DNA from: Arthrobacter sp. MYb214
GTDB lineage: Bacteria; Actinomycetota; Actinomycetes; Actinomycetales; Micrococcaceae
Length of the DNA stretch: 64,000 nucleotides
Assembly: GCF_002979865.1 (NCBI RefSeq)
Contig: NZ_PCPZ01000003.1
Location: forward strand, 372,001 to 436,000
Direction of reading: 5' to 3'
Positions 1 through 64,000 of the stretch are shown one piece after another (the first letter of the stretch is position 1; each line of letters opens with the position of its first letter). Made by a program: the position numbers and the translations under genes. Below the pieces are notes generated by a model. The model was not told where the DNA came from, made no database searches, and saw only the letters and a list, made by a program, of their open reading frames with translations.

Positions 1-486
1 AACAACTCCATCGCCGTCGTGCGCGAGAAGGATCTTCCGGTGCTACGGACGATCGCCAGCGAATTGCAGGCCACTTTCGGACTAAGCTCACCGCAGCAGC
101 GCTTCGCGGACCTCGAAGGCGCGGCGCAAGAAGCGCAGGGGGCGATTCCTTCTGAACCCCGGCCCGGAGAACTCGTTGAATTCTCCGGACTGCAGGTGTC
201 ACTGCTGGCCCGATCCGCCTCGGAAGCCGAGCGAATCGTCAGCATGGTGCTCGGCCCGCTGGCAGGCTCCAGCAACCAGGTAGCCGTGTACCGGGATTCC
301 CTTTTCGCCTTGCTGGACCGCGACCTGCAATGGCAGCACACCGCAAATTTCTTGGGCATTCACCGGCAGACCTTGGCCTACCGGATCAAGCAGGCCGAAT
401 TGCTGACCGGGCGCAGCGTACGCAAAGTAGTGGATATCTCGGACTTCTACCTCGCGCGCAAGGCCTGGCCCGTGGTGCAGGCCTAG
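1..486 (+). CDS. PucR-family transcriptional regulator, C-terminal part
   Basis: The reading frame is open from the first base, so only the last 161 residues are present and the true start lies outside the window. The final ~50 residues (WQHTANFLGIHRQTLAYRIK, then a conserved tail) are the PucR-type C-terminal helix-turn-helix that family members use to bind DNA. PucR proteins usually activate or repress nearby catabolic genes in response to a substrate. The next gene is a convergent transporter and the catabolic operon beyond it shares an operator with that transporter, so this protein is a reasonable, unproven candidate for their regulator. Family confident; target inferred. Confidence 0.85.
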   Translation, partial: NNSIAVVREKDLPVLRTIASELQATFGLSSPQQRFADLEGAAQEAQGAIPSEPRPGELVEFSGLQVSLLARSASEAERIVSMVLGPLAGSSNQVAVYRDSLFALLDRDLQWQHTANFLGIHRQTLAYRIKQAELLTGRSVRKVVDISDFYLARKAWPVVQA

Positions 487-527
487 CCAGTACGCACCGG
501 CTCCAGCGGATAATTCCCGCAATGCAA

Positions 528-573
528 ACCGCCCGGTGCGCGTTCCCTCCATCGGGAACGCCCACCGGGCGGT
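528..573. terminator. Bidirectional terminator hairpin
   Basis: An 11-bp perfect outer stem (ACCGCCCGGTG paired with CACCGGGCGGT) continues inward into CGTTCCC/GGGAACG. It lies between the convergent PucR gene and MHS transporter gene, where a shared terminator is expected. Confidence 0.75.
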
Positions 574-593
574 TGCTGCGAGGCATATCGAAG

Positions 594-2105
594 CTAGCTA
601 CTTGTTTCCGGAGCACGCGCTGGCACTGGGGCGAGAAGCATGGTGGAGGTATCCAGCAGCTCATTTTCATCCTGTCCCTTGGCCAGGGCCAGCGCTTCTT
701 CGCGCGTGCGCACCACGGGCACCGAACCTAGCAGCGGACGAGATGCCGTCTCGCGCAGCTTGAAGGTGGCACAGAGCGCAATAACCGAGAAGAACATGAT
801 GTAGTAGGCCGGCGCGAAGTGGTTGCCCGTGGTATTCACCAGGATCTGGCTGACCAGCGGCGTGGTTCCGCCGAAAATGGAAATCGACAGGTTGTGGGTG
901 ACGCCCATTCCGCCGTAGCGCGAAGCGGTGGGGAACAGCTCGGACATGACAGCTCCGGTCATGGCCAGGAAGAACGCGCTGGGCAGGGCCACCATGAACA
1001 GCGAGAGGTACAGCGACCACATCGTGCCAACATGCATCAGCGCGAAGGCCGGCACCAGCAGGACCAGGTTGCCGATGGTCGCGATCATGTAGATCGGCCG
1101 CCGACCGATCTTGTCCGACCAGTTGGCTATCACGGGGATCAGCACTGCCTGGAGGACCAGCACCACCACAGCTGCCACCGCGGTATGCACCGCTGGCGAG
1201 CCGATTTCCGCTTCGAGATAGGTGGGCATATAGCTGGTGAGCATATATCCGGAGGTGCCGTCCGCGGCGATCAAGGCGCAGCCGATGAGGATCTGCGGCC
1301 AGTAGTGGCGGAAGATGTTTGGCAGATTGTGGCGGACGAACATTGGATGGACCTCGCCGACCTCGGCAGCCTCGCGGGCCGCTTCGAAGGTCGGGGATTC
1401 CGGGATCTTGCTGCGCAGCGAAATCGCCACGATGCCCAGCGGCAGTGCCACCAGGAACGGAATGCGCCAGCCGCCGGCGAGCATCGCATTCTCGCCCCAC
1501 GCCGAGGTGGTGATCGCGGAGGTGGCAGCGACAACTGCCGCACCGGCAGCGAAGCCGAGCATCGATCCCGAGTTCAGCAGGGAGGTCATGAATCCGCGGC
1601 GGTCATCCGGGGAGAACTCGGCCACGTAGGTTGCGGCGCCGGAGTATTCGCCGCCGGTGGAGAAGCCCTGCAGCATCTTGAGCAGGTACAGCGGGACGAT
1701 CACCCACAGGCCGACCTGCCCAGCGGTGGGAAGCAAGCCAATCAGCGTGGTGGCTCCGGCCATCAGGGCGATGGTGAAGAACATGACCTTGCGCCGGCCG
1801 ATCTTGTCCCCGAGCGGGCCCAGGATCATTCCGCCCAGCGGGCGGACGATGAAGGACACGGCGAAACCGAACAGCGTCACCAGCAGGCCCATGCTCTGGT
1901 CCATGCCTTCGGTGAAGACCGCGGTCATGGTCACTGCCAGATAGCCGTAGACCCCGATGTCATACCATTCGATGAAATTGCCAATGCCCGCGCCGATCTG
2001 TGCGCGGCGCAATTCCTTCTTGTCGACGACAATGCAGTCATCGGCGCGGAGCCTGCGCGATACCTTGGGCAACGCGGGACGCTGCATTCTCGATGATTCG
2101 CTCAT
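594..2105 (-). CDS. MFS transporter, metabolite:H+ symporter (MHS) family
   Basis: A 503-residue inner-membrane protein with about 12 hydrophobic segments. It carries the MHS signature regions: GNFIEWYDIGVYGY in TM1, the loop GDKIGRRKVMF after TM2, and FSTGGEYSGAATYVAEF in TM4. These resemble ProP, KgtP and ShiA proton symporters of organic acids and betaines. The ATG start has AAAGAG about seven bases upstream. It has its own promoter region with an inverted repeat (2213-2245) matching the one before the monooxygenase operon, so it probably imports that pathway's substrate. Substrate cannot be read from sequence. Confidence 0.88.
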   Translation of the reverse strand: MSESSRMQRPALPKVSRRLRADDCIVVDKKELRRAQIGAGIGNFIEWYDIGVYGYLAVTMTAVFTEGMDQSMGLLVTLFGFAVSFIVRPLGGMILGPLGDKIGRRKVMFFTIALMAGATTLIGLLPTAGQVGLWVIVPLYLLKMLQGFSTGGEYSGAATYVAEFSPDDRRGFMTSLLNSGSMLGFAAGAAVVAATSAITTSAWGENAMLAGGWRIPFLVALPLGIVAISLRSKIPESPTFEAAREAAEVGEVHPMFVRHNLPNIFRHYWPQILIGCALIAADGTSGYMLTSYMPTYLEAEIGSPAVHTAVAAVVVLVLQAVLIPVIANWSDKIGRRPIYMIATIGNLVLLVPAFALMHVGTMWSLYLSLFMVALPSAFFLAMTGAVMSELFPTASRYGGMGVTHNLSISIFGGTTPLVSQILVNTTGNHFAPAYYIMFFSVIALCATFKLRETASRPLLGSVPVVRTREEALALAKGQDENELLDTSTMLLAPVPARAPETSS

Positions 2106-2212
2106 CGTATTCTCTTTCCTGCCGGGAATTGGTTTCGAGATCTGATGCTCTCGCTGCGCATGAACTGCTGTGGAATTTTCACTTGCAATAGCGAAACAAG
2201 AACTTCATAACG

Positions 2213-2245
2213 TTCACCAGATGATCATGCTAGTTATCTAGTGAA
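2213..2245. promoter_or_regulatory. Inverted-repeat operator candidate before the MHS transporter
   Basis: Arms TTCACCAGAT and ATCTAGTGAA, separated by 13 bases, are complementary except for one position. The same arm and the same 13-base spacing occur at 8036-8068 in front of the monooxygenase operon. It lies 108 bases upstream of the transporter ATG. Probably the binding site of a shared dimeric regulator. Confidence 0.6.
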
Positions 2246-2634
2246 CACGACACTTCGGTGATGCACAACACATTCTGCAAAACATTTCATCATCGGACCC
2301 AGCTTCGGGGCCCGGAAATTCAAGGAGTGCAGCTGCACGAACGGAACTGACATGGAGACTGAGATGATTTTGCCGCCCTGGGCGTTGCGCAGAAATGTCC
2401 CGGATTAAACCCGCGACGGCGCAGGAGCATTGCCCGTATGGCCGGGCCCATAGCGGCACAGGGGCACCAAGGCAGCACCAGAAAGCCGCGCGAGGCAGCG
2501 GGATGATCCTGCGGGGATTCGCGCGGCTTGGGTGGAGAAGGCACCAGGAATTTTACCGGCGGCCCCTCAGGCCCGCAACGTCCAGCGCCCGGGAGCCAGG
2601 GGCCTTGTCCAGCAGGCCTGGTCCCTGCCGGAGG
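2246..2634. other. Intergenic region without a recognisable gene
   Basis: No frame here has coding character matching a known family on either strand. Near 2559-2625 there are G+C-rich hairpins with partly A+T-rich flanks that could end the minus-strand catabolic operon, but no single one is convincing. Confidence 0.4.
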
Positions 2635-2820
2635 CTATTTTCCGCTGTCCATGTAGTGGATGCAGCGGCGGGCCAGGCTCTTGCTCACCCCGGCTTTTTG
2701 CGCGATGCGCTTGGCATCGCGGATCGGCACCGGGATGCCCTGGCGTTCAATGACGGTCGCCACCCGCTGCACCGCCCAGGACGGCGGCGCAGCCGGGGGC
2801 GCCATTGCGATCCCGCTCAT
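2635..2820 (-). CDS. Small helix-turn-helix-like protein coupled to flavokinase
   Basis: A 61-residue ORF whose ATG overlaps the flavokinase stop in an ATGA junction, the usual sign of translational coupling. The C-terminal half (KRIAQKAGVSKSLARRC) has the spacing and residues of a helix-turn-helix: Ala and Gly in the turn, then a Ser/Arg-rich recognition helix. It is too short for a normal regulator and has no effector domain. It is the last gene of the catabolic operon. Function unknown; it could be a small DNA- or RNA-binding partner of the flavokinase. Existence is supported mainly by the overlap. Confidence 0.5.
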   Translation of the reverse strand: MSGIAMAPPAAPPSWAVQRVATVIERQGIPVPIRDAKRIAQKAGVSKSLARRCIHYMDSGK

Positions 2821-3206
2821 GCAAGGACGCTTTCCCGCAGCTGTGCCGCGCGTCGCGTCTCGGCCACATCCCGATGCAGCTGCTCCACCAGGGTTCCAGC
2901 ATCCGCATATTCAATTTGCGGGCGCTGGAATTCCAGCAGGCGCACCACCAGGTGCTGACCGTAGAGATCCCCGGAGAAGTCGAGCAGATGCGCTTCGAGC
3001 AGCACCTGCCCGCCGGTGCGGTAGAAGGTGGCGCGCCGGCCGATGGACACGCAGGCAGGCACCTGGCGCCCATCGGGCAGCTGCACTTCGGCACCCCACA
3101 CGCCATCGAGCTGGTCATCTTGCAGCATGGGGATATTCGCGGTGCGGAAGCCGAGTTCTCGCCCGCGGGCGTCTCCGTGCTCGACGATTCCTTCAATGGC
3201 ATGCAT
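2817..3206 (-). CDS. Stand-alone riboflavin kinase (flavokinase)
   Basis: A 129-residue protein corresponding to the C-terminal riboflavin kinase domain of bifunctional RibF. It has GIVEHGDARGRELGF followed by TAN (residues ~6-24; the usual PTAN is RTAN here), the central V.IG.RATF strand pair, and E..LLDFSGDLYG with the catalytic-acid region. The FAD-synthetase half is absent, so it should convert riboflavin to FMN only. It sits at the end of an operon headed by an FMNH2-using monooxygenase and a flavin reductase, which suggests it supplies FMN locally. The housekeeping ribF is presumably elsewhere. The four-base overlap with the next small gene supports the end point. Confidence 0.85.
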   Translation of the reverse strand: MHAIEGIVEHGDARGRELGFRTANIPMLQDDQLDGVWGAEVQLPDGRQVPACVSIGRRATFYRTGGQVLLEAHLLDFSGDLYGQHLVVRLLEFQRPQIEYADAGTLVEQLHRDVAETRRAAQLRESVLA

Positions 3207-3242
3207 GGGCTCTTCCCTCCTGGTGGTACTTCGCGGTTCCGG

Positions 3243-4721
3243 TCAGCGGCCGCGCGGCTGGCCGTTGACCAGCTGCGGAACGCTGTCCGGGTTGGCATCC
3301 TGCAGCTGTGCCGGGAGCAGATGCTGCGGGAAGTTCTGGTAGGCCACCGGGCGCACGAACCGCTCGATGGCGGCGGCACCGACCGAGGTGGTCCCCACCG
3401 CGGTGGTGGCCGGGTAGGGGCCGCCATGCTGCTGGGCGTAGGTCACCGAAACCCCGGTGGGCCACTGGTTCCACAGCACGCGTCCGGCCTTGTTCGCCAG
3501 CACCGCGACCAGCTCTTGGACGCGGTCGCCTTCTTCGCCGTGGATGGTTGCGGTCAGCTGGCCCTCGAAGGTCTGCGCCGCAGCCACCAGCTGCTGCTCG
3601 GAGTCGTATTCCACGACCAGTGCGGTCGGCCCGAAGCACTCGGCCTGCAAGGCCTGCGGATCTGCCAGCAGCTCGTCGATGCCGGTGATCAGCAAGGTGG
3701 GCGATGGCTGCTCGCCCAGCGGTTCGCCGCCCTGCGCGAGCACCTCGACACCGGGGTGCGCGGACAGCTGGTCCAGCACCTGCCCGTAGCCTTCGCGGAT
3801 GCGCTGGTTCAGCAGCCCGGCCCCGGCCGGGAGCGCGGCCTCGGACAGCAACGGGCGCAAGCCCGAGCCGCGCGGGATGAACAGCGTTCCGGGCTTGGTG
3901 CACAGCTGGCCGGCGCTGGTGGTGAAGGAGCCGATGAAATCGGCGACGATCTGCTCGCCGCGTACGCTGGCAGCCTGCTCGGTGACGAACACCGGGTTAT
4001 TGCTTCCCAGCTCCCCGTAGAAGGGAATTGGTTCATCGCGGGAAACAGCCAGGTCCATCAGGGCCCGGCCCCCGGGGATGGAACCGGTGAATCCTGCGGC
4101 CTTGATCCGCGGATCCAGCAGGACGGTGCGCCCGGCTTCGGTTCCGAAGACGACCTGGAATAGCCCGTCTGGCGCGCCAGCCCCGGCCAAGGCCTCGTTG
4201 ACCACCTGGGCGGTGAGCCGCGAGAGTTGAAGATGCCCATGGTGCGCCTTGACGATGACCGGGTTGCCAGCCGCCAGCGCCGAGGCGCTGTCGCCGCCGG
4301 CCACCGAGAAGGCGAAGGGGAAGTTGCTGGCCGCGAAGACCACGACCGGACCGAGCGGAATGCGGGTGCGCCGCAGATCCGGGCGGGCGGCTCCCATGGG
4401 CCACTGCGCATCGGCATGGTCGATGCGCGCGTCGAGGTATCCGCCATCGCGCAGCAGTTCCCCGAAGAAGCGCAGCTGGAAGGTGGTGCGCTTCAGTTCC
4501 CCGCGAAGACGCGGCTCGGGCAGGTTGGTCTCGGCCATGGCTACCGGAACCAGCTGGTCTGCGGCGGCATCCAGCGCATCGCCCACGGCGTCCAGGATTC
4601 CGGCTCGCTGGGCCGGGCTGGTAGCGGCCCAGGTGCCGAAGCTGTCCTGCGCGGCGGCAAGATAGGCTTCCAGCTGCCCGCTGGTGGTGTTTTCGGTAGT
4701 TGGTGCAATGCTCAGGGACAT
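3243..4721 (-). CDS. NADP-type aldehyde dehydrogenase, alpha-ketoglutaric semialdehyde DH-like
   Basis: A 492-residue ALDH-superfamily enzyme. The general-base region is FYGELGSNNPVF (~residues 235-247) and the catalytic cysteine lies in TSAGQLCTKPGTLF. The pattern fits the alpha-ketoglutaric semialdehyde/2,5-dioxovalerate dehydrogenase subgroup more than betaine or succinate-semialdehyde enzymes. The ATG at 4721 is preferred over an in-frame TTG two codons earlier because the purine-rich AGAG lies at normal distance from it. In this operon it probably oxidises a linear semialdehyde released after ring or C-N cleavage. Exact substrate unknown. Confidence 0.85.
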   Translation of the reverse strand: MSLSIAPTTENTTSGQLEAYLAAAQDSFGTWAATSPAQRAGILDAVGDALDAAADQLVPVAMAETNLPEPRLRGELKRTTFQLRFFGELLRDGGYLDARIDHADAQWPMGAARPDLRRTRIPLGPVVVFAASNFPFAFSVAGGDSASALAAGNPVIVKAHHGHLQLSRLTAQVVNEALAGAGAPDGLFQVVFGTEAGRTVLLDPRIKAAGFTGSIPGGRALMDLAVSRDEPIPFYGELGSNNPVFVTEQAASVRGEQIVADFIGSFTTSAGQLCTKPGTLFIPRGSGLRPLLSEAALPAGAGLLNQRIREGYGQVLDQLSAHPGVEVLAQGGEPLGEQPSPTLLITGIDELLADPQALQAECFGPTALVVEYDSEQQLVAAAQTFEGQLTATIHGEEGDRVQELVAVLANKAGRVLWNQWPTGVSVTYAQQHGGPYPATTAVGTTSVGAAAIERFVRPVAYQNFPQHLLPAQLQDANPDSVPQLVNGQPRGR

Positions 4722-4752
4722 TTTCAAGCTCTTTTCTGCTCTGTGGAGCGGT

Positions 4753-5571
4753 TCAGGAATGCGTGGCGGAACTAGGTTCCGGCGTGTAGTCGAAGGAGAT
4801 TTCTCCCCAGCCTTCGAAGCGGCCGGTGACCGCCGTGCCCGGGACCATCTTCTCGGCGGCCAAGCAGCTGCCGGGCAGGATGAATTGGCCGGCCTTCAAG
4901 GTGATGCCGTATTCGGCGATGCGCCGGCAGAGCCAGGCGATGGCCGACACAGGATTGCCGTGGATGGCATTGGTGTTCCCGCGGGCCACTTGTTGGCCGT
5001 CGAATTCAATGCAACCGGGCTGGTTGGCGAGATTGACCTCGGACAGCTTGCGCGGCTGCCCGCCGAGAATCACCCCGCCCACCGAACCGTTATCGGCCAG
5101 GGTGTCGAACAGGCCGATCTTCCAGTCCTTGATCCGCGAGTCGATGATTTCCAGTGCGGGCACCACGAAGTCGGTGGCGGCCATGACATCCGCTGCGGTG
5201 ACATGCTTGCCGCCCAGGTCCTTCTTCAGCACGAAGCCCGGTTCCAGCTCGATGAACGGCTCGATGAAGTCGGCCGCGCTGATCGGCAGGTTCTCCGGGT
5301 AGAACTGGCTGGCCAGCAGGTAGCCGTAGTCCGGTTCGTCCACCCCGAACTTGCTCTGCATGGCCTTGGCGATGTTGCCCAGCTTGAAGCCGGCGATGCT
5401 GTCCCCCGCTTCGACATTCAGCCGGATGATCTCCTGCTGCACGCGGAAGGCATCGGCCACCGTGGGGCCTGCGGAATGATCGATCAGGCTCTCCAGTGGC
5501 TGGCGTGATTCCTTGGCGGAAATCAGGCGTAGGGCAGTCTGGGCAATGTTGATTGGCAAAGGGATCTCCAT
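4753..5571 (-). CDS. 2-keto-4-pentenoate hydratase / FAH-superfamily enzyme
   Basis: A 272-residue member of the hydratase branch of the fumarylacetoacetate hydrolase superfamily (MhpD/HpaH/XylJ-like). Visible hallmarks are AGFKLGNIA, the metal-binding stretch FIEPFIELEPGFVL (E-x-E), the later Asp in ALEIIDSRIKDW, and GNPVSAIAWL. These enzymes add water to 2-hydroxy-alkadienoates or decarboxylate oxalocrotonate. An upstream in-frame start exists, but the ATG at 5571 is preceded by GAGGTGAGG at optimal distance. Its place between an oxygenase and a semialdehyde dehydrogenase fits a ring-cleavage type lower pathway. Confidence 0.85.
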   Translation of the reverse strand: MEIPLPINIAQTALRLISAKESRQPLESLIDHSAGPTVADAFRVQQEIIRLNVEAGDSIAGFKLGNIAKAMQSKFGVDEPDYGYLLASQFYPENLPISAADFIEPFIELEPGFVLKKDLGGKHVTAADVMAATDFVVPALEIIDSRIKDWKIGLFDTLADNGSVGGVILGGQPRKLSEVNLANQPGCIEFDGQQVARGNTNAIHGNPVSAIAWLCRRIAEYGITLKAGQFILPGSCLAAEKMVPGTAVTGRFEGWGEISFDYTPEPSSATHS

Positions 5572-5654
5572 CCTCACCTCGGGCGGCGCTGGCCGCCGGA
5601 ATGTCTTGGGACGACGGGGCAGCGGCTTGCCTGCCGCCCCGTCGCTGCTGCTTG

Positions 5655-6080
5655 CTACTTTTTGATCCGCTGGTCGCCCAGGTGCCAGATACTCATGGCC
5701 GAAAGCATTTCTCGCGGATCCCAGACCACCGATTCCTCGGTGACCTTGCCATCGCAATGGCTGATGAAGGTCGCGCCGGTAACAGTCACCGTGCGTCCGG
5801 TCGGCGGGACGCCCATGAATTCCCCGGTGTGCACCCCGGTGCTGCGCCAGTGGATTGCTGCCAGGTTGTCATCCTCGATAGCCCGCAGGATTTCCATGTT
5901 GAAGTCGCTGAAGGCCTGGTGGGATTCGGTGATCTGGCGGAACAGGTCATCGATGCGCTCTTCGCCGGTCTTGGAGTAGCGCACGTAGTCTTCGGATACC
6001 AGATCCGCGAAAGCCGCGGTGTTGCCCTTGCTCCACGCCTCGGTCCAGGCGGAGGTGATGCGTTCCAGGATTGATGCCAT
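5655..6080 (-). CDS. SnoaL-like / ester cyclase-type protein
   Basis: A 141-residue protein with the SnoaL-like (NTF2 fold) pattern: an N-terminal helix ITSAWTEAWSKGNTAAFADLVSEDYVRY, a central segment IEDDNLAAIHWRSTGVHTGEFMGVPPTGR, and a C-terminal EESVVWDPREMLSAM. Family members are small isomerases, hydrolases or cyclases acting on small hydrophobic intermediates. It starts five bases after the stop of the flavin reductase gene, so the two are co-translated. It may process an unstable product of the monooxygenase. Reaction not predictable. Confidence 0.78.
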   Translation of the reverse strand: MASILERITSAWTEAWSKGNTAAFADLVSEDYVRYSKTGEERIDDLFRQITESHQAFSDFNMEILRAIEDDNLAAIHWRSTGVHTGEFMGVPPTGRTVTVTGATFISHCDGKVTEESVVWDPREMLSAMSIWHLGDQRIKK

Positions 6081-6084
6081 GATG

Positions 6085-6618
6085 CTAGGCCTTTGCAGTT
6101 GGGGCCGGTGCCGGCCAAAGGTTGAAATCTCCGAATTTTCCGCCGCGGAAGAGCAGCGCTTCGCGCTCTGTGGCTTCCATGGTTTCCACTCCGCCGACAA
6201 TCATGTAGTGGTCACCGGCAACGACTTCCGAAAGCACTTCGCAGTCGATCCAGGCCGAAGCGCCGGCGATGCGCGGGGTGCCGTTGGCGCCGATCTCGTA
6301 GTCGATGCCCTCGAACTTGTCCACACCCTTGCGGGAAAGCGCCCGGCTGACCGGAAGCTGCTCGGTGGATAGGATGTTCGCGGTGAAGCGGCCCAGGGAG
6401 CGCAGGGTCGGCCAGGTGCTCGAACCCTTGTCGACGCAGAAGGTGACCAGCGGCGGTTCCAGCGACAGGGACATGAAGGTTCCCACGACGAAGCCCATGG
6501 GCTTGCCGGCGGCGGTCATGCCGGTGATGGCGGTGACGCCGGTGGGCAGGGCGCCGAAGACCTTGCGGTATTCGGCCGGATCAATCCCCGTGTTCTGCGG
6601 GGTCACAATGATGGACAT
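6085..6618 (-). CDS. Flavin reductase (FMN) of a two-component monooxygenase
   Basis: A 177-residue flavin-reductase-like (HpaC/NtaB type) protein. Seen are FGALPTGVTAITG near the N terminus, the flavin-contacting SLSLEPPLVTFCVDKGSSTWP, FTANIL, and the closing DHYMIVGGVE. It should reduce FMN with NAD(P)H and hand FMNH2 to the monooxygenase encoded immediately upstream (9-base gap). Length is normal for the family. Confidence 0.9.
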   Translation of the reverse strand: MSIIVTPQNTGIDPAEYRKVFGALPTGVTAITGMTAAGKPMGFVVGTFMSLSLEPPLVTFCVDKGSSTWPTLRSLGRFTANILSTEQLPVSRALSRKGVDKFEGIDYEIGANGTPRIAGASAWIDCEVLSEVVAGDHYMIVGGVETMEATEREALLFRGGKFGDFNLWPAPAPTAKA

Positions 6619-6627
6619 GGGAAACTC

Positions 6628-8016
6628 CTAGCTGGCTTGCGCGGTGGTCTGCTGGTTCAGTGCTGCGCCTGGGTGGTCCAGGGGCAGCCGGGCGTTGCCT
6701 TCTCCGAAGAGCGTCTCGCGCAGGGTGGACCCGGCGAAGGAGGTGCGCATGGCGCCTCGGCGCTGCAGCTCGGGAACGACGAATTCGGCGAAGTTCTTGA
6801 TGTCCTGGAACTTGATGGCATTGGCCAGGTTGAAGCCGCTGGCTCCGGTCTGGTCCATCCAGGAAATCAGCTCATCCGCGCAGGTTTCCGGTCCGCCCAC
6901 GATGACTGGCGAGGTGCCGCCGATGCCGATGTACTCGGCGATGTCGCGGGTGGTCCAGTCCTTGGACGGGTCCATCTTCAGGAAGAAGTTCAGCATGGTC
7001 TGCCCGGCGTTCGTATCGATTTCCTTCAGCGGGACATCCGGGTCGAAGGCCGACAGGTCCACCCCGGCCCAGCTGCTGTAGCGGGCCATGGCCCCGTCGT
7101 AGGAGACCAGCTTGAGGTACTCCTCGTATTTGGCCTGCGCCTCTTCATCGGTGGCAGCGCTGATGACGGTGATCATCTGCAAGGTGGCGATGTTCTCCGG
7201 ATTCCGCCCGAATTCCAGCGCCTTGGCCTTCAGCCCGTCGACCTGCTTCTTCAGCGCTTCCTTGGTCATCGCGTTCAGGAAGACAGCTTCGGCTGTCTTG
7301 GCGGCCAGCGCCACGCCGCGCGGGGATCCGCCGGCCTGGAAGATTACCGGGGTGCGCTGCGGCGAGGGTTCGCACAAGTGGATGCCTGGAACGCTGAAGT
7401 GCTCGCCCTGGTGCTCGATATTGTGCACGCGGCTGGGGTCCACGTAGGTGGAGGTCGAGGCGTCGCGCAGCACTGCGTCCTCGTCCCACGAAGTCTCCCA
7501 GAGCTTCATGGCCACGGTGATGAATTCCTCGGCGCGGGCGTAGCGGTCGTCGTGGGCTTCGGCGGCTTCGAGCCCGGCGATGTTCCGCGCTGCGCTGTTG
7601 GTGTAAGAGGTGACTACGTTCCATCCCACCCGGCCATCGGTCAGGTGATCCAGCGTGGAGAACTTGCGGGCCAGCTTGTACGGGGCGTCGTAGGCGGTGG
7701 AGGAGGTGACGCCGAAGCTCAGGTTCTTGGTTACCGCGGCCATGGCCGGAATCAGGTATGAAGGATCATTGGCCGGGATCTGCGCGGCGTCCTTCAGGGA
7801 ATCGTTCACCGACCCCTTGTAGGTCTCGTGGTAGCCGTCGTTGTCGGCAAAGAAAATCCCGTCGAAGCAGGCAGCTTCGAGGAGCTTCGCGTACTCGACC
7901 CAGTAGCCAAGCGACTTGTATTCACCACCCCGGTCCTTCGGATGGCGCCAAGTGCCAGCGGAAAGATGCGCCGGGCCGTTGAAGTCGAACGCGAAAACGC
8001 GCATCTCCTTTGTCAT
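6628..8016 (-). CDS. FMNH2-dependent monooxygenase, NtaA/SnaA/DszA family
   Basis: A 462-residue bacterial luciferase-like monooxygenase of the nitrilotriacetate/DszA/SnaA subgroup. Typical landmarks are GTWRHP near the N terminus, EAACFDGIFFADN, the core LARKFSTLDHLTDGRVGWNVVTSY, VIFQAGGSPRG, and the C-terminal PVIVGGPETCADEL. It heads an operon with its reductase partner. The ATG at 8016 has AAGGGA at a six-base spacing; a GTG eight codons earlier is less likely. Members hydroxylate or cleave C-N, C-S or ring bonds of heterocycles and chelators. A broadly similar monooxygenase/reductase/semialdehyde-dehydrogenase layout is known from pyridine degradation in Arthrobacter, but here the hydratase-type enzyme differs. 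Substrate unknown. Confidence 0.9.
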   Translation of the reverse strand: MTKEMRVFAFDFNGPAHLSAGTWRHPKDRGGEYKSLGYWVEYAKLLEAACFDGIFFADNDGYHETYKGSVNDSLKDAAQIPANDPSYLIPAMAAVTKNLSFGVTSSTAYDAPYKLARKFSTLDHLTDGRVGWNVVTSYTNSAARNIAGLEAAEAHDDRYARAEEFITVAMKLWETSWDEDAVLRDASTSTYVDPSRVHNIEHQGEHFSVPGIHLCEPSPQRTPVIFQAGGSPRGVALAAKTAEAVFLNAMTKEALKKQVDGLKAKALEFGRNPENIATLQMITVISAATDEEAQAKYEEYLKLVSYDGAMARYSSWAGVDLSAFDPDVPLKEIDTNAGQTMLNFFLKMDPSKDWTTRDIAEYIGIGGTSPVIVGGPETCADELISWMDQTGASGFNLANAIKFQDIKNFAEFVVPELQRRGAMRTSFAGSTLRETLFGEGNARLPLDHPGAALNQQTTAQAS

Positions 8017-8035
8017 GTTGAATCCCTTCAATGCG

Positions 8036-8068
8036 TTCACTAGATGAACTATGTGTTTATTCAGTGAT
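8036..8068. promoter_or_regulatory. Inverted-repeat operator candidate before the monooxygenase operon
   Basis: Left arm TTCACTAGAT, 13-base spacer, right arm ATTCAGTGAT. The left arm is identical to the consensus arm at 2213-2245 and the spacing is the same; the right arm matches at 7 of 10 positions. It begins 20 bases upstream of the monooxygenase ATG, a position suited to repression or promoter control. Confidence 0.55.
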
Positions 8069-8518
8069 CACAGACTAGGGTGTCGAAGGCCACATCGTCA
8101 AGCGGTAAAGGAGTTCTATTTCACATGGATCGGTAATTGTGACAAGCAACCGGGCAGGCGCGCTTTGCAGCTACAGCCAGCTGATTCGGATTCCTCCACG
8201 TCACTTCGCGTACGCGTGGGATTGATTGCAGGAATTCGGGTGACGCTATGAGAATGAGTTGGTCCAGGGAGAAGCCAGCGGAGCGACTGGATCAGTTCTC
8301 GTGATGAGTTGATTAGCGATTGCGCTATTGCCTTGGCTCGGGGGTCAATCCCTTGCACGGCCGGAATGAAGATACAGGTCGCGAGGTCCAGGAATGACTG
8401 CTCGAATGGACGAGTACCGCGAATCCGTTGGGGCGAAAGGGCGCGCATTCAGCGTGCGGCTTGCATGGCGCAGTGACTTGATCACTCTGGTGAGCACCGG
8501 GAAGAGGCTTGGCCTAAA
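8069..8518. other. Intergenic region without a recognisable gene
   Basis: Open frames on both strands show no family resemblance and lack convincing ribosome-binding sites. There is a small dyad (GCGTACGC, centred near 8213). It separates the divergently located catabolic operon promoter from the end of the ECF transporter operon. Confidence 0.4.
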
Positions 8519-8537
8519 CGCGGGAGCCTGTCCCGCA
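8519..8537 (-). terminator. Terminator candidate after the ECF operon
   Basis: GCGGGA and TCCCGC form a stem with a five-base loop just downstream of the ATPase stop, followed on the minus strand by GTTT. Short but well placed. Confidence 0.5.
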
Positions 8538-8549
8538 GCAGAAAAATTG

Positions 8550-9941
8550 CTACGACAGCTGGTGCACCCTGTGCGCAGTGCGCGAGATGAATCGCTCATC
8601 ATGGGAGGAAAACAGCACCGCTCCCCCGCGCTCGAATACCGAATCGATGACCTCGTGCAGGATTTGAAGCCCGGCCGAATCCATCGCCTCAGTTGGTTCA
8701 TCAAGGAGGAGCAGCCGAGGTTCGCGCACCAGCACGGTGGCCAAGGCAACGAGCCGGCGGGCCGAAGCCGGCAGTTCATAAGGGTGGGTCTGAGCATAGG
8801 ATTCCAGGCCCAGCTGTTCAAGCACCAACGGCACACGGGCGCGTTGGATGCTCTTCTTGGGAAGGCCGAAAGCGATCTCCCGGGCTACCGTACGTTCGAA
8901 GAGCTGATCCGAAGGGTTCTGCAGGAGCATTCCGGCATCAGCTGCCACCCGCATCTTTCCGGAAGCTGGCTTGAGCAGCCCTGCGGCGGCTTTGAGCAGC
9001 GTGGTCTTTCCTGTTCCGTTGGCGCCAGCCAGCCCCACGCATTCTCCTGCATGGACTTCGAGGTCTAGGTTGGAGATGACCGGGGCGCTGGCGCCCTTGT
9101 ATCCGAGCTGCACGCCAGCAAAGGCCAGCAGGGGCTCTGCTGATGCTGCTGCGATGGATGGTCTTCTTCGTTTGGACGGCAACGCAGCAGTTCCAGTGCC
9201 TTCAGATGCCGGCAGCAAAGTTCCGTCCGCCAAGGTCCACAGGGCATCTGCTTCGGCTTCCCATGCTTCAGTTGTCCGAGTCAGCACCACAAGCGCGGTG
9301 CCCGCGGCGCGCAGCCGTGTGATCATCGCGGTCACTGTTGCAGTTGCCTTGGAATCCAAACCGGCCAGTGGTTCGTCGAGCACAATGATGGACGGTTTCG
9401 CGGCGGACAATGCAGCTAACGCGACGAGGCGTTCCTGGCCTCCTGAAAGCTTGGCGGGGTCGCGTTCCAGCAGATGTTCCAGGGACAGCCGCGTGGAGAG
9501 CTCGCTGATGAGCTCTGTCATCTCTTCGCGGGGCATGCCTTCGTTCTCCCGGGCGAAGACAAGCTCTTCGGCAACCGTCTGGCGAATCCTCGAAAGGTAG
9601 AGGCCGGCATCCTGGGGCAGCAGTCCCACGTGCCTGGCCCAGCCGGCTATGTCGATTCGTGGCGAAAGCTCCGGAGAATAATCAATCCGTTGCCCCGCCA
9701 GGGTGACCGTTCCCTCGCACTGGTCGGCTCCCGGCCGCGGCAGCATGCCAGCTAGTACTCCGCCCAGCGTGGACTTCCCGGATCCAGAGTCGCCGGCAAT
9801 GACAGTCAGGGATCCCGGGGAGAATTCCATCTCGATCTCGCGCAAGGCATCGGAGTGCGCCTCGGAGTAGCGGAAGCTTCCCAGCCTGAGGTGCAGCGCC
9901 GCCGTGGTTCCGGCACGTGCACGGTGCTCCATGTCCATCAT
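8550..9941 (-). CDS. ECF transporter two-domain ATPase (EcfA1-EcfA2 fusion)
   Basis: A 463-residue cytoplasmic protein holding two ABC ATPase domains. Domain 1 has Walker A AGDSGSGKST (~residues 44-53), signature LSGGQ and Walker B IIVLDEPLAGLD. Domain 2 has GANGTGKTT and LLLLDEPTEAMD, but its signature is degenerate (LPASARR in place of LSGGQ). It powers the EcfT/S module encoded just upstream; its ATG overlaps the T-component stop (ATGA) with GGGGGAG before it. A longer in-frame start would run deep into the T gene and is less likely. One active and one degenerate composite site is a plausible functional reading. Confidence 0.88.
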   Translation of the reverse strand: MMDMEHRARAGTTAALHLRLGSFRYSEAHSDALREIEMEFSPGSLTVIAGDSGSGKSTLGGVLAGMLPRPGADQCEGTVTLAGQRIDYSPELSPRIDIAGWARHVGLLPQDAGLYLSRIRQTVAEELVFARENEGMPREEMTELISELSTRLSLEHLLERDPAKLSGGQERLVALAALSAAKPSIIVLDEPLAGLDSKATATVTAMITRLRAAGTALVVLTRTTEAWEAEADALWTLADGTLLPASEGTGTAALPSKRRRPSIAAASAEPLLAFAGVQLGYKGASAPVISNLDLEVHAGECVGLAGANGTGKTTLLKAAAGLLKPASGKMRVAADAGMLLQNPSDQLFERTVAREIAFGLPKKSIQRARVPLVLEQLGLESYAQTHPYELPASARRLVALATVLVREPRLLLLDEPTEAMDSAGLQILHEVIDSVFERGGAVLFSSHDERFISRTAHRVHQLS

Positions 9942-10696
9942 GAGGCTCCCCCGAGAGGCAACAGAATCGCTACCGGCACCAGCACCGAACACAGCAGGGC
10001 AACCCAGCGGACGCCCCGCTGTATCTGCGAGTCTGCAACTTGGCGCAACCTGCTGTGCTCACCACGGGCGGGAAAACCGCGTGCCGCCAGATGCACCGAG
10101 CGGTCATGGGCATCTTGCACCGAGGAGAGCACCAGCGGCACGGCTCGCAGCCTCAGGCGCTGCAGCCAACCGGCCAAGCCACGGCCGGTTCCTGCCTTCC
10201 GCAAGGCCTGGGCTTCGCCGATGGCATGCTGCTTTTCCATCATCTGCGGAAGAAGGAACAGCGTGGATGCCAATAGGTATCCCGCCTGCGGCGGAGCCGG
10301 AGACAAATCGATGGCTGCCACCAACTGGTGCTTATCGATCAGCAAACCGCAAAGCAAACCGGCCACCACCAGCACGGCGGTGCGCAAGGCCAAGGCCATG
10401 GCAATCTCCACTCCCCCAAGCGTCAGTAAAATTGGTCCCCAGACCGCGATCACCGCCGAAGTTTCCTGCGAAGCCAGTCCATGGATCATCAGCAAGGACA
10501 AGAGAGTCGGGAGCATGATTGCACCGCTGAGCGCCGCGAGTTTACGGGACTTGCCCGCAACTGCGCCAACGGCCAGGCAAAGCACTATTACCGCGCAGTT
10601 CAGCCACCAGCGGCTGGCAGCCGTGGCCACTGAAACGGTGAGCACGGCTAGGCAAAGCACGGTAAAAGGATGCAAGTCAGCGATGCGGCGCTTCAT
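9938..10696 (-). CDS. ECF transporter T component
   Basis: A 252-residue membrane protein with five or so hydrophobic helices at the N-terminal half and a long cytoplasmic stretch that couples to the ATPases. The coupling-helix ARG motifs are visible as EAQALRKAGTGRG and VHLAARGFPARG. It connects the substrate-binding S protein to the ATPase and is encoded between them, eight bases after the S gene. The cluster is a dedicated ECF transporter (group I arrangement). Confidence 0.85.
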   Translation of the reverse strand: MKRRIADLHPFTVLCLAVLTVSVATAASRWWLNCAVIVLCLAVGAVAGKSRKLAALSGAIMLPTLLSLLMIHGLASQETSAVIAVWGPILLTLGGVEIAMALALRTAVLVVAGLLCGLLIDKHQLVAAIDLSPAPPQAGYLLASTLFLLPQMMEKQHAIGEAQALRKAGTGRGLAGWLQRLRLRAVPLVLSSVQDAHDRSVHLAARGFPARGEHSRLRQVADSQIQRGVRWVALLCSVLVPVAILLPLGGAS

Positions 10697-10703
10697 TAGT
10701 GGC

Positions 10704-11510
10704 CTACTTGTTTCCGCTCTTGCCCAGCACCTTGTAGCGGCGAATGAATTCGAAGGAACCGCTCAAGCGCTTCGGCAGGGCGAAGACCAGCAGCGCTGCG
10801 ATGAGGAAGACAATTGCCTTGTCTCCCGGGTCGGAGATCAGGGCCTGCTTGGTGACTGCGGAGAGCAGCGAATCTCCCATGGAGCGGAAGGCCGCAACCA
10901 CTGCGCCGGTGCCGACGCCCGAGGTGCCGCCGTAGACGAAGGCAGCCACCGGGGAGGAGACTACGCCAACCAGTACACCGGAAACCAAGCCCGCGATTGG
11001 GGCAAGGTATGGCCGGCGCAAGGCGCCGTAGCGAGCGGCGGTTCCCGCAAGGAAACCGACTAATGCGGCTCCTGCAGCGAATGGCAAGACCGTTGGGGCG
11101 AACAGCGCCCAGATCAGCGTGCTGAGCACACCGGTGGCGGCACCGGCACGGCGGCCGGCCAGGAAGCCCACCAGCACGGTGCCCATGGAGTCCAAGTACA
11201 GCGGGACCATGACGGACCCGACGAATTGGCCCAGGATGATGTTCAGTGCCAGCGCAACCGGGATCAGTGTCAGGGCGGAGACCGGCAGATCCGGCAGCAC
11301 AGCGAGCAGCAGCAGGACGGCAGCGATCAGGTAGGCAGCGAAAGTTGCCAAGGCAACTCCCTGGCCCAGGCCCTCGACGATTCCCGCGGGTTGGGTGATG
11401 ACCAGGAACAGGTAGGTTCCAACGAGCAGCAGGGTTCCAGCTGCGCCGAGCACCCTGCGGCGCAGGAGCTGGGTCGCTGATGCTTCGGGCAAAAGAAGGT
11501 TCGGTGACAT
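10704..11510 (-). CDS. ECF transporter substrate-binding S component
   Basis: A 268-residue integral membrane protein with about six or more hydrophobic segments. It shows the S-component-like LALNIILGQFVGSVMVPLYLDSMGTVLVGFLAGRRAGAATGV region, in which a small substrate is bound. The ATG at 11510 was chosen because the upstream extension is hydrophilic and unlike the family. The gene follows a nucleoside hydrolase on the same strand (117-base gap), suggesting a nucleoside, nucleobase or related riboside as cargo. Specificity is inference. Confidence 0.8.
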   Translation of the reverse strand: MSPNLLLPEASATQLLRRRVLGAAGTLLLVGTYLFLVITQPAGIVEGLGQGVALATFAAYLIAAVLLLLAVLPDLPVSALTLIPVALALNIILGQFVGSVMVPLYLDSMGTVLVGFLAGRRAGAATGVLSTLIWALFAPTVLPFAAGAALVGFLAGTAARYGALRRPYLAPIAGLVSGVLVGVVSSPVAAFVYGGTSGVGTGAVVAAFRSMGDSLLSAVTKQALISDPGDKAIVFLIAALLVFALPKRLSGSFEFIRRYKVLGKSGNK

Positions 11511-11627
11511 GATGAGGCAATCCTGGGGATACGAGTTTGGCTGCGCGCAGGATTGCTCCCGCAACGCGCGAATGGCGGGTCTATGTCACCTCGACCCGGT
11601 AGACGATTCTAGCCCACCTGCCCGTGC

Positions 11628-12725
11628 TCAGGAATTCTCGTTGAGTTTCCTTGCCAGCGCACCGAGGCGCTGGACCAGCTCGGCAAACCCTGCTTCGGGG
11701 TCATTTGCCACGACCACCTGGGCATTCGCCGGCTTGCCCCACAGCCCGCGGAAATCGGCCACGGTGGTACCAAAGAGCAAAGGCGATTCTGTCTCTACGT
11801 CCACCGTTGCGAGGCGGGTTTGGTACTCAAGCGTCCCCGCGGCGACACCAGCGGCAAAGTAGTCGTGCACGTGGGCAATGTAGCCCTGGTCGTAGTGGCG
11901 ATGGAATTCGAAGTAGAAGCGCAGGGCATCGGAGAGATAGCGAACCAGCGGATTGGAGGACTTGCTCAACGTCCCTTCCGGGTCGCTAGCCTGGACGACT
12001 TCGGGTTCAGCGCATTCGGCTTCTTCGGAGAGCTTCGTCAGGAAGTCCGGCTGCATTTCGAAGCGTTCCGTGGTGTCCAGCGAACAGACGATTGGCAGCT
12101 TCGAGGAATCGAGCCCTTGTTCCGCCGCCGCCGTATAGGCAGCAAAAACTTCCTTTGCGGCGTGCGGGTCCACGTGGGTGTTCCACTCGGCCGTCGGCGT
12201 TGTATTCCCTTGGTAGTAGAAAGCACCGCCCATGATCACTACTTTGCGCAGCAACCAGGGAAGACGCGGTTCACCTCGAAGTGCCAGAGCGAAATTTGTC
12301 AGCGGTGCAGTCAGGAGCACCGTGAGCTCGCCTGGGTTGGCGCGTGCCGCCTGGATCCAACAGTCAACGGCGTCATTGCCTCCAGCTGAATCTGAGCCAG
12401 GATCGGGAAGCGTTGCGTATCCAACGCCCTGAGGACCATGAGTCTCTGGAGTTGTCACGAGTGGAATCTTAAGTGGTTCACTTGCACCGATGAGCACTAG
12501 AACGTCCGGCTTTCCGCAGAGGTTGAGCAGAGCGCGGTTATTCGCAGCGACTTGCTCGACACCAATATTGCCTGGGGTGCTGGTGACTGCCTCGATCTTC
12601 ACGTGATCGAGCGAGCAGAGATACGCCAAGGCCAGAGCATCATCGATGCCGGTGTCGCAATCGATTAAGAGGCGTCTATGTAATGTGCGGTCACTCTGTT
12701 CATCATCTACGCTTTCGAAACTCAT
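11628..12725 (-). CDS. Nucleoside hydrolase (inosine-uridine preferring family)
   Basis: A 365-residue nucleoside hydrolase. The Ca-binding N-terminal motif is LLIDCDTGIDDALAL (family DxDxxxDD, here DCDTGIDD). Later landmarks are LLTAPLTNFALALR, KVVIMGGAFYYQGN, TPTAEWNTHVDPHAAKEVF and a His/Asp-rich end HVHDYFAAG. It cleaves the N-glycosidic bond of ribonucleosides to a base and ribose in the cytoplasm. GGAG lies six bases before the ATG. With the following ECF genes it forms an uptake-and-salvage unit. Base preference cannot be told. Confidence 0.88.
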   Translation of the reverse strand: MSFESVDDEQSDRTLHRRLLIDCDTGIDDALALAYLCSLDHVKIEAVTSTPGNIGVEQVAANNRALLNLCGKPDVLVLIGASEPLKIPLVTTPETHGPQGVGYATLPDPGSDSAGGNDAVDCWIQAARANPGELTVLLTAPLTNFALALRGEPRLPWLLRKVVIMGGAFYYQGNTTPTAEWNTHVDPHAAKEVFAAYTAAAEQGLDSSKLPIVCSLDTTERFEMQPDFLTKLSEEAECAEPEVVQASDPEGTLSKSSNPLVRYLSDALRFYFEFHRHYDQGYIAHVHDYFAAGVAAGTLEYQTRLATVDVETESPLLFGTTVADFRGLWGKPANAQVVVANDPEAGFAELVQRLGALARKLNENS

Positions 12726-12907
12726 TCGTACTCCTACGAGTTGACGGCCGACGAACGGCTCACATATCCAAATTAGTGTGTCGTATTCTATGCGTGAGCA
12801 GTTCTAAAAACTGCTCTTGGACTCCGTTGCCATTCACCCAAACCGATTGATAAATATGAATCTATGGTATCTGCCTCGTTAGACGATATCGCGAGTAGCA
12901 TTCAGAC

Positions 12908-13258
12908 TTGTCACCTCGCCAAGCCGGTGATGGAAGCGTTGTCGTCCATGTAGACGACGATGCAAGGTCCGCGTCAGCTAAGATGGAACGTCGGCAGATT
13001 GATGCTGTGTCCAAAATCGCAGCTGGCCAACCAGTCGGGCTTTTCAGAACCAGCGAAAACCTACCAGGATCTGCGTTCGAGCATAGGATTCCCCTGTCTA
13101 CGAACATGCTCGCTGCCGCAGACACTTCCTTGTCTCCTTATATGCCATTGCTGGTTGAGGCTGACTTCTTATTCACTTTAGACGGAGGAGCTATCTCCGG
13201 TTTTATCACTACAGAAGCACCGACGCACTATTATCAACTCCTTGTGGAAGTGAAATAG
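12908..13258 (+). CDS. Hypothetical ORF, possibly frameshifted
   Basis: A TTG-initiated frame of 116 codons with soluble, globular-looking composition (VVVHVDDDARSASAKMERRQ and AFEHRIPLSTNMLAAADTSL are its best-ordered parts). A second frame from an ATG at 12864 runs 29 codons into it before a stop at 12951, so the original gene may have started there and suffered a frameshift near 12930. No family recognised. It marks the left edge of the A+T-richer island. Confidence 0.3.
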   Translation: MSPRQAGDGSVVVHVDDDARSASAKMERRQIDAVSKIAAGQPVGLFRTSENLPGSAFEHRIPLSTNMLAAADTSLSPYMPLLVEADFLFTLDGGAISGFITTEAPTHYYQLLVEVK

Positions 13259-13378
13259 GAATTTTAGAACATCTTCGACAGATTTACGTCGACCGACAAG
13301 AAGATTGGGCTCAGCCTTCTACAAATTCGAATGCTGCGCGCTCTTCAAAAGGAGAACGTTGTGCAGTAGCTTGGTGCC

Positions 13379-14005
13379 ATGGTCGGTTGGGACGTCTCGC
13401 GGCATCCGGAATGGGACATGATGTTCACCGCTTGCCTCACTGCGCGCGAAATCGCTGACCGATGCAAACAGAACATCGCGACCGGGCATCTACACATGAA
13501 AAACCGGGAAAAATATGACCCCGACTTCTATACCAAACACGTCGAAGCACTCGAAGCTCGGGGACCGCATCGCGTCAACACGAAATGGCGGAGGCGCGTT
13601 AAGGAAGCTCAAGATTTCTATACTTCTCAAGGACGCCTTCCGCTTCGCACTGGGGATTTTTCAGAGCATTCGTTGGCTAATTGGATCGCTGAGCAACGCC
13701 TCCTCTACGAACGAAATGAACTGCCACAAGCAAAATTAGTCCTGCTTGAGCCACTCACTGGCTGGAACGTCAATCCACGGACTCGAGAAAGCGAGCTGCG
13801 GTGGAGGAACAAGCTCGAGTCGTTCATCGACTTCGTGGCTACCGAACATCGCATGCCCAGATACAGGACATACGCCACACCAGAAGAGCATGCGCTGGGC
13901 GTGTGGTTGCATAATCAGCATCAACGACGCACTGAGAACCGGCTTGAGCTGTGGAAGCTTGAAGCACTCAACGAAGAGATACCCGAGTGGCGTAGCAGAG
14001 CATGA
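13379..14005 (+). CDS. Helicase-associated (HA) repeat protein
   Basis: A 208-residue protein with two tandem helicase-associated repeats, about residues 70-131 and 139-205. Each reads W(R)..l..f(y/i)....gr.P ... e.sLa.WI..QR ... l.L..L.gW. These three-helix modules usually occur at the C terminus of superfamily II helicases; here no helicase motifs precede them, so this is a stand-alone or truncated gene. Codon use is A+T-richer than the flanking chromosome. Possibly nucleic-acid binding; role in the island unknown. Confidence 0.6.
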   Translation: MVGWDVSRHPEWDMMFTACLTAREIADRCKQNIATGHLHMKNREKYDPDFYTKHVEALEARGPHRVNTKWRRRVKEAQDFYTSQGRLPLRTGDFSEHSLANWIAEQRLLYERNELPQAKLVLLEPLTGWNVNPRTRESELRWRNKLESFIDFVATEHRMPRYRTYATPEEHALGVWLHNQHQRRTENRLELWKLEALNEEIPEWRSRA

Positions 14006-14080
14006 ATCGAAGTCAGCGCATCGCGCCCCAAGCAACTTTGCAAAATAGCGTCCACAGTCCGGAAGATACAAAAAGAATAA

Positions 14081-14842
14081 TCACGATTCCGAGCGACACA
14101 TTTCCGATAACCAGGCGGACCATTGCCCTCCCCGCCCTTTTTGACCAGTCGCTTCTATTTGGCTAGGCACAATACGACCCAAAAGTTCAGTAATAATTCC
14201 CAGTATCAAAGCAGTGTTGGAAAGTGGATTTGCCTCACCGCTACCAGTGCTCTCATGCAGGGGTCTTCCATCCATCATGTAGCCAACGTGAGTAATGGGG
14301 TCTCACAATATCTATTGCCTGAGCTCGTCAGAACACGCCTCAAAATCTGCTTCGAGCACCCCGTGGTACTTGATCATGGTGTGCCTTTCGGTTTTCACAT
14401 CCTGCACTCGACGCTACGGACGGAGAACGTAACTGACCGGTTTGAAGTCCGCCTCAAAGGTCGGTTCCAACTCCAACGCCAACTTTGCCTGAATCTCCCG
14501 CTCCTGGACAGTGGGGATTCCGAAGCGCCGAAGTTTTGGGTTTCCCGGTTTGGGAATCAAACGTTCCTTCACCGGCGATGGGACAAAGGCCTGAGACTTC
14601 AAAAGCTCCTTGTCTTCCTCCATAAATTCCACGCTTTCGACACCATCACCAGTCATGACCGGAATGCGCCGTTCAGCATCGGCAATCCTGGCATCCTTGT
14701 TGCGCTTCACCTGGCCACACGAACTGGTAAGGAATACCTTGTCATGGACGAGGTTGCACACATCGTCAAGAAATGAGGCTGGGCGCGTACTAATATCGGT
14801 CACCGCATGGCGGAAACGTGGGGGTGGATGATTCGGGGTCAC
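14081..14842 (-). pseudogene. Decayed group II intron reverse transcriptase/maturase
   Basis: Minus-strand frames match the N-terminal half of group II intron-encoded proteins in order. They show DVCNLVHDKVFLT, then FVPSPVKERLIPKPGNPKLR and FGIPTVQEREIQAKLALEL with EPTFEADFKPVSY (normally SYGFRP). After a frameshift comes YHGVLEADFEACSDEL (normally VLDADIEACFDEI) and a blurred GTPQGG-LSP region. Stops and frame changes interrupt it, the YADD region is not seen and no maturase or intron RNA domain is recognised. Clearly a dead fragment. Confidence 0.75.
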
Positions 14843-14914
14843 AGCGATGTTTGCTGCAGCCCCTGCCGGTGCGCATGTTTCGTTCCGCCTCGCGCTTCAG
14901 CCCGTTATATTGTT

Positions 14915-14947
14915 GACAGCCCCTAAAAGAGGATCATAGGGACTGTC
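14915..14947. repeat. Inverted repeat near the 3' end of the IS110 relic
   Basis: GACAGCCCCTA and TAGGGACTGTC pair over 11 positions with one mismatch around an 11-base loop. It lies about 110 bases beyond the dead transposase's C terminus and may belong to the right non-coding end of that element. Confidence 0.4.
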
Positions 14948-15053
14948 GGCCGACCAATCTCGGCATGGTGTCTTGCCCCTGTCTAACCAATGATCCGGGG
15001 GTGTTGCCACCGAGATTGGGATGGCAGTAGGGTGATTGACTCTTCTATGTCCG

Positions 15054-16142
15054 TCAAGCCGCAACCGGAACCTCTTCAATCATTTTTGAAGCACTGAAGA
15101 TTCTGAAGATCCGACGGATGAGATAGCGTTTGATGCATCGACGGATCTCCTGATCAGTCTTCCCCTCAGCCTGACGCTTCTCAACATAAACTCGAGTCTC
15201 ATCGTCATGGGCCATGCGTGTGACCGCGGCAATATGCAGGGCAGCATTTAATGACCTATCACCACCACGATTAAGCCGGTACCGGGTTGTGTTCCCGGAC
15301 GACGCAGGAATCGGATTCACGCCAGCCAGGCAGGCAAACGCCGCTTCATTGCGCACTCGCCCATCATGGGACCACTCGACGAAGCACTTCGCAACTGTGA
15401 TTGCTTTGAAGCCGACCTCATCCAATTAGGGTGCTGCTACGCTGACCTGCACCAGCTCGTCCAGTTGATGCTCTTTGGCAGCCAGCTGCTGATCCAAGTC
15501 CAGGACATGTTTGGCCAGTCGTACCGCTTCCGACCGTGCAATCCTCAGCGACAGTTCTTCTTCCCGGTCCCGCCACCGGCTGATTTCAGCAATCTGGCTT
15601 CCGATCAGTTTCTTTCGGGCATCAATCCCTAGGCCATTGCTGCGAATCGGGGCGTACAAGGCGTTCACGGACCTGGTACGGTCTTTCGCCATCGAGCTGC
15701 GTGCCGTGACAAGGATGCGCAATCCTTGGCGGATCCCCTCATTCAGCCGGGGATGGCGCAATTTGTCCACCGGAAGCGGCAGAGACGCCATTGCCATGCG
15801 ATGCGCATCTAACACATCAGTTTTTCCCACACCACTGTTCTGTTTCTTGATCATGCGTGGTGCCTCGGATACGGGGAACCCATGGGCTGCAACTGTGCCG
15901 GCAAGGATCGCTCCATAGGTGGCGGCACCTTCAATGATCCAGAGGGTGTCTGCGTTGCCTTCGGTGCGTCGGGCGACCCAGCTAATGGCCCGGTTGATCC
16001 CACTGCTGGTCACTGGAAACTACTGGGTATCGAGTAGAGCGCCATTGCTGGAATCAGTGATGGCGTAGACATGATTACGTGCCTGGGTGTCGACACCCAC
16101 GACAAATGGGTGGCAATGAGCGACGATAGGTTGTGCGGTCAC
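15054..16142 (-). pseudogene. IS110-family transposase with two in-frame stops
   Basis: Reading from a GTG at 16142 with AGGAAAGG before it, the frame runs 362 codons. It holds the N-terminal DEDD RuvC-like part (VVGVDTQARNHVYAI, later GKTDVLDAHRMA) and the C-terminal Tnp20 part (NEAAFACLAGVNPIPASSG, NRGGDRSLNAALHIAA, GKTDQEIRRCIKRY). The frame is intact apart from a TAG at 16020-16022 and a TAA at 15426-15428, so it cannot make full-length transposase. Its upstream end is cut by the IS481-type element 61 bases away, where an IS110 left end with guide (bridge) RNA would be expected. Confidence 0.85.
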
Positions 16143-16203
16143 CGTACTTTCCTTTCCTGGAATTCAAGGTCGGCCGTGAACGGCCGGTACCAGTCCGGGT
16201 AAG

Positions 16204-16276
16204 TGTCCTGTCTCCGCACTTCGTGGACACACGAACTCATGACTTCGTGGACACCATGTCTCAACAGTTCGTGGAC
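16204..16276 (+). repeat. Left end of IS481-type element with three transposase-site repeats
   Basis: Three copies of a ~12-base block, CACTTCGTGGAC, GACTTCGTGGAC and CAGTTCGTGGAC, are spaced about 24-25 bases apart. They are likely transposase-binding sites. The mirrored set is at 17806-17878. Confidence 0.7.
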
Positions 16277-16342
16277 AAAACCACACCGGTTTCTGGCACT
16301 GTCGAGAACACGAAAAGTGCCCTTCCTCCACGCGTACGATCC

Positions 16343-17758
16343 ATGATCATCAACTTCGACCCCACACAACCAGATGCCCTGAGCATCAGCGAATTCTGCA
16401 ACACTCAGAAAATCTCCCGAAGTATTTTCTATCGACTTCGACACCGGGCAACCAGCGAATCAGCTGCGGCTCTCCACCCGCACTCCAGAGCACCGAGAGA
16501 GCCAGCCAGGAAATACGGCCCAGCAGTGATCAACGAGCTGGTGAAGATCCGCCAGAAACTCAAAAAGGATGGTTGGGACTACGGTCCCAAAACCATTCAT
16601 TATGAAGCAACGATTAACGAAGACACTTTCCCAGGCGGGAAGATTCCGCCTGTTGCTACGATAGGTCGCTTGCTGGCCGGCGTCGGCCACGTGGACGGTA
16701 ACCCTCGCAAGCGACGGAAATCGTCCTATGTTCCCTTCGCAAGGTCAACGGCCATGGCCCTGTGGCAACTTGATGCTTTTGAATACCGTCCCGCCAAAAA
16801 TCAGCTCATCACCGTGTGCCAGCTCATCGATGATGCCAGCAGATTCGATGTTGGCTCCCGAGCGTTCCAACGCCACGAAAACAGCCAGGACGCTCAAGAA
16901 GTACTCGTGCGCGCCATCGCTGAGTACGGTGCACCACAAGAGGTGCTCAGTGATAATTCCAAAGCGTTCAACCAGTTACGTAGCGGGACATTCGGTTCAG
17001 TAGAAATCTTTCTCGCATCCAAAGGAACCATGCCGATCACTGGGCTTCCTGGAAGGCCTACTACTCAGGGGAAGAACGAACGTTCACACCGTACGTTGCA
17101 ACGTTTCTTGACGGCGAACAAGCCACAGGATCTGGCTGATGTGCAGAGGCTATTGAAACGCTACCGAGAACACTACAACAAACGCAGACCGCATCAATCC
17201 TTGAACCAAGCGACCCCACAGGCTGCCTGGGAACTGCTGGAACATACACCGGCCACTGAACCGATTCACTTATCAGTGTTGGAAGCGAAAGCTGCCGAGT
17301 ATTTGAGCAAACGTCGATTAGCTCAGGCTACGGCCAGTAGGTTGGATGTGGTGGTGTCGAAGTCGGGTGAAATCATGAAAAGCACTCATGATGGATCGGA
17401 TCCAGTGCCCCTGTTGGAATCAAATCAGATGCTTGTGGAAGTCACTAAGGAAAACCGCAGGACGTTCTATCAAGGGTTCCACATTTCGTTGCCCACATCG
17501 TTCGCTCGCCGTCAGTTCATCAGGACGATTACGGACACAGAATTTTTGTTGTCTGGCCCTGAGACTAGTGAAGTTGTCCTGTCGTTCCCGTTACCGATGG
17601 TGGCTCTAAAAGTTGAGGGGAAGTTCGTTTCGTCGTATTCAATCAGAGGAATTCAGATGACTATAGCGACTCGTCAATGGGTGAAGAAGGCAGAGCAGTA
17701 CCGTGCCGTCATCCAGGCTCGTGAGCAGCAATCGCCGACGTTCTTTGAACATAGCTAG
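16343..17758 (+). CDS. IS481-family transposase (DDE integrase core)
   Basis: A 471-residue protein counted from the ATG at 16343; upstream in-frame codons would read through the left-end repeats. An N-terminal HTH (ALSISEFCNTQKISRSIFYRL) precedes the rve integrase core. The catalytic triad is visible as D144 (LWQLDAFEY), D204 (EVLSDNSKAF) and E246 (GKNERSHRTL), followed by HYNKRRPHQSLNQATP typical of IS3/IS481 enzymes. A ~150-residue C-terminal extension with beta-rich character is longer than most IS481 members. The frame is intact, so the element may be active. Confidence 0.88.
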   Translation: MIINFDPTQPDALSISEFCNTQKISRSIFYRLRHRATSESAAALHPHSRAPREPARKYGPAVINELVKIRQKLKKDGWDYGPKTIHYEATINEDTFPGGKIPPVATIGRLLAGVGHVDGNPRKRRKSSYVPFARSTAMALWQLDAFEYRPAKNQLITVCQLIDDASRFDVGSRAFQRHENSQDAQEVLVRAIAEYGAPQEVLSDNSKAFNQLRSGTFGSVEIFLASKGTMPITGLPGRPTTQGKNERSHRTLQRFLTANKPQDLADVQRLLKRYREHYNKRRPHQSLNQATPQAAWELLEHTPATEPIHLSVLEAKAAEYLSKRRLAQATASRLDVVVSKSGEIMKSTHDGSDPVPLLESNQMLVEVTKENRRTFYQGFHISLPTSFARRQFIRTITDTEFLLSGPETSEVVLSFPLPMVALKVEGKFVSSYSIRGIQMTIATRQWVKKAEQYRAVIQAREQQSPTFFEHS

Positions 17759-17767
17759 GTGGTATTC

Positions 17768-17805
17768 AGTTACCAACTGCTCAACTCGGTTGGCAGTTGG
17801 TAACT
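17768..17805 (+). terminator. Hairpin after the IS481-type transposase
   Basis: AGTTACCAACTGC and GCAGTTGGTAACT form a perfect 13-bp stem ten bases after the transposase stop. No T-run follows, so it may end transcription weakly or block read-through into the right end. Confidence 0.5.
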
Positions 17806-17878
17806 GTGTACAAAGCCATGAGTTCCACTGTCTACGAAGTGATGAGTTTCAGTGTCCACGAAGTAACGAGATTTCACA
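17806..17878 (-). repeat. Right end of IS481-type element with three inverted transposase-site repeats
   Basis: Read on the minus strand, TTACTTCGTGGACAC, TCACTTCGTAGACAG and a more diverged GGCTTTGTACAC repeat mirror the left end at the same spacing. Confidence 0.65.
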
Positions 17879-17903
17879 CCCGCATACAAGAACAGAAGTA
17901 CCT

Positions 17904-18190
17904 TCAATCGCTATTCTGCAACGGGTCCGGGGTGGTGACTTCGCAGAGGATCTCATCTTTCGTTGGGGTCAGGTGCTGCCCGATCGCAGTCAGGCCCAAG
18001 CCGTCGAGGCTGGCGAAAGTCGTGAGGTCTGGTGCGGTGAAGGTAGGATTGAGCAACGTCGAGGTCTTTCGAGAATGTTTGTGTGGTAACTTCCATTCTT
18101 CTGGAGGGCCTCGACTTTTTCGTGTCTTTCGACATGCCCGGGATTCGGGGTGTTGGATTCAGGTGGTTACACTCTCAATCCTGAAGAGCC
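17904..18190 (-). pseudogene. ISL3-family transposase, N-terminal fragment with its terminal repeat
   Basis: From a TTG at 18056 the minus strand encodes 50 residues (LNPTFTAPDLTTFASLDGLG, then LTAIGQHLTPTKDEILCEVT) that match the N terminus of ISL3 transposases. The frame then stops at 17904, before the zinc-finger. Upstream, the stretch ending at 18190 (GGCTCTTCAGGATTGAGAGT on the minus strand) is an ISL3-type terminal inverted repeat. The rest of the element has been lost, probably when the IS481-type element arrived. Confidence 0.65.
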
Positions 18191-18590
18191 GAAGTTGGCA
18201 CGTAACAGGTCGGGCGATGACAGCGATTAGCATGGATCGTCGCCGAGGAGTTTTACGACCGAATTAGACGACCACGCGGGCTACACGTCACCACCCGAAA
18301 AATCACTCATCGTCTAATTTGGAGCATTGTTCCGGCAAATAAGTAGCGGAAACTGTTTACCTTCACCTCTTATAGCCTCATGATCAGAAAACGAGCGACT
18401 CAAGCTAATCTTGGCCTCGATTCCTGAACACTAGTTGATATACCCGATCAATGAGCATCTACGGGAGCTGTTGCAAACTACGGATATCCATCAGGGTCAG
18501 TCCCCAAGGGCGGTGCTGTCGAAAATAATAAATGACACAAAATTGTTGTCGGCATAGTAGTACCGGAGCTAGCTTCGCGCACTGACTACG
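18191..18590. other. A+T-rich stretch with no recognisable gene
   Basis: Short broken frames only; nothing resembling a family or an RNA. It lies between two ISL3 fragments and is probably decayed mobile DNA. Confidence 0.4.
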
Positions 18591-18795
18591 TGCAGCAAAT
18601 TGCTATCGGTCGTCATGATGGACCAGCTGACGAGCGACATGTGTGTGGGGCGAATTTGACATTGAATAACCTGAAGCAAATCGGTCGGAGCTACCACGGA
18701 ATCATATTCATTATTGGTGCCGGATATGGTTACTCATCGCATAGAAAAGATATAGCCGAACGTCCTGCACCAAACCTATCTTGAAGGAGGCGTCA
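18591..18795 (+). pseudogene. ISL3-family transposase, C-terminal fragment
   Basis: The plus strand reads NLKQIGRSYHG then blurred residues. This corresponds to the NLKRIGRGYRNHxHYR tail of ISL3 transposases, which is also seen in the larger relic at 43.3-44.1 kb. The following CTGCACCA...CTTGAAG resembles that copy's right end. Strongly decayed. Confidence 0.5.
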
Positions 18796-19031
18796 AACTC
18801 ACCATCTAGACTGCGTCTATTTTGTAATAAATGGTATTAGAATGCACCTCCTCATATCTTGAACAGATGATAGAAATTATTTCAAGTTTTGCGTTACTAT
18901 CATCCCAATGGACAATTTCACGTGTCGACAGAATACGATCTTAATTTCATAAAACTAGTATCGGTCAAAGCTAACCAGAGTGCTGCGACTTCCAGTAGCG
19001 AATATTTGTTGACGGGCAAGGAACGACACTT

Positions 19032-19967
19032 TTGGATATATCTCAATCTAAGACGACAAGGCTATTACTCTCCCAATCCCTGGATTCGACTGGACAAACT
19101 GCTTCTTGGATTGGTCCTTTGCTTGCGCTAGGGACTCGCGCTTCCAGATATTCTTCGAAGCTTGAAAAACGTCAGCTTGTAGTCGCAGTCTCTGTACCGA
19201 TACGCGATTTTGCGGCAGTTCTGATTGGCTGCGGTTGGGTGCTTGCTAGCAAGCCCAAGCAGCTCGACACCCCACTAGAAGTGCTCAGAAAACTGCAAGC
19301 AGGAGACATTATTCGTGTACTGAACTCCTCAGAAATCATTGTGGGCCGTTTCTCGTCCCTCAGCGAAGATCAGATCCCCCCTCGTGCAAATTTTGCCGGT
19401 TCGGAGTGGAACATCGAGCGGATTAAAGCCGTGTTACCCATAGACGACCCTGGCTACACGGCGAGATCACTTCACCCCGAACTTTCAGCGATTCACCGGT
19501 TTGCCGGACTAGCCAAGAATTGGGAATCCCACTTAGCAGGCCCGACTGCCGACCTCGGTATTGTTGGCACCTTGACTTGGATCAACGAGGAAATGAAATA
19601 CTACCTTGGCTTAGAACATGATCCTTACGATCTTGGCTCCCTAGATTCCGTCCTACTTCCAAAATATTTGCATGTTGCAACTTGGTACACCCATCTATAC
19701 CACTCCACTGGGTTCGATGAGCGATTAGATGCCGCGAACAACCTGAGATCAATCATTCTTGACGGGAATGGAGCCATTAGTCACTTAAACGAATTAGAGA
19801 GTTCCGTCATCTTCTGTGTAATTGATCGCTCGTTAAGTGATGACACTGGCGCCGAAGTAATTAAGCAATTGCGAAACATGAGGGGTACACCATTGTCATT
19901 AGCAGATGATCTCCGGTGGAATCCACCGCGTGGTATTGAAGCTCTCGCATTTACGGTTCCGCAATGA
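19032..19967 (+). CDS. Uncharacterised first gene of the DISARM-like operon
   Basis: A 311-residue soluble protein starting at TTG with AAGGA eight bases upstream. It opens a five-gene operon: its stop overlaps the next start (ATGA). The sequence has an ordered N-terminal region (WIGPLLALGTRASRYSSKLE, then QLVVAVSVPIRDFAAVLIGC) and a C-terminal alpha/beta-looking part (SSVIFCVIDRSLSDDTGAEV). No catalytic motif or family is recognised. Together with the next gene (820 residues in total) it would be about the size of a DrmE protein, so it may be the N-terminal half of a split DrmE, or a separate sensor. Codon use is A+T-rich like the rest of the operon. Confidence 0.7.
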   Translation: MDISQSKTTRLLLSQSLDSTGQTASWIGPLLALGTRASRYSSKLEKRQLVVAVSVPIRDFAAVLIGCGWVLASKPKQLDTPLEVLRKLQAGDIIRVLNSSEIIVGRFSSLSEDQIPPRANFAGSEWNIERIKAVLPIDDPGYTARSLHPELSAIHRFAGLAKNWESHLAGPTADLGIVGTLTWINEEMKYYLGLEHDPYDLGSLDSVLLPKYLHVATWYTHLYHSTGFDERLDAANNLRSIILDGNGAISHLNELESSVIFCVIDRSLSDDTGAEVIKQLRNMRGTPLSLADDLRWNPPRGIEALAFTVPQ

Positions 19968-21493
19968 ATCGTATATCTAACGTCAACGCCCGATATTCCG
20001 CACAGGATTCACTAATTCGCTATGGAGTTGAAATGCTACTAGTCAGTGATCCACTGGGCGAAACGCTAAACCGAACAGTTTACAATCTTTCACGACTTAT
20101 TCGTGGTCAAAACTTAAGCTCGCTAGAGGATCTGGAATCCGCTGCTAAGGCTTTGCTTTGGCGGCAGATTACGCGACCAGGACCGCCTAAATACAGCCAA
20201 GGGCTTGGCGAAATATGCGAGACAATCCAACGGCAAACGGCACGATTCAGTCATATGATCGAAGATCAAACCTTACTGATGGACTTAGGGGAAACTGCCG
20301 AACAAATATTGCTTGCCGATCCTCCATTAGGCAAGACCTTACTGGAATCTTGCCAGGAAGTCGGCGCTGATAAAGCAGTTGTACTGGCAGCAAACCGCCC
20401 GGCGGCTCAAGATCTGCGTACATGGCTAGAACCTTTAGGAATCACGGTACTTACGCGAAGTGAGTGGGCAAGGCTCCGGGATCCTTTTGAAGTAACCTAC
20501 GTCATCGGACCCCCAAAGTTCTTTGGACCTTCTTTAGTCACCGCACCTGTTACTAACGAGCTTAGCTACATTTTACCGTCGTGGTTCAGAGATCGCAGTA
20601 TTCCTCTTTCTTCAATTTCTGACTACTCCGAAGGAAAAATCGAAGTAAGACAACGCCTTTTTACAGTTAATTCTGGACTAGAAGTCGCGGCTAAATCAGT
20701 TGAGAATACGGCTGAGGAAACACCGGAACTCGAATCGTACCTCCCACAAGCGGTCTGGCCATCATTCAGTGACTCAACAAAGGAACCTACCGAAGACGAG
20801 GCTCGCGCCAGAAAGATCTACCTGAGCGGCGATTACTCCATCTGGCTCGATGACGGCGATCGCATCCGAACAGTAGATGTTGGTAACCCGCCAGGCGAAC
20901 GAGTTTCTTATTCGAGTGTCAAGTCCGTGAAGTGTGGAACAGTCCTGCTTCTTCGACAAGGCGTTTCTGAATATGGTGCCCTCTACGATGCTTCAAAAAG
21001 GGCATTGGGCAAGCGTGCTACTGAAATTGCATTAACACAATCAAGCTGGAAACAAATCTTGAAAAAACGATTAAATGAGTATAGTAGAATATACGTCACC
21101 AACCAGCTCAAGAGAGCCGGAGTATCAACACCAAATCGCGCACTCGCTTGGACTGAAGAAAATCTAATCTGCCCACAGAAAAAGAACGACTTCCTATCGC
21201 TTTTACGTTGGCTGGGGATCCCCGAAGAGCCCACATTCAGCAACGCAATGGCGCTTAGGCTGCAAACTTATAGAACTCGAAATACCGTCTTGAAGGATTT
21301 GGAAGATTCCGTTTCAAAAGCAAACATGAGTCTTCTTGAAAAAAACGGATTCATTCAAATAGAATACACAACAGAAGGCTTTAGGGGGATTCTCGCAACA
21401 AGAGTTCTAGCAATTTCGCCAAAATACGAAATTGTTCCTAAGTCCAGCCTTAGAGTTCCAGCTATTGACAGGAGCGCCAAGTGGCTCGAATGA
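19964..21493 (+). CDS. DrmE-like DISARM accessory protein
   Basis: A 509-residue protein joined to its neighbours by an ATGA overlap at the start and a 13-base overlap at the end. The C-terminal ~180 residues show an IYLSGDYSIWLDDGDRI beta-module, GTVLLLRQGVSEYGALYD, then helices with SSWKQILKKRL and GVSTPNRALAWTEENLICPQ. This domain order resembles the end of DrmE of class 2 DISARM. The N-terminal part lacks recognisable helicase or nuclease motifs. Assignment rests on this domain pattern plus operon context; a distinct uncharacterised family is possible. Confidence 0.5.
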   Translation: MNRISNVNARYSAQDSLIRYGVEMLLVSDPLGETLNRTVYNLSRLIRGQNLSSLEDLESAAKALLWRQITRPGPPKYSQGLGEICETIQRQTARFSHMIEDQTLLMDLGETAEQILLADPPLGKTLLESCQEVGADKAVVLAANRPAAQDLRTWLEPLGITVLTRSEWARLRDPFEVTYVIGPPKFFGPSLVTAPVTNELSYILPSWFRDRSIPLSSISDYSEGKIEVRQRLFTVNSGLEVAAKSVENTAEETPELESYLPQAVWPSFSDSTKEPTEDEARARKIYLSGDYSIWLDDGDRIRTVDVGNPPGERVSYSSVKSVKCGTVLLLRQGVSEYGALYDASKRALGKRATEIALTQSSWKQILKKRLNEYSRIYVTNQLKRAGVSTPNRALAWTEENLICPQKKNDFLSLLRWLGIPEEPTFSNAMALRLQTYRTRNTVLKDLEDSVSKANMSLLEKNGFIQIEYTTEGFRGILATRVLAISPKYEIVPKSSLRVPAIDRSAKWLE

Positions 21494-23193
21494 TACCGTC
21501 ATTTTGTCCAAGTGATGTCCCTCCGGGCGAAAAAGCTGTGTATTCGGCTTTTCAAGGGGAAGACAATACACGGGACTGGACAATTCTTCATTCGCTTGGA
21601 ATAGCCAACCATATTCGTCAAGTGCAAGGTGAATCTGATTTTGTCTTTATTGTTCCGGGTTCAGGAGTACTAGTTGTAGAAGTTAAGTCTCACCTAACCG
21701 TTGGCCGGGATGAAGACGGTACGTGGACGCTCGGTAATGACAAACCTACTTCGCGTGGCCCTTTTCAACAAGCTAACGAAGCTATGCACAGCATACTGAA
21801 GTTCTTGGATAAGCAGAAATTGCATCTGGAAGACGTTCCTGTTCTATTTGCAGTATGGTTTACCGGAGTACGTGCACGTGCACTTCTCCCGAAGAATCCA
21901 GAATGGCATGATTGGCAAGTCCTCGACATAACCGACCTGAATAATCCACGTAAAGCAATCTTGAATGTTCTGGCAGCAGGTTCCAGCCATCTCGGCTCTA
22001 AGGTGAGAAGGTTTAGTACGGGCCTCTATGGCCCTGATTCTGCGAAAGCCAAGAGCATCGCGAGCGTGCTGCGCCCCAAGTTCGAATTGGCGACAGTCGG
22101 CTCGGATAGACGTAGAGACCGGGAAGCAAATCTAAATAGCTTCGTAGAAGAACAGTATCTGGCTCTTGATTCAGCCAGTGATAATTTGTCGATGCTTTTC
22201 TACGGTCCAGCCGGTTCTGGAAAAACATTCTTGGCACAAGAATCAGCTCGTCGCGAGGCGTCTCTTGACAGGCAAGGTCGGCTACTTTGCTACAACCGTC
22301 TTCTCGGAACGCATCTGGCTCAACAGATGAAGGGCGTTAAAGGGCTTACGACAGGAACTCTTCATCAGGAGCTGCTACGTATATCAGGTCTTGATCGCGT
22401 TCCGGAAAATGCAACTCCTTCATTTTGGAATGAGGAACTCCCGGAGCGTGCGTTAGAGAATATTTTGAATACAGGAGACAAATATGTCGGTGATTTCCTT
22501 GTAGTGGACGAAATTCAAGACATAGCCAAAGAACCACTACTCGATGTACTGGACGCGATGGTGGATGGGGGACTCCAAAATGGACGTCTTCTCTTCTACG
22601 GAGATTTTGAACGCCAAGCCATCTATACAAACAAAATGGGACGGGGTCTACTCTTCCAACGTTCCTCACAGATGTCGCAGTTCAAACTTGTTATGAATTG
22701 TCGTAATGTCCCCAGGATTGGTTACCAGACCAATATGCTCACAAAGCTCCAGCCGGGATACTCGCTGTTCCGCCGAGAAGATGACGGCATAGATCCGGAG
22801 ATCCGAAAATATAAGCGAGCTGAAGACCAAACCGCATTTCTGTCCTCGGCTATCCGCAAGTTAAAAGCTGAAGGATACTCGCTGGATGAGATCGTGGTCC
22901 TTAGCCCACTGAGGGACATGTCAGCGGCCGCCCAAACTACCGATCCTTGGTTACGCCAGATTCTTTCATTCTTGGGTGATTCTTTGGAGACTACGCCAGG
23001 TAAGGTTCGCTATTCAACGATCCATGCGTTTAAGGGGTTGGAAGCACCGGTGGTTATCTTGACGGATCTTGATCACCGACATATGAGGCCACACGTAGAA
23101 GCACTCCTATACGTTGCCCTTACGCGGGCTACAGATCGCCTAATTGCATTTGCTGACGAGACGACACTCAAAAATCTTATAGGAAAAGGCTAA
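21481..23193 (+). CDS. NERD-domain nuclease-related superfamily 1 helicase
   Basis: A 570-residue two-part protein. Residues ~25-110 form a NERD domain whose PD-(D/E)xK-like triad is visible: D53 (GESDFVF) and E67-x-K69 (LVVEVKS). Residues ~220-570 form a UvrD/DUF2075-like helicase: Walker A GPAGSGKT (242-249), Walker B FLVVDEIQDI (D343, E344), motif V STIHAFKGLEAPVVILTDL and motif VI VALTRATDRLI. The GTG at 21481 is chosen because AGGAG sits six bases upstream; an ATG at 21490 has no such site. Predicted ATP-driven DNA translocase with a nuclease module. Its place directly before drmA suggests it acts in the same complex and may replace the missing DrmC nuclease. Confidence 0.82.
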   Translation: MARMIPSFCPSDVPPGEKAVYSAFQGEDNTRDWTILHSLGIANHIRQVQGESDFVFIVPGSGVLVVEVKSHLTVGRDEDGTWTLGNDKPTSRGPFQQANEAMHSILKFLDKQKLHLEDVPVLFAVWFTGVRARALLPKNPEWHDWQVLDITDLNNPRKAILNVLAAGSSHLGSKVRRFSTGLYGPDSAKAKSIASVLRPKFELATVGSDRRRDREANLNSFVEEQYLALDSASDNLSMLFYGPAGSGKTFLAQESARREASLDRQGRLLCYNRLLGTHLAQQMKGVKGLTTGTLHQELLRISGLDRVPENATPSFWNEELPERALENILNTGDKYVGDFLVVDEIQDIAKEPLLDVLDAMVDGGLQNGRLLFYGDFERQAIYTNKMGRGLLFQRSSQMSQFKLVMNCRNVPRIGYQTNMLTKLQPGYSLFRREDDGIDPEIRKYKRAEDQTAFLSSAIRKLKAEGYSLDEIVVLSPLRDMSAAAQTTDPWLRQILSFLGDSLETTPGKVRYSTIHAFKGLEAPVVILTDLDHRHMRPHVEALLYVALTRATDRLIAFADETTLKNLIGKG

Positions 23194-26100
23194 TGTCAAC
23201 TACTGAAGCTCGAGAAACCATTGAGTCAGAGATTCGCCGGGAACTATTCGGACCCCACGAAGGTGAACAATCAGTTGGCAGACCAATAGACACGTCTAGC
23301 GGCTCTGTCTCCTTTGCATCTATTGAAGACAGCCGTGGAAGATTCTATGACAGCGTCACGAACCAAGAAATCATAAGCTCCGGCACGCCTCTTACCAGAT
23401 ACGGTATCGGCGTTCTTCATGGTGGTGGGAATATCTCCACCGAATATACTCAAGAAACACTAGACCTGACCCAAGTTGCTGGAATTTCCCACAACGATGA
23501 AGATGCTCCTGGGTTTCCAGTGGAAGTGCTTTCCTCAAGCAATTTAGCGGAATCCGACTCGGACGATTTCGATCTAACTAGCGCGAATAGTTTTAAACCA
23601 TCATCAATGGCGATTTCGTTTCAGTGTCGGGTATCGGATGAAGGCCTACTCAAGCTACGAGTAGATTGCGCCTACTACGATCGCATCTCAGCAAAGATCG
23701 CCGGAAACTCAAAATCTATCGATTGGTGGGTAAGGCATCCGCTTTCGCTGGCTGCCTCAATTCCGGGGAATCTATTGATCGATCGCATACACCGACTCAC
23801 CCCTGTTTCAACCACGTCAGAACAATTAAATCCGAGGATTTCACCAATTGTTCAGGTGTTCAGTCGACCTGTTCCTAAATCGTCAGATGCCAATCTACGA
23901 TTGGTCACGCTTGCTTTAGTCAATCAGACACCTGGCACTGGGCCTGAAAACACGTTCTTCCAAGTGTCCTTCTCCCTCGCCCCAGAGAACAAACTTGAGA
24001 TCACCCCGTACCTTGATACCCAGTTGGTCGATCTTGATGAAGAAGAACAGTCCTTCGAGCTGCTGTATCGCAACAAACGAACCTACGCTATCGGGCACGG
24101 TTGTGCAGCTGAGTGGACTACCACTGCTAATGGAAGCTCTGTCAGTTCGCTAAGGGCTGCCGCTTTACCAGCCCACGAAGTAGTCAGTTTGACCCCAAAC
24201 GTCTACTTGACCGATTCGCGAGGAGACTACCTTTACGATGCAGTTGGTCGTCGTCAGGCGCTAACTATAAGTATGAAGCAACTTGCTACAGGGAGCATGG
24301 AGGCTTCGACGCAAGTCGAGCTGCTTCTAGACTCATACGCTACTTGGATCGCCGCTAGGAAGGCCGAAATTATCGGCCTTCCTTCGCAATATCATGCTGC
24401 TGCGAAAAATCATATGGATAAAGCTGAGTCAGCCCTTGAACGTATGCGTTCTGGGTGGACACTCGTTAACTCTAGTGAGATTGCGCAGCAAGCATTCCGT
24501 TGGACCAACGAAGCCATGCTTCATCAGCAAATTCGCTCAAGTTTTCCGCTGCGAAAGGTAGTCCGGCAGAAGGATGGGACGATACGACCTGATGGTCGTC
24601 ATCCATCCCTTGAGGTTCCGACTGGACGAGGTTCCTGGCGCCCGTTCCAGATTGCATTCATCCTGGCAAGCCTACCGGAGCTGATCGAGCCTTCTCACCA
24701 TGTGAGAGAAACTGTTGATCTCATCTTCTTTCCAACTGGGGGAGGTAAAACAGAAGCGTATCTTGGAGCCAGTGCCATTAGCCTATTAGCACGGCGCTTA
24801 CGGGATCCAAACGACTCCGGTACAGATACCATAATGCGGTACACGTTAAGACTTCTAACAGCACAGCAATTTTTGCGAGCTGCTTCGCTGATATGCGTGC
24901 TCGAGGACATTAGATCTCAGAACGAACGGGCATTGGGATCTGCTCCGTTCGGAATTGGAATTTGGCTTGGCGGGTCTTCCACGCCGAATACTTGGAAATC
25001 TGCAGTCGAAAGCTACTCTCAGCTAAGCAAGAATGCTGCTGCGAAAAACCCCTTTCTACTACTGCGCTGCCCATGGTGTGGCACCGAAATGGGGACGAAG
25101 CCTAAGGGACGCAATCAGCAGGATGTAATTGGCTACGAGTTGGTCGGCAAGAAAGTAAGACTACGCTGCATCGATCCAAGATGCCTTTACTCTCGACGGT
25201 CTGGACTCCCCGTTCATGTAGTTGATGAAGACATCTACCAGGCCCAACCTTCTCTGGTTATCGGCACGGTCGACAAGTTCGCTATGACTGCGTGGAAGCC
25301 AGAAGCCAGAGCTTTGTTCGGAATCGGCGATGATGGCACTCGGTTGTTGTCCCCTCCAAACCTAATAATACAAGACGAGCTACACCTAATTTCAGGCCCG
25401 CTTGGATCGATGGTCGGGTTGTATGAAACCATCATTGGCGAGTTATGCACCGACCGGCGGTCCGGTAAAAATATAGTTCCAAAAATCATTGCAGCTACCG
25501 CGACGATTCGCCGATACGAGGAGCAGGTTGTGAGTCTCTACGGCCGGACTAAAACGTCTCTCTTCCCTCCTCATGGATTAGAAGAAGGCCGTTCATTCTT
25601 TGCTGAGCCAGCGAGAGACGACAAGGGTCGGTTAGAACCCGGACGACGCTACCTCGGCATAATGAGTTCTTCGTTAGGGTCAATGCAAACTGTACAGACG
25701 AGGGTAACTGCCGCCACCTTACAAGGTGCGGCTAAGCTACCGGAAGAAAAGAGGGATGGATATTGGACCAATCTCAATTTTCTAAACTCACTACGCGAGC
25801 TGGGAAATACTGTGTCACTCCTCGAATCAGATGTTCCCGATTATCTTAGTGGACTCCGACGAAGGGACGGTATAACCCCGCGGTGGCCCAAAAGGGTATT
25901 GGAATTGACTTCGCGTAGGCGTTCAGATGAAATTCCTAAAGCAATTCAGGAGCTTCAGGTTAATTATGCGCCCGGCAGTGATGCCCAGGATGTTATAGAT
26001 ATATGCCTAGCTTCAAATATTATTGAAGTCGGTGTGGACATCGACCGTTTGGGCCTAATGACGATTGTTGGACAGCCGAAGACAACTGCCCAGTATATTC

Positions 26101-26684
26101 AAGTTAGCGGCCGGGTCGGACGTCGTGCTGATATTAGCCCGGGTCTTGTGATTACCCTTTATGGCGCCTCGAAACCACGAGATCGCAGCCACTATGAACG
26201 TTTCACTCCATATCATCAACAACTGTATGCGCAAGTTGAACCGACTTCCGTTACCCCTTTTGCAACGCCGGTTTTACGGCGCGCCCTCCACGCCGTGGCT
26301 GTCGCCTTCATCAGACAGACAGTTGACGCTGGAATCGCCCCTTACCCCTTCCCTGCCAAGGAATACAACGATGCTATGGAATTATTGCATGCTAGAGCAC
26401 TACTAGTGGACAAGAAAGAAGCTCCTGCCGTTAAGCAGATAGCAACCGAACGGGCTAAAGAATGGCGTAATTGGCTTCGAACCGAATGGAACGCCAACCC
26501 CGCCCCTTGGGGAGATCCGCTAGAAGGACTAATGCAGTTCGCAGGGACTCTGCCTGATGAAGATCGCAAGTTCCCAATTTGGGATATACCCACAAGTATG
26601 CGAAATGTCGACGCAGAATGCCGACTAACTATTACGACGGCATACGCACTCGAAGATGGCGAAACGACGGAGAGCGAATCATGA
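23193..26684 (+). CDS. drmA: DISARM helicase DrmA
   Basis: A 1163-residue superfamily II helicase of the DrmA family. Motif I FFPTGGGKTEAYLG lies at about 514-527, motif II is DELH at ~728 (IIQDELHLISGPLG) and the later motifs are NIIEVGVDIDRLGL (~943) and QVSGRVGRR (~971). Between motifs I and II is a probable zinc site (LLRCPWCGTEMG ... RCIDPRCLYS). The first ~500 residues are the long N-terminal domain typical of DrmA. DrmA with DrmB binds DNA and blocks phage DNA in DISARM systems. It overlaps the preceding gene by one base and drmB by four. Confidence 0.9.
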   Translation: MSTTEARETIESEIRRELFGPHEGEQSVGRPIDTSSGSVSFASIEDSRGRFYDSVTNQEIISSGTPLTRYGIGVLHGGGNISTEYTQETLDLTQVAGISHNDEDAPGFPVEVLSSSNLAESDSDDFDLTSANSFKPSSMAISFQCRVSDEGLLKLRVDCAYYDRISAKIAGNSKSIDWWVRHPLSLAASIPGNLLIDRIHRLTPVSTTSEQLNPRISPIVQVFSRPVPKSSDANLRLVTLALVNQTPGTGPENTFFQVSFSLAPENKLEITPYLDTQLVDLDEEEQSFELLYRNKRTYAIGHGCAAEWTTTANGSSVSSLRAAALPAHEVVSLTPNVYLTDSRGDYLYDAVGRRQALTISMKQLATGSMEASTQVELLLDSYATWIAARKAEIIGLPSQYHAAAKNHMDKAESALERMRSGWTLVNSSEIAQQAFRWTNEAMLHQQIRSSFPLRKVVRQKDGTIRPDGRHPSLEVPTGRGSWRPFQIAFILASLPELIEPSHHVRETVDLIFFPTGGGKTEAYLGASAISLLARRLRDPNDSGTDTIMRYTLRLLTAQQFLRAASLICVLEDIRSQNERALGSAPFGIGIWLGGSSTPNTWKSAVESYSQLSKNAAAKNPFLLLRCPWCGTEMGTKPKGRNQQDVIGYELVGKKVRLRCIDPRCLYSRRSGLPVHVVDEDIYQAQPSLVIGTVDKFAMTAWKPEARALFGIGDDGTRLLSPPNLIIQDELHLISGPLGSMVGLYETIIGELCTDRRSGKNIVPKIIAATATIRRYEEQVVSLYGRTKTSLFPPHGLEEGRSFFAEPARDDKGRLEPGRRYLGIMSSSLGSMQTVQTRVTAATLQGAAKLPEEKRDGYWTNLNFLNSLRELGNTVSLLESDVPDYLSGLRRRDGITPRWPKRVLELTSRRRSDEIPKAIQELQVNYAPGSDAQDVIDICLASNIIEVGVDIDRLGLMTIVGQPKTTAQYIQVSGRVGRRADISPGLVITLYGASKPRDRSHYERFTPYHQQLYAQVEPTSVTPFATPVLRRALHAVAVAFIRQTVDAGIAPYPFPAKEYNDAMELLHARALLVDKKEAPAVKQIATERAKEWRNWLRTEWNANPAPWGDPLEGLMQFAGTLPDEDRKFPIWDIPTSMRNVDAECRLTITTAYALEDGETTESES

Positions 26685-28588
26685 GCAGCGGTTCAATACG
26701 TAGAGCGCAATTAGTCGCGCCTTTCGGTGTCGGAGCGTTAAGCGTGCTCGTTGACGGCACATCAGTTATTACGGCGGGGCTAGACCACTGGTATGAAAGC
26801 AGCGGTTCGACTCCTGTCGATATAAATGAGTACGAAGCGCACGATTGGAGACTTGAAGCCAGGCTTAAAGTTAACTCGTTTCGGCTTCCCGCGGATTACC
26901 GGCGTTCAAAACCGAGTGAGACTGACCGCAATGTAAAACTCAGCGTTCCCGTACTTCGATTTCCACGCTGGTGTTACTGCATGTACTGCAAGAGGCTTGA
27001 ACTCTCCACTCTGACCATGCAGCATCCCACCAAATGCACGGACGCTAAGCACGCGGATTGGAAACATAAGCCTCGCATGGCGCAGGTACCTTTCGTTGCA
27101 GTTTGCACTAACGGACATTTGGACGACTTTCCATTTAACGAATGGGTTCACAGAACAGACAACCCATCGTGTTTCGGACCGTTGCGTCTCAAATCTATTG
27201 GTGGAGCAGGACTAGATGGGCAACGAGTCGTGTGTGTTTCATGCGAATCTCACCGATCGTTGGGTGGAATAACGCAAACCCGTCGCATCAACGGTGAAGA
27301 ACACAGCATATTAAGCGATAGTTTGTCACCAAAGACTGAAAATCCTTTCCTATGTTCGGGCGCTCGACCTTGGCTCGGGCAGCTTACGGGCAACTGCGAC
27401 AGGCCGCTGCGAGGAGCTTTAAGGGCAGCTGGCAATGTCTATTTCCCAAAAGTTGAATCTTCCATCTATCTGCCACGTAATGTAGGAAAAGTAACTGCAG
27501 AGATGCACGCGCTAATGGACCTGCCATCGGTAAGCGTCATCATGTCGACTCTCCATTCAGTTTTTGGTTCTGAACTAGGCGTAGACGTTCTGCGCAATAG
27601 TTTGCTGAATAAAGTTCCACCAGAGCTATTCCATGCTGCATCTGATGAGGAACTAATGGACGGATATCTCGAACGTTTCGGAGATTCAGGCAAAACGACG
27701 GAAGGCGAAGAGGAATCCGGCAATGAATCACTAAGCGAAACAAACATATGGCGGTATCCCGAGTATCTTCAGATTCGAGAAACACCTAAAGATGTTTTTT
27801 TGACTATTAGCGACCCCGGGATTCATTCAGACCTAGACGATCTCTTGGACCGAGTCAGGTCAGTAGAAGTGCTTCGAGAAACTCGTGCGCTACGTGGTTT
27901 TACGCGAGTTCATGATGACCCACTGACGTTATCTGAAGGCAAAAAGCAACTTCGGAGGCAGCCGCTAGCGCCACAACAAGATTGGCTGCCCGCTTATGTT
28001 GTCAAAGGCGAGGGGATCTACTTTGAGCTCAATGAACAACGACTATCTGCTTGGGAATCCACTCCCGGAGCTCGCGCCAGAGCCCAAAAGATTTCTGATC
28101 GGTACAAAATAGCTGCTGCACAACGTGGGCTTGAAGAACGAGAATTGACACCGAGATTTATATTGATGCATACGCTCGGTCATCTCTTGATCAATGAGTT
28201 GGTTTACACATGCGGGTATAGTTCCGCTTCACTACGGGAGCGGTTATATGTGTCCGAATCTCCTAATAGCCGAATGGCTGGGATACTGATTTACACGGCG
28301 GCGGGTGACTCCGAAGGTACATTGGGGGGCTTAGTTAGAATGGCCCAGACTGATAATCTTAGATCAACCTTCTACTCGGCAATTTCCAAAGCAAAATGGT
28401 GCTCTTCCGACCCTGTTTGCATGGAAACCGGTGCCAAAGGTCAAGGTCCAGACTCATGCAACTTGGCCGCTTGCCACAGTTGTTCACTGGTGCCTGAGAC
28501 TAGTTGTGAAGAATTCAACAGGTTCCTCGACCGAGGATTGGTAATTGGCACCTTAGACGATCCTGCTCTTGGGTATTTTCACCCTTAA
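26681..28588 (+). CDS. drmB: DISARM protein DrmB (DUF1998)
   Basis: A 635-residue DUF1998 protein that forms the core DISARM complex with DrmA. The start SSGSIRRAQLVAPFGVGAL is the conserved N-terminal region. A cysteine cluster RWCYCMYCKRLEL (~98) and VAVCTNGHLDDFPFNEW follow. The C-terminal DUF1998 has HTLGHLLINELVYTCGYSSA, GTLGGLVRMAQ and a cysteine-rich end (WCSSDPVC, CNLAACHSCSLVPETSCEEF), probably metal-binding. The ATGA overlap with drmA fixes the start at 26681. It ends the plus-strand operon; no phospholipase-D gene (drmC) follows. Confidence 0.9.
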   Translation: MSSGSIRRAQLVAPFGVGALSVLVDGTSVITAGLDHWYESSGSTPVDINEYEAHDWRLEARLKVNSFRLPADYRRSKPSETDRNVKLSVPVLRFPRWCYCMYCKRLELSTLTMQHPTKCTDAKHADWKHKPRMAQVPFVAVCTNGHLDDFPFNEWVHRTDNPSCFGPLRLKSIGGAGLDGQRVVCVSCESHRSLGGITQTRRINGEEHSILSDSLSPKTENPFLCSGARPWLGQLTGNCDRPLRGALRAAGNVYFPKVESSIYLPRNVGKVTAEMHALMDLPSVSVIMSTLHSVFGSELGVDVLRNSLLNKVPPELFHAASDEELMDGYLERFGDSGKTTEGEEESGNESLSETNIWRYPEYLQIRETPKDVFLTISDPGIHSDLDDLLDRVRSVEVLRETRALRGFTRVHDDPLTLSEGKKQLRRQPLAPQQDWLPAYVVKGEGIYFELNEQRLSAWESTPGARARAQKISDRYKIAAAQRGLEERELTPRFILMHTLGHLLINELVYTCGYSSASLRERLYVSESPNSRMAGILIYTAAGDSEGTLGGLVRMAQTDNLRSTFYSAISKAKWCSSDPVCMETGAKGQGPDSCNLAACHSCSLVPETSCEEFNRFLDRGLVIGTLDDPALGYFHP

Positions 28589-28607
28589 ATTCATAGGGGT
28601 GGCAAAT

Positions 28608-28651
28608 TCAGGCGATTCGTGAAACATTGGCCCGTTTGACGAATCGCCTGA
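28608..28651. terminator. Bidirectional terminator between drmB and the methyltransferase
   Basis: TCAGGCGATTCGT and ACGAATCGCCTGA form a perfect 13-bp stem with an 18-base loop between two convergent operons. Confidence 0.7.
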
Positions 28652-28706
28652 CATTGAATTAAATTCAATTTCATTATTTAGGTTAGGGAAGTGTAACTGG
28701 ATTAGT

Positions 28707-29978
28707 TTAACTTACTTTGTGAATTGAATTCTCAAAAAATGCGTGCCTAGAATGTTGCTCTTGGCCTACGAACGCCTTGAATCTGCCTATTTTATAGGAC
28801 CACTGAGTTCCAGTCTTGACCCTTTCCATTTCAAAGTCTTTCTCCAAAATAACTAAATGATTTTGAAGCTCACGTATTGTTATGTCAATACCAATGTTAT
28901 CAACGATCTGTCTGGCAGTCTTGAATGAGTCACTGTTTTTGAGGAATTTGTAAACAGGATCCGTAATACGAGAATAATCTTGTTCTTTTTTTATCTCGCT
29001 AGTTCCATTTAAGGCGTCTGCAATAGCGAGGCCTAACGCCCGCGCTACAGGCGGAGGAAACGCATTTCCGATCTGTCGGTATGTGCTCGTCTTTTTGCCA
29101 GCGAAGTTCCATCTAAATTCTCTGCCACCCCATCCTTGGAGTTTTGCCACCATGCCCAAAGTCAGCTTGGGGCCGACTTCGAATTTATCGCCAGGCTGCG
29201 GCGCTGAATCAGCAATCCCCTTTCCGTTGACTCCAAGTTCGGCCCATGCCTGCTTCGCGCGGGTTGGTCCAAGATCCGCCCCACCGTGTTTTTTCGAGCC
29301 GCCCACAATAGTGGGACCGATACCATTAGCGTTCTGCGCCCATTCAGATGCGCCTTCCCACCCATTGGCAGCCATAAGGTTTTTCAGCGCTTTACCAACA
29401 GTTACGTGTGTACTCTTAGGTTCTGGCCAATGGAAGAATTGAAATTCTTTTTGCTCCATCGCGATAAGAACGAATCGCGGACGGAGTTGCGCAACACCAT
29501 AGTCGGAAGAATTAATTAGGCGCCACTCTGCGCGATACCCCAATTCTTCAAACCTGTCTAAAACATGCTGACGGTACCCCGCGAAACGAGGCATGCTCAG
29601 CCCTCGGACGTTTTCCAACATTACAGCTCTTGGTTGAATTACTCCCACTTGTTCAACAGCCCAGGCAAATAAATCGCGCTCGTCACCCGACCCTAACTGC
29701 TTCCCTGCAATGCTGAATGGCGGGCAAGGAACACCACCTGCAAACAGATCTATACGGTATGGAAGGTTACTCGGAGAATAGTCAGCGGGATCCCATACAG
29801 ACCGATTCGCCACATCTCCGACAGCTATGTTCCAGTTCGGACGGTTGAGTCGAAGAGTCGATGCGGCGGTTTCGTCAAGCTCAATAGCGAGCTCGTGGTG
29901 AAACCCCGAACGCTCGAGCCCCAGGGACTGACCGCCGGCGCCTGCACATATCTCGATTACGCGCAATTTGCTATTCAT
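28707..29978 (-). CDS. NaeI-like DNA (cytosine-5) methyltransferase
   Basis: A 423-residue m5C methyltransferase with motifs in order: SAM loop EICAGAGGQSLGLE, catalytic GGVPCPPFS (Cys85), ENV (122-124), QLRPR (164-168) and RQIGNAFPPPVA. The target-recognition stretch TIVGGSKKHGGADLGPTRAK and the segment GLSMPRFAGYR match what I know of M.NaeI, so the predicted target is GCCGGC. A ~95-residue C-terminal extension with winged-helix character is unusual. GAGGAG precedes the ATG at good distance. It protects host DNA from the adjacent endonuclease and may also serve as the DISARM methylase (DrmMII role). Confidence 0.88.
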   Translation of the reverse strand: MNSKLRVIEICAGAGGQSLGLERSGFHHELAIELDETAASTLRLNRPNWNIAVGDVANRSVWDPADYSPSNLPYRIDLFAGGVPCPPFSIAGKQLGSGDERDLFAWAVEQVGVIQPRAVMLENVRGLSMPRFAGYRQHVLDRFEELGYRAEWRLINSSDYGVAQLRPRFVLIAMEQKEFQFFHWPEPKSTHVTVGKALKNLMAANGWEGASEWAQNANGIGPTIVGGSKKHGGADLGPTRAKQAWAELGVNGKGIADSAPQPGDKFEVGPKLTLGMVAKLQGWGGREFRWNFAGKKTSTYRQIGNAFPPPVARALGLAIADALNGTSEIKKEQDYSRITDPVYKFLKNSDSFKTARQIVDNIGIDITIRELQNHLVILEKDFEMERVKTGTQWSYKIGRFKAFVGQEQHSRHAFFENSIHKVS

Positions 29979-30214
29979 TAGAACGCTCCTCTAGCCTGCA
30001 AACACAACGAATGATTCGTTGAAAGGATGGCATCCTCTCCATATTACCGGTTGCAGATACCATCATTTTTCTATTTTCGCCTCCGAATACGACAGTATGA
30101 TGCTCTGGCTTGCGGAGAGGTTCCATTTAGCGATTTATGGAAACTTCGAAACGTGCCGAATTCGTCACGATTCTATTGCAAGCAGCTCTGCGCCAATCAT
30201 GCTGAAATGGCGAA

Positions 30215-31147
30215 TTACTGGTTTCGAATAGTGGGTGCTGGGGCTGCGCTTCCATGGTATCCGGCATCGGCCACCCATCGCCCACCGTCGAGTTCAACGC
30301 TATTGGCCATTGCAATATCTGCCCTGACTACTCTGGTACTTACCAATTCCCCCTCGTGCGGTATTGCGCATCCAAGCTCCAAAGCAATATTGACTTGTCG
30401 CTTGTAGTCCCCCGACAATATTATGATTCCTTCCGACTGCAAGGTACTCCTTGCGCCGCCATTGGCTCGCACACGTTTCATGTAGTCGCTTTGCTGGGCT
30501 ACCGTCGCAACAACATTTCGTGAGATTCTCCGGTTCGTCGCGATCCGGAAAAGCTGATTGATACGCGCTTGCCCACTTCGCGGGGCAAATATTTTTGCCA
30601 CTTCATTCTCTGAAATATGGAGCAGAACGTTTGGTGGCATCGGTGCATCCTTTCGGATCCACCGGATGCGACGCTTACCCAACGCATTTAGCGTGCCCTT
30701 CTGATCGCGGTTCATGCCCACATTGCGGTTCTCCGCCGATGCACGGACTAAACCCATACTCCACTTTGATTTCTCATCACTCGCAACAGAACCAAGTATC
30801 AAGTGATCGATGCTTTCCGGTGGAAGCATCCAACTCCCCGTAGCGGAATACTTGCAATCGACTTCGTGTCCAGCGATCTGATAATCCATCAACAGCCCAT
30901 CGGAAAAATCGAATTCACGTTGAAGATTAATTTCGATAAGTGTGCCGAAATGCGTTTTTTCGGTTTTGTAGAGCTGATCCCACCGATAGCGTCCAGTGCG
31001 TTGTCCGTCATACAATTGGTCGAAGGTTTCTCGGAAGACCTTGGCCATGCGACTCCCCGATGGGTCCTGTTCGACTATCCACCCAATAACTTCTTCAAGT
31101 GCTGAATCATTGTGTGAGAGGTCATGTCCAAGTGGGAGCTCCTGCAT
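30215..31147 (-). CDS. NaeI-like type IIE restriction endonuclease
   Basis: A 310-residue endonuclease. NaeI's catalytic residues E70, D86, D95 and K97 appear here at a constant offset of two: E72 (GTLIEINLQ), D88 (MDYQ), D97 and K99 (VDCKY). The NaeI ligase-like motif with leucine in place of lysine (NaeI L43) is L45-YDGQRTGR. The C-terminal CAP/topoisomerase-like DNA-binding half is present (VVATVAQQSDYMKRVRANGG, EGIIILSGDY). It should need two GCCGGC sites, one as effector. The gene is transcribed toward the methyltransferase, 236 bases before it. The RBS (GGAGG) is unusually close to the ATG, which may keep expression low. Confidence 0.88.
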   Translation of the reverse strand: MQELPLGHDLSHNDSALEEVIGWIVEQDPSGSRMAKVFRETFDQLYDGQRTGRYRWDQLYKTEKTHFGTLIEINLQREFDFSDGLLMDYQIAGHEVDCKYSATGSWMLPPESIDHLILGSVASDEKSKWSMGLVRASAENRNVGMNRDQKGTLNALGKRRIRWIRKDAPMPPNVLLHISENEVAKIFAPRSGQARINQLFRIATNRRISRNVVATVAQQSDYMKRVRANGGARSTLQSEGIIILSGDYKRQVNIALELGCAIPHEGELVSTRVVRADIAMANSVELDGGRWVADAGYHGSAAPAPTIRNQ

Positions 31148-31190
31148 GCCTCCATCGTAACGGAACTAACCCGACAAGTACGCCTCTGAC

Positions 31191-31916
31191 CTAGTCTAAG
31201 AACCCGCGCAGCAGGGTCGCAGTGCCATCAAGATGTTCTTGCATCAGCTTCTTTGCGCTGGCTCCATCGCCGCGGAGGATGGCGTTTAAGATGTCCTCGT
31301 GCTGGCGGCTCGAGTGCGCGATATTCGGCTTCAGGAACGGAATCCGGTCCAGCAGCTCGCTGGTTGCGTCGCGCGCTTCAGCGACAGCTTTTGCCAGCAT
31401 GCTCGAAGCTGACAAATCGGCGATCATGACATGGAGCCGGGCATCCAGCGGCCGGTAGTTCGTCGCGTCGGCCGAATTGACGGCTTCGTGCGCCAGCATC
31501 AAATTATTTCGCTGGGTTGCAGTGAGCGATGCTCCCGCGGCCAATTCAGCTGCGGCAGGTTCCACGACCGATCTGAATGCAAGCACATCCTCAATGCGTG
31601 CACGGTCAGAACCATCCAATGGATTCTCATGCGAATTCGGTTGAGCCGCAACAACCGTTCCGCCGTATCGGCCTCGCTGCACCTGCAAGTAGCCTGCGCT
31701 CTGCAATTCCGCCAACGAGTCGCGCAATGTTGCTCGTGAAACACCCAGGGCTTCAGCAAGTTCCCTCTCCGCAGGCAATTTTTCGCCGGGCGGGAAGACA
31801 CCTAGCCTCATGGCGCGCAACAGTTGCCCGAGGGTCTCCTCGAAGACGTTTCCCCGGCGCACTTGCCCAAGGAACCTCATCCCGTCCCGGGAATCCAATG
31901 GTTTAGTTTCGGCCAT
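31191..31916 (-). CDS. GntR/FadR-type transcriptional regulator (FCD domain)
   Basis: A 241-residue regulator with an N-terminal winged helix (GEKLPAERELAEALGVSRAT, then LRDSLAELQSAGYL) and a C-terminal FCD ligand domain containing the His/Asp metal-site region (DARLHVMIADLS). It is divergent from the amine operon, with a 174-base shared promoter region holding a perfect 16-bp palindrome. Probably represses that operon until its amine or an intermediate binds. Its G+C-rich codon use marks the return to core chromosome right of the defence island. Confidence 0.88.
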   Translation of the reverse strand: MAETKPLDSRDGMRFLGQVRRGNVFEETLGQLLRAMRLGVFPPGEKLPAERELAEALGVSRATLRDSLAELQSAGYLQVQRGRYGGTVVAAQPNSHENPLDGSDRARIEDVLAFRSVVEPAAAELAAGASLTATQRNNLMLAHEAVNSADATNYRPLDARLHVMIADLSASSMLAKAVAEARDATSELLDRIPFLKPNIAHSSRQHEDILNAILRGDGASAKKLMQEHLDGTATLLRGFLD

Positions 31917-32039
31917 GATCTAAGAATGGCACACAATTTGGTTCAAGAAAACACCTTTCATTTTCTCTTACCAGCTCCATCTTCAAACTAACCTATTGAC
32001 TTTCCTTCGTGACCCCTGCCACAGTTGAGCGCATGCAAA

Positions 32040-32055
32040 GGACTGATTTCAGTCC
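32040..32055. promoter_or_regulatory. Palindromic operator candidate for the amine operon
   Basis: GGACTGA-TT-TCAGTCC is a perfect dyad just downstream of a plausible promoter (TTGACT at 31996, CACAGT at 32020). A related half-site, GGACTCATGGACC, follows at 32068-32080. Position fits repression by the divergent GntR protein. Confidence 0.5.
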
Positions 32056-32090
32056 ATTAGATTCAGGACTCATGGACCGAGGAAGCTCAC

Positions 32091-33527
32091 ATGACCAAGA
32101 ATTCACACATCGACTACGCATCGGTCGACAAAGACTATCTACGACATAGGCAGCTCAAGAAAGGCGCCGCAGGTTGGATCCTGCTTGCCGGTTTGGGTAT
32201 TGCCTACGTCATTTCCGGTGATTTTTCAGGCTGGAATCTCGGCTTGGCCGCTGGCGGCTGGGGCGGACTGCTCATTGCCTTCGTGCTGATGGGCATCATG
32301 TACACCTGCATGGTATTCGGTCTTGCCGAAATGTCATCCGCCTTGCCCACCGCGGGCGCAGGTTACGGCTTTGCCCGCAGGGCCATGGGACCACTAGGCG
32401 GTTTCGCCACCGGCATGGCAGTGCTCATCGAGTATGCCGTGGCCCCTGCCGCTATCGCCACCTTCATCGGCGGCTACATCGAGGCCCTCGGCCTGTTCGG
32501 GATGACCAATTCGTGGCCCGTCTACCTGGTCACCTACATTGTTTTCATCGGCATCCACATGTGGGGCGTGGGCGAAGCGCTCAAGCTGATGTTCGGCATC
32601 ACCGCTATCGCCATTGTGGCGCTGGTGGTCACCGTCTTTGGCCTGATACCGCACTTTGAGCCAAGCAACCTCTTCGACATCGTGCCAGACGGTTCGGCCG
32701 GCTCCTCAGCCTTCATGCCGTTCGGCATTTCCGGAACCCTTGCCGCGCTGGTCTTCGGTATCTGGTTCTTCCTCGCAGTAGAGGGTGTCCCCCTTGCCGC
32801 AGAAGAATCGCAAGATCCGAAACGCGATATGCCCAAGGGCATCATCACAGCAGTCATCTTCCTGGTCTTCTCCGGTGCTGCCATGCTCATCCTGGTGCCC
32901 GGAGTCGCGGGAGCCGAAGCCATGAGCGTTTCCGGCTCCCCACTTCCCGAGGCGCTGCGCGAAGCCTACGGGCAGAATTCGGCGCTGGCGAACTTCGTGA
33001 ACTATGCGGGACTGGCAGGTTTGGTGGCCAGCTTCTTCTCTATCGTCTATGCCTACTCCCGGCAGTTGTTCGCCTTGTCCCGTGCCGGCTACTTGCCCCG
33101 GGTGCTCTCGCTTACCGGCTCCCGCCATACACCGTGGGTGGCCCTGCTGGTTCCAGGCACCATCGGATTCATCCTGGCAGCAGTCATCCGCAATGGCGAC
33201 CAGCTGATCAATATCGCGGTCTTCGGAGCCACCGTCTCCTACGTGCTGCTGAATCTAAGCCACATTGTCCTGCGGATCAAGGAACCCGACCTGCCCCGCG
33301 GGTATCGCACCCCGGGCGGCATCGTCACCACTTCCATTGCGCTGGTGCTGGCTGTCATTGCCCTCATCGCAACATTCGTCGTGGACATCCTCGCCGCAGG
33401 AATCACCGCAGGAGTCTTCGTCCTGGCACTCGCGTACTTCTGGTTCTATAGCCGGCATCGCCTGGTTGCTAGCGCGCCCGAAGAAGAATTCGCCATCCTG
33501 GAGTCCGAAGAAAATGCCCTGAAGTAA
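32091..33527 (+). CDS. APC-family amine/amino acid permease, ethanolamine permease-like
   Basis: A 478-residue membrane protein with 12 predicted segments. The first helix region GWILLAGLGIAYVISGDFSGWNLGLAAGGWGG is characteristic of the ethanolamine permease subgroup of the APC superfamily. FFLAVEGVPLAAEESQDPKRDMPKG is the APC consensus loop. It begins a five-gene operon for gamma-glutamylation of an amine, so it most likely imports ethanolamine or a related small amine. Putrescine cannot be excluded. Confidence 0.85.
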   Translation: MTKNSHIDYASVDKDYLRHRQLKKGAAGWILLAGLGIAYVISGDFSGWNLGLAAGGWGGLLIAFVLMGIMYTCMVFGLAEMSSALPTAGAGYGFARRAMGPLGGFATGMAVLIEYAVAPAAIATFIGGYIEALGLFGMTNSWPVYLVTYIVFIGIHMWGVGEALKLMFGITAIAIVALVVTVFGLIPHFEPSNLFDIVPDGSAGSSAFMPFGISGTLAALVFGIWFFLAVEGVPLAAEESQDPKRDMPKGIITAVIFLVFSGAAMLILVPGVAGAEAMSVSGSPLPEALREAYGQNSALANFVNYAGLAGLVASFFSIVYAYSRQLFALSRAGYLPRVLSLTGSRHTPWVALLVPGTIGFILAAVIRNGDQLINIAVFGATVSYVLLNLSHIVLRIKEPDLPRGYRTPGGIVTTSIALVLAVIALIATFVVDILAAGITAGVFVLALAYFWFYSRHRLVASAPEEEFAILESEENALK

Positions 33528-33578
33528 ACCGGTCCCAGGCCACAGAACCAATCCCCGACAATCGAAGGAACATTCTCC

Positions 33579-34970
33579 ATGCAAGACATCCAAGAACTCG
33601 TCAAGGCCTCCAAGAACGAACGCATGCTAAGCGTTGAACAGTTGACCGAGGGCATCCGCACCGGAGTCTATGATTCGGTCATTCTCGCCTTCACCGACAT
33701 GCAGGGCCGGCTCCAGGGAAAAATCGTCCATGCCCAGTTCTTCCTGGACACCGTGCTGAATCACGGCACCGAAGCTTGCAACTACCTGTTGGCAGTGGAT
33801 ACCGAAATGAACACCGTGGAAGGCTATTCGCTGACCAGCTGGGACACCGGCTACGGCGACATGGAGTTCGTGCTGGATTACGACACCATCCGCCCAGTTC
33901 CGTACTTGGAACGCACGGCGCTGATCCAGACCGACTTGGCCACCACGGACGGACGTCCGGTTCCAGTGGCCCCGCGGTCCCTGCTCAAGGCGCAGCAGGA
34001 GAAAGCCGCTGCGTTGGGCTTGCGCGCCATGGCAGGTACGGAACTGGAGTTCTTGATCTTCAACGACTCCTACGAAGATGCGCAGCAGCGCGGCTACCGG
34101 GACCTCACCCCTGCCAACCAGCACAACGTCGACTACTCGATCCTGGGCTCAATGCGCGTCGAACCGCTACTGCGCGATATCCGCAACGCCATGTACGAAT
34201 CGGGCATGATCGTCGAATCGGCCAAGGGCGAGTGCAACTTCGGGCAACACGAAATCGCTTTCAAATACGACGACGTGGTCACCACCGGCGATAACCACAC
34301 CTTCTACAAGCTCTCGGCCAAGCACATGGCCTCGCAGCGCGGGCAATCCATCACCTTCATGGCCAAGCCCAACCAGCGCGAAGGTTCCAGCTGCCACATC
34401 CATATGTCGCTGCGAAAGCTCGACGGATCCTTGGCCTTCTGGGACGAAGCCCGCGGAGAACGCACGGAGATGTACAACCACTTCATCGCCGGAGTCTTGG
34501 CCACGATGCGGGAGTTCACCCTGTTCTACGCCCCGAATATCAACTCCTACAAGCGTTTCGCCAAGGGGTCCTTCGCGCCTACCGCCGTTGCTTGGGGCCT
34601 GGACAACCGCAGCTGCGCGGTCCGGCTGGTGGGCAAGGGATACGGCGCACGCATGGAGAACCGCTTGCCCGGAGCGGACGCCAACCCGTACCTGGCCATG
34701 GCCGCCATGCTGGCGGCCGGTCTCTACGGCATGGAGAAGAAGCTGGAACTGCCCGAGATGGTGACCGGAAGCGCCTACGACTCCGGATCCCAGCATGTGC
34801 CCCAAACCATGGCCGAGGCCCGAGAGCTCTTCGCGAACTCGGAAATCGCTTTGGAAATCTTCGGCAAGGAAGTAGTGGAGCACTACACCCGCTACGCGGA
34901 CGTGGAAATCGAGCAGTTCAACGCGGCGGTCACCGACTGGGAAGTCTCCCGCGGTTTCGAACGCCACTGA
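33579..34970 (+). CDS. Glutamine synthetase-like gamma-glutamylamide synthetase
   Basis: A 463-residue member of the glutamine synthetase fold, of the PuuA/GlnA4/IpuC type and not the housekeeping GlnA. It has AGTELEFLIF (metal-binding Glu pair), the glutamate/ATP site GQHEIAFKYDD and EGSSCHIHMSLR, NRSCAVRLVGKGYGARMENR and LPGADANPYLAMAAMLAAG. It should join glutamate to an amine with ATP. Upstream is a permease of the ethanolamine type; downstream are a gamma-glutamyl hydrolase, an aldehyde dehydrogenase and a short-chain dehydrogenase. In Streptomyces a similar enzyme (GlnA4) uses ethanolamine. Confidence 0.87.
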   Translation: MQDIQELVKASKNERMLSVEQLTEGIRTGVYDSVILAFTDMQGRLQGKIVHAQFFLDTVLNHGTEACNYLLAVDTEMNTVEGYSLTSWDTGYGDMEFVLDYDTIRPVPYLERTALIQTDLATTDGRPVPVAPRSLLKAQQEKAAALGLRAMAGTELEFLIFNDSYEDAQQRGYRDLTPANQHNVDYSILGSMRVEPLLRDIRNAMYESGMIVESAKGECNFGQHEIAFKYDDVVTTGDNHTFYKLSAKHMASQRGQSITFMAKPNQREGSSCHIHMSLRKLDGSLAFWDEARGERTEMYNHFIAGVLATMREFTLFYAPNINSYKRFAKGSFAPTAVAWGLDNRSCAVRLVGKGYGARMENRLPGADANPYLAMAAMLAAGLYGMEKKLELPEMVTGSAYDSGSQHVPQTMAEARELFANSEIALEIFGKEVVEHYTRYADVEIEQFNAAVTDWEVSRGFERH

Positions 34971-34989
34971 TCACGAAGGACAACTACAA

Positions 34990-35760
34990 GTGAACTATCC
35001 ATCGGACCCGGCAGCGCAGCGCAGGCCGCGCATCGGGCTGACCACCTACTGGCAGGAAGCCAAATGGGGTGTCTGGGAAAGTACCGCGGCCATTGTCCCG
35101 GGCAAGTACATCAAGTCAGTAGTTGCAGCCGGTGGTACGCCAATGCTTCTTCCACCGGTTGCCACTGACATCTCTGTCTTGGACGTCCTGGATGGGCTGA
35201 TAGTCATCGGCGGCGTGGATGTGGATCCTGCCAACTACGGCCAGCAACCGCACCCGCGCACGGCGGCACAGCCGGAGCGGGACCTGCACGACATGGCTTT
35301 GGCCGCCGCCGCGCTGGAGCGGGCCGTTCCGCTGTTCGCCATCTGCCGTGGCGCCCAGGTGCTCAACGTGCAGCAGGGCGGAACCCTGAACCAGCACCTG
35401 CCCGATGTCCTTCCGGATGCTGCCGAAAAGTACCAGCCAGCTCCCGGGGTCTTCGGCACAGTGGATTTCACCACCGCGCAGGGTTCTCTGGCGGAGCAGA
35501 TCCTGGGCAACCAGGCCAGTGCTCCGTGCTACCACCACCAGTCCCTGCAGGAGGTAGCCAAAGGCCTTGAGGTCACCGCCCGCGCCAGCGACGGGACGGT
35601 GGAAATCGTTGAAATGCCGCAGGCCCGAGGCTGGGTTCTGGGCACGCAATTCCACCCGGAAGAGAACTTGGAAGATATCCGGCTCATGCAGGCTTTCGTC
35701 CAGGCTGCGCATGACTACGCCACCAGCAAATCTATTTCGACACCACAGGAAGCGCTATGA
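34990..35760 (+). CDS. Class I glutamine amidotransferase-like gamma-glutamyl hydrolase (PuuD type)
   Basis: A 256-residue peptidase C26/PuuD-like enzyme. The nucleophile is in FAICRGAQVLNV and the His-Glu partner in GTQFHPEEN. It should hydrolyse the gamma-glutamyl bond of the pathway product to free glutamate. It starts with GTG 19 bases after the synthetase gene and overlaps the next gene by four bases (ATGA), so the enzymes are co-translated. Confidence 0.87.
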   Translation: MNYPSDPAAQRRPRIGLTTYWQEAKWGVWESTAAIVPGKYIKSVVAAGGTPMLLPPVATDISVLDVLDGLIVIGGVDVDPANYGQQPHPRTAAQPERDLHDMALAAAALERAVPLFAICRGAQVLNVQQGGTLNQHLPDVLPDAAEKYQPAPGVFGTVDFTTAQGSLAEQILGNQASAPCYHHQSLQEVAKGLEVTARASDGTVEIVEMPQARGWVLGTQFHPEENLEDIRLMQAFVQAAHDYATSKSISTPQEAL

Positions 35761-37157
35761 GCACTGATACCGCAGTGAAAGACACCTTTACCGTGATCAA
35801 CCCGGCGACTGGGCAAGCAGTCCAGGACGTCGCGCTGGCTGATACCGCGCAGGCGGATGCCGCAATTGCCCGGGCCTCCGAGGCTTTTCCCGCCTGGAGC
35901 CAGGTCGCTCCTGCTGAGCGCGCCGCGCTGCTGCGCAGATTCGCGGCCGCAGTAGACCGCGACCTGGAAAATCTGGCTCAGCTGGAAGTGCTCAATGCCG
36001 GGCACACCATCGGCAACGCCCGCTGGGAGGCCGGAAACGTCAGGGATGTGCTGAACTACTACGCAGCAGCCCCGGAACGGAACTTCGGCAAGCAGATTCC
36101 CGTCGCAGGCGGAGTGAACGTGACCTTCCACGAACCCCTGGGTGTCGTTGGGATCATCGTGCCATGGAATTTCCCCATGCCGATCGCGGGGTGGGGGTTC
36201 GCCCCGGCACTGGCCGCAGGCAATACTGTCGTGCTCAAGCCAGCGGAGCTGACCCCTCTGACTGCCATCCGTCTGGGCGAGTTGGCCCGCGAGGCCGGCA
36301 TTCCAGAGGGCGTCTTCACCGTCATTCCGGGCAAGGGCTCGGTAGTCGGCGAGCGCTTTGTCACCCATCCCGACGTCCGCAAGGTGGTTTTCACCGGTTC
36401 CACCCAAGTGGGCCAGGGCATCATGCGCGGATGCGCGGACCAGCTGAAGCGTGTCACCCTGGAGCTGGGCGGCAAGAGCGCCAATATCATCTTCGCCGAT
36501 GCCGACCTCGACAAGGCAGCCGCCCAGGCACCGGGCGGTGTCTTCGACAATGCCGGACAGGACTGCTGCGCGCGGTCCCGGATCCTGGTGCAGCGCAGCG
36601 TTCTGGATTCGTTCATGGAGCGATTCACCCAGGCTGTCGCGGCGGTTACCGTCGGGGATCCGAGCGACGAAGCTACGGTGATGGGCCCTTTGGTCTCCGC
36701 CAAGCAATTGCAGACGGTGTCTTCCTTCCTGCTCGATGAGCAAGGCAATCCCCGCAATGATATCGCCTACCAGGGAAAGATCCCCCAGGGCGAGGGCTTC
36801 TGGTTCCCGCCTACGGTCGTGGTTCCCGAAGATCCGCAGGACCGGATCCTGCGCGAAGAGATCTTCGGCCCGATCGTCGCGGTGATCCCATTCGAGGATG
36901 AGGCCGATGCCATCCGCATTGCCAATGACTCGGAGTACGGGCTCTCCGGATCCATCTGGACCCGGGATGTGGGCCGTGCCCTGCGCGTGGCCCGCGCGGT
37001 CGAGGCCGGGAACCTGTCGGTGAACTCCCATTCCTCGGTGCGCTATTCCACTCCTTTCGGCGGCTACAAGAAATCCGGACTCGGCCGCGAGCTGGGACCA
37101 GATGCTCTCGAAGCCTTCAGCGAGGTCAAGAACGTCTTCATTGACACCGAAAGCTGA
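35757..37157 (+). CDS. NAD-dependent aldehyde dehydrogenase of the amine pathway
   Basis: A 466-residue ALDH. PWNFPMPIAGWGFAPALAAG and KPAELTPLTA line the NAD site, LELGGKSANIIFADAD holds the general base, and NAGQDCCARSRI holds the catalytic cysteine. It presumably oxidises the gamma-glutamyl-amino aldehyde to its acid before hydrolysis by the PuuD-like enzyme. It sits in the middle of the operon with an overlapping start. Confidence 0.88.
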   Translation: MSTDTAVKDTFTVINPATGQAVQDVALADTAQADAAIARASEAFPAWSQVAPAERAALLRRFAAAVDRDLENLAQLEVLNAGHTIGNARWEAGNVRDVLNYYAAAPERNFGKQIPVAGGVNVTFHEPLGVVGIIVPWNFPMPIAGWGFAPALAAGNTVVLKPAELTPLTAIRLGELAREAGIPEGVFTVIPGKGSVVGERFVTHPDVRKVVFTGSTQVGQGIMRGCADQLKRVTLELGGKSANIIFADADLDKAAAQAPGGVFDNAGQDCCARSRILVQRSVLDSFMERFTQAVAAVTVGDPSDEATVMGPLVSAKQLQTVSSFLLDEQGNPRNDIAYQGKIPQGEGFWFPPTVVVPEDPQDRILREEIFGPIVAVIPFEDEADAIRIANDSEYGLSGSIWTRDVGRALRVARAVEAGNLSVNSHSSVRYSTPFGGYKKSGLGRELGPDALEAFSEVKNVFIDTES

Positions 37158-37212
37158 TTTACCGCAAAGCCTCAAACAACTAAAACAAATCACTAGCAAG
37201 GAGAACCATCAA

Positions 37213-38013
37213 ATGAGCGAAACTGCCCCATACAACGGCTTGGTCACCAATCGGCTTGCCGGACGAGTCGCCACTATTACCGGCGGAGCCTCCGGCATCG
37301 GCCTGGCCACGGCCAAGCGCTTGGCCCATGAAGGCGCCAAGGTGGTCATTGGCGATATCTGCGCCGAGGAAATCGGCCAGAAAGCCGCCGAAGAAGTCGG
37401 CGGGCTTTTCGTCCGCACCGATGTCACCAATGAGGAAGACGTCAAGAACCTGTTCGCCACAGCCAAGTCGACCTACGGTTCGGTGGATATCGCATTCAAC
37501 AACGCGGGGATTTCCCCGGCAGACGACGCTTCCATCCTGGATACCGGCATCGACGCCTGGCGCAAGGTCCAGGAGGTCAACCTGACCAGCGTGTACTACT
37601 GCTGCAAGCACGTGCTGCCTTATATGCAGGAACAGGGCCGGGGCTCCATCATCAACACCGCTTCCTTCGTCGCTGTCATGGGTGCGGCGACCAGCCAGAT
37701 CAGCTACTCGGCTTCCAAGGGCGGGGTGCTATCCATGAGCCGCGAACTCGGTGTCGAGTTCGCCCGGCAGGGCATCCGGGTCAATGCACTTTGCCCCGGC
37801 CCGGTGAACACCCCGCTGCTCAAAGAGCTCTTCGCCAAGGACCCGGAGCGCGCCGCGCGCCGCTTGGTGCATGTGCCGCTTGGTCGGTTCGCGGAACCGG
37901 ATGAGCTGGCAGCGTCAGTTGCCTTCTTGGCATCTGATGATTCCTCGTTCATCACCGCGAGCCAGTTCCTCGTTGATGGCGGAATCGCCGGCGCTTACGT
38001 CACTCCCCTATAA
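37213..38013 (+). CDS. Short-chain dehydrogenase/reductase
   Basis: A 266-residue SDR. The cofactor loop is TGGASGIGLATAKRL, with an acidic residue after the second strand (VVIGDI) favouring NAD. FNNAGIS and the catalytic YSASKGG are present. The ATG at 37213 has AAGGAGA nine bases before it. As last gene of the amine operon it could oxidise the alcohol of gamma-glutamyl-ethanolamide to the aldehyde used by the preceding dehydrogenase. That step would be needed for an amino alcohol but not for putrescine. Confidence 0.85.
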   Translation: MSETAPYNGLVTNRLAGRVATITGGASGIGLATAKRLAHEGAKVVIGDICAEEIGQKAAEEVGGLFVRTDVTNEEDVKNLFATAKSTYGSVDIAFNNAGISPADDASILDTGIDAWRKVQEVNLTSVYYCCKHVLPYMQEQGRGSIINTASFVAVMGAATSQISYSASKGGVLSMSRELGVEFARQGIRVNALCPGPVNTPLLKELFAKDPERAARRLVHVPLGRFAEPDELAASVAFLASDDSSFITASQFLVDGGIAGAYVTPL

Positions 38014-38027
38014 ACGGCCTAGAGCAT

Positions 38028-38077
38028 CGAACGGTCGGAGGTGAACCTGAAATTTCAGGTTCACCTCCGACCGTTCG
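38028..38077. terminator. 50-base perfect palindromic terminator
   Basis: Two 25-base arms (outer ends CGAACGGTCGG / CCGACCGTTCG, centre CCTGAAATTTCAGG) pair perfectly and end in GTTTCGG on the plus strand. It separates the convergent amine and galactonate operons. Confidence 0.8.
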
Positions 38078-38118
38078 TTTCGGAGCCGAGGGCCCCGGAT
38101 GCTTCCTCTAGGTAACGC

Positions 38119-39441
38119 CTAGCCCTCGACGCGCTGCACCTTGCCCACCAAGAAGACGTAGGAGAGTATTCCGACCGCCGCGATGACCGTCATGTAAATG
38201 AACGCCGGGCCGAAGTCCGTGGCCGAGACCAGCAGACCAATCACGATTGGGGTGGCAATCGAGGACAGGTTGCCGATGAAGTTGAACATGCCACCGGTCA
38301 AACCAATCAGGCGAGACGGTGCCAGTGCAGATACCAAGGACCAGGTAATCGAAGCCAGGCCATTGCCGAAGAAGGCAATAGACATGAAGGTGATGACCAG
38401 TGCGGTGCTGTCCGTGAAGATTGCACCAATCATGCTCATGGAAAGCAACAGCCCGGTGATGATTGGCAGCTTGCGGGAAGTACCCAGGCTCACCCCACGC
38501 TTGAGCATGAGGTCAGAGAGAACACCACTGATCAGTACACCGGCCAACGCCGCGATGAATGGAAGCGACGTCAGGAATCCCGTCTTGATGTAATCCATCT
38601 GACGGTAGGTCACCAAGTAGGTTGGGAACCAGGTCAAGAAGAACCACAACGTGGAGGTCAGGCAGAACTGGCCAATATAGATTCCCCACAGCTTCTTGCG
38701 TCCCAAAACCAAGGCAAAGTCAGCCTTGCTCAGCTTCGGTGCAACCGTCTTGGCCTTCTTGCTGCCAAGGTCAACAAGTCCGCCGCCCTCGCGGATGTAC
38801 TCGATTTCAGCGGCATTGGCTCTCTTGGAATCCACCGGATTCCGGTACATGACGAACCAGATCAGGCCCCATACGACGCCTACCGCACCGGTAACCACGA
38901 AGACCCAGTGCCAGGTCAATGCATGCTGAAGCCACAGCAGGACGGGGGTCAGCAGCGCGAGACCTATGAACTGGCCAGAGGTGTAGAAGCCAATAGCGGT
39001 GGCGCGCTCACGTTCAGGGAACCAGGCAGTGACCACCTTGTTGTTGATTGGGTACGCAGGGGCTTCGAAGCCACCGACAGCCATTCGCAACACGATCAAA
39101 GCAATGAAGCTTCCGGCCATGCCCATGAAGATTGTGGCCACCGACCACAGCACCAGGCAAATTGGGTACAGCAGACGAGGCTGAACTCGGTCTACCAGCC
39201 AACCGCCCGGTAGCTGCATGGCCGCATAGGTCCAGCCAAAGGCAGAGAGCAACAGGCCTTGCTGTGCTGTGTCCAGGCCGAATTCCTCGGAGATCAACGG
39301 CGCTGCAACCGAGAGGTTTGAACGATCCATGTAGTTGATTACTACGGTGAGGAACAACATGAAGGCTACGGCGTAGCGCGTCTTTGTAGCTTTGCCAGCG
39401 CTCTTGAGTGTTGCAGCTGACGACAGTGTCGACTGAGACAT
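38119..39441 (-). CDS. dgoT: MFS sugar-acid transporter (anion:cation symporter family), galactonate
   Basis: A 440-residue transporter of the ACS family (DgoT/GudP/ExuT type) with 12 segments. Conserved landmarks are INYMDRSNLSVAAPLI in TM1, FGWTYAAMQLPGGWLVDRV and RMAVGGFEAPAYPINNK. It is the last gene of the dgo operon, starting six bases after dgoD. Another ATG at 39453 overlaps the dgoD stop and is also possible. It should import D-galactonate with protons. Confidence 0.87.
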   Translation of the reverse strand: MSQSTLSSAATLKSAGKATKTRYAVAFMLFLTVVINYMDRSNLSVAAPLISEEFGLDTAQQGLLLSAFGWTYAAMQLPGGWLVDRVQPRLLYPICLVLWSVATIFMGMAGSFIALIVLRMAVGGFEAPAYPINNKVVTAWFPERERATAIGFYTSGQFIGLALLTPVLLWLQHALTWHWVFVVTGAVGVVWGLIWFVMYRNPVDSKRANAAEIEYIREGGGLVDLGSKKAKTVAPKLSKADFALVLGRKKLWGIYIGQFCLTSTLWFFLTWFPTYLVTYRQMDYIKTGFLTSLPFIAALAGVLISGVLSDLMLKRGVSLGTSRKLPIITGLLLSMSMIGAIFTDSTALVITFMSIAFFGNGLASITWSLVSALAPSRLIGLTGGMFNFIGNLSSIATPIVIGLLVSATDFGPAFIYMTVIAAVGILSYVFLVGKVQRVEG

Positions 39442-39446
39442 ACGAT

Positions 39447-40595
39447 TTACCATTCTGCGAAGGATCCGTCCTTGTGACGCCAAATTGGGTTGCGCCAGCG
39501 ATGACCTTCAGCTGCGCGTTCAATGACGTACTCTTCATTTACATCAATGCCCAGACCCGGACCTTCAGGGATGGCAACCATGCCATCCTCGTAGGCGAAG
39601 ACCGACGGATCATTGACGTAGTCAAGGAGATCGTTGGATTTGTTGTAGTGGATCCCCAGGGATTGCTCCTGGATAAAGGCGTTGTATGCACCGGCATCGA
39701 TCTGCAGGTTCGCGGCTAGAGCGATTGGGCCAAGTGGGCAGTGCAAGGCGACTGCAACGTCATAGGCTTCAGCCATCGCCGCAATCTTGCGGGCTTCGGT
39801 GATGCCGCCACAGTGCGAGGGATCCGGCTGAATGATGTCCACCGCTCCGCTGGCCAAGACATCCTTGAAGTCCCAACGGGAGAACAGCCGCTCGCCCAAG
39901 GCAATCGGAGTACTGGAATTGCGCAATGGCTCCAGCATGGATTTCACGTTTTCACTGAGTACCGGTTCTTCAATGAACATCAGCTTGAAGGGCTCTAGTT
40001 CCTTGAGCAGGACTTTGGCCATTGGCTTGTGCACTCGACCATGGAAGTCAACGCCGATGCCTACGTTCTCGCCTACTGCGTCGCGGACAGCCTGAACGTT
40101 CTCCAAGCACCCCTGAACCTTGTCCCAGGTGTCGATGTACTGGAGTTCTTCGGTGCCGTTCATTTTCACTGCAGTGAAGCCGCGTTCAACAGCGGCCTTT
40201 GCGGCGGTTGCGGTATCCGACGGGCGGTCGCCGCCAATCCATGAGTACACGCGGATCTTGTCGCGCACCTTGCCACCGAGTAGCTCATAGGCAGGAACCC
40301 CAAGGGCTTTGCCCTTGATGTCCCACAGCGCCTGGTCGATGCCGGCCAGGGCGCTCATCATGATGCCGCCACCGCGGTAGAAGCCGCCGCGGTACATTAC
40401 CGTCCACAGGTCCTCGATGTTTCGCGGATCCTGGCCGATGAGGTAATCCGAAAGTTCCTCAACTGCTGCGGCAACAGTGGATGCGCGGCCTTCGAGTACC
40501 GGCTCGCCCCAACCGACAATTCCCTCGTCGGTTTCGATCTTCAGGAACAACCAGCGAGGTGGCACCATGTACGTGGTCAGTTTTGTAATTTTCAT
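39447..40595 (-). CDS. dgoD: D-galactonate dehydratase
   Basis: A 382-residue enolase-superfamily dehydratase. Active-site elements match Dgo[12 protein letters not shown] (Asp and His), FIEEPV and ALGERLF (metal-binding glutamates) and the catalytic His in VALHCPLGP. It converts D-galactonate to 2-keto-3-deoxygalactonate in the cytoplasm. Its ATG overlaps the dgoA stop. Confidence 0.93.
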
Positions 40596-41236
40596 GCAGA
40601 CTTCCTCATCTCATGGATCGTTTGGTAGGCAGAGACAAGATTGCCTGCCCTCGTTTTCAGGTCTTCAAGGCTTCGTCCGGACTTGTAAAGGGAGGAGCCA
40701 ATGCCAAAACCTGTGGCTCCGGCTTCCAGCCATTGCGCCATGTTCTCCTCGTTGATGCCCCCGACAGGGATCAGGCCAATGCCGGAGGGAATCACAGCGG
40801 TCCACGCCTTGAATCCCGCCAGGCCTACTTGCTCGGCAGGGAAAATCTTGACGTTCTTCGCTCCGGCTTCAATGGCATCAAAGGCGTTGCTCGGAGTAGC
40901 AGCACCTGGGAACGAATCCATGCCCAGCGCCACCGTTTCTTGGATAACCCGCACGTTGGTGTTTGGGGAAACAATGATTTGCGAGCCCGCCTCGTGGCAC
41001 GAGCGAACTTGGTCTACGGTGAGCACAGTACCTGCACCAACTACTGCGTCTTCAGGTAGCGCACCGCGTAAAATTTCGATGCTATTCAATGGCTCCGGGG
41101 AATTCAGCGGTACCTCCAAAGACCGAAAACCGCTGGCATAGAGCGCTTCGCCAACGCCTTGAGCTTCCGAAGGATGAAGACCTCGCAAAATGGCTACGAG
41201 TCCGGCAGCCTTCAAAGTTGTCGTCAGTTCATTCAC
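40592..41236 (-). CDS. dgoA: 2-dehydro-3-deoxy-6-phosphogalactonate aldolase
   Basis: A 214-residue KDPG/KDPGal aldolase. [12 protein letters not shown] is the N-terminal motif, [13 protein letters not shown] holds the catalytic Glu, and [12 protein letters not shown] holds the Schiff-base Lys. It splits KDPGal to pyruvate and glyceraldehyde-3-phosphate. Located between dgoK and dgoD on the same strand. Confidence 0.92.
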
Positions 41237-41277
41237 GGCAAAACCTTTCTTGATAAATCGTGTGGCAAGTTGGTGGC

Positions 41278-42270
41278 TCAGACCGAGGCGGTCTGCAGGA
41301 GGCCTTGTGCGCTTGCAACGGCCCAGATTCCCCGAGGGGCTGTGCCTTGCAGTTCGCGCACCTGATCAATTCCGAAAATATTCAGCGCCCTGGTGTACCT
41401 GGAGCTGAGTTCCTTATTGCCGCAGATGGTCAGCGACAGGGCGTCGTTGGTGGCTTGCTTGCCAAGAACGGAACGGATTTCAGCACCGATCATCAGCCCA
41501 GAGAGATAGTTACTGACTTCGTTTTTTTCCAAACGCTCGGTCAGAACCAAGGTTCTCGCGGAGAAGGCCGTGAGCATCAGATCCGCAGCGCCCTCGCCCG
41601 ATTGCGATACCTTCACGCCTCGATCAAAGGCCGACCAATTCGCCGATGGTGCTGGCTCGATGAGCTTGGAGAGGATGGACCGGGTGCTGAGCAGTGCAAA
41701 CGTTTCACCTGTCATGGAAGTGCAGAATTCGGTAATCGTGCGTCCGGAGACCTTGACCCATTTGGAGTGCGTCCCCGGGAGCAGGAACAGTTGCTCTTCG
41801 GAGTCATCTGCGTTCACGGCGGCAAGATCAATGGCACCGAGGATTTGAGTTTCTTCACCGCGCATGACGTCTGGAAGTTCTTTGAGGTCCAAGACGCCGG
41901 GGATGATCTGCATCGTTCGGCCCGGAGCGATCTCCACTGATGCCAACCCGAATTCTGGATCAGCCAAATTGGCTGGAACTGGTCGGTAGGCCGCTTCGGT
42001 CCAGCCCTGCTGACTGCCAACCATTCCGCAGGCGATCACGGGGACATTCTCGAAGTTATCCAGCCAATCGCCGCACAGTTCGGTCAGCGTCGCCTTGAAG
42101 GCCTCATCGAGGGACTGGGTCTCGGCTTGCGCCTTCGAGGCCACTTGCATGATGCCAAGAGCTGCACTGCGTTCCGCCACGGTGTGGCCATCGGCGCCCA
42201 TGAGGTAGGCGCGTGCGGACGTAGTTCCCCAGTCCAAGGCGATCAACTGGGCTTCGGCGATATTTGTCAT
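41278..42270 (-). CDS. dgoK: 2-dehydro-3-deoxygalactonokinase
   Basis: A 330-residue DgoK-family sugar kinase: LIALDWGTTSARAYLM (phosphate 1 motif), ACGMVGSQQGW, FLLPGTHSKWVKV and CTSMTGETFALL. It phosphorylates 2-keto-3-deoxygalactonate. It is the first gene of the operon. AGGAG lies only two bases before the chosen ATG; an ATG five codons upstream (42285) is an alternative start. Confidence 0.91.
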   Translation of the reverse strand: MTNIAEAQLIALDWGTTSARAYLMGADGHTVAERSAALGIMQVASKAQAETQSLDEAFKATLTELCGDWLDNFENVPVIACGMVGSQQGWTEAAYRPVPANLADPEFGLASVEIAPGRTMQIIPGVLDLKELPDVMRGEETQILGAIDLAAVNADDSEEQLFLLPGTHSKWVKVSGRTITEFCTSMTGETFALLSTRSILSKLIEPAPSANWSAFDRGVKVSQSGEGAADLMLTAFSARTLVLTERLEKNEVSNYLSGLMIGAEIRSVLGKQATNDALSLTICGNKELSSRYTRALNIFGIDQVRELQGTAPRGIWAVASAQGLLQTASV

Positions 42271-42359
42271 AACTCCTGTTTTCATTTCATGGACTGCACA
42301 AGATCGTTCAGCTGTGCTCCCCTTCACATCTGAATAGTGTCGGAGGTATCCCAATAGTT

Positions 42360-42395
42360 CAAAAGGTGTTGTATATAGTGGGATGAAATACTTTG
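42360..42395. promoter_or_regulatory. Imperfect inverted repeat in the dgoK-IclR divergent promoter
   Basis: CAAAAGGTGTTGTAT and ATGAAATACTTTG pair imperfectly across the divergent promoter region, a typical location for an IclR-family operator. Confidence 0.35.
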
Positions 42396-42420
42396 ATCTT
42401 TTCATACCAAGGAACACGTC

Positions 42421-43218
42421 ATGACCATGAATCCCGAACCCACCACAGACGATTCAATGGACGCTCCTCCTCCGGGCACGCTCACACTTGCTCGCGGACT
42501 GGAGATTCTGCGCGCTGTTGGCCGCGGTGCGACGAATCTGAATGAAGTGGCAGCCGCAGCCAATATCGGAAAGAGCGCTGCGCAACGCATGGTGAAGCTC
42601 CTGGTGCAGCGCGGATTCCTGCGCAGCACCCATGGCACCGATTTCAGCCTGGGCCCGGCACTGATCGAGCTGGGTTTCCATGCCCTCTATCAAAGCCCGG
42701 TCCCTGTTATTGCGAAACCCATTTTGGAAGAACTCGCCCGCAAGTACCAGGACACGGTGCATCTAGCGGTGGAAGACGAAGCGCAGGTGCTTTATGTCGA
42801 CAAAGTCCCCGGAACTCGCGGCGCACAAATGCGCTCACGAGTCGGACAGCGCATGCCTCTAAGCCGCACCGGCATCGGCAAAGCGCTCCTGCTTGATACT
42901 CCCCTGCGCTGGGAATCCACCTTTGATTCCGAGTCGCCTGTAGAACAAGCCTCGCATCAAACCAAGGAGGCGTTCCTGTCCAGGATGAAAGCCTACGCAA
43001 AAGAAGGCATCGCCTTGGATCTGGAAGACAATGAGCCTGGCATCCGATGCGTCGCCGCACCGATCCGCGACGGCAGTGGCCAGATCATCGCCGCCATCAG
43101 CATGTCTGCCACTAATCCCTACATGCCTGACGAGCGGATGAAAGCGCTCAAGTCCGTGATGGGATCTACCGCCACGCAAATTTCGCGCAAGTTGGGCTAC
43201 TCGGGCAAGACCTTCTAG
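42421..43218 (+). CDS. IclR-family regulator of the galactonate operon
   Basis: A 265-residue IclR protein. The N-terminal winged helix is NLNEVAAAANIGKSAAQRMV and the effector domain has DTVHLAVEDEAQVLYVDKVPG, LSRTGIGKALL and RCVAAPIRDGSGQIIAAISM. It is divergent from dgoK by 150 bases and most likely controls the dgo genes in response to galactonate. A GntR protein does this job in E. coli; here the family differs. Confidence 0.88.
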   Translation: MTMNPEPTTDDSMDAPPPGTLTLARGLEILRAVGRGATNLNEVAAAANIGKSAAQRMVKLLVQRGFLRSTHGTDFSLGPALIELGFHALYQSPVPVIAKPILEELARKYQDTVHLAVEDEAQVLYVDKVPGTRGAQMRSRVGQRMPLSRTGIGKALLLDTPLRWESTFDSESPVEQASHQTKEAFLSRMKAYAKEGIALDLEDNEPGIRCVAAPIRDGSGQIIAAISMSATNPYMPDERMKALKSVMGSTATQISRKLGYSGKTF

Positions 43219-43262
43219 AACGCTTCGCATTTAGAGCGCGAAACGGCGGTCCATACCTAGAT

Positions 43263-44119
43263 GTGGACCGGATGTCCCTCCGCCTATTCGACATCGACAA
43301 GCACCGATTCCGCGAAGTCCGCCACGCTTGGGACAGGACTAGGAAAGTCGTGCGGATTGAGCCCTGGTCGATCGTGGTTACTGATCTGGATAACGGAAAG
43401 AACTTGGATACCGTGGACGGTCGCCGTGGCACCGCAGTGAAACGATGGTAGAAATCCCGGCCACGGTATTGGTATCAAAGTGTGCAGTACGTCGCAATCT
43501 ACAAGTCATCGGAATTCTGCAAGGCGGTGCGAGATAATCTGCCGAAGGCTAAGGTCAGCATGGATCATTTCCACGTGATTCAGCGGGCGACTCTGATGAT
43601 CATGCAGGTCCGCCGGCGCAGCTCCCACGAAGTGCACGAGCGTCGCGGCCGGGCGGCTGATCCGGCCTTACAAGTATCGGCAGCTGCTGAGCTGCAACTA
43701 GGAGAACCTGTCGATCGAGCAGGTTGAACGATTGAAGGTGATCATGGAACTGACGCGGAATTCGGGGTGATCCATGCGAACAAGGAGCGCGTGCGGCAAC
43801 TGTTGAAAGCCGCGGATACCCATGAATTCCAATCCAGATGGGCGGTGCAGGAGAAATCCCTGATAACAACAAGATGGTTGAGGTGAAGTCGATGTACCGC
43901 ACATTCGCTGCGTGGAGGAGTGAGTTTTTGGTGTTCAGCCGAACGAGGCTGACGAACGCCAGGAAACAGGAAAGAGGAAGCGAATCTGACAGCGAAGAAC
44001 CTGAAACGGATTGGTCGGGGTTATAGGAATCATGGGCATTATCGGCTTCGGATATTGTTATACTCGGCAGGGTTGCGGCCCTGCCGAGCACTCTGCACCA
44101 CGCTTAACTTTTAAGAGTC
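43263..44119 (+). pseudogene. ISL3-family transposase relic with right terminal repeat
   Basis: Plus-strand frames follow the ISL3 DDE domain in order: LFDIDKHRFREVRHAWDRTR, VEPWS-like IEPWSIVVTDLDNGK, VDGRRGTAVKRW (then an in-frame TAG), VQYVAIYKSSEFCKAVRDNL, MDHFHVIQRATLMI and RRRSSHEVHERRGR. After frameshifts come AWRSEFLVFSRTRLTNAR and the NLKRIGRGYR tail. A 10-bp hairpin (44063-44088) and an ISL3-like end (TTTTAAGAGTCC) close it. The 5' part with the zinc finger is missing. Confidence 0.8.
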
Positions 44120-44560
44120 CGTGAAGACCTTTCTTGTGGCGCCCGGCCGACAAGCACCCCGGCCAGGAACGCCACCGCGCTCATGTACCAGTTATTCGTC
44201 GCCGCCAGGTTAATCCCGGGGGTTAGCACCACCATCGCCGCATCTCAGAGCCTGCACCCAGCGATCCGGACCGCCACCTACAAGAAGTTCAGATCGAAGA
44301 ATGCCAGCGCCCAGTCGAATTCGGTTCCCGTGGTGGCGGACGCGTTCTCGGCGAACCTGCAAGCGTCGAAGAGCGCGGTCCAGTCCGAACAGCAAGGTTC
44401 AGGTGTAGGCGTTCTTGAAAGCGACGGCCACCAGTGCGACCACCACGTTGAGGAGCACTAGCACTCGCTCGATGGTGGAGAAGCCCGGTTGCTCCGCCCC
44501 GGATTGCTGTGTATTCCCATCAGACCGCCGATGAGCTCGATGAACTTGCGCAAGCATGCG
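44120..44560 (-). pseudogene. Probable membrane-protein relic
   Basis: The minus strand has broken hydrophobic runs (VLVLLNVVVALVAVAFKNAY, and NLAATNNWYMSAVAFLAGVL near 44200) interrupted by stops and frame changes. This suggests a small multi-pass membrane gene damaged next to the ISL3 relic. Family not recognised. Confidence 0.35.
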
Positions 44561-44621
44561 TCGCTGCGGCTGGGCGCGGTGTTTTACCTCGTCTTCGACG
44601 AGCTGCTCAGAGCAAAGTCCC

Positions 44622-45068
44622 TCACTCGGTGGCGCCGGGGAACTGCGCGGCCAGCCGTTCCAGGGTGCGTTCCATATTGGGCCCGGTACTCCGAGTGAAT
44701 CCTAGGATCCGTAACACCCACTTGTGCCGTAACCGGCTCGCATCCCAGGTTTCGCTGACCATGGTCCCGGACCCTATAGCTTCCAGCTCGTAGCGCCACC
44801 GATGCCCGCTGAAGTGCCGCCAAGCGATCTGCCGGTCCTGCTCGAATTCCACCACGGTATTGCTGATCCGGTACGGGACACCCAGACGCATCTGCATGCC
44901 GAACTCGCTGCCCAGGCTGAGCTTGCTGCCCTGCGCATTCGAGGCCCGCACCGTTCCTGAGCCGTCGATGACCGGGTGCATGGCCGGATCCCTGAGCAGT
45001 TCGAAGATCTCTGAAGGCGCGGCGGCAACGAGGCGGCGGCGGGTTTGCAGATACGGGGATGGATTCAT
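44622..45068 (-). CDS. SRPBCC-family protein
   Basis: A 148-residue START/SRPBCC-fold protein: RRLVAAAPSEIFELLRDPAM at the N terminus, LGSEFGMQMRLGVPYRISN and IAWRHFSGHRWRYELEAIGS in the barrel, and a C-terminal helix NMERTLERLAAQF. These proteins bind a hydrophobic ligand in a helix-grip cavity. There is no operon partner, so its role is unknown. Confidence 0.8.
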   Translation of the reverse strand: MNPSPYLQTRRRLVAAAPSEIFELLRDPAMHPVIDGSGTVRASNAQGSKLSLGSEFGMQMRLGVPYRISNTVVEFEQDRQIAWRHFSGHRWRYELEAIGSGTMVSETWDASRLRHKWVLRILGFTRSTGPNMERTLERLAAQFPGATE

Positions 45069-45168
45069 CAGCCCATCCTATTCCTCATCTGGTCCTGAGC
45101 CCGGCAGCCGGGCCTCTCCTCAACGATTCAGTTGTGCCACTCGGGTTTGACTTGTACCACCAGAAAAG

Positions 45169-45249
45169 TCACAGGTGCTTCGGCTCTGCTTCCTCGCCCG
45201 ACTCGCCGATGCCTGCCCGGTCATGCGGATACAACTCCGCTCCGGTGCG
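45169..45249 (-). pseudogene. C-terminal remnant of an MHS transporter paralogue
   Basis: The minus strand encodes RTGAELYPHDRAGIGESGEE then AEPKHL and a stop. This matches the last residues of the intact transporter at 45989-47353 (RTGADLYPQEGATGASGGYT...EEAGPEHL) with several substitutions. Only 26 codons of the tail remain, so it is the end of a deleted paralogue. Confidence 0.6.
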
Positions 45250-45269
45250 AATTATCAATCAGCCAATCA

Positions 45270-45306
45270 GCCCGCCATGGCCAAGAGCTATCGGCCAGTG
45301 GCGGGC
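45270..45306. terminator. Hairpin, terminator candidate
   Basis: GCCCGCCA/TGGCGGGC enclosing TGGCC/GGCCA, followed by TCTT. It lies just downstream of the transporter remnant in a region without intact genes. Confidence 0.45.
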
Positions 45307-45447
45307 TCTTGGCGGGTCGGCAAGCAAGCTTGCTGCATCCAGACCTCCTCGGCACTCCAGCCCTGCCCGAAATCGACCGAATTTGGTGTCCTTCATGGCC
45401 TTTGCCCCAACGGGCACAAGAATTCCTGTCAGTGTCCTGCCCCAGAG

Positions 45448-45927
45448 CTAGCCCAGTTCAAGTATCCGGGTCATGTAGATGCTGTTGGGGTCCTCCAGAT
45501 AGGTCCCGAAGGGCTGGCACTGCTTGAAGCCGTGCTTTCGGTACAGCGAGCGTGCAGGTGCGAAGAACTCCATAGCTCCGGTTTCAAGGGATATGTACGA
45601 TAGCTTGCGCTGCGCGGCATCCTCCAGAGCATGGAGCAGCAATCGGGAAGCGACGCCTTGCCCGCGGAAGTCCGGGTCCGTCCGCATGCTCTTGAGTTCC
45701 TCGTGACCCGGTTCCAATACCGCCAACGCACAGGCGCCCACGATGCGCTGGTCCTTCTGCGCTGCCCAGAGCCGGACGGTTGGCTGGCGTAGCGCAGCCA
45801 AGTCCAATGCATGTTGGGACTCCAGCGGCGACTGCGGCGCCATGTCAGCAAGGTGGGCTTCAAGGAAGGCTCTCAGGGAGGGATCCTCGAAGTTTGCGGG
45901 TTCGATGGACAACGTCATGAGCGACAA
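45448..45927 (-). CDS. GNAT-family N-acetyltransferase
   Basis: A 159-residue GNAT enzyme. The acetyl-CoA motif A is SMRTDPDFRGQGVASRLLLH (R-G-Q-G-V-A), preceded by the strand IVGACALAVLE and followed by ARSLYRKHGF. It resembles the YsnE/ElaA-like branch. Substrate unknown. A second in-frame ATG three codons later is equally possible. Confidence 0.85.
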   Translation of the reverse strand: MSLMTLSIEPANFEDPSLRAFLEAHLADMAPQSPLESQHALDLAALRQPTVRLWAAQKDQRIVGACALAVLEPGHEELKSMRTDPDFRGQGVASRLLLHALEDAAQRKLSYISLETGAMEFFAPARSLYRKHGFKQCQPFGTYLEDPNSIYMTRILELG

Positions 45928-45988
45928 GTTATCAGCAGTTTGTATCGGAGATGTTACGGACAGCTACTTGCCCTTTCCCCACCAGTGC

Positions 45989-47353
45989 TCACAAATGCTC
46001 GGGCCCGGCTTCTTCTGTGTAGCCTCCCGATGCTCCGGTGGCGCCCTCCTGCGGATACAGATCAGCTCCGGTGCGGTCCTTCAATGTCAGGGTTGCGATC
46101 AGCGAAGCGCCCACCCAGATGAACAGGTAGGTCGAGACCGCCACGGTGGTATTGAACTGGCCCACCAGCGCGGCGGCAATGGTCGGGGCGAACGCGCCAC
46201 CGATCACCGAGCCCAGGGCGTAGCTGATCGAGGAACCGCTCAGGCGGATGCGGGCCGGGAACAGCTCGGCATACAGTGCCGGCAACGGGCCGTAGGAGAA
46301 GCCCATGAAAGCGCCGAAGACCACCAGGGAGACAGTGACCCAGGCCAGGTTTCGTGTCTCGATGAGCAGGAACAGCGGGAAGAGCCAGGCCAGCAACAGC
46401 ACCCAGCCGATGATGAACATCTTCTTGCGGCCAATGCGGTCCGAGACCACTCCGCCGATCCAGGTGGAGATCAGCCAGGCCAGCGAGCCGATGGTCATGA
46501 TGTTCAGGATGTCGCCAGCCTGCAGTTCCAGCTTGTTCGTTGCATAGCCCAGGATGAAGCCGCCGGTGAGCATGTACCCGGCAGTGTTGTTGCCCATGAA
46601 TACCAGCGTCGCCTGGATGACCTTCTTGGGGTGCTTGCTGAACAGCGTGGACAGCGGGGCCGACTCGGTCTGCTTGGTCCGGGCCATTTCCTCGAAGACC
46701 GGGGATTCCTCCACGCGCTGGCGGATGTAATAGCCGATGAGGATCAGCACGAAGCTGAGCAGGAACGGGATGCGCCAGCCCCAGGCCATGAACTGCTCCG
46801 GGGAGAGAACGGCGGCGATAATGGCGCTGACCGCGGAGGCCAGCAGCATGCCGGCCGGGACGCCGAGCTGCGGGAAGGCGCCGAATTTGCCGCGTGCATG
46901 ATCCGGCGCGTGCTCCACTGCCATCAATGCCGCACCTCCCCACTCGCCGCCGGCGGAGAAGCCCTGGACGATGCGCAGGAAGATCAGGAGAATCGGAGCC
47001 CAGATGCCGATGCTCGCATAGGTGGGCAGCAAGCCCACCAATGTGGTGCCGACGCCCATCAGCACCAGGGTGATGATCAGCACCGCTCGGCGGCCGTATT
47101 TGTCGCCCACCCGGCCCATCACGATCGCGCCCAACGGGCGGAAGAGGAAGCTGATGCCGACGGTGGCGAAAGCGATGATGGAGCCCAGCGACGCTTCGGC
47201 GGGAGTGAAGAATTGCGGGGCCAGGACCAGGGCCGCCGCATTGGCGTAGATGAAGTAGTCGTACCACTCCACGGTGGTGCCCACCATGGTCGCTCCCGCG
47301 ACGCGTTTCTGCTCCTTGGTCATGCGCCCGGGTACTGCAGCTGGAGTGCTCAT
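45989..47353 (-). CDS. MFS transporter, metabolite:H+ symporter (MHS) family
   Basis: A 454-residue MHS transporter: GTTVEWYDYFIYANAAALVL in TM1, GRVGDKYGRRAVLI, FSAGGEWGGAALMAVEHAP and a repeat-2 loop GGVVSDRIGRKKMF. GAGGGGGAA lies before the ATG at 47353, which is preferred to a start 23 codons earlier. It is monocistronic, so the substrate (an organic acid or betaine by family) cannot be assigned. A remnant of a sister gene's C terminus lies 0.8 kb away. Confidence 0.88.
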   Translation of the reverse strand: MSTPAAVPGRMTKEQKRVAGATMVGTTVEWYDYFIYANAAALVLAPQFFTPAEASLGSIIAFATVGISFLFRPLGAIVMGRVGDKYGRRAVLIITLVLMGVGTTLVGLLPTYASIGIWAPILLIFLRIVQGFSAGGEWGGAALMAVEHAPDHARGKFGAFPQLGVPAGMLLASAVSAIIAAVLSPEQFMAWGWRIPFLLSFVLILIGYYIRQRVEESPVFEEMARTKQTESAPLSTLFSKHPKKVIQATLVFMGNNTAGYMLTGGFILGYATNKLELQAGDILNIMTIGSLAWLISTWIGGVVSDRIGRKKMFIIGWVLLLAWLFPLFLLIETRNLAWVTVSLVVFGAFMGFSYGPLPALYAELFPARIRLSGSSISYALGSVIGGAFAPTIAAALVGQFNTTVAVSTYLFIWVGASLIATLTLKDRTGADLYPQEGATGASGGYTEEAGPEHL

Positions 47354-47537
47354 GATTCCCCCTCGTTGTTGCGAGTATGCAGGAATCACTTTCCTCCGCC
47401 CCAGCACCCCCGTGCTGGCCATTCATGCAGGATCGACTCCCTGCCTTGATAGTAGGCTTCTGCCGAACCCGCTACAAGCGATATTTCTCCTTGCACGCCG
47501 CTCCCCTGGTTGTTCGCGCTGCTTCTGCGAAAACCTG

Positions 47538-48623
47538 TCAGTCTTGCGCGAACAGCTTGGCGGCATCAGCGACGACCTGCTTGGCGCCGCCCTGGTTCCA
47601 GCTCTCGAGTTGGCGCGTGGCGCCATTGCCGAGATTCGCGAGCGAGTCCAGGTAATCGGCCACGAACTGTTCATCGCCATTGCGTTGCAATTGACGGCCC
47701 GCGTAATCGAGCACCCGCTGGATCATCGCCTTGGCAGGCACGGGAGTTCTGGATTCGCTATCGAAATAGGTGCCTTCCACTCCCGACTTCGCCGCTTGCC
47801 ACAGGCCCAGGTCAAGAACCTCGGACGCTGCCGTGCTGGCAGGGCTGTGTGTTGCCGAGGCGGTATCCACTATGGCCCGGATGAGCAAAGCCAGGGCCAC
47901 GGATTCGCCGGCTGCCATCTGCGTGTCCGCCGCGCGGACTTCAATGGTCGGATGGTTCACCGACAAGCGGGCGAACCAGCCGATATGCCCCGGATCAAGC
48001 AGCGCCCCGGAGGCGATCATGTCCTCAATGCGCTGCTGGTATTCCTGCGCTGTCGCAAACGCCGGCGGAATGCCTGCCGCAGACCATCTGCGGTAGTGCA
48101 CCGTCCGCCACGAGGCGAAGCCGGTCGGCTCCCCGTTCCAGATGGGAGAGTTCGCGCCCAATCCCGCAATCAGCGACAGCCAGCCGCGCAAGGCATTCAG
48201 CGCCCGGACTCCGGCGGCGGCATCCGGGACATGCACATGGATGTGCAGTCCGTTGATGAAATGCTCGCGGGCGATCCCCGGGACGAACTCGTGGATGGTT
48301 GCGTAGCGCTGGCCCTTGGTGAACTCCGTAGTGCTCGGAAGCCCCAGCGCCGTTCCCGAAGCAAAGGGAAGCGCCTGATGTTCGCGGCATATCCGCTCAA
48401 TGGCGGCGCGCCGCCGCACCAGCGCTTCCACGGCTTCTTGCGCGGAGGTGCAGATTCCGGTGACGATTTCCAGCTGGCTGGCCAGAAGTTCGCGGTGGAC
48501 CGTGGTGCCCGGCAGTTCGAGGCCAAGCAACTGGGCGCTGAGCTCGTCGGACATCGGCACCGGGGCGGCAGTTTCCGGATCCACGAGGAAGAATTCCTCT
48601 TCGATCCCAAAGGTCCTGGTCAT
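47538..48623 (-). CDS. YbdK-type carboxylate-amine ligase (glutamate-cysteine ligase 2 family)
   Basis: A 361-residue GCS2-fold ligase beginning TRTFGIEEEFFLVD, with ELLASQLEIVTGICTSAQEA, LHIHVHVPDA and SVNHPTIEVRAADTQMAAGE. Members make gamma-glutamyl amides weakly and several copies are common in actinobacteria. The start at 48623 is where the conserved G-I-E-E-E motif begins; an extension of 46 codons lacks similarity. Confidence 0.87.
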   Translation of the reverse strand: MTRTFGIEEEFFLVDPETAAPVPMSDELSAQLLGLELPGTTVHRELLASQLEIVTGICTSAQEAVEALVRRRAAIERICREHQALPFASGTALGLPSTTEFTKGQRYATIHEFVPGIAREHFINGLHIHVHVPDAAAGVRALNALRGWLSLIAGLGANSPIWNGEPTGFASWRTVHYRRWSAAGIPPAFATAQEYQQRIEDMIASGALLDPGHIGWFARLSVNHPTIEVRAADTQMAAGESVALALLIRAIVDTASATHSPASTAASEVLDLGLWQAAKSGVEGTYFDSESRTPVPAKAMIQRVLDYAGRQLQRNGDEQFVADYLDSLANLGNGATRQLESWNQGGAKQVVADAAKLFAQD

Positions 48624-49044
48624 GGATGCTGGTTCGCCTTCCCTGGGCAGCAATACCAACTGAACATTAGATGGCAGCTGGCCAGGGACGGCCGTTCCCG
48701 GCAGGAAACCCAGCGATTTTCCAGCTTCGCCGCAGTTGCGGACACGGCTGTCCGCAGTCACCCGTGCACCCGCCTCGCCCTACGCCCGATAGCTGCCCCG
48801 GGCACTTGCTGACCGCTTTTCACAGCTGCTACTGAGCTTGCGGCCATGCAAGCACAAGTCCCGGCGCAAGGGCTTGCAAAGTGTGCCACGCTCTAATCAC
48901 CGTGGCTCGGCAAAGCACTGCAAGAAGCCAAGCTGCGGGCCGTCACGCCCACTTGGAGGCGCAGCTTCAGCCGGCCGGCCACTGGCCAGCCGGACTGGAA
49001 TTACTGGATTGATCCGAAGTCGAACGCAGCAGGAGGACAGACCC
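48624..49044. other. Divergent intergenic region, no gene seen
   Basis: About 420 bases between the divergent ligase and stress-protein genes. It contains a G+C-rich dyad (CCGGCCGGCCACTGGCC, 48971-48987) but no convincing coding frame. Confidence 0.4.
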
Positions 49045-49839
49045 ATGATCAGCACAGAACAACTTCAGGAACTCAGCGCAATTGGCGGCACCGTCATTGG
49101 CCCCGACGGCCAGAAGATCGGCAAATTCGGCCAGATTTTCCTTGACGACCGCAGCGGGCAGCCGGAATGGGCGACCGTCCGCACGGGCCTCTTCGGCCTC
49201 TCCGAGAGCTTCGTTCCGCTCAGCCAGGCAACCGTCGCCGGCGATACGCTCTCGGTGCCCTATGGCAAGCAGACCGTCAAGGACGCCCCGAACATCGATC
49301 CGGAGGGCCAGCTCACCCCAGAGCAGGAGCAGGAGCTCTACCACTACTACAGCCTGTCCTACCAGGAAGCGGACCAGGCCGCCGTGCAGCCCGGCGTCCC
49401 GGAGACCGATGCCCGCGCCGAGTATTCGCGGGAAGACGTGCGTGATCCGGTGGACGGCACCTCCCCGGCATCTTCCATCCGTTCCGAGGAGCGGCTGCAT
49501 GTGGGAACCGAAAGCGTGGAAACCGGCAAGGTGCGCCTGCGCAAGCACGTGGTCACCGAGGATGTGGCCACCACGATGCCGGTGAGCCATGAGGAAGTGC
49601 GGCTTGAGCGCGAGCCCATCACGGATGCCGAAGCCACTGGCACCAGCGGAGAACTGGTTGAAGACGAGCAGGAGGTGACCTTGCACGAGGAGCGCCCCGT
49701 CGTAGAGAAGACTGTTGAGCCAGTTGAGCGGGTCAGCCTGGAAAAGGAAACAGTCATCGAGGAAGAACGCCTCGAAGCGCAGTTGCGCAAGGAACAGGTT
49801 CAGGCCGAGGGCTGGGAAGGCGGCCGGCAAACCCGCTAG
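49045..49839 (+). CDS. PRC-barrel and DUF2382 domain protein
   Basis: A 264-residue soluble protein. Residues ~8-85 are a PRC-barrel (GGTVIGPDGQKIGKFGQIFL, WATVRTGLFGLSESFVPLSQ). Residues ~140-255 are DUF2382 (EERLHVGTESVETGKVRLRK, VTLHEERPVVEK) ending in a Glu-rich helix. This pair is typical of actinobacterial and deinococcal stress proteins. AGGAGG lies nine bases before the ATG. Biochemical role unknown. Confidence 0.88.
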   Translation: MISTEQLQELSAIGGTVIGPDGQKIGKFGQIFLDDRSGQPEWATVRTGLFGLSESFVPLSQATVAGDTLSVPYGKQTVKDAPNIDPEGQLTPEQEQELYHYYSLSYQEADQAAVQPGVPETDARAEYSREDVRDPVDGTSPASSIRSEERLHVGTESVETGKVRLRKHVVTEDVATTMPVSHEEVRLEREPITDAEATGTSGELVEDEQEVTLHEERPVVEKTVEPVERVSLEKETVIEEERLEAQLRKEQVQAEGWEGGRQTR

Positions 49840-50080
49840 CGCCGGCGCGCTGGCTTAGCGCAGGAGCTGAACCTGCACGCAGCGGTGATCGGGGTGGAAT
49901 CCGGCGGGTGCCGGGTTCCTCCCCGATCCACGCACCTCCGTTGCTGGACGTTCCCTAGGTACTGGAAGATTCCCGTGCCATCCAGTCGGCAATCCCCTAG
50001 CGTGGCTAGCATGACGGCGGCCGGCATGCCTGGCCAACGTTTCCTTCCGATCGCAACAGCCAGAATGAAGGAGCAAGATC

Positions 50081-50548
50081 ATGGAACATCCAAAAGATCC
50101 TGCCATAGCAACACGTCCGCTGGTGCAGAAGGCCGCCCTGGCGGTCGGCATCGTGTTCTTCCTGGTCGGCGTCCTCGGATTCATTCCGGGAATCACCACC
50201 AACTACGAATCGCTCTCTGGTGCCGGCCACCACTCTGAAGCCAAGCTGCTGGGAATCTTCCAGGTCTCGTACCTGCACAATGCCGTGCATCTGCTCTTCG
50301 GTGTTGCCGGCTACCTGATGGCGCGAACCGTGCCTGCTGCCCGCAGCTACCTCATTGGCGGCGGAATCATCTACCTGGCCCTGTGGGTCTACGGGCTGGT
50401 CATTGATTTCAACAGCGCCGCCAACTTCATCCCGCTGAACGATGCCGATAACTGGCTGCATCTGGGGCTCGGTGCGCTCATGATCATCTTGGGATTGCTC
50501 CTCTCCCGCAAGACGACCGGACAGCATCGGGACCCGCACGCGGCTTGA
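50081..50548 (+). CDS. DUF4383 membrane protein
   Basis: A 155-residue protein with four membrane segments (~20-40, 65-85, 92-115, 128-146). It shows the DUF4383 pattern: GVLGFIPGITTNYESLSGAG, LHNAVHLLFGVAGYLMAR and DNWLHLGLGALMIILGLLL. GAAGGAG precedes the ATG. Function unknown; often found with stress-response genes in actinobacteria. Confidence 0.87.
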   Translation: MEHPKDPAIATRPLVQKAALAVGIVFFLVGVLGFIPGITTNYESLSGAGHHSEAKLLGIFQVSYLHNAVHLLFGVAGYLMARTVPAARSYLIGGGIIYLALWVYGLVIDFNSAANFIPLNDADNWLHLGLGALMIILGLLLSRKTTGQHRDPHAA

Positions 50549-50566
50549 CCAGATGCTCAATTGCTG

Positions 50567-50602
50567 AAGCGGGCACTTTGGCATGCCGGGGTGTCCGCTT
50601 TT
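50567..50602 (+). terminator. Rho-independent terminator after the DUF4383 gene
   Basis: AAGCGGGCAC and GTGTCCGCTT pair with one mismatch and are followed by TT, 19 bases after the stop codon. Confidence 0.7.
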
Positions 50603-50700
50603 CCATGCAGTCCATGGCAAAGTCCTCAGCGTCATCGCCATACCCAACGCCTTGGAACGCCGAGGTCGCCGAACGCCGGGACTCTGGGAATCCCAGGAAT

Positions 50701-51009
50701 CTAGGCGAGTTCGCTGGCGCAGTCGCGGCAGATGACGCCTAGGCCAGTCTTCTGCACGGCTTGGCTGCGATGGCGGATAGTGAAGCAACTGGCGCAGAGG
50801 AACTCATCCGCTGCTTGCGGGAGGACTTCAACGCTCAGCTCTTCCTCGACGATGGCGCCAGGGAGCTCCACGCCATCGGAAAGGTCGGTTTCTTCAAGCT
50901 CGGCCACAACGCTCTTCGCGTCGGGGGCATCGGCTTGTTGCACGTCCTTGAGCGTCTTCTCGGACGCCGCGGCGAAATCCGGACGAACCTCGTCATAATC
51001 TGCAGCCAT
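50701..51009 (-). CDS. DUF4193 zinc-ribbon-like small protein
   Basis: A 102-residue actinobacterial DUF4193 protein: an acidic N-terminal half (AADYDEVRPDF...ELPGAIVEEELSVEVLP) and a C-terminal metal site FLCASCFTIRHRSQ ... VICRDCASELA (C-x2-C ... C-x2-C). The family is near-universal in actinobacteria and small in size. It probably binds zinc; role unknown. The ATG at 51009 is chosen because family members start there; the longer frame upstream is not conserved. Confidence 0.85.
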   Translation of the reverse strand: MAADYDEVRPDFAAASEKTLKDVQQADAPDAKSVVAELEETDLSDGVELPGAIVEEELSVEVLPQAADEFLCASCFTIRHRSQAVQKTGLGVICRDCASELA

Positions 51010-51169
51010 GTTCCTGCCTCCACAGGTGGGAAAATACGCGACAACCACAGCGTGGTGGCGTGCGCTTCGATCGCCAAAGCCCTGGATGGCGTGCTTTGGT
51101 CCCAGCGCAGCGAAGCCGCCGTCCAGAAGGCTGGCTTCGACGGCGGCTTTGCCGGCTGGCCGCCAATTG

Positions 51170-51724
51170 CTAGGAGCCGAGCTCCGCGGCAATGGCGCTG
51201 TTGAACGCATCGAGGTCGCCTGGATTGCGCGAGGTAATCAGCACGAAGCCGTTTGCCGGGCAGCGGAAAACCTGTTCGTCCTTCCAGGTGCCGCCGGCAT
51301 TGACGACATCGGTCCTGATCGAGGTGTATGAGGTCAAGGTCTTGCCCTTGGCCAATCCGGTTTCCACCAGCAGCCATGGCCCATGGCAGATGGAAGCGAT
51401 CGGCCGGCCCGAACCTGCAAAGGACTTGGCAATGCGCTGGGCATCGGCATCCAAGCGGAGATTGTCGGCATTCAGTGTCCCGCCGGGGATCAGCAGCAGG
51501 TCGAAATCCTGTTCGTTCACTGCCGCCAGCGTTTCGCTGGCTTCGAAAACCTCCCCCAAATCCCAATCGCCGACCAGCGACTTGACCTGGCCGGCCTCCG
51601 GGGCCGCGATCACCACCTCCGCACCGGCTTGGCGCAAATGCTCCACTGGCTTCTTCAGCTCATCCTGCTCGACTCCGCGGTTGGAAACTGCCGCAAGAAC
51701 TTTCTTGCCTGCTAGGTCTGGCAT
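51170..51724 (-). CDS. DJ-1/PfpI-family protein
   Basis: A 184-residue class I amidotransferase-like protein of the PfpI branch. The nucleophile elbow is ASICHGPWLLVETG (Cys followed by His), with LLLIPGGTLNAD before it and TSYTSIRTDVVNAGG after it. Such proteins act as stress hydrolases, deglycases or chaperones. AAGGAG sits seven bases before the ATG at 51724 and only one base before an alternative ATG two codons upstream, so the internal one is preferred. Confidence 0.87.
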   Translation of the reverse strand: MPDLAGKKVLAAVSNRGVEQDELKKPVEHLRQAGAEVVIAAPEAGQVKSLVGDWDLGEVFEASETLAAVNEQDFDLLLIPGGTLNADNLRLDADAQRIAKSFAGSGRPIASICHGPWLLVETGLAKGKTLTSYTSIRTDVVNAGGTWKDEQVFRCPANGFVLITSRNPGDLDAFNSAIAAELGS

Positions 51725-51854
51725 ATTCATGCTCCTTTCATCGTCCACAGCCCACTGTGCTCTGGGCAGCTACCGCAGGCAAGCAGCAGTCAGGAAGCAT
51801 CCAGCTGCCGGCTTCGGATCGGGCCTTCGCAGTGCTGCCATGCGCCTTGAACGC

Positions 51855-51899
51855 GCACAGCAGGCCTTGCCGCGGTAGAGGCGGCAAGGCCTGCTGTGC
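51855..51899 (-). terminator. Terminator of the tct operon
   Basis: A perfect 19-bp stem (GCACAGCAGGCCTTGCCGC with its complement) and a 7-base loop, 14 bases beyond the TctA stop. Confidence 0.85.
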
Positions 51900-51913
51900 T
51901 GGGAAGCAGATGA

Positions 51914-53443
51914 TCAGGCGTTGATCAGCTCGGCGTCTTCCTTGGCCTTCTTGCTAGCACGCACGTGCTTGTAGGCGGTGAATGCCAGCGTCAATGCGAG
52001 GATCGAGTACAGGGTAATCGTGATTCCGCTGGAAACCAGGATGCCCGCATCGCCTTCCGAGACGGTCAGTGCACGGCGCAGCTCGGTTTCGGCCAGGGGA
52101 CCGAGGATCACTGCAATCAGTACCGGAGCCAAGGGGATCTCGTAGCGACGCATCACGAATCCAACCAGTCCCACACCCAGCAGGATCCACAGATCCAGCA
52201 GCGCGGCGCTGATGGCGTAGACGCCGAGGACCGAGAGCACGGTAATGCCTGCGTACAGGTAGTGGCGCGGGACCAGCAGCAGCTTGGCCCACAGCACCGC
52301 GAACTGCATGTTCATGACCAGCAGGATCACCAGTCCAATGAACAGCGAGGCCAGCAGGGTCCACACCATGGGGCCGCTGCGTTCGAACAGCAGCGGGCCT
52401 GGCTGCATGCCGTACTGCTGGAAGGCGGCGATCATGATCGCCGCGGTAGCGCTGGTGGGCAGTCCCAGGGCCAGCAAGGCGCCCATGGCGGTGCCGGCGG
52501 TGGCATTGCCAGCGGCTTCTGGAGCAGCCACGCCTCGGATGGAACCGATCTGGCCGAATTCGATATCGCCGCGGCGCTTGGCCAGGCGCTTTTCGGTGCC
52601 GTAGGCCAGGAAGGTCGGAACCTCGGAACCGCCAGCAGGGATGATGCCGAAAGGCAGGCCGAAAGCGGTACCGCGCAGCCATGCCGGCAGGGCCTTCTTG
52701 ATGTCGTGGCGGTGCAGGCGCGGACGGCCGCTTGGCTTGATTTTCACGGCTTCCGGATCGCGGTGGATGCGCGAAGCAATGTGCAGCACTTCGCCCAGGG
52801 CCAGCAGGCCCACGGTGATCACCACAATGGAAATGCCGTCGAAGAGCTGCGGCAGGCCCAGGGTGTAGCGGATGGTTCCCGAAGGGCCATCCACCCCGAC
52901 CATGGCCAAGACCAAACCGATGCCCAGGGCCACCAGGCCCTTGACGATCGAATCGGACACCACCGAGGAGATTGCAAGGAAGGCGAAGACCGCCAGCGCG
53001 AAGTATTCAGCCGGACCGAAAGCGGTGGCCAGCTTGACCAGGGTCGGGGCGAAGAACACCACGACGGTGGTGGCCAGCAGGCCGCCAATGAAGGCGCCCA
53101 TGGCCGCAGTTGCCAGGGCCTTGGCGGCCAGGCCGCTGCGGGCCATCCGGTGGCCTTCGAAGGTCGAGGCGATCGCCGAGGAATTGCCCGGCGTATTGAG
53201 CAGGATGCCGGAGGTGGAGTCGCCGAACAGCCCGCCGTAGTAGACGCCGGCGAACATGATGAATGCCGCGGTGGGATCCAGCGAGAAGGTAATAGGCAGC
53301 AGCAGCGCCACGGCCATCGCCGAGCCCAGGCCGGGAAGCACGCCTACGGCGGTGCCCAGCAGGGCACCAAGCAGCACCCACAGCAAGTTCATTGGGGTCA
53401 GTGCGTTTGAGAATCCCTCAAGCAGCAGATTGAGCTGTTCCAT
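51914..53443 (-). CDS. tctA: Tripartite tricarboxylate transporter, large permease TctA
   Basis: A 509-residue membrane protein with ~11-12 segments. Conserved TctA motifs are GVLPGLGSAMAVALLLPITF with TAAFIMFAGVYYGGLFGDST near the N terminus, and the repeat-2 counterpart GIIPAGGSEVPTFLAYGTEK. It is the main permease taking up citrate or tricarballylate delivered by TctC. It starts immediately after the TctB stop. Confidence 0.92.
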   Translation of the reverse strand: MEQLNLLLEGFSNALTPMNLLWVLLGALLGTAVGVLPGLGSAMAVALLLPITFSLDPTAAFIMFAGVYYGGLFGDSTSGILLNTPGNSSAIASTFEGHRMARSGLAAKALATAAMGAFIGGLLATTVVVFFAPTLVKLATAFGPAEYFALAVFAFLAISSVVSDSIVKGLVALGIGLVLAMVGVDGPSGTIRYTLGLPQLFDGISIVVITVGLLALGEVLHIASRIHRDPEAVKIKPSGRPRLHRHDIKKALPAWLRGTAFGLPFGIIPAGGSEVPTFLAYGTEKRLAKRRGDIEFGQIGSIRGVAAPEAAGNATAGTAMGALLALGLPTSATAAIMIAAFQQYGMQPGPLLFERSGPMVWTLLASLFIGLVILLVMNMQFAVLWAKLLLVPRHYLYAGITVLSVLGVYAISAALLDLWILLGVGLVGFVMRRYEIPLAPVLIAVILGPLAETELRRALTVSEGDAGILVSSGITITLYSILALTLAFTAYKHVRASKKAKEDAELINA

Positions 53444-54010
53444 CTAGAGCAGTCCTTCCAGGAATCCCGCAGGCAGGTTCAATCCCAGTCCGGCGTTGAA
53501 AGCCAACTGGATCACGCAGGAGAAGAGCAGTGCAATGCTCACGTCGAATAGCGCCTTCTTGCTGCCCAGTGCGCGGGCAACGACCCAGAACAGGGCTGCC
53601 GCGCTGAGGATCCAGCCGGCGTAGGGCAGGATCAGGATGAAGCCGATGACGCCGGCAACCACCATGCCCATGGTCTTCCAGTCCGACTGGGTCTTGTACT
53701 GCTTTTCTTCCGCGGCCGGCGCGGCTGCGCCGCCGCGCGGGGAGCGGAAAATCTGGATGGTGTGGGCGATGACCACACCGTAGAGCAGCACGCACACAAT
53801 GGTCGGGAAGAACTGCGGGCCGGGGACCGACTTGCCCAGTACCTCCATGGTGGCGGTCTGCCAAGTCAGGAAGAGCGCCAGGGCCAGTACCAGAGCCGGG
53901 ACGATCAGTTCGCTGCGCCCGCTGAAGAAGTTCTGGGCAGGGGCGGCGTTACGGCGGGTGCCGGTGCCGTTGCCGGTGCCTTCTGTTGCTTGGGGTGCTT
54001 GAATGCTCAT
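53444..54010 (-). CDS. tctB: Tripartite tricarboxylate transporter, small permease TctB
   Basis: A 188-residue membrane protein with four hydrophobic segments and the TctB-type GKSVPGPQFFPTIVCVLLYG motif between the first two. It partners TctA. Its start overlaps the TctC stop by four bases. Confidence 0.9.
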   Translation of the reverse strand: MSIQAPQATEGTGNGTGTRRNAAPAQNFFSGRSELIVPALVLALALFLTWQTATMEVLGKSVPGPQFFPTIVCVLLYGVVIAHTIQIFRSPRGGAAAPAAEEKQYKTQSDWKTMGMVVAGVIGFILILPYAGWILSAAALFWVVARALGSKKALFDVSIALLFSCVIQLAFNAGLGLNLPAGFLEGLL

Positions 54011-55008
54011 AGTCCCAGTCCCTTGACGATTTGTTCCGTGACTTCGATTTCGCTGTCCACGTAGTCTTCGAATTCCTTGCCGATCATGAAGCTGTCGGTC
54101 CAGTTATTGCGCTCCAGCGCATCTTTCCACTGCTCGGATTCATGGATTTCGTGGACCATGTCCACGAAGACCTGCTTGTCCTCTTCGGTGATGCCCGGGG
54201 CACCGACGAAGCCGCGCCAGTTGGCCATGACCGCGTCAACTCCCTGTTCCTTGAAGGTCGGGACGTCGACCCCCGGCAGCCGTTCTTCGGAGGAGATGGC
54301 CAGCGCCCGCAGGTTTCCGGCTTCGATCTGGTCAGCTACTTCGTTATAGCCGGACATGCCGCCAACGGTGGTGCCTGCCAGCATCGAGGTCAGTGCCTCG
54401 CCGCCGCCGGAGTAGGCGATGTAGTTGGCCTTGGACGGGTCGATGCCCACTTCCTGGGCCACCGCACCGGTGAGCAGGTGGTCAATCGAACCCAGCGAAC
54501 CGCCGGCAATCGAGGTTTTCCCCGGGTCCTTCTTCCAGGCCGCGATGAACTCGTCCAGGGTCTTGATATCGGACTTGGCCGGCACTACCAGCACCGCGTA
54601 GTCATCAGACATGCGCGCGACCAGCTCCACGTCCTTCATGGTGGCTTCGGAGTTGGCCAGCTCGATTGCGCCGATCATCACCCCGCCGGTGGCCATGAGC
54701 ATGTCGTGGCGCCCGGTCATCTGCACGAATTGGCTCAAGCCGATGGTGCCGCCAGCTCCCGGGATGTTCGTGACCTGCACGTTGTTCACTGCGCCGATGG
54801 ACTTCAGTGCCTGCTGGGCTTCACGGGCGAAGCCGTCCCAGCCGCCGCCGGGCGAGGCAGGGGCCATGATGACCAACTTGTTCCGCGCCGAGGACTCTCC
54901 GCCCGACGCTGCCGCGTTGGTGAATGCGAGTCCCGCTACCGCCACGACGACAACGCCGTACAGGGACCGGCTCAAGATGCGTTTGCTCACCATTTTCCGT
55001 AACCTCAT
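54007..55008 (-). CDS. tctC: Tripartite tricarboxylate transporter substrate-binding protein TctC
   Basis: A 333-residue secreted binding protein (Bug/TctC family) with an N-terminal signal segment (~residues 16-34, YGVVVVAVAGLAFTNAAASG). VIMAPASPGGGWDGFAREAQ, NIPGAGGTIGL and the later GGSLGSIDHLLTG are family landmarks. It captures the tricarboxylate outside the membrane. An ATG five codons later (54993) is an alternative start. Divergent from the two-component system. Confidence 0.91.
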   Translation of the reverse strand: MRLRKMVSKRILSRSLYGVVVVAVAGLAFTNAAASGGESSARNKLVIMAPASPGGGWDGFAREAQQALKSIGAVNNVQVTNIPGAGGTIGLSQFVQMTGRHDMLMATGGVMIGAIELANSEATMKDVELVARMSDDYAVLVVPAKSDIKTLDEFIAAWKKDPGKTSIAGGSLGSIDHLLTGAVAQEVGIDPSKANYIAYSGGGEALTSMLAGTTVGGMSGYNEVADQIEAGNLRALAISSEERLPGVDVPTFKEQGVDAVMANWRGFVGAPGITEEDKQVFVDMVHEIHESEQWKDALERNNWTDSFMIGKEFEDYVDSEIEVTEQIVKGLGL

Positions 55009-55148
55009 TGTTAGTGATTCACCTCACCGATTCCCGGTGCGGCCTTTCCCAGTGTGCAGTCAAAGTGAGCCGAAACACACCGGGAATGCGGTTCTGGTCA
55101 TAACGGGCAATTAAGAAAATAAAAACAACGGGAGCAAGCGGGTCCACC

Positions 55149-56786
55149 ATGCAATGGATAAAGAACAGCCAGCGCTTCCGGGTTCGCATCCTGTTCCTGC
55201 AATTAGCCATCGTGCTGATCACGCTGCTGGCAGTTTCGGTGATCGTGATGCGCTTCGAGATCAACCGGGTGGAGGACAGCGCTTTCAGCCGCGTCGCCCT
55301 GGTGGCCGAGGAAACGGCCCAGCTGGCCCCGATTGGCCACGCGCTGGCCGAGGATCCCGGAAACGCAGCCGAAGTCGTCGCCCCGCTGGCCCACCTGGCC
55401 GAGTCGGCCTCCGGAGTGGACTATGTGACCATTGCCGATTTGAACGGCATTCGCGTGGCCCACCCCGAACCCGAGTCCATCGGCCAGCCGGTTTCCTCGG
55501 ATCATGAATCCATCCGCAACGGCGAAACCTTCAGGGGCGTGGAGGAAGGCCCCCTGGGCGTCACCCTGCGGGTGAAGCAACCGGTCTTCGAGGAGGGGAA
55601 GATCGTTGGCACCATCTCCGTGGGCATCCTGCAAAGCAAGGTGCGCGCCAGCCTGGTTGATATCGTCTGGGCGTTCGCGCCGTGGATTATCCTGGCCGTG
55701 GCCATCGGCAGCCTCGCGGCCGCGCTGGTCGAACGGGCCATCCGCAGGATCTACCGGGTTGACCCCGAAGAGGTGGATTCGCTGAAGCAGGCGCAGCAGG
55801 CCGTGCTCTACGGAGTCAGCGATGGCGTACTGGGCGTGGATGGCAATGGCCGGCTCACCTTGGTCAACGGAGAAGCGCGCCGGCTGCTGGATCTTCCCGA
55901 AGACACTGTGGGCCAGCAAGCCGAAGAGGTCCTGGACCAGAGCCTGGTAGACCTGCTGCGCAGCGACTCCCCCGAGGCCGAATCGGTGCAGAACGTGCTC
56001 TCCGGAGAGCGTGTGCTGATCGCCACCCGCCGCGAGGCGATGCTGGGACCCAAGCACTATGGACGCACCCTGACCTTGACCGACCATACCGAGCTGGAAG
56101 AGACCTTGCGCGAGTTGCGCGGCCAGAGGTCCTTGGCCGATACGCTGCGCGCCCAGGCCCACGAATTCACCAACCGCTTGCACCTGCTCTCGGGGCTGAT
56201 GTCCATCGGCGAATACGAAGAAGCCAATGAGCATATCCAGCGTTTCTCCGGCGCTCGCGGCGAGCATCCGGAAACGCACCTGGGCGACCCCACCCTGTCA
56301 GCGCTCTTCGTTGCCAAGCAGGCCGTGGCCAGCGAAGCCGGGGTCCGGCTGGAACTGCACCCGTTCTCCGCGGTGGTGCCCGGAACCGCGATTGACGACG
56401 ATGCCATCACCGTCGCCTCGAACCTGCTGGCCAACGCCATCGAGGCCGCCGGTGATGGCGGCGTGGTGTCATTGCACTTGAACGCCGGGCCCACCGGCAT
56501 GCGCATCGCGGTCAGTGATTCCGGCCCGGGCATCAAGGAAGGCGACGCGGCCCGCCTGGTGCAGCTTGGCTACAGCAGCAAAACCGGGGCGCCGGGAGCA
56601 GTCCACGGACGGGGCATCGGCCTGGCCCTGGTGGACCGCATCAGGACCCGGCGCGGTGGCGTGCTGAAGTTCGGTTCCAGTGATCTGGGCGGCGCCGAGG
56701 TCATCGCCGCCTGGCCTCCGTCGAAGCGACCTATGGTTAAGCAGAGCACTCCCATTCCCGTGCAAGGAGATTACTTCAATGATTAA
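55149..56786 (+). CDS. CitA/DcuS-type sensor histidine kinase
   Basis: A 545-residue kinase. TM1 lies at ~12-32, an extracytoplasmic sensing domain at ~33-170 (GVDYVTIADLNGIRVAHPEP is the CitA/DcuS-like pocket strand) and TM2 at ~175-195, followed by a PAS domain. The H-box is QAHEFTNRLH with H338. The ATPase part has an N-box (NLLANAIEAAGDG) and G-boxes (DSGPGIKEGD, GRGIGLALV). It should sense external citrate or a related acid and phosphorylate the regulator encoded next, with which it overlaps by eight bases. Divergent from tctC, its likely target. Confidence 0.9.
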   Translation: MQWIKNSQRFRVRILFLQLAIVLITLLAVSVIVMRFEINRVEDSAFSRVALVAEETAQLAPIGHALAEDPGNAAEVVAPLAHLAESASGVDYVTIADLNGIRVAHPEPESIGQPVSSDHESIRNGETFRGVEEGPLGVTLRVKQPVFEEGKIVGTISVGILQSKVRASLVDIVWAFAPWIILAVAIGSLAAALVERAIRRIYRVDPEEVDSLKQAQQAVLYGVSDGVLGVDGNGRLTLVNGEARRLLDLPEDTVGQQAEEVLDQSLVDLLRSDSPEAESVQNVLSGERVLIATRREAMLGPKHYGRTLTLTDHTELEETLRELRGQRSLADTLRAQAHEFTNRLHLLSGLMSIGEYEEANEHIQRFSGARGEHPETHLGDPTLSALFVAKQAVASEAGVRLELHPFSAVVPGTAIDDDAITVASNLLANAIEAAGDGGVVSLHLNAGPTGMRIAVSDSGPGIKEGDAARLVQLGYSSKTGAPGAVHGRGIGLALVDRIRTRRGGVLKFGSSDLGGAEVIAAWPPSKRPMVKQSTPIPVQGDYFND

Positions 56787-57543
56787 GACACTCGTGGTCG
56801 ATGACGACTTCGCAGTGGCCGGGCTGCACCGCCGCTACCTGCAGGGCATGGAGCATTTTGAAGTGGTCGGCGTGCTGGAGCGCGGTTCCGGCGTGGTTCC
56901 CTTTGTGCAATCCGGGCAGGTGGATCTGGTCTTGCTCGATGTGCACCTGCCGGATCTGACCGGGCTGGAAGTCTTGGCCCAGCTGCGCGCAGCTGGATCC
57001 GACGCGCACGTCATCATGATTACCGCCAACAATGAACGCGATGCGGTGCGCCAGGCAGTAGGCCACGGCGTCGAGGATTATCTGGTCAAGCCCTTCACCG
57101 TGGACGAGTTCAAGCAGCGCCTGGCGCTTTATGCCCAGCGCGTTTCGGAGCAGCCCGAAGCGGTGGCGCAACCAGAGGAGCAGATCGACGAGCTGGGCCA
57201 GGCCGAGATCGACCAGCTGCTCCAGGCCGCCAGTGGACGAGGGGATGCCAGGATCCCCGAAGTCCTCGAACTGGCACCCGGGGCCGTTACCGGCGCGCAG
57301 ACCGAGCGGCTGCCCAAGGGCTTCACCGCGCCCACCATGGCACTGGTCGGAGAAGCCTTGCGCAGCGCACCGGGCCATCCGGATGGCACCCTGTCTTCCT
57401 TGGAGGTTGCCGAAATTTGCGGGATCTCCCGGGTCAGCGCCCGGCGTTACCTGGACTTCCTGGTCACGGCGGGCAAGGCCCAGCTGCGTCCGCGCTACGG
57501 TTCGGCAGGCCGTCCCGAGCACCGGTATTCGTGGGTCAGCTGA
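56779..57543 (+). CDS. CitB/DpiA-type response regulator
   Basis: A 254-residue regulator. The receiver domain has the acid pair VVDDD, phosphoacceptor D54 in LVLLDVHLPDLTG and the conserved Lys in DYLVKPF. The C-terminal HTH is SLEVAEICGISRVSARRYLD, as in CitB/DcuR. AAGGAGA lies before the ATG within the kinase gene. It probably activates the tct operon and perhaps the dehydrogenase gene downstream. Confidence 0.9.
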   Translation: MIKTLVVDDDFAVAGLHRRYLQGMEHFEVVGVLERGSGVVPFVQSGQVDLVLLDVHLPDLTGLEVLAQLRAAGSDAHVIMITANNERDAVRQAVGHGVEDYLVKPFTVDEFKQRLALYAQRVSEQPEAVAQPEEQIDELGQAEIDQLLQAASGRGDARIPEVLELAPGAVTGAQTERLPKGFTAPTMALVGEALRSAPGHPDGTLSSLEVAEICGISRVSARRYLDFLVTAGKAQLRPRYGSAGRPEHRYSWVS

Positions 57544-57574
57544 ATTTTCTGCACCGCACTGGCTTTTAATGCAC

Positions 57575-57592
57575 ATTAGTGTATACACTAAT
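57575..57592. promoter_or_regulatory. Perfect 18-bp palindrome, GntR operator candidate
   Basis: ATTAGTGTATACACTAAT with a GTATAC core is typical of FCD-type GntR operators. It lies 47 bases upstream of the tricarballylate dehydrogenase start, and a GntR gene follows that gene. Confidence 0.65.
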
Positions 57593-57638
57593 TTCGGATC
57601 CACGTTTTCCCACGTCTTCATTTCCGAAAGGCCATCTC

Positions 57639-59126
57639 ATGACAACCCATGCTCAGGAAACCGCTGCCAACGTCGCAGACGTCATCGTGGTCGGCGGCGG
57701 CAACGCTGCCTTCACCGCAGCGCACGCGGCAGTGACCCGCGGCCGCAAGGTACTGCTCCTGGAGAAGGCACCCCGCGACCAGTTCGGTGGCAACAGCTAC
57801 TACACCGCAGGCGCAACCCGCATCGCGCACAACGGCCTGGAAGACCTGCAGGACCTGGTCGAATTCGATGAGCGCCACCCGCTCTCCGAAGTTCCGCCCT
57901 ACTCCGAGGCCGACTACGCCGGCGACATCGCCAAGGTAACCGAAGGCCGCAACGACAAGGAAATGACCGAAGTCCTGGTCAAGGAAGCAGCACCCGGCCT
58001 GCGCTGGCTCAAATCCCTGGGCCTGAAGTACCGGCTGATGTACGAACGCCAGGCCTACAAGACCCCCGAGGGCGGCTACCTGTTCTGGGGCGGCCTGCAC
58101 GTGGGCAACGTCGACGGCGGCGAAGGCCTGATGAAGGACCACCTGGAAGTAGCCCAGAAGCTGGGCACCGAAGTCCGTTTCGAGCAGGACGTCTACGGCC
58201 TGATCGTGGAAGAGGGCAAGGTGGTGGGCATCAAGGTCCGCGCCAACGGCGAAGAGCAGGAACTGCGCGCCGAGTCGGTCATCCTCGGCGCTGGCGGCTT
58301 CGAATCCAGCCCGCAATGGCGCCAGGAGCACCTGGGCGAAGGCTGGCAGAACGCCAAGGTCCGCGGCACCCCATTCAACAATGGCGAGATGCTGGCCGCC
58401 GGCCTGGAAATCGGCGCCGCCAAGGGCGGGGACTGGAGCACCTGCCACTCGGTCCAATGGGACGCGCTGACCCCGAAGAACGAATCCAACCGCGAGCTGA
58501 CCAACCGCCTGACCCGCCAGTCCTACCCGCTGGGGATCATCGTGAACAACCGCGGCGAGCGCTTCCTGGACGAGGGCGCGGACTTCCGCAACCTGACCTA
58601 CGCCAAGTACGGCAAGGTCATCTTGCAGCAGCCGGACTCCATCGCCTACCAGGTCTTCGACGCGTCGCTGCGTCCGATGCTGCGCGCCGAAGAGTACGAG
58701 ATGCCGGAGATCTCCGAGGTCATCGCCGACACCGTTGAGGAATTGGCGCAGAAGATCGGCGTGGATCCAGCGGCGCTGTCCAAGACCGTCTCGGAATTCA
58801 ATGCTTCCATCGACACCTCCATCGCCTACGACCCGAACGTGCTCGATGGGCGCGCCGCGAAGGTAACTCCGCCTAAGAGCAACTGGGCCAACCCGCTGGA
58901 GACCGGCCCGTTCTACGCCTACCCGGTCACCTGCGGCATCACGTTCACCTTCGGTGGCCTGAAGGGCAACACCGACGGCCAGGTGCTGGACGAGAACGGC
59001 GAGATCATCCAAGGCCTGTACGTCTGCGGCGAAATGCTCGGCGGCCTGTTCTCGGCCAACTACCCGGGCGGTTCCGGCCTGGCTGCCGGTGTGGTCTTCG
59101 GCCGGCGTGCCGGTAACCTTGCCTAA
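57639..59126 (+). CDS. tcuA: FAD-dependent tricarballylate dehydrogenase
   Basis: A 495-residue FAD_binding_2 flavoprotein. The dinucleotide fold is VIVVGGGNAAFTAAHAAVTR; GGNSYYTAGATRIAH, SVILGAGGFESSP, GERFLDEGADFRNLTYAKYG and a closing GGLFSANYPGGSGLAAGVVF match TcuA. It oxidises tricarballylate to cis-aconitate. The start at 57639 follows GAAAGG. The electron-transfer partner TcuB of enterobacteria is not in the window. Context (tct transporter, sensor pair) agrees. Confidence 0.87.
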   Translation: MTTHAQETAANVADVIVVGGGNAAFTAAHAAVTRGRKVLLLEKAPRDQFGGNSYYTAGATRIAHNGLEDLQDLVEFDERHPLSEVPPYSEADYAGDIAKVTEGRNDKEMTEVLVKEAAPGLRWLKSLGLKYRLMYERQAYKTPEGGYLFWGGLHVGNVDGGEGLMKDHLEVAQKLGTEVRFEQDVYGLIVEEGKVVGIKVRANGEEQELRAESVILGAGGFESSPQWRQEHLGEGWQNAKVRGTPFNNGEMLAAGLEIGAAKGGDWSTCHSVQWDALTPKNESNRELTNRLTRQSYPLGIIVNNRGERFLDEGADFRNLTYAKYGKVILQQPDSIAYQVFDASLRPMLRAEEYEMPEISEVIADTVEELAQKIGVDPAALSKTVSEFNASIDTSIAYDPNVLDGRAAKVTPPKSNWANPLETGPFYAYPVTCGITFTFGGLKGNTDGQVLDENGEIIQGLYVCGEMLGGLFSANYPGGSGLAAGVVFGRRAGNLA

Positions 59127-59136
59127 GTACTAAATC

Positions 59137-59176
59137 CCATTGTTCCGCCAGTACGCCTGTACTGGCGGAACAATGG
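59137..59176 (+). terminator. Rho-independent terminator after tcuA
   Basis: A perfect 18-bp stem (outer CCATTGTTCC / GGAACAATGG) with a four-base loop GCCT, followed by TTTTA. Confidence 0.9.
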
Positions 59177-59205
59177 TTTTACCCGCCATCCAGCCTTAGA
59201 CGAGA

Positions 59206-59856
59206 ATGGGGATCATGGCCAAGCTCGATTCGGATTCAATCCATGCCCAGCTCAAGGACGACTTGCTGCAAGGCGCATTCCAGCCCGGGGATGCCCTGCG
59301 CGAGGTCGCCCTGGCAGAACGCTTTGGAGTTTCCCGCACCCCGGTGCGCGAAGCCCTGACCCGCCTGCTGCATGAAGGATTGCTGGAGCGCCGCGCCCGC
59401 GGTCTTTTCGTCAAGGAAATCGACCCCGAGCAGATCATGCAGGTCTACGACCTGCGCATCCTGCTCGAAGGCCAGGCCGCCCAGGAAGCCGCTTCGGTGC
59501 GCACCGAAGTGGACCTGATGCGGCTGCAGGCCCTGGTTGACCGGGACCGCGCACTGTCCGAACCAGATGACGCCACCCGCTTGGCCACCAACATCGAGTT
59601 CCACCGCGCGCTCTGGCGCGCCGCGCACAACCCGGTGCTGGAGGATCTGCTGGAGCGCCTGGCCACCCACCAGATCCATGCTCCTACATCCACGCTCTCG
59701 GTTGGCTCGCGGTGGACCGAATCCCTGGATGAGCACCAGTGCATCGTGGACAACATCCGCGAGCGCGACAGCGCCAAGGCCAGCGGACTCATCCAGGCGC
59801 ACATGGCCACCGCCAAGGCGCTGCGCTTGGAGATGTTCGCCAGCCTGATGCATTAG
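59206..59856 (+). CDS. GntR-family regulator with FCD domain
   Basis: A 216-residue regulator: wHTH FGVSRTPVREALTRLLHEGL and an FCD domain with the metal-site pair NIEFHRALWRAAHNPVL and later DEHQCIVDNI. It follows tcuA after a strong terminator, so it has its own promoter. It probably represses the tcuA promoter through the 57575 palindrome. A second ATG three codons later (59215) is an alternative start. Confidence 0.88.
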   Translation: MGIMAKLDSDSIHAQLKDDLLQGAFQPGDALREVALAERFGVSRTPVREALTRLLHEGLLERRARGLFVKEIDPEQIMQVYDLRILLEGQAAQEAASVRTEVDLMRLQALVDRDRALSEPDDATRLATNIEFHRALWRAAHNPVLEDLLERLATHQIHAPTSTLSVGSRWTESLDEHQCIVDNIRERDSAKASGLIQAHMATAKALRLEMFASLMH

Positions 59857-60136
59857 CGTCGGGCCCACGGCAGCCGGGACGTCTCGAGTTAGGCCAATGC
59901 ATCGCTGGTCTGTAGACTGGAAGCATGGCCCTGGTTGTCTCAACGCATGCGCAGCGGCTTCTCGCTGCCGTTTTCCCCAAGGGAAAACTGCTGACCAAGC
60001 TAGCCAGCGGCACCAATGGGTGGTTGAGTTCCTGGGGAACCAACGCCCACGGCGAGATCGCCGGCTGCCCGCCACCGCGCCACTAGTTGCGCGGTCCCGA
60101 TTCCTGGTTTTTCTCCGGTGGATTCCGCGCGCCCTC

Positions 60137-61450
60137 GTGCCCTTTTCCCGGATCCCAGAAAGACCCGTTACTTTGCCATACCCCTCAACTGGCGTATCCC
60201 GCCAAGCACCCCACGCCCTGTGGCGTGGAATCCGCCAAACCCTCAAGCAGGACTCGATGGGCGGACTGCTGCTGCTCTGCGCCACCCTCGCCGCCTTGGT
60301 CCTGGCCAATTCCCCTGCAGCCCCATGGTATGAGGGGTTGCGAGACTTCCGTTTCGGCCCCGAGTCCCTGCACTTGAATCTCTCGGTCGGAGCCTGGGCC
60401 GCTGACGGCCTGCTCGCCATCTTCTTCTTCGTTGTCGGCTTGGAACTCAAGGAAGAATTCGTTGTCGGCAAATTGCGCAATCCGCGCACGGCGATCGTTC
60501 CGGTGGCCGCAGCCGTAGGCGGCGTGGCGCTGCCGGCACTGTTCTACGTCCTTGTCATCTCCGCATCGGGAAGCTCCGCCATCAACGGCTGGGCAATCCC
60601 CGCAGCCACTGATATCGCCTTCGCGATCGCCGTGATCGCAGTGGTGGGCAAGTTCCTGCCCCCTGCCCTGCGCACCTTCCTGCTCACGCTGGCGGTGGTC
60701 GATGACCTGCTGGCCATTTCCATCATCGCCATTTTCTACACCGATGACCTGGCCTGGCTGCCGCTGCTCCTCGCGCTGCTGCCACTGGCGGCATTCGCGC
60801 TGGCAGTGCAGCGCGGGGTCCGCGCCTGGTGGGTCCTGATCCCGCTCGGCGCCACCGTCTGGGCATTGGTGCATGCCTCGGGAATCCACGCCACGGTGGC
60901 CGGCGTGCTGCTGGGCTTCATGGTTCCGGTGATTGCCACCCAGCGGGCGCATGTGCGCACCGGGAGCACCGAGCAGGGCGAAGCGATCCACGAAGGCCTG
61001 GCCGCCCACTTCGCGGACCGGTGGTCCATTCCCTCATCCATCATCGCCATTCCGGTGTTCGCCTTCTTCGCTGCCGGTGTTCCGGTCGGCGGCCTGTCCG
61101 GACTGGGCGAAGCGCTGGCCAGCCCGGTGGCACTGGGAATCATTGCCGGCCTGGTGCTGGGCAAGTCGATGGGCATCACCGCCGCCACCTTCCTGGTCAC
61201 CAGGCTTCCGGGAATCAAGCTGGATGGCAGCATCAAATGGCCTGATGTGCTGGGGCTGTCCTTCGTGGCAGGCATCGGCTTCACCGTCTCCCTGCTGGTC
61301 GGCGAGCTGGCCTTCGGCCAGGGCGGCGAGGAAGCGCAGTACGTGAAGGTCGGGGTGCTGTGCGGTTCGCTGCTGGCCGCGGTCATCGGCGCGGCGCTGC
61401 TCGGGTCGCGAAATCGCGCGTACCGCGCGGCGGCCAAGACTGCTGCATAG
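60137..61450 (+). CDS. nhaA: Na+/H+ antiporter NhaA
   Basis: About 437 residues with 12 membrane segments. Key residues are the paired aspartates in LAVVDDLLAISIIAIFYT, the GWAIPAATDIAFAIAV helix and FFFVVGLELKEEFVVGKL. It exchanges Na+ for H+ at the cell membrane. The start is uncertain: no ATG has a good RBS until inside the first helix (60257), so the in-frame GTG at 60137, which keeps the conserved N-terminal amphipathic part, is used. Confidence 0.85.
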   Translation: MPFSRIPERPVTLPYPSTGVSRQAPHALWRGIRQTLKQDSMGGLLLLCATLAALVLANSPAAPWYEGLRDFRFGPESLHLNLSVGAWAADGLLAIFFFVVGLELKEEFVVGKLRNPRTAIVPVAAAVGGVALPALFYVLVISASGSSAINGWAIPAATDIAFAIAVIAVVGKFLPPALRTFLLTLAVVDDLLAISIIAIFYTDDLAWLPLLLALLPLAAFALAVQRGVRAWWVLIPLGATVWALVHASGIHATVAGVLLGFMVPVIATQRAHVRTGSTEQGEAIHEGLAAHFADRWSIPSSIIAIPVFAFFAAGVPVGGLSGLGEALASPVALGIIAGLVLGKSMGITAATFLVTRLPGIKLDGSIKWPDVLGLSFVAGIGFTVSLLVGELAFGQGGEEAQYVKVGVLCGSLLAAVIGAALLGSRNRAYRAAAKTAA

Positions 61451-61452
61451 CT

Positions 61453-61493
61453 AGCCCTGCTGCATCCTTCCTGCGGATGGATGCAGCAGGGCT
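61453..61493. terminator. Bidirectional terminator between nhaA and pstS
   Basis: AGCCCTGCTGCATCC and GGATGCAGCAGGGCT form a perfect 15-bp stem between convergent genes. Confidence 0.85.
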
Positions 61494-61504
61494 GTTCGCC
61501 CGAA

Positions 61505-62647
61505 TCAGGAACGCGCGGTGATCGAATCGATGGCTTCGCGGGCATCTTCGGCCAGCTGCTGCGGCATCGGCGCGCTCTTGGCCGAGTCGGACGCTGTCTT
61601 CTGCCCCTGGTCGCTGACGACGTACTGGCCGAAGGTCTTGGCCAGTTCCATGGTCTGCGGATCCTCATAGCCGCTGCAGAACAGCAGGTAGGAGACCAGC
61701 ACCATCGGGTACGCGCCGGCGGCGGTGGTCTTGCGGTCCAGTTCCAGGGCGATGTCATGCTCACCGCGGCCGTGGACCCGCTCTGATTCGGCCACTGCCT
61801 TGGCCGCTGATTCCCCGCTGACTGCCACGAATTCCTCGCCGACCTTCAGCTTCACCTTGCCCAGCGACTTATCCACCAGGGAGTCATCGGCATAGGTAAC
61901 CGCGCCCACGGCGCGGGTCACGGTGGTCACCACACCGGCGTTGCCCTGGGCCTTCTCCAAGCCGGTGGCGTCCGGCCAGCCGCCATCCGGCTCGTGCGGC
62001 CAGGCTTCGGGAGCTACCGCATGCAGGTACTCTGTGAAGTTCTCGGTCGTGCCAGAATCGTCGGCGCGCGCCACCCCGGTGATCGGCAGGTCGGGCAGCT
62101 GCACCTGCGGGTTCAGCTGGGCGATGGCCGGGTCCTGCCAGGAGCGGATCTCACCGGAGAAGATCCTGGCGATCGTTGGGGCATCCATGTTCAATTCCTT
62201 GATGCCCGGCAGGTTGAAGGCGATGCTGATCGGGGAAATATACGCCGGGATATTGATCGCGCCCTGCGGGCCGCAGGTCTCGATGGAGCGCTGGACTTCC
62301 TCTTCCTTCAGGTAAGCGTCGGATCCGGCGAATTCGGTGCCGCCTGCCAGGAGCCCGGCGCGTCCGGCGCCGGAGCCCACCGAGGCGTACTGCACCTGGA
62401 CCTGGGGGTGCATGGTGGAGAATTCGGTGGTCCAGGCATTCATGGCGGAATTCTGCGCGGTGGATCCGCCGCCGGTCAGCGTGCCTTGGAGGCTAGAGCT
62501 ATTCGATTCAGCGGCCTTGCGCTGCTCTTCTCCCAGCGGGTAGTCCGACCCGCAGCCCGAAAGCAGCAGGACCAGGCCCATGCTGGCAATCGCGGTGAAA
62601 GCGGCGGTTCGAGGCAGAGGTGGCCGGGCAGGTCCGGTGGTTCGCAA
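61505..62647 (-). CDS. pstS: Phosphate-binding lipoprotein PstS
   Basis: A 380-residue substrate-binding protein. A TTG at 62647, six bases after AGGAG, gives a standard lipoprotein signal (MGLVLLLSGC, lipobox LSGC). Longer ATG starts would add a 20-residue charged leader with no RBS. Phosphate-site elements are TGGGSTAQNSAM, SVGSGAGRAGLL and ADDSGTTENFTEY. No pstCAB follows (nhaA is convergent), so it is an orphan copy or serves a transporter encoded elsewhere. Confidence 0.87.
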   Translation of the reverse strand: MRTTGPARPPLPRTAAFTAIASMGLVLLLSGCGSDYPLGEEQRKAAESNSSSLQGTLTGGGSTAQNSAMNAWTTEFSTMHPQVQVQYASVGSGAGRAGLLAGGTEFAGSDAYLKEEEVQRSIETCGPQGAINIPAYISPISIAFNLPGIKELNMDAPTIARIFSGEIRSWQDPAIAQLNPQVQLPDLPITGVARADDSGTTENFTEYLHAVAPEAWPHEPDGGWPDATGLEKAQGNAGVVTTVTRAVGAVTYADDSLVDKSLGKVKLKVGEEFVAVSGESAAKAVAESERVHGRGEHDIALELDRKTTAAGAYPMVLVSYLLFCSGYEDPQTMELAKTFGQYVVSDQGQKTASDSAKSAPMPQQLAEDAREAIDSITARS

Positions 62648-62791
62648 AACTTCTCCTGGGGTCCAAGGTGAACGGCGGGTGTACTTGAAATTCCAGTGAA
62701 TCATCATCCCTGCACTTTCCGAAATCATTCCCTGGCCACAGCCGATGAATACTCGGCGGGCCCGCGGGCGTCGAATTGCTTTTCCAGACAC

Positions 62792-62953
62792 CTAGTCCCC
62801 TCCGGTGCCAGTCCTCGAGTCAATGGCAGCGAGGTCCTGCGTAGCGGACCCGGTGAGCCCAGGGCACACGACGATGGCGTCATGGGTTGCGCCCGGCTGG
62901 AATTGGCCGGTGCCACCGGAAGAACGCTTCGCCTGCCATAACGACTCCATCAT
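62792..62953 (-). CDS. Small hypothetical protein
   Basis: A 53-codon frame (MMESLWQAKRSSGGTGQFQP at the N terminus) preceded by AGGAG at an ideal six-base distance from the ATG at 62953. It lies upstream of pstS on the same strand, in a gap that otherwise holds nothing. No family recognised; support is the RBS only. Confidence 0.4.
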   Translation of the reverse strand: MMESLWQAKRSSGGTGQFQPGATHDAIVVCPGLTGSATQDLAAIDSRTGTGGD

Positions 62954-63109
62954 CGCTTTCTCCTCTTGCTCAGTTTGCTGCCGCACCCTGATTCCACGGT
63001 ATGCACAAGCGCCGAGGTTCGGTACGGCCACGAAAAATCAGGCGAATTCACCCAGCTTGGCCAGCAGCCGCGGCCCGCCACGGCCGCCTTGCCGATCCCG
63101 CAGGCTGAT

Positions 63110-63153
63110 TTGCGCTGCCGAGAAAACTTAAGTGATAATGATTCTCATTATGA
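63110..63153 (+). promoter_or_regulatory. Promoter with Fur/Zur-type box before the ABC operon
   Basis: The perfect dyad ATAATGA-TTC-TCATTAT (63135-63151) matches Fur-superfamily boxes, closest to actinobacterial Zur sites. It covers a plausible -10 (GATAAT, 63134) with a -35 (TTGCGC, 63110) at 18 bases. The predicted transcript would begin at or near the ATG at 63150, that is, leaderless. Confidence 0.7.
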
Positions 63154-63854
63154 CTCTTGAAGAGCCCGGGCTCGCCCGCCAGCCCCGCGCCCCACTGCCG
63201 CCCAGCCCGGCCTTGTGCCTGCGTAACGCGCGCCTGGGACTGCCCGGCGCCGCCAGCCCGCTGCTCGACGTCGAGGAGTTCATGCTTCTTCCCGGCGAGC
63301 GCGTGGTCATCACCGGCCCGTCGGGTGCTGGCAAGTCGCTGCTGCTGTCGATGATCACCGGGAACTGGGCACCCGGACTGGAATTCACCGGAACCCGCAC
63401 TCCCGGATCAACGCGCATCGGCTACATCCCGCAGCGCGGCCAGGACGCCCTGCATCCGCTGCTGCCGCTGGGACGGCAACTGCGCAAGGCCACCGGCGCC
63501 AGCGCGCAGCAAGTCCGCGGCATCCTGCAAGACGCCGGGCTGGGCGATCCGCAACTGCTCGCACGACGTCCCGCAGAACTCTCCGGAGGGCAAGCACAGC
63601 GCGCCGCCATAGCCCTGGCCGTGCTCAGCCAGGCCCCGGTGATCCTTGCCGATGAACCGACCAGCGCCCTGGACCACACCGCCCGGGACCTCATCCTGGA
63701 ACTGCTGGGCACCCTGCTGGGCCAGCAGCAGGCCCTGGTGCTGGTCACCCACGACGCGGCAGTTGCCCAGGCGCTGGCCACCCGGCACCTAGTCCTGGAC
63801 TCCGGGAAGATCGCCAGCACCCGCGCGCCCCGGCTGGAACGGGTACCGGCTTGA
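63150..63854 (+). CDS. ABC transporter ATP-binding protein, metal-regulated
   Basis: A 234-residue ATPase: Walker A ITGPSGAGKS, signature LSGGQAQRAAIA, Walker B VILADEPTSALD and H-loop LVTHD. It resembles the DppD/DppF-like ATPase pairs of peptide, nickel and opine-metallophore importers, in which two ATPases are encoded in tandem. No RBS precedes it, and the Zur-type box overlaps the start, fitting a leaderless message. The ATG at 63150 is preferred; in-frame starts at 63132 or 63138 lie within the box. Confidence 0.8.
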   Translation: MTLEEPGLARQPRAPLPPSPALCLRNARLGLPGAASPLLDVEEFMLLPGERVVITGPSGAGKSLLLSMITGNWAPGLEFTGTRTPGSTRIGYIPQRGQDALHPLLPLGRQLRKATGASAQQVRGILQDAGLGDPQLLARRPAELSGGQAQRAAIALAVLSQAPVILADEPTSALDHTARDLILELLGTLLGQQQALVLVTHDAAVAQALATRHLVLDSGKIASTRAPRLERVPA

Positions 63855-64000
63855 GCATCCCCGCATTGGAAGTATCCGCGCTCAGCGCACTGCGCGGGCA
63901 CGGCGCAGCCCGCCGACTGGTCCTGGAGCCCCTTGGCTTCACGCTGGCCCCGGGCGAATCGGTGGCCGTCACCGGGCCGTCCGGCGCCGGCAAATCCACC
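63851..64000 (+). CDS. Second ABC transporter ATP-binding protein, N-terminal part
   Basis: A TTG start overlaps the previous stop (TTGA). The 50 residues present run to the Walker A motif AVTGPSGAGKST at the window edge. It is the second ATPase of the tandem pair; permease and binding-protein genes should follow outside the window. Confidence 0.75.
   Translation, partial: MSIPALEVSALSALRGHGAARRLVLEPLGFTLAPGESVAVTGPSGAGKST

What the first reader, a model, noticed from the sequence alone, without database searches (positions are those of the whole stretch)
21481..23193. NERD-domain helicase in place of the DISARM DrmC nuclease
The gene lies directly before drmA with a one-base overlap. It carries a PD-(D/E)xK-like triad (D53, E67, K69) joined to a complete SF1 helicase. 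No phospholipase-D HxK motif exists in any gene of the locus. It may be the nuclease/translocase of this DISARM variant.
Basis: partly seen in the sequence, partly recalled or inferred. Interest (0 to 1): 0.62.

Follow-up and report, generated by a model that had tools for sequence, protein, structure and literature searches.

The report
DISARM variant with NERD nuclease-helicase
This gene is a conserved partner of the DISARM phage-defence helicase in many bacteria, and probably supplies the DNA-cutting, DNA-tracking enzyme that this branch of DISARM uses instead of the usual nuclease.

Summary
ORF 21481-23193 encodes a 570-aa NERD (PD-(D/E)xK) plus UvrD-like SF1 helicase overlapping drmA by one base. 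E17, E51, D53, E67, K69 and Q97 show no substitution in 66 aligned homologues, only gaps. It is not a one-off. A scan of 84,980 species genomes with this protein's close family gave 63 loci (61 distinct): drmA follows in 60 of 62 with room, drmB in 58 of 60, and gene B precedes in 58 of 59. None has a DrmC profile match. The host genome's only PLDc_2 proteins are cardiolipin synthase and polyphosphate kinase. A cytosine methyltransferase lies within 46 of 60 systems. So this is a widespread DISARM branch: DrmE-like pair, NERD helicase, DrmA, DrmB. The papers searched do not describe it. On some plasmids a NERD helicase directly follows drmB, the drmC slot. DNA cleavage, contact with DrmAB and need in defence are inferred, not shown.

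The parts
19032..19967 (+). gene A, 311 aa (TTG start uncertain), first gene of the operon; probable N-terminal half of a split DrmE-like protein
   Evidence: No Pfam or PADLOC hit; homologues in the same place in 55 of 59 loci with room. DrmE link rests on position and on one long ORF replacing A and B in four loci; A itself gives only a weak collinear match (P 17.5%)
19964..21493 (+). gene B, 509 aa, DrmE-like C-terminal half
   Evidence: Window B itself has no Pfam hit. Homologues L005, L118, L135, L081 pass the DrmE_C cut-off; hhalign of 55 B sequences to class 2-type DrmE P 95.8%, 204 columns; model pLDDT 87.5
21481..23193 (+). NERD nuclease domain (about 16-121) joined to UvrD-like SF1 helicase (about 219-568)
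23193..26684 (+). drmA, YprA-type SF2 helicase, 1163 aa
   Evidence: PADLOC DrmA 692 bits; NCBIfam NF038325 849.3 bits, below its cut-off of 950
26681..28588 (+). drmB, DUF1998/MZB protein, 635 aa; ATG at 26681 overlaps the drmA stop
   Evidence: NCBIfam NF038324 427.4 bits, cut-off 240
28707..29978 (-). C5-cytosine methyltransferase, convergent; candidate self-marking enzyme, shared with or belonging to the NaeI system
   Evidence: Pfam DNA_methylase 190.6 bits; groups with NaeI-linked methyltransferases
30215..31147 (-). NaeI-type restriction endonuclease, associated but probably a separate type II system
   Evidence: Pfam NaeI 361.7 bits

Best explanation
The gene is a regular subunit of a DISARM variant made of a DrmE-like pair (A and B), a NERD-SF1 helicase, DrmA and DrmB, usually with a cytosine methyltransferase nearby. 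Proposed mechanism: DrmAB loads on incoming or replicating phage DNA with single-stranded 5' ends that lacks host methylation (taken from the published class 1 DrmAB work) and unwinds it; the NERD helicase then tracks along the opened DNA with its UvrD-like motor and cuts it at its NERD site, doing the degrading work proposed for DrmC in other DISARM classes. Shown here: gene content and order, conservation of both active sites, joint inheritance, absence of DrmC. Inferred: contact with DrmAB, DNA cleavage, direction of travel (3' to 5', by likeness to UvrD, PcrA and AddA), and the need for it in defence.
For: Scan with the NERD protein alone: drmA next door in 60 of 62 loci with at least 1 kb downstream, drmB 58 of 60, B 58 of 59, A 55 of 59; DrmC 0 of 63. 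NERD and Walker residues without substitution in 66 homologues for E17, E51, D53, E67, K69, Q97, K248, D343, E344. Distances of NERD helicase and DrmA agree, rho 0.94, 61 loci, 0 of 500 permutations. NERD and PLD genes exclude each other in the DrmA census, 7, 14 and 0 of 30, P 0.0056 without correction for relatedness. No DrmC in the genome. In L147, L149, L151 and L058 a NERD helicase comes directly after drmB.
Against: No activity test. Some drmAB operons of the same tree clade lack the gene: L005 (Nostoc), L081 (Priestia), L071 and L065; L064 is cut by its contig end. Members without DrmA in view exist: L128 and L144 of the scan, and L146, L007, L008, L153 from plasmids. The scan used two short motifs, so it samples close relatives. 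The published DrmAB work reports that protection does not need DrmC, so a nuclease may not be needed at all. The clade's support in the DrmA tree is 90, under the 95 star, with long branches flagged.
Confidence: 0.62

Rival explanations
1. The NERD helicase is a sensor or an abortive arm, not the nuclease that clears invader DNA: it detects DNA ends or replication intermediates and then attacks host nucleic acid or signals, as proposed for backup NERD effectors in other systems or for GajB- and RelE-helicase-type proteins.
For: [quoted passage not shown] NERD domains in PglW are read as suicidal backup effectors (PMC12839542, passages). GajB profiles match the helicase part weakly.
Against: ARMADA defence is reported as non-abortive (PMC12458937, abstract). 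DISARM without the gene would then still need a nuclease, and none is present in most loci.
Confidence: 0.2
2. DrmAB acts by blocking phage DNA, or recruits an unlinked PLD nuclease of the host, and the NERD helicase is an accessory motor (a counterpart of the class 1 helicase DrmD) whose nuclease part has a minor role.
For: Bravo et al. propose both physical blocking and recruitment of other PLD proteins (PMC9142583, passages). DrmD and DrmMI were not found in any of the 63 loci at over 100 bits.
Against: The only PLDc_2 proteins of this genome are cardiolipin synthase and polyphosphate kinase, poor candidates. The NERD residues are as strictly kept as the Walker residues.
Confidence: 0.13
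3. The gene is an independent single-gene defence (kin of PADLOC's RTasNERD-Hel or C3a187) that happens to sit beside drmA.
For: PADLOC's best names are RTasNERD-Hel and C3a187, and members away from DrmA exist.
Against: Fixed order, overlapping genes and matched divergence in 60 of 62 loci with labels from 11 phyla.
Confidence: 0.05

Closest known systems
DISARM class 2 (drmE, drmMII, drmA, drmB, drmC; composition recalled, DrmC and DrmE seen in L070, L073, L074)
   Same: Split DrmA/DrmB, DrmE_C domain in gene B homologues, cytosine methyltransferase near most systems
   Different: No DrmC; NERD helicase between the DrmE-like pair and DrmA; DrmE in two genes in most loci; DrmA lies in another tree clade
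DISARM class 1 (drmD, drmMI, drmA, drmB, drmC)
   Same: DrmA and DrmB as separate neighbouring genes
   Different: No DrmD, DrmMI or DrmC
TALON (Bell et al. 2025, PMC12458937)
   Same: A NERD PD-(D/E)xK nuclease beside a YprA-family helicase
   Different: TALON has a single-chain ARMADA-like helicase, TPR-CSD and TBP genes; none seen here
ARMADA type II (same paper)
   Same: An SF1 helicase with an N-terminal nuclease-like domain partners a YprA helicase; likely a functional parallel
   Different: RelE-like, not NERD; YprA helicase in one chain; BrxHII-like and PglX-like genes
PADLOC RTasNERD-Hel (PDLC03813) and C3a187 (PDLC01087)
   Same: Same domain order over nearly the full length, 99.5 and 63.4 bits
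   Different: PADLOC files the first under DRT (reverse transcriptase systems); the second is described only as NERD+UvrD
UvrD/PcrA/AddA helicases; human SLFN11 and SLFN14
   Same: Helicase part Z 30.9, rmsd 3.0, 340 aligned to UvrD; SLFN11 aligned over model 1-560, Z 25.9, rmsd 8.2, 438 aligned
   Different: UvrD lacks NERD; the Schlafen match has a high rmsd and domain placement may differ

Membership tests
DISARM (core) | DrmA helicase | tested here: inconclusive
   PADLOC DrmA 692 bits, but NCBIfam NF038325 849.3 bits is under its cut-off of 950: a DrmA relative outside the curated class
DISARM (core) | DrmB, DUF1998 protein in a separate gene | tested here: met
   NCBIfam NF038324 427.4 bits, cut-off 240
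DISARM (core) | DrmC, PLD nuclease | tested here: not met
   0 of 63 loci by profile at E up to 10; no such gene in the window genome by PLDc_2. DrmC is reported as often missing from DISARM operons (PMC9142583)
DISARM class 2 | DrmE | tested here: inconclusive
   Window B has no Pfam hit; four B or fused homologues pass the DrmE_C cut-off, others fall below or show none; profile match P 95.8%. N-terminal half not shown
DISARM class 2 | Cytosine methyltransferase (DrmMII) | tested here: inconclusive
   C5 methyltransferase next door, but convergent and linked to NaeI; PADLOC best names DruM2 and MTase_II, DrmMII weaker. In the operon in 27 of 60 systems
DISARM class 1 | DrmD and DrmMI | tested here: not met
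   No window match and none over 100 bits in 63 loci
NERD nuclease family | Pfam NERD above cut-off with intact residues | tested here: met
   40.5 bits, cut-off 22.1; residues intact
NERD nuclease family | DNase activity | not testable with these tools
   Needs a bench assay
SF1 helicase, UvrD-like | Walker A and B, UvrD-type C-terminal domain, fold | tested here: met
TALON | TPR-CSD and TBP genes with a single-chain YprA helicase | tested here: not met
   No such Pfam hit among ten island proteins; DrmA and DrmB are separate genes
RTasNERD-Hel (PADLOC) | Association with a reverse transcriptase | tested here: not met
   No reverse transcriptase domain among the ten island proteins scanned

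The most novel reading that the evidence does not exclude
NERD-SF1 helicases are a portable nuclease-motor effector of the YprA-helicase defence world. They sit with DrmAB in at least three gene orders (before drmA with a DrmE-like pair; before drmA with a second UvrD-like helicase behind drmB; after drmB, in the drmC slot, with a UvrD-type helicase before drmA) and also follow a DruE-type helicase (L145). The window's operon then stands for a third class of DISARM in which DNA destruction is done by an ATP-powered nuclease-helicase instead of a PLD nuclease, which would tell what cuts the DNA in DISARM operons without DrmC.
Probability: 0.42. Interest if true: 0.76.

Novelty: new variant of a known kind. 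Interest (0 to 1): 0.62.

Why it matters
Which enzyme, if any, destroys phage DNA in DISARM is open: DrmC is reported as non-essential, does not co-purify with DrmAB and is often missing (PMC9142583, passages). A large branch of DrmA in which no DrmC was found, but nearly always one intact nuclease-helicase, gives a defined candidate with point mutations ready to test. It also matters for annotation: NCBI's DrmA model misses this DrmA by its cut-off, and PADLOC names the helicase after reverse-transcriptase systems.

Tried and rejected
DrmC search: Pfam PLDc_2 in the whole genome gave two frames, cardiolipin synthase (343.6 bits, cut-off 290; also DrmC_I 68.5 bits against a cut-off of 133) and polyphosphate kinase. 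The other PLD family PF00614 was not searched genome-wide. A lax DrmC profile (built from eight class 1 proteins) gave nothing in the 63 loci; a PLD motif search found one ORF in L113, with Pfam PLDc_2 25.0 bits, just under the cut-off of 27.

Gene A as N-terminus of DrmE: not detected by hhalign against class 2-type DrmE; only a weak collinear match to the N-terminus of fused ~890-aa proteins (P 17.5%). The DrmE proteins used as yardstick (L070, L073, L074) themselves pass the DrmE_C cut-off only in L070.

Own label corrected: in scripts I called two genes after drmB in L006, L063-L066 'McrB' and 'McrC' from their place. Pfam shows the first is a UvrD-like helicase and the second has no hit. 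They are not McrBC, and the idea that this is the DISARM-like cassette beside McrBC mentioned by Bell et al. 2024 is dropped.

Viral contigs: none of 114 pattern matches was a relative (one scan of eight allowed). Gene B structure search: no Foldseek match at E 0.001 or better; VIA-align gave Hef (1wp9_D) Z 10.7, rmsd 3.3, 183 aligned, residues 15-212, moderate. PDB sequence search with B gave chaperonin and MLKL matches, best E 0.0034, taken as chance.

Rows dropped: leave out five duplicates (L095, L110, L126, L129, L117); one search leaves out DrmA pieces under 800 aa and labels L106 'none' although it has the NERD gene (its drmA is broken). One search keeps all 63 loci (61 distinct NERD proteins). 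Three of the 63 (L095, L110, L126) repeat loci whose proteins seeded the profiles. The scan patterns came from five proteins that all have drmA next door, but patterns and confirmation use the NERD protein alone.
Full report
What is there. The window lies in a 3.72-Mb genome of 19 contigs, completeness 100. The finding sits in a low-GC stretch (about 47-51% from 17 to 28 kb, 60% and more in the flanks). Between the flanking genes the window has 18.5 kb; three genomes of the genus that keep both flanks near each other have 6.8, 8.9 and 25.6 kb there, so the stretch is variable and probably acquired. Five co-directional overlapping genes follow each other: A (311 aa), B (509 aa), the NERD helicase (570 aa), drmA (1163 aa) and drmB (635 aa); then, convergent, a C5 methyltransferase and a NaeI-type endonuclease.

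The protein. Pfam finds NERD at 16-121 and UvrD-type helicase domains behind it, above cut-off. In a 35-member alignment E17, E51, D53, E67, K69, Q97 and the Walker residues are invariant; in 66 homologues the same residues have no substitution, only gaps in L123 and L131. The model (mean pLDDT 87.3) has E17 in the first helix, D53 just before the 54-58 strand, E67 and K69 in the next strand and Q97 in the second helix. The helicase part is closest to UvrD (Z 30.9, rmsd 3.0, 340 aligned), PcrA, Rep and AddA, which suggests 3' to 5' travel; that is inference.

How far it goes. I scanned 84,980 species genomes with two motifs of the NERD protein, confirmed by tblastn to the window protein. Of 63 loci (61 distinct) drmA lies directly downstream on the same strand in 60 of the 62 with at least 1 kb there; the exceptions are L128 and L144. 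DrmB is present in 58 of 60 with room, B in 58 of 59, A in 55 of 59. The commonest junctions are a four-base overlap with drmA (33 of 63) and a 13-base overlap with B (36 of 63). NCBI labels of loci with both NERD helicase and drmA cover 11 phyla, leaving out L129, whose NERD protein is identical to that of L103; 36 of 63 loci are Actinomycetota and many others are metagenome bins. Distances of NERD helicase and DrmA agree (rho 0.94, 61 loci, 0 of 500 permutations), as expected of one inherited unit.

DrmC. None of the 63 loci has a DrmC profile match at E up to 10; one (L113) has a PLD-like ORF 2.4 kb beyond drmB. The host genome has two PLDc_2 genes, cardiolipin synthase and polyphosphate kinase by curated cut-offs. 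In a census that started from DrmA (396 genomes of the phylum, which is Actinomycetota judging by contigs shared with named records; 29 genomes with a match at E 1e-30; 30 loci read) 14 loci have a DrmC-type gene, 7 an adjacent NERD helicase, 0 both and 9 neither (P 0.0056 under random pairing; relatedness not corrected, some loci cut by contig ends). In a FastTree of 88 DrmA proteins the NERD-linked loci group together: 67 rows, support 90, 62 of them with the NERD gene once L106 is counted; class 1-type loci (PLD in 10 of 12) and class 2-type loci (4 of 4) lie elsewhere. Most of the 67 were found through the NERD protein, so this share is not a frequency.

A and B. The window's B has no Pfam hit. 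Homologues do: DrmE_C above cut-off in L005, L118, L135 and L081, below it in L112, L116, L132 and L141, none in L067, L009 and L071. A DrmE_C genome search landed on the B gene of G195 (E 0.007, below cut-off). With 55 B sequences hhalign gives P 95.8% over 204 columns to the C-terminus of three class 2-type DrmE proteins and 99.6% over 476 columns to the ~890-aa proteins that replace A and B in L132, L135 and L141. The N-terminal half of B resembles the second RecA domain with helical insert of Hef (Z 10.7, rmsd 3.3, 183 aligned; no Foldseek match at E 0.001), and no Walker A is conserved in A or B. I read A-B as a split DrmE-like protein, possibly with a degenerate helicase body; the A half is the weak part of this reading.

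Other arrangements. On plasmids of Azospirillum (L147) and Rhizobium (L149, L151) and in genome G319 (L058) a NERD helicase comes directly after drmB, where drmC sits, with a UvrD-type helicase before drmA. In Deinococcus gobiensis (L006), L063 and L066 a NERD helicase precedes drmA and a second UvrD-like helicase follows drmB. In Leisingera (L145) it follows a DruE-type helicase and in Sphingomonas (L152) TmtA. The NERD residues are intact in these; L007 and L008, with no DrmA in view, differ at E51 and E17, while L146 and L128, also without DrmA in view, are intact.

How it most likely works. In the class 1 structure paper (passages) DrmAB prefers ssDNA and 5' overhangs and its ATPase is damped by methylation. 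The NERD helicase would be the motor-nuclease that degrades what DrmAB opens, with a cytosine methyltransferase marking self DNA: 46 of 60 systems have one within the fetched stretch, 27 beside the operon on the same strand, in several families; 10 of 60 have NaeI. In the window the methyltransferase is convergent and NaeI-linked, so self-marking may be borrowed from that type II system. Against a strict need for the NERD gene, L005 (Nostoc HK-01), L081 (Priestia) and L071 (G239) keep drmAB with A and/or B but no NERD helicase in view.

Is it in print? In the held PMC library, searches joining DISARM with NERD, drmA/drmB, DUF1998, DrmE and DISARM subtypes brought up no description of a NERD helicase in a drmAB operon. 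Nearest is TALON, a NERD nuclease with an ARMADA-like YprA helicase (PMC12458937: abstract, passages, sections 6 and 9 seen). Of PMC9142583, PMC11090510, PMC12839542, PMC10853773 and PMC10952713 I saw passages only; Ofir et al. 2018, which named DISARM, is recalled. Supplementary tables, most subscription papers and other preprints were not searched.

Verdict. Observation confirmed; interpretation supported with corrections; a widespread variant of DISARM whose cutting step is still to be shown.

Noticed in passing
window 28707-31147; also L004, L082, L083, L085, L099, L102, L107, L111, L116: A NaeI-type restriction endonuclease lies near 10 of 60 non-duplicate systems, often with a methyltransferase of one family; why this type II system recurs beside this DISARM variant is unexplained.
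   Followed up: partly
window 21481-23193, model of the whole protein: After UvrD-type helicases the best match is human SLFN11/SLFN14 over model residues 1-560 (SLFN11 Z 25.9, rmsd 8.2, 438 aligned), so the Schlafen linker may be a NERD-like domain before the same helicase type.
   Followed up: no
L147, L149, L151, L058: Second gene order: UvrD-type helicase, drmA, drmB, NERD helicase.
   Followed up: partly
L006 15735-18579; L066 4180-7214; L063 12968-14071: NERD helicase-drmA-drmB followed by a second UvrD-like helicase and, in L006 and L066, a protein of about 570 aa without Pfam hit.
   Followed up: partly
L145 1-7740; L152 1049-7611: NERD helicase directly behind a DruE-type helicase (1421 bits) and behind TmtA (1279 bits): the module partners other large defence helicases too.
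   Followed up: no
window 19032-21493: Gene B's N-terminal half resembles the second RecA domain of Hef-type helicases and A-B lacks a conserved Walker A, so DrmE may be a degenerate SF2 helicase.
   Followed up: partly
window 13379-17758: Helicase-associated (HA) domain protein, IS110 transposase piece and an rve integrase-type transposase at the left side of the island.
   Followed up: no
L050 and L067 (genome G161): One genome holds both a class 1 DISARM with PLD gene and the NERD-type operon.
   Followed up: no
L085, L106, L138, L081: Operon genes are broken into several ORFs (drmA and B in L085, drmA in L106, NERD gene in L138, B in L081), either decay or sequencing error.
   Followed up: no
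L103 and L129: Identical NERD protein in two metagenome bins given different phyla, likely a binning error in one.
   Followed up: no
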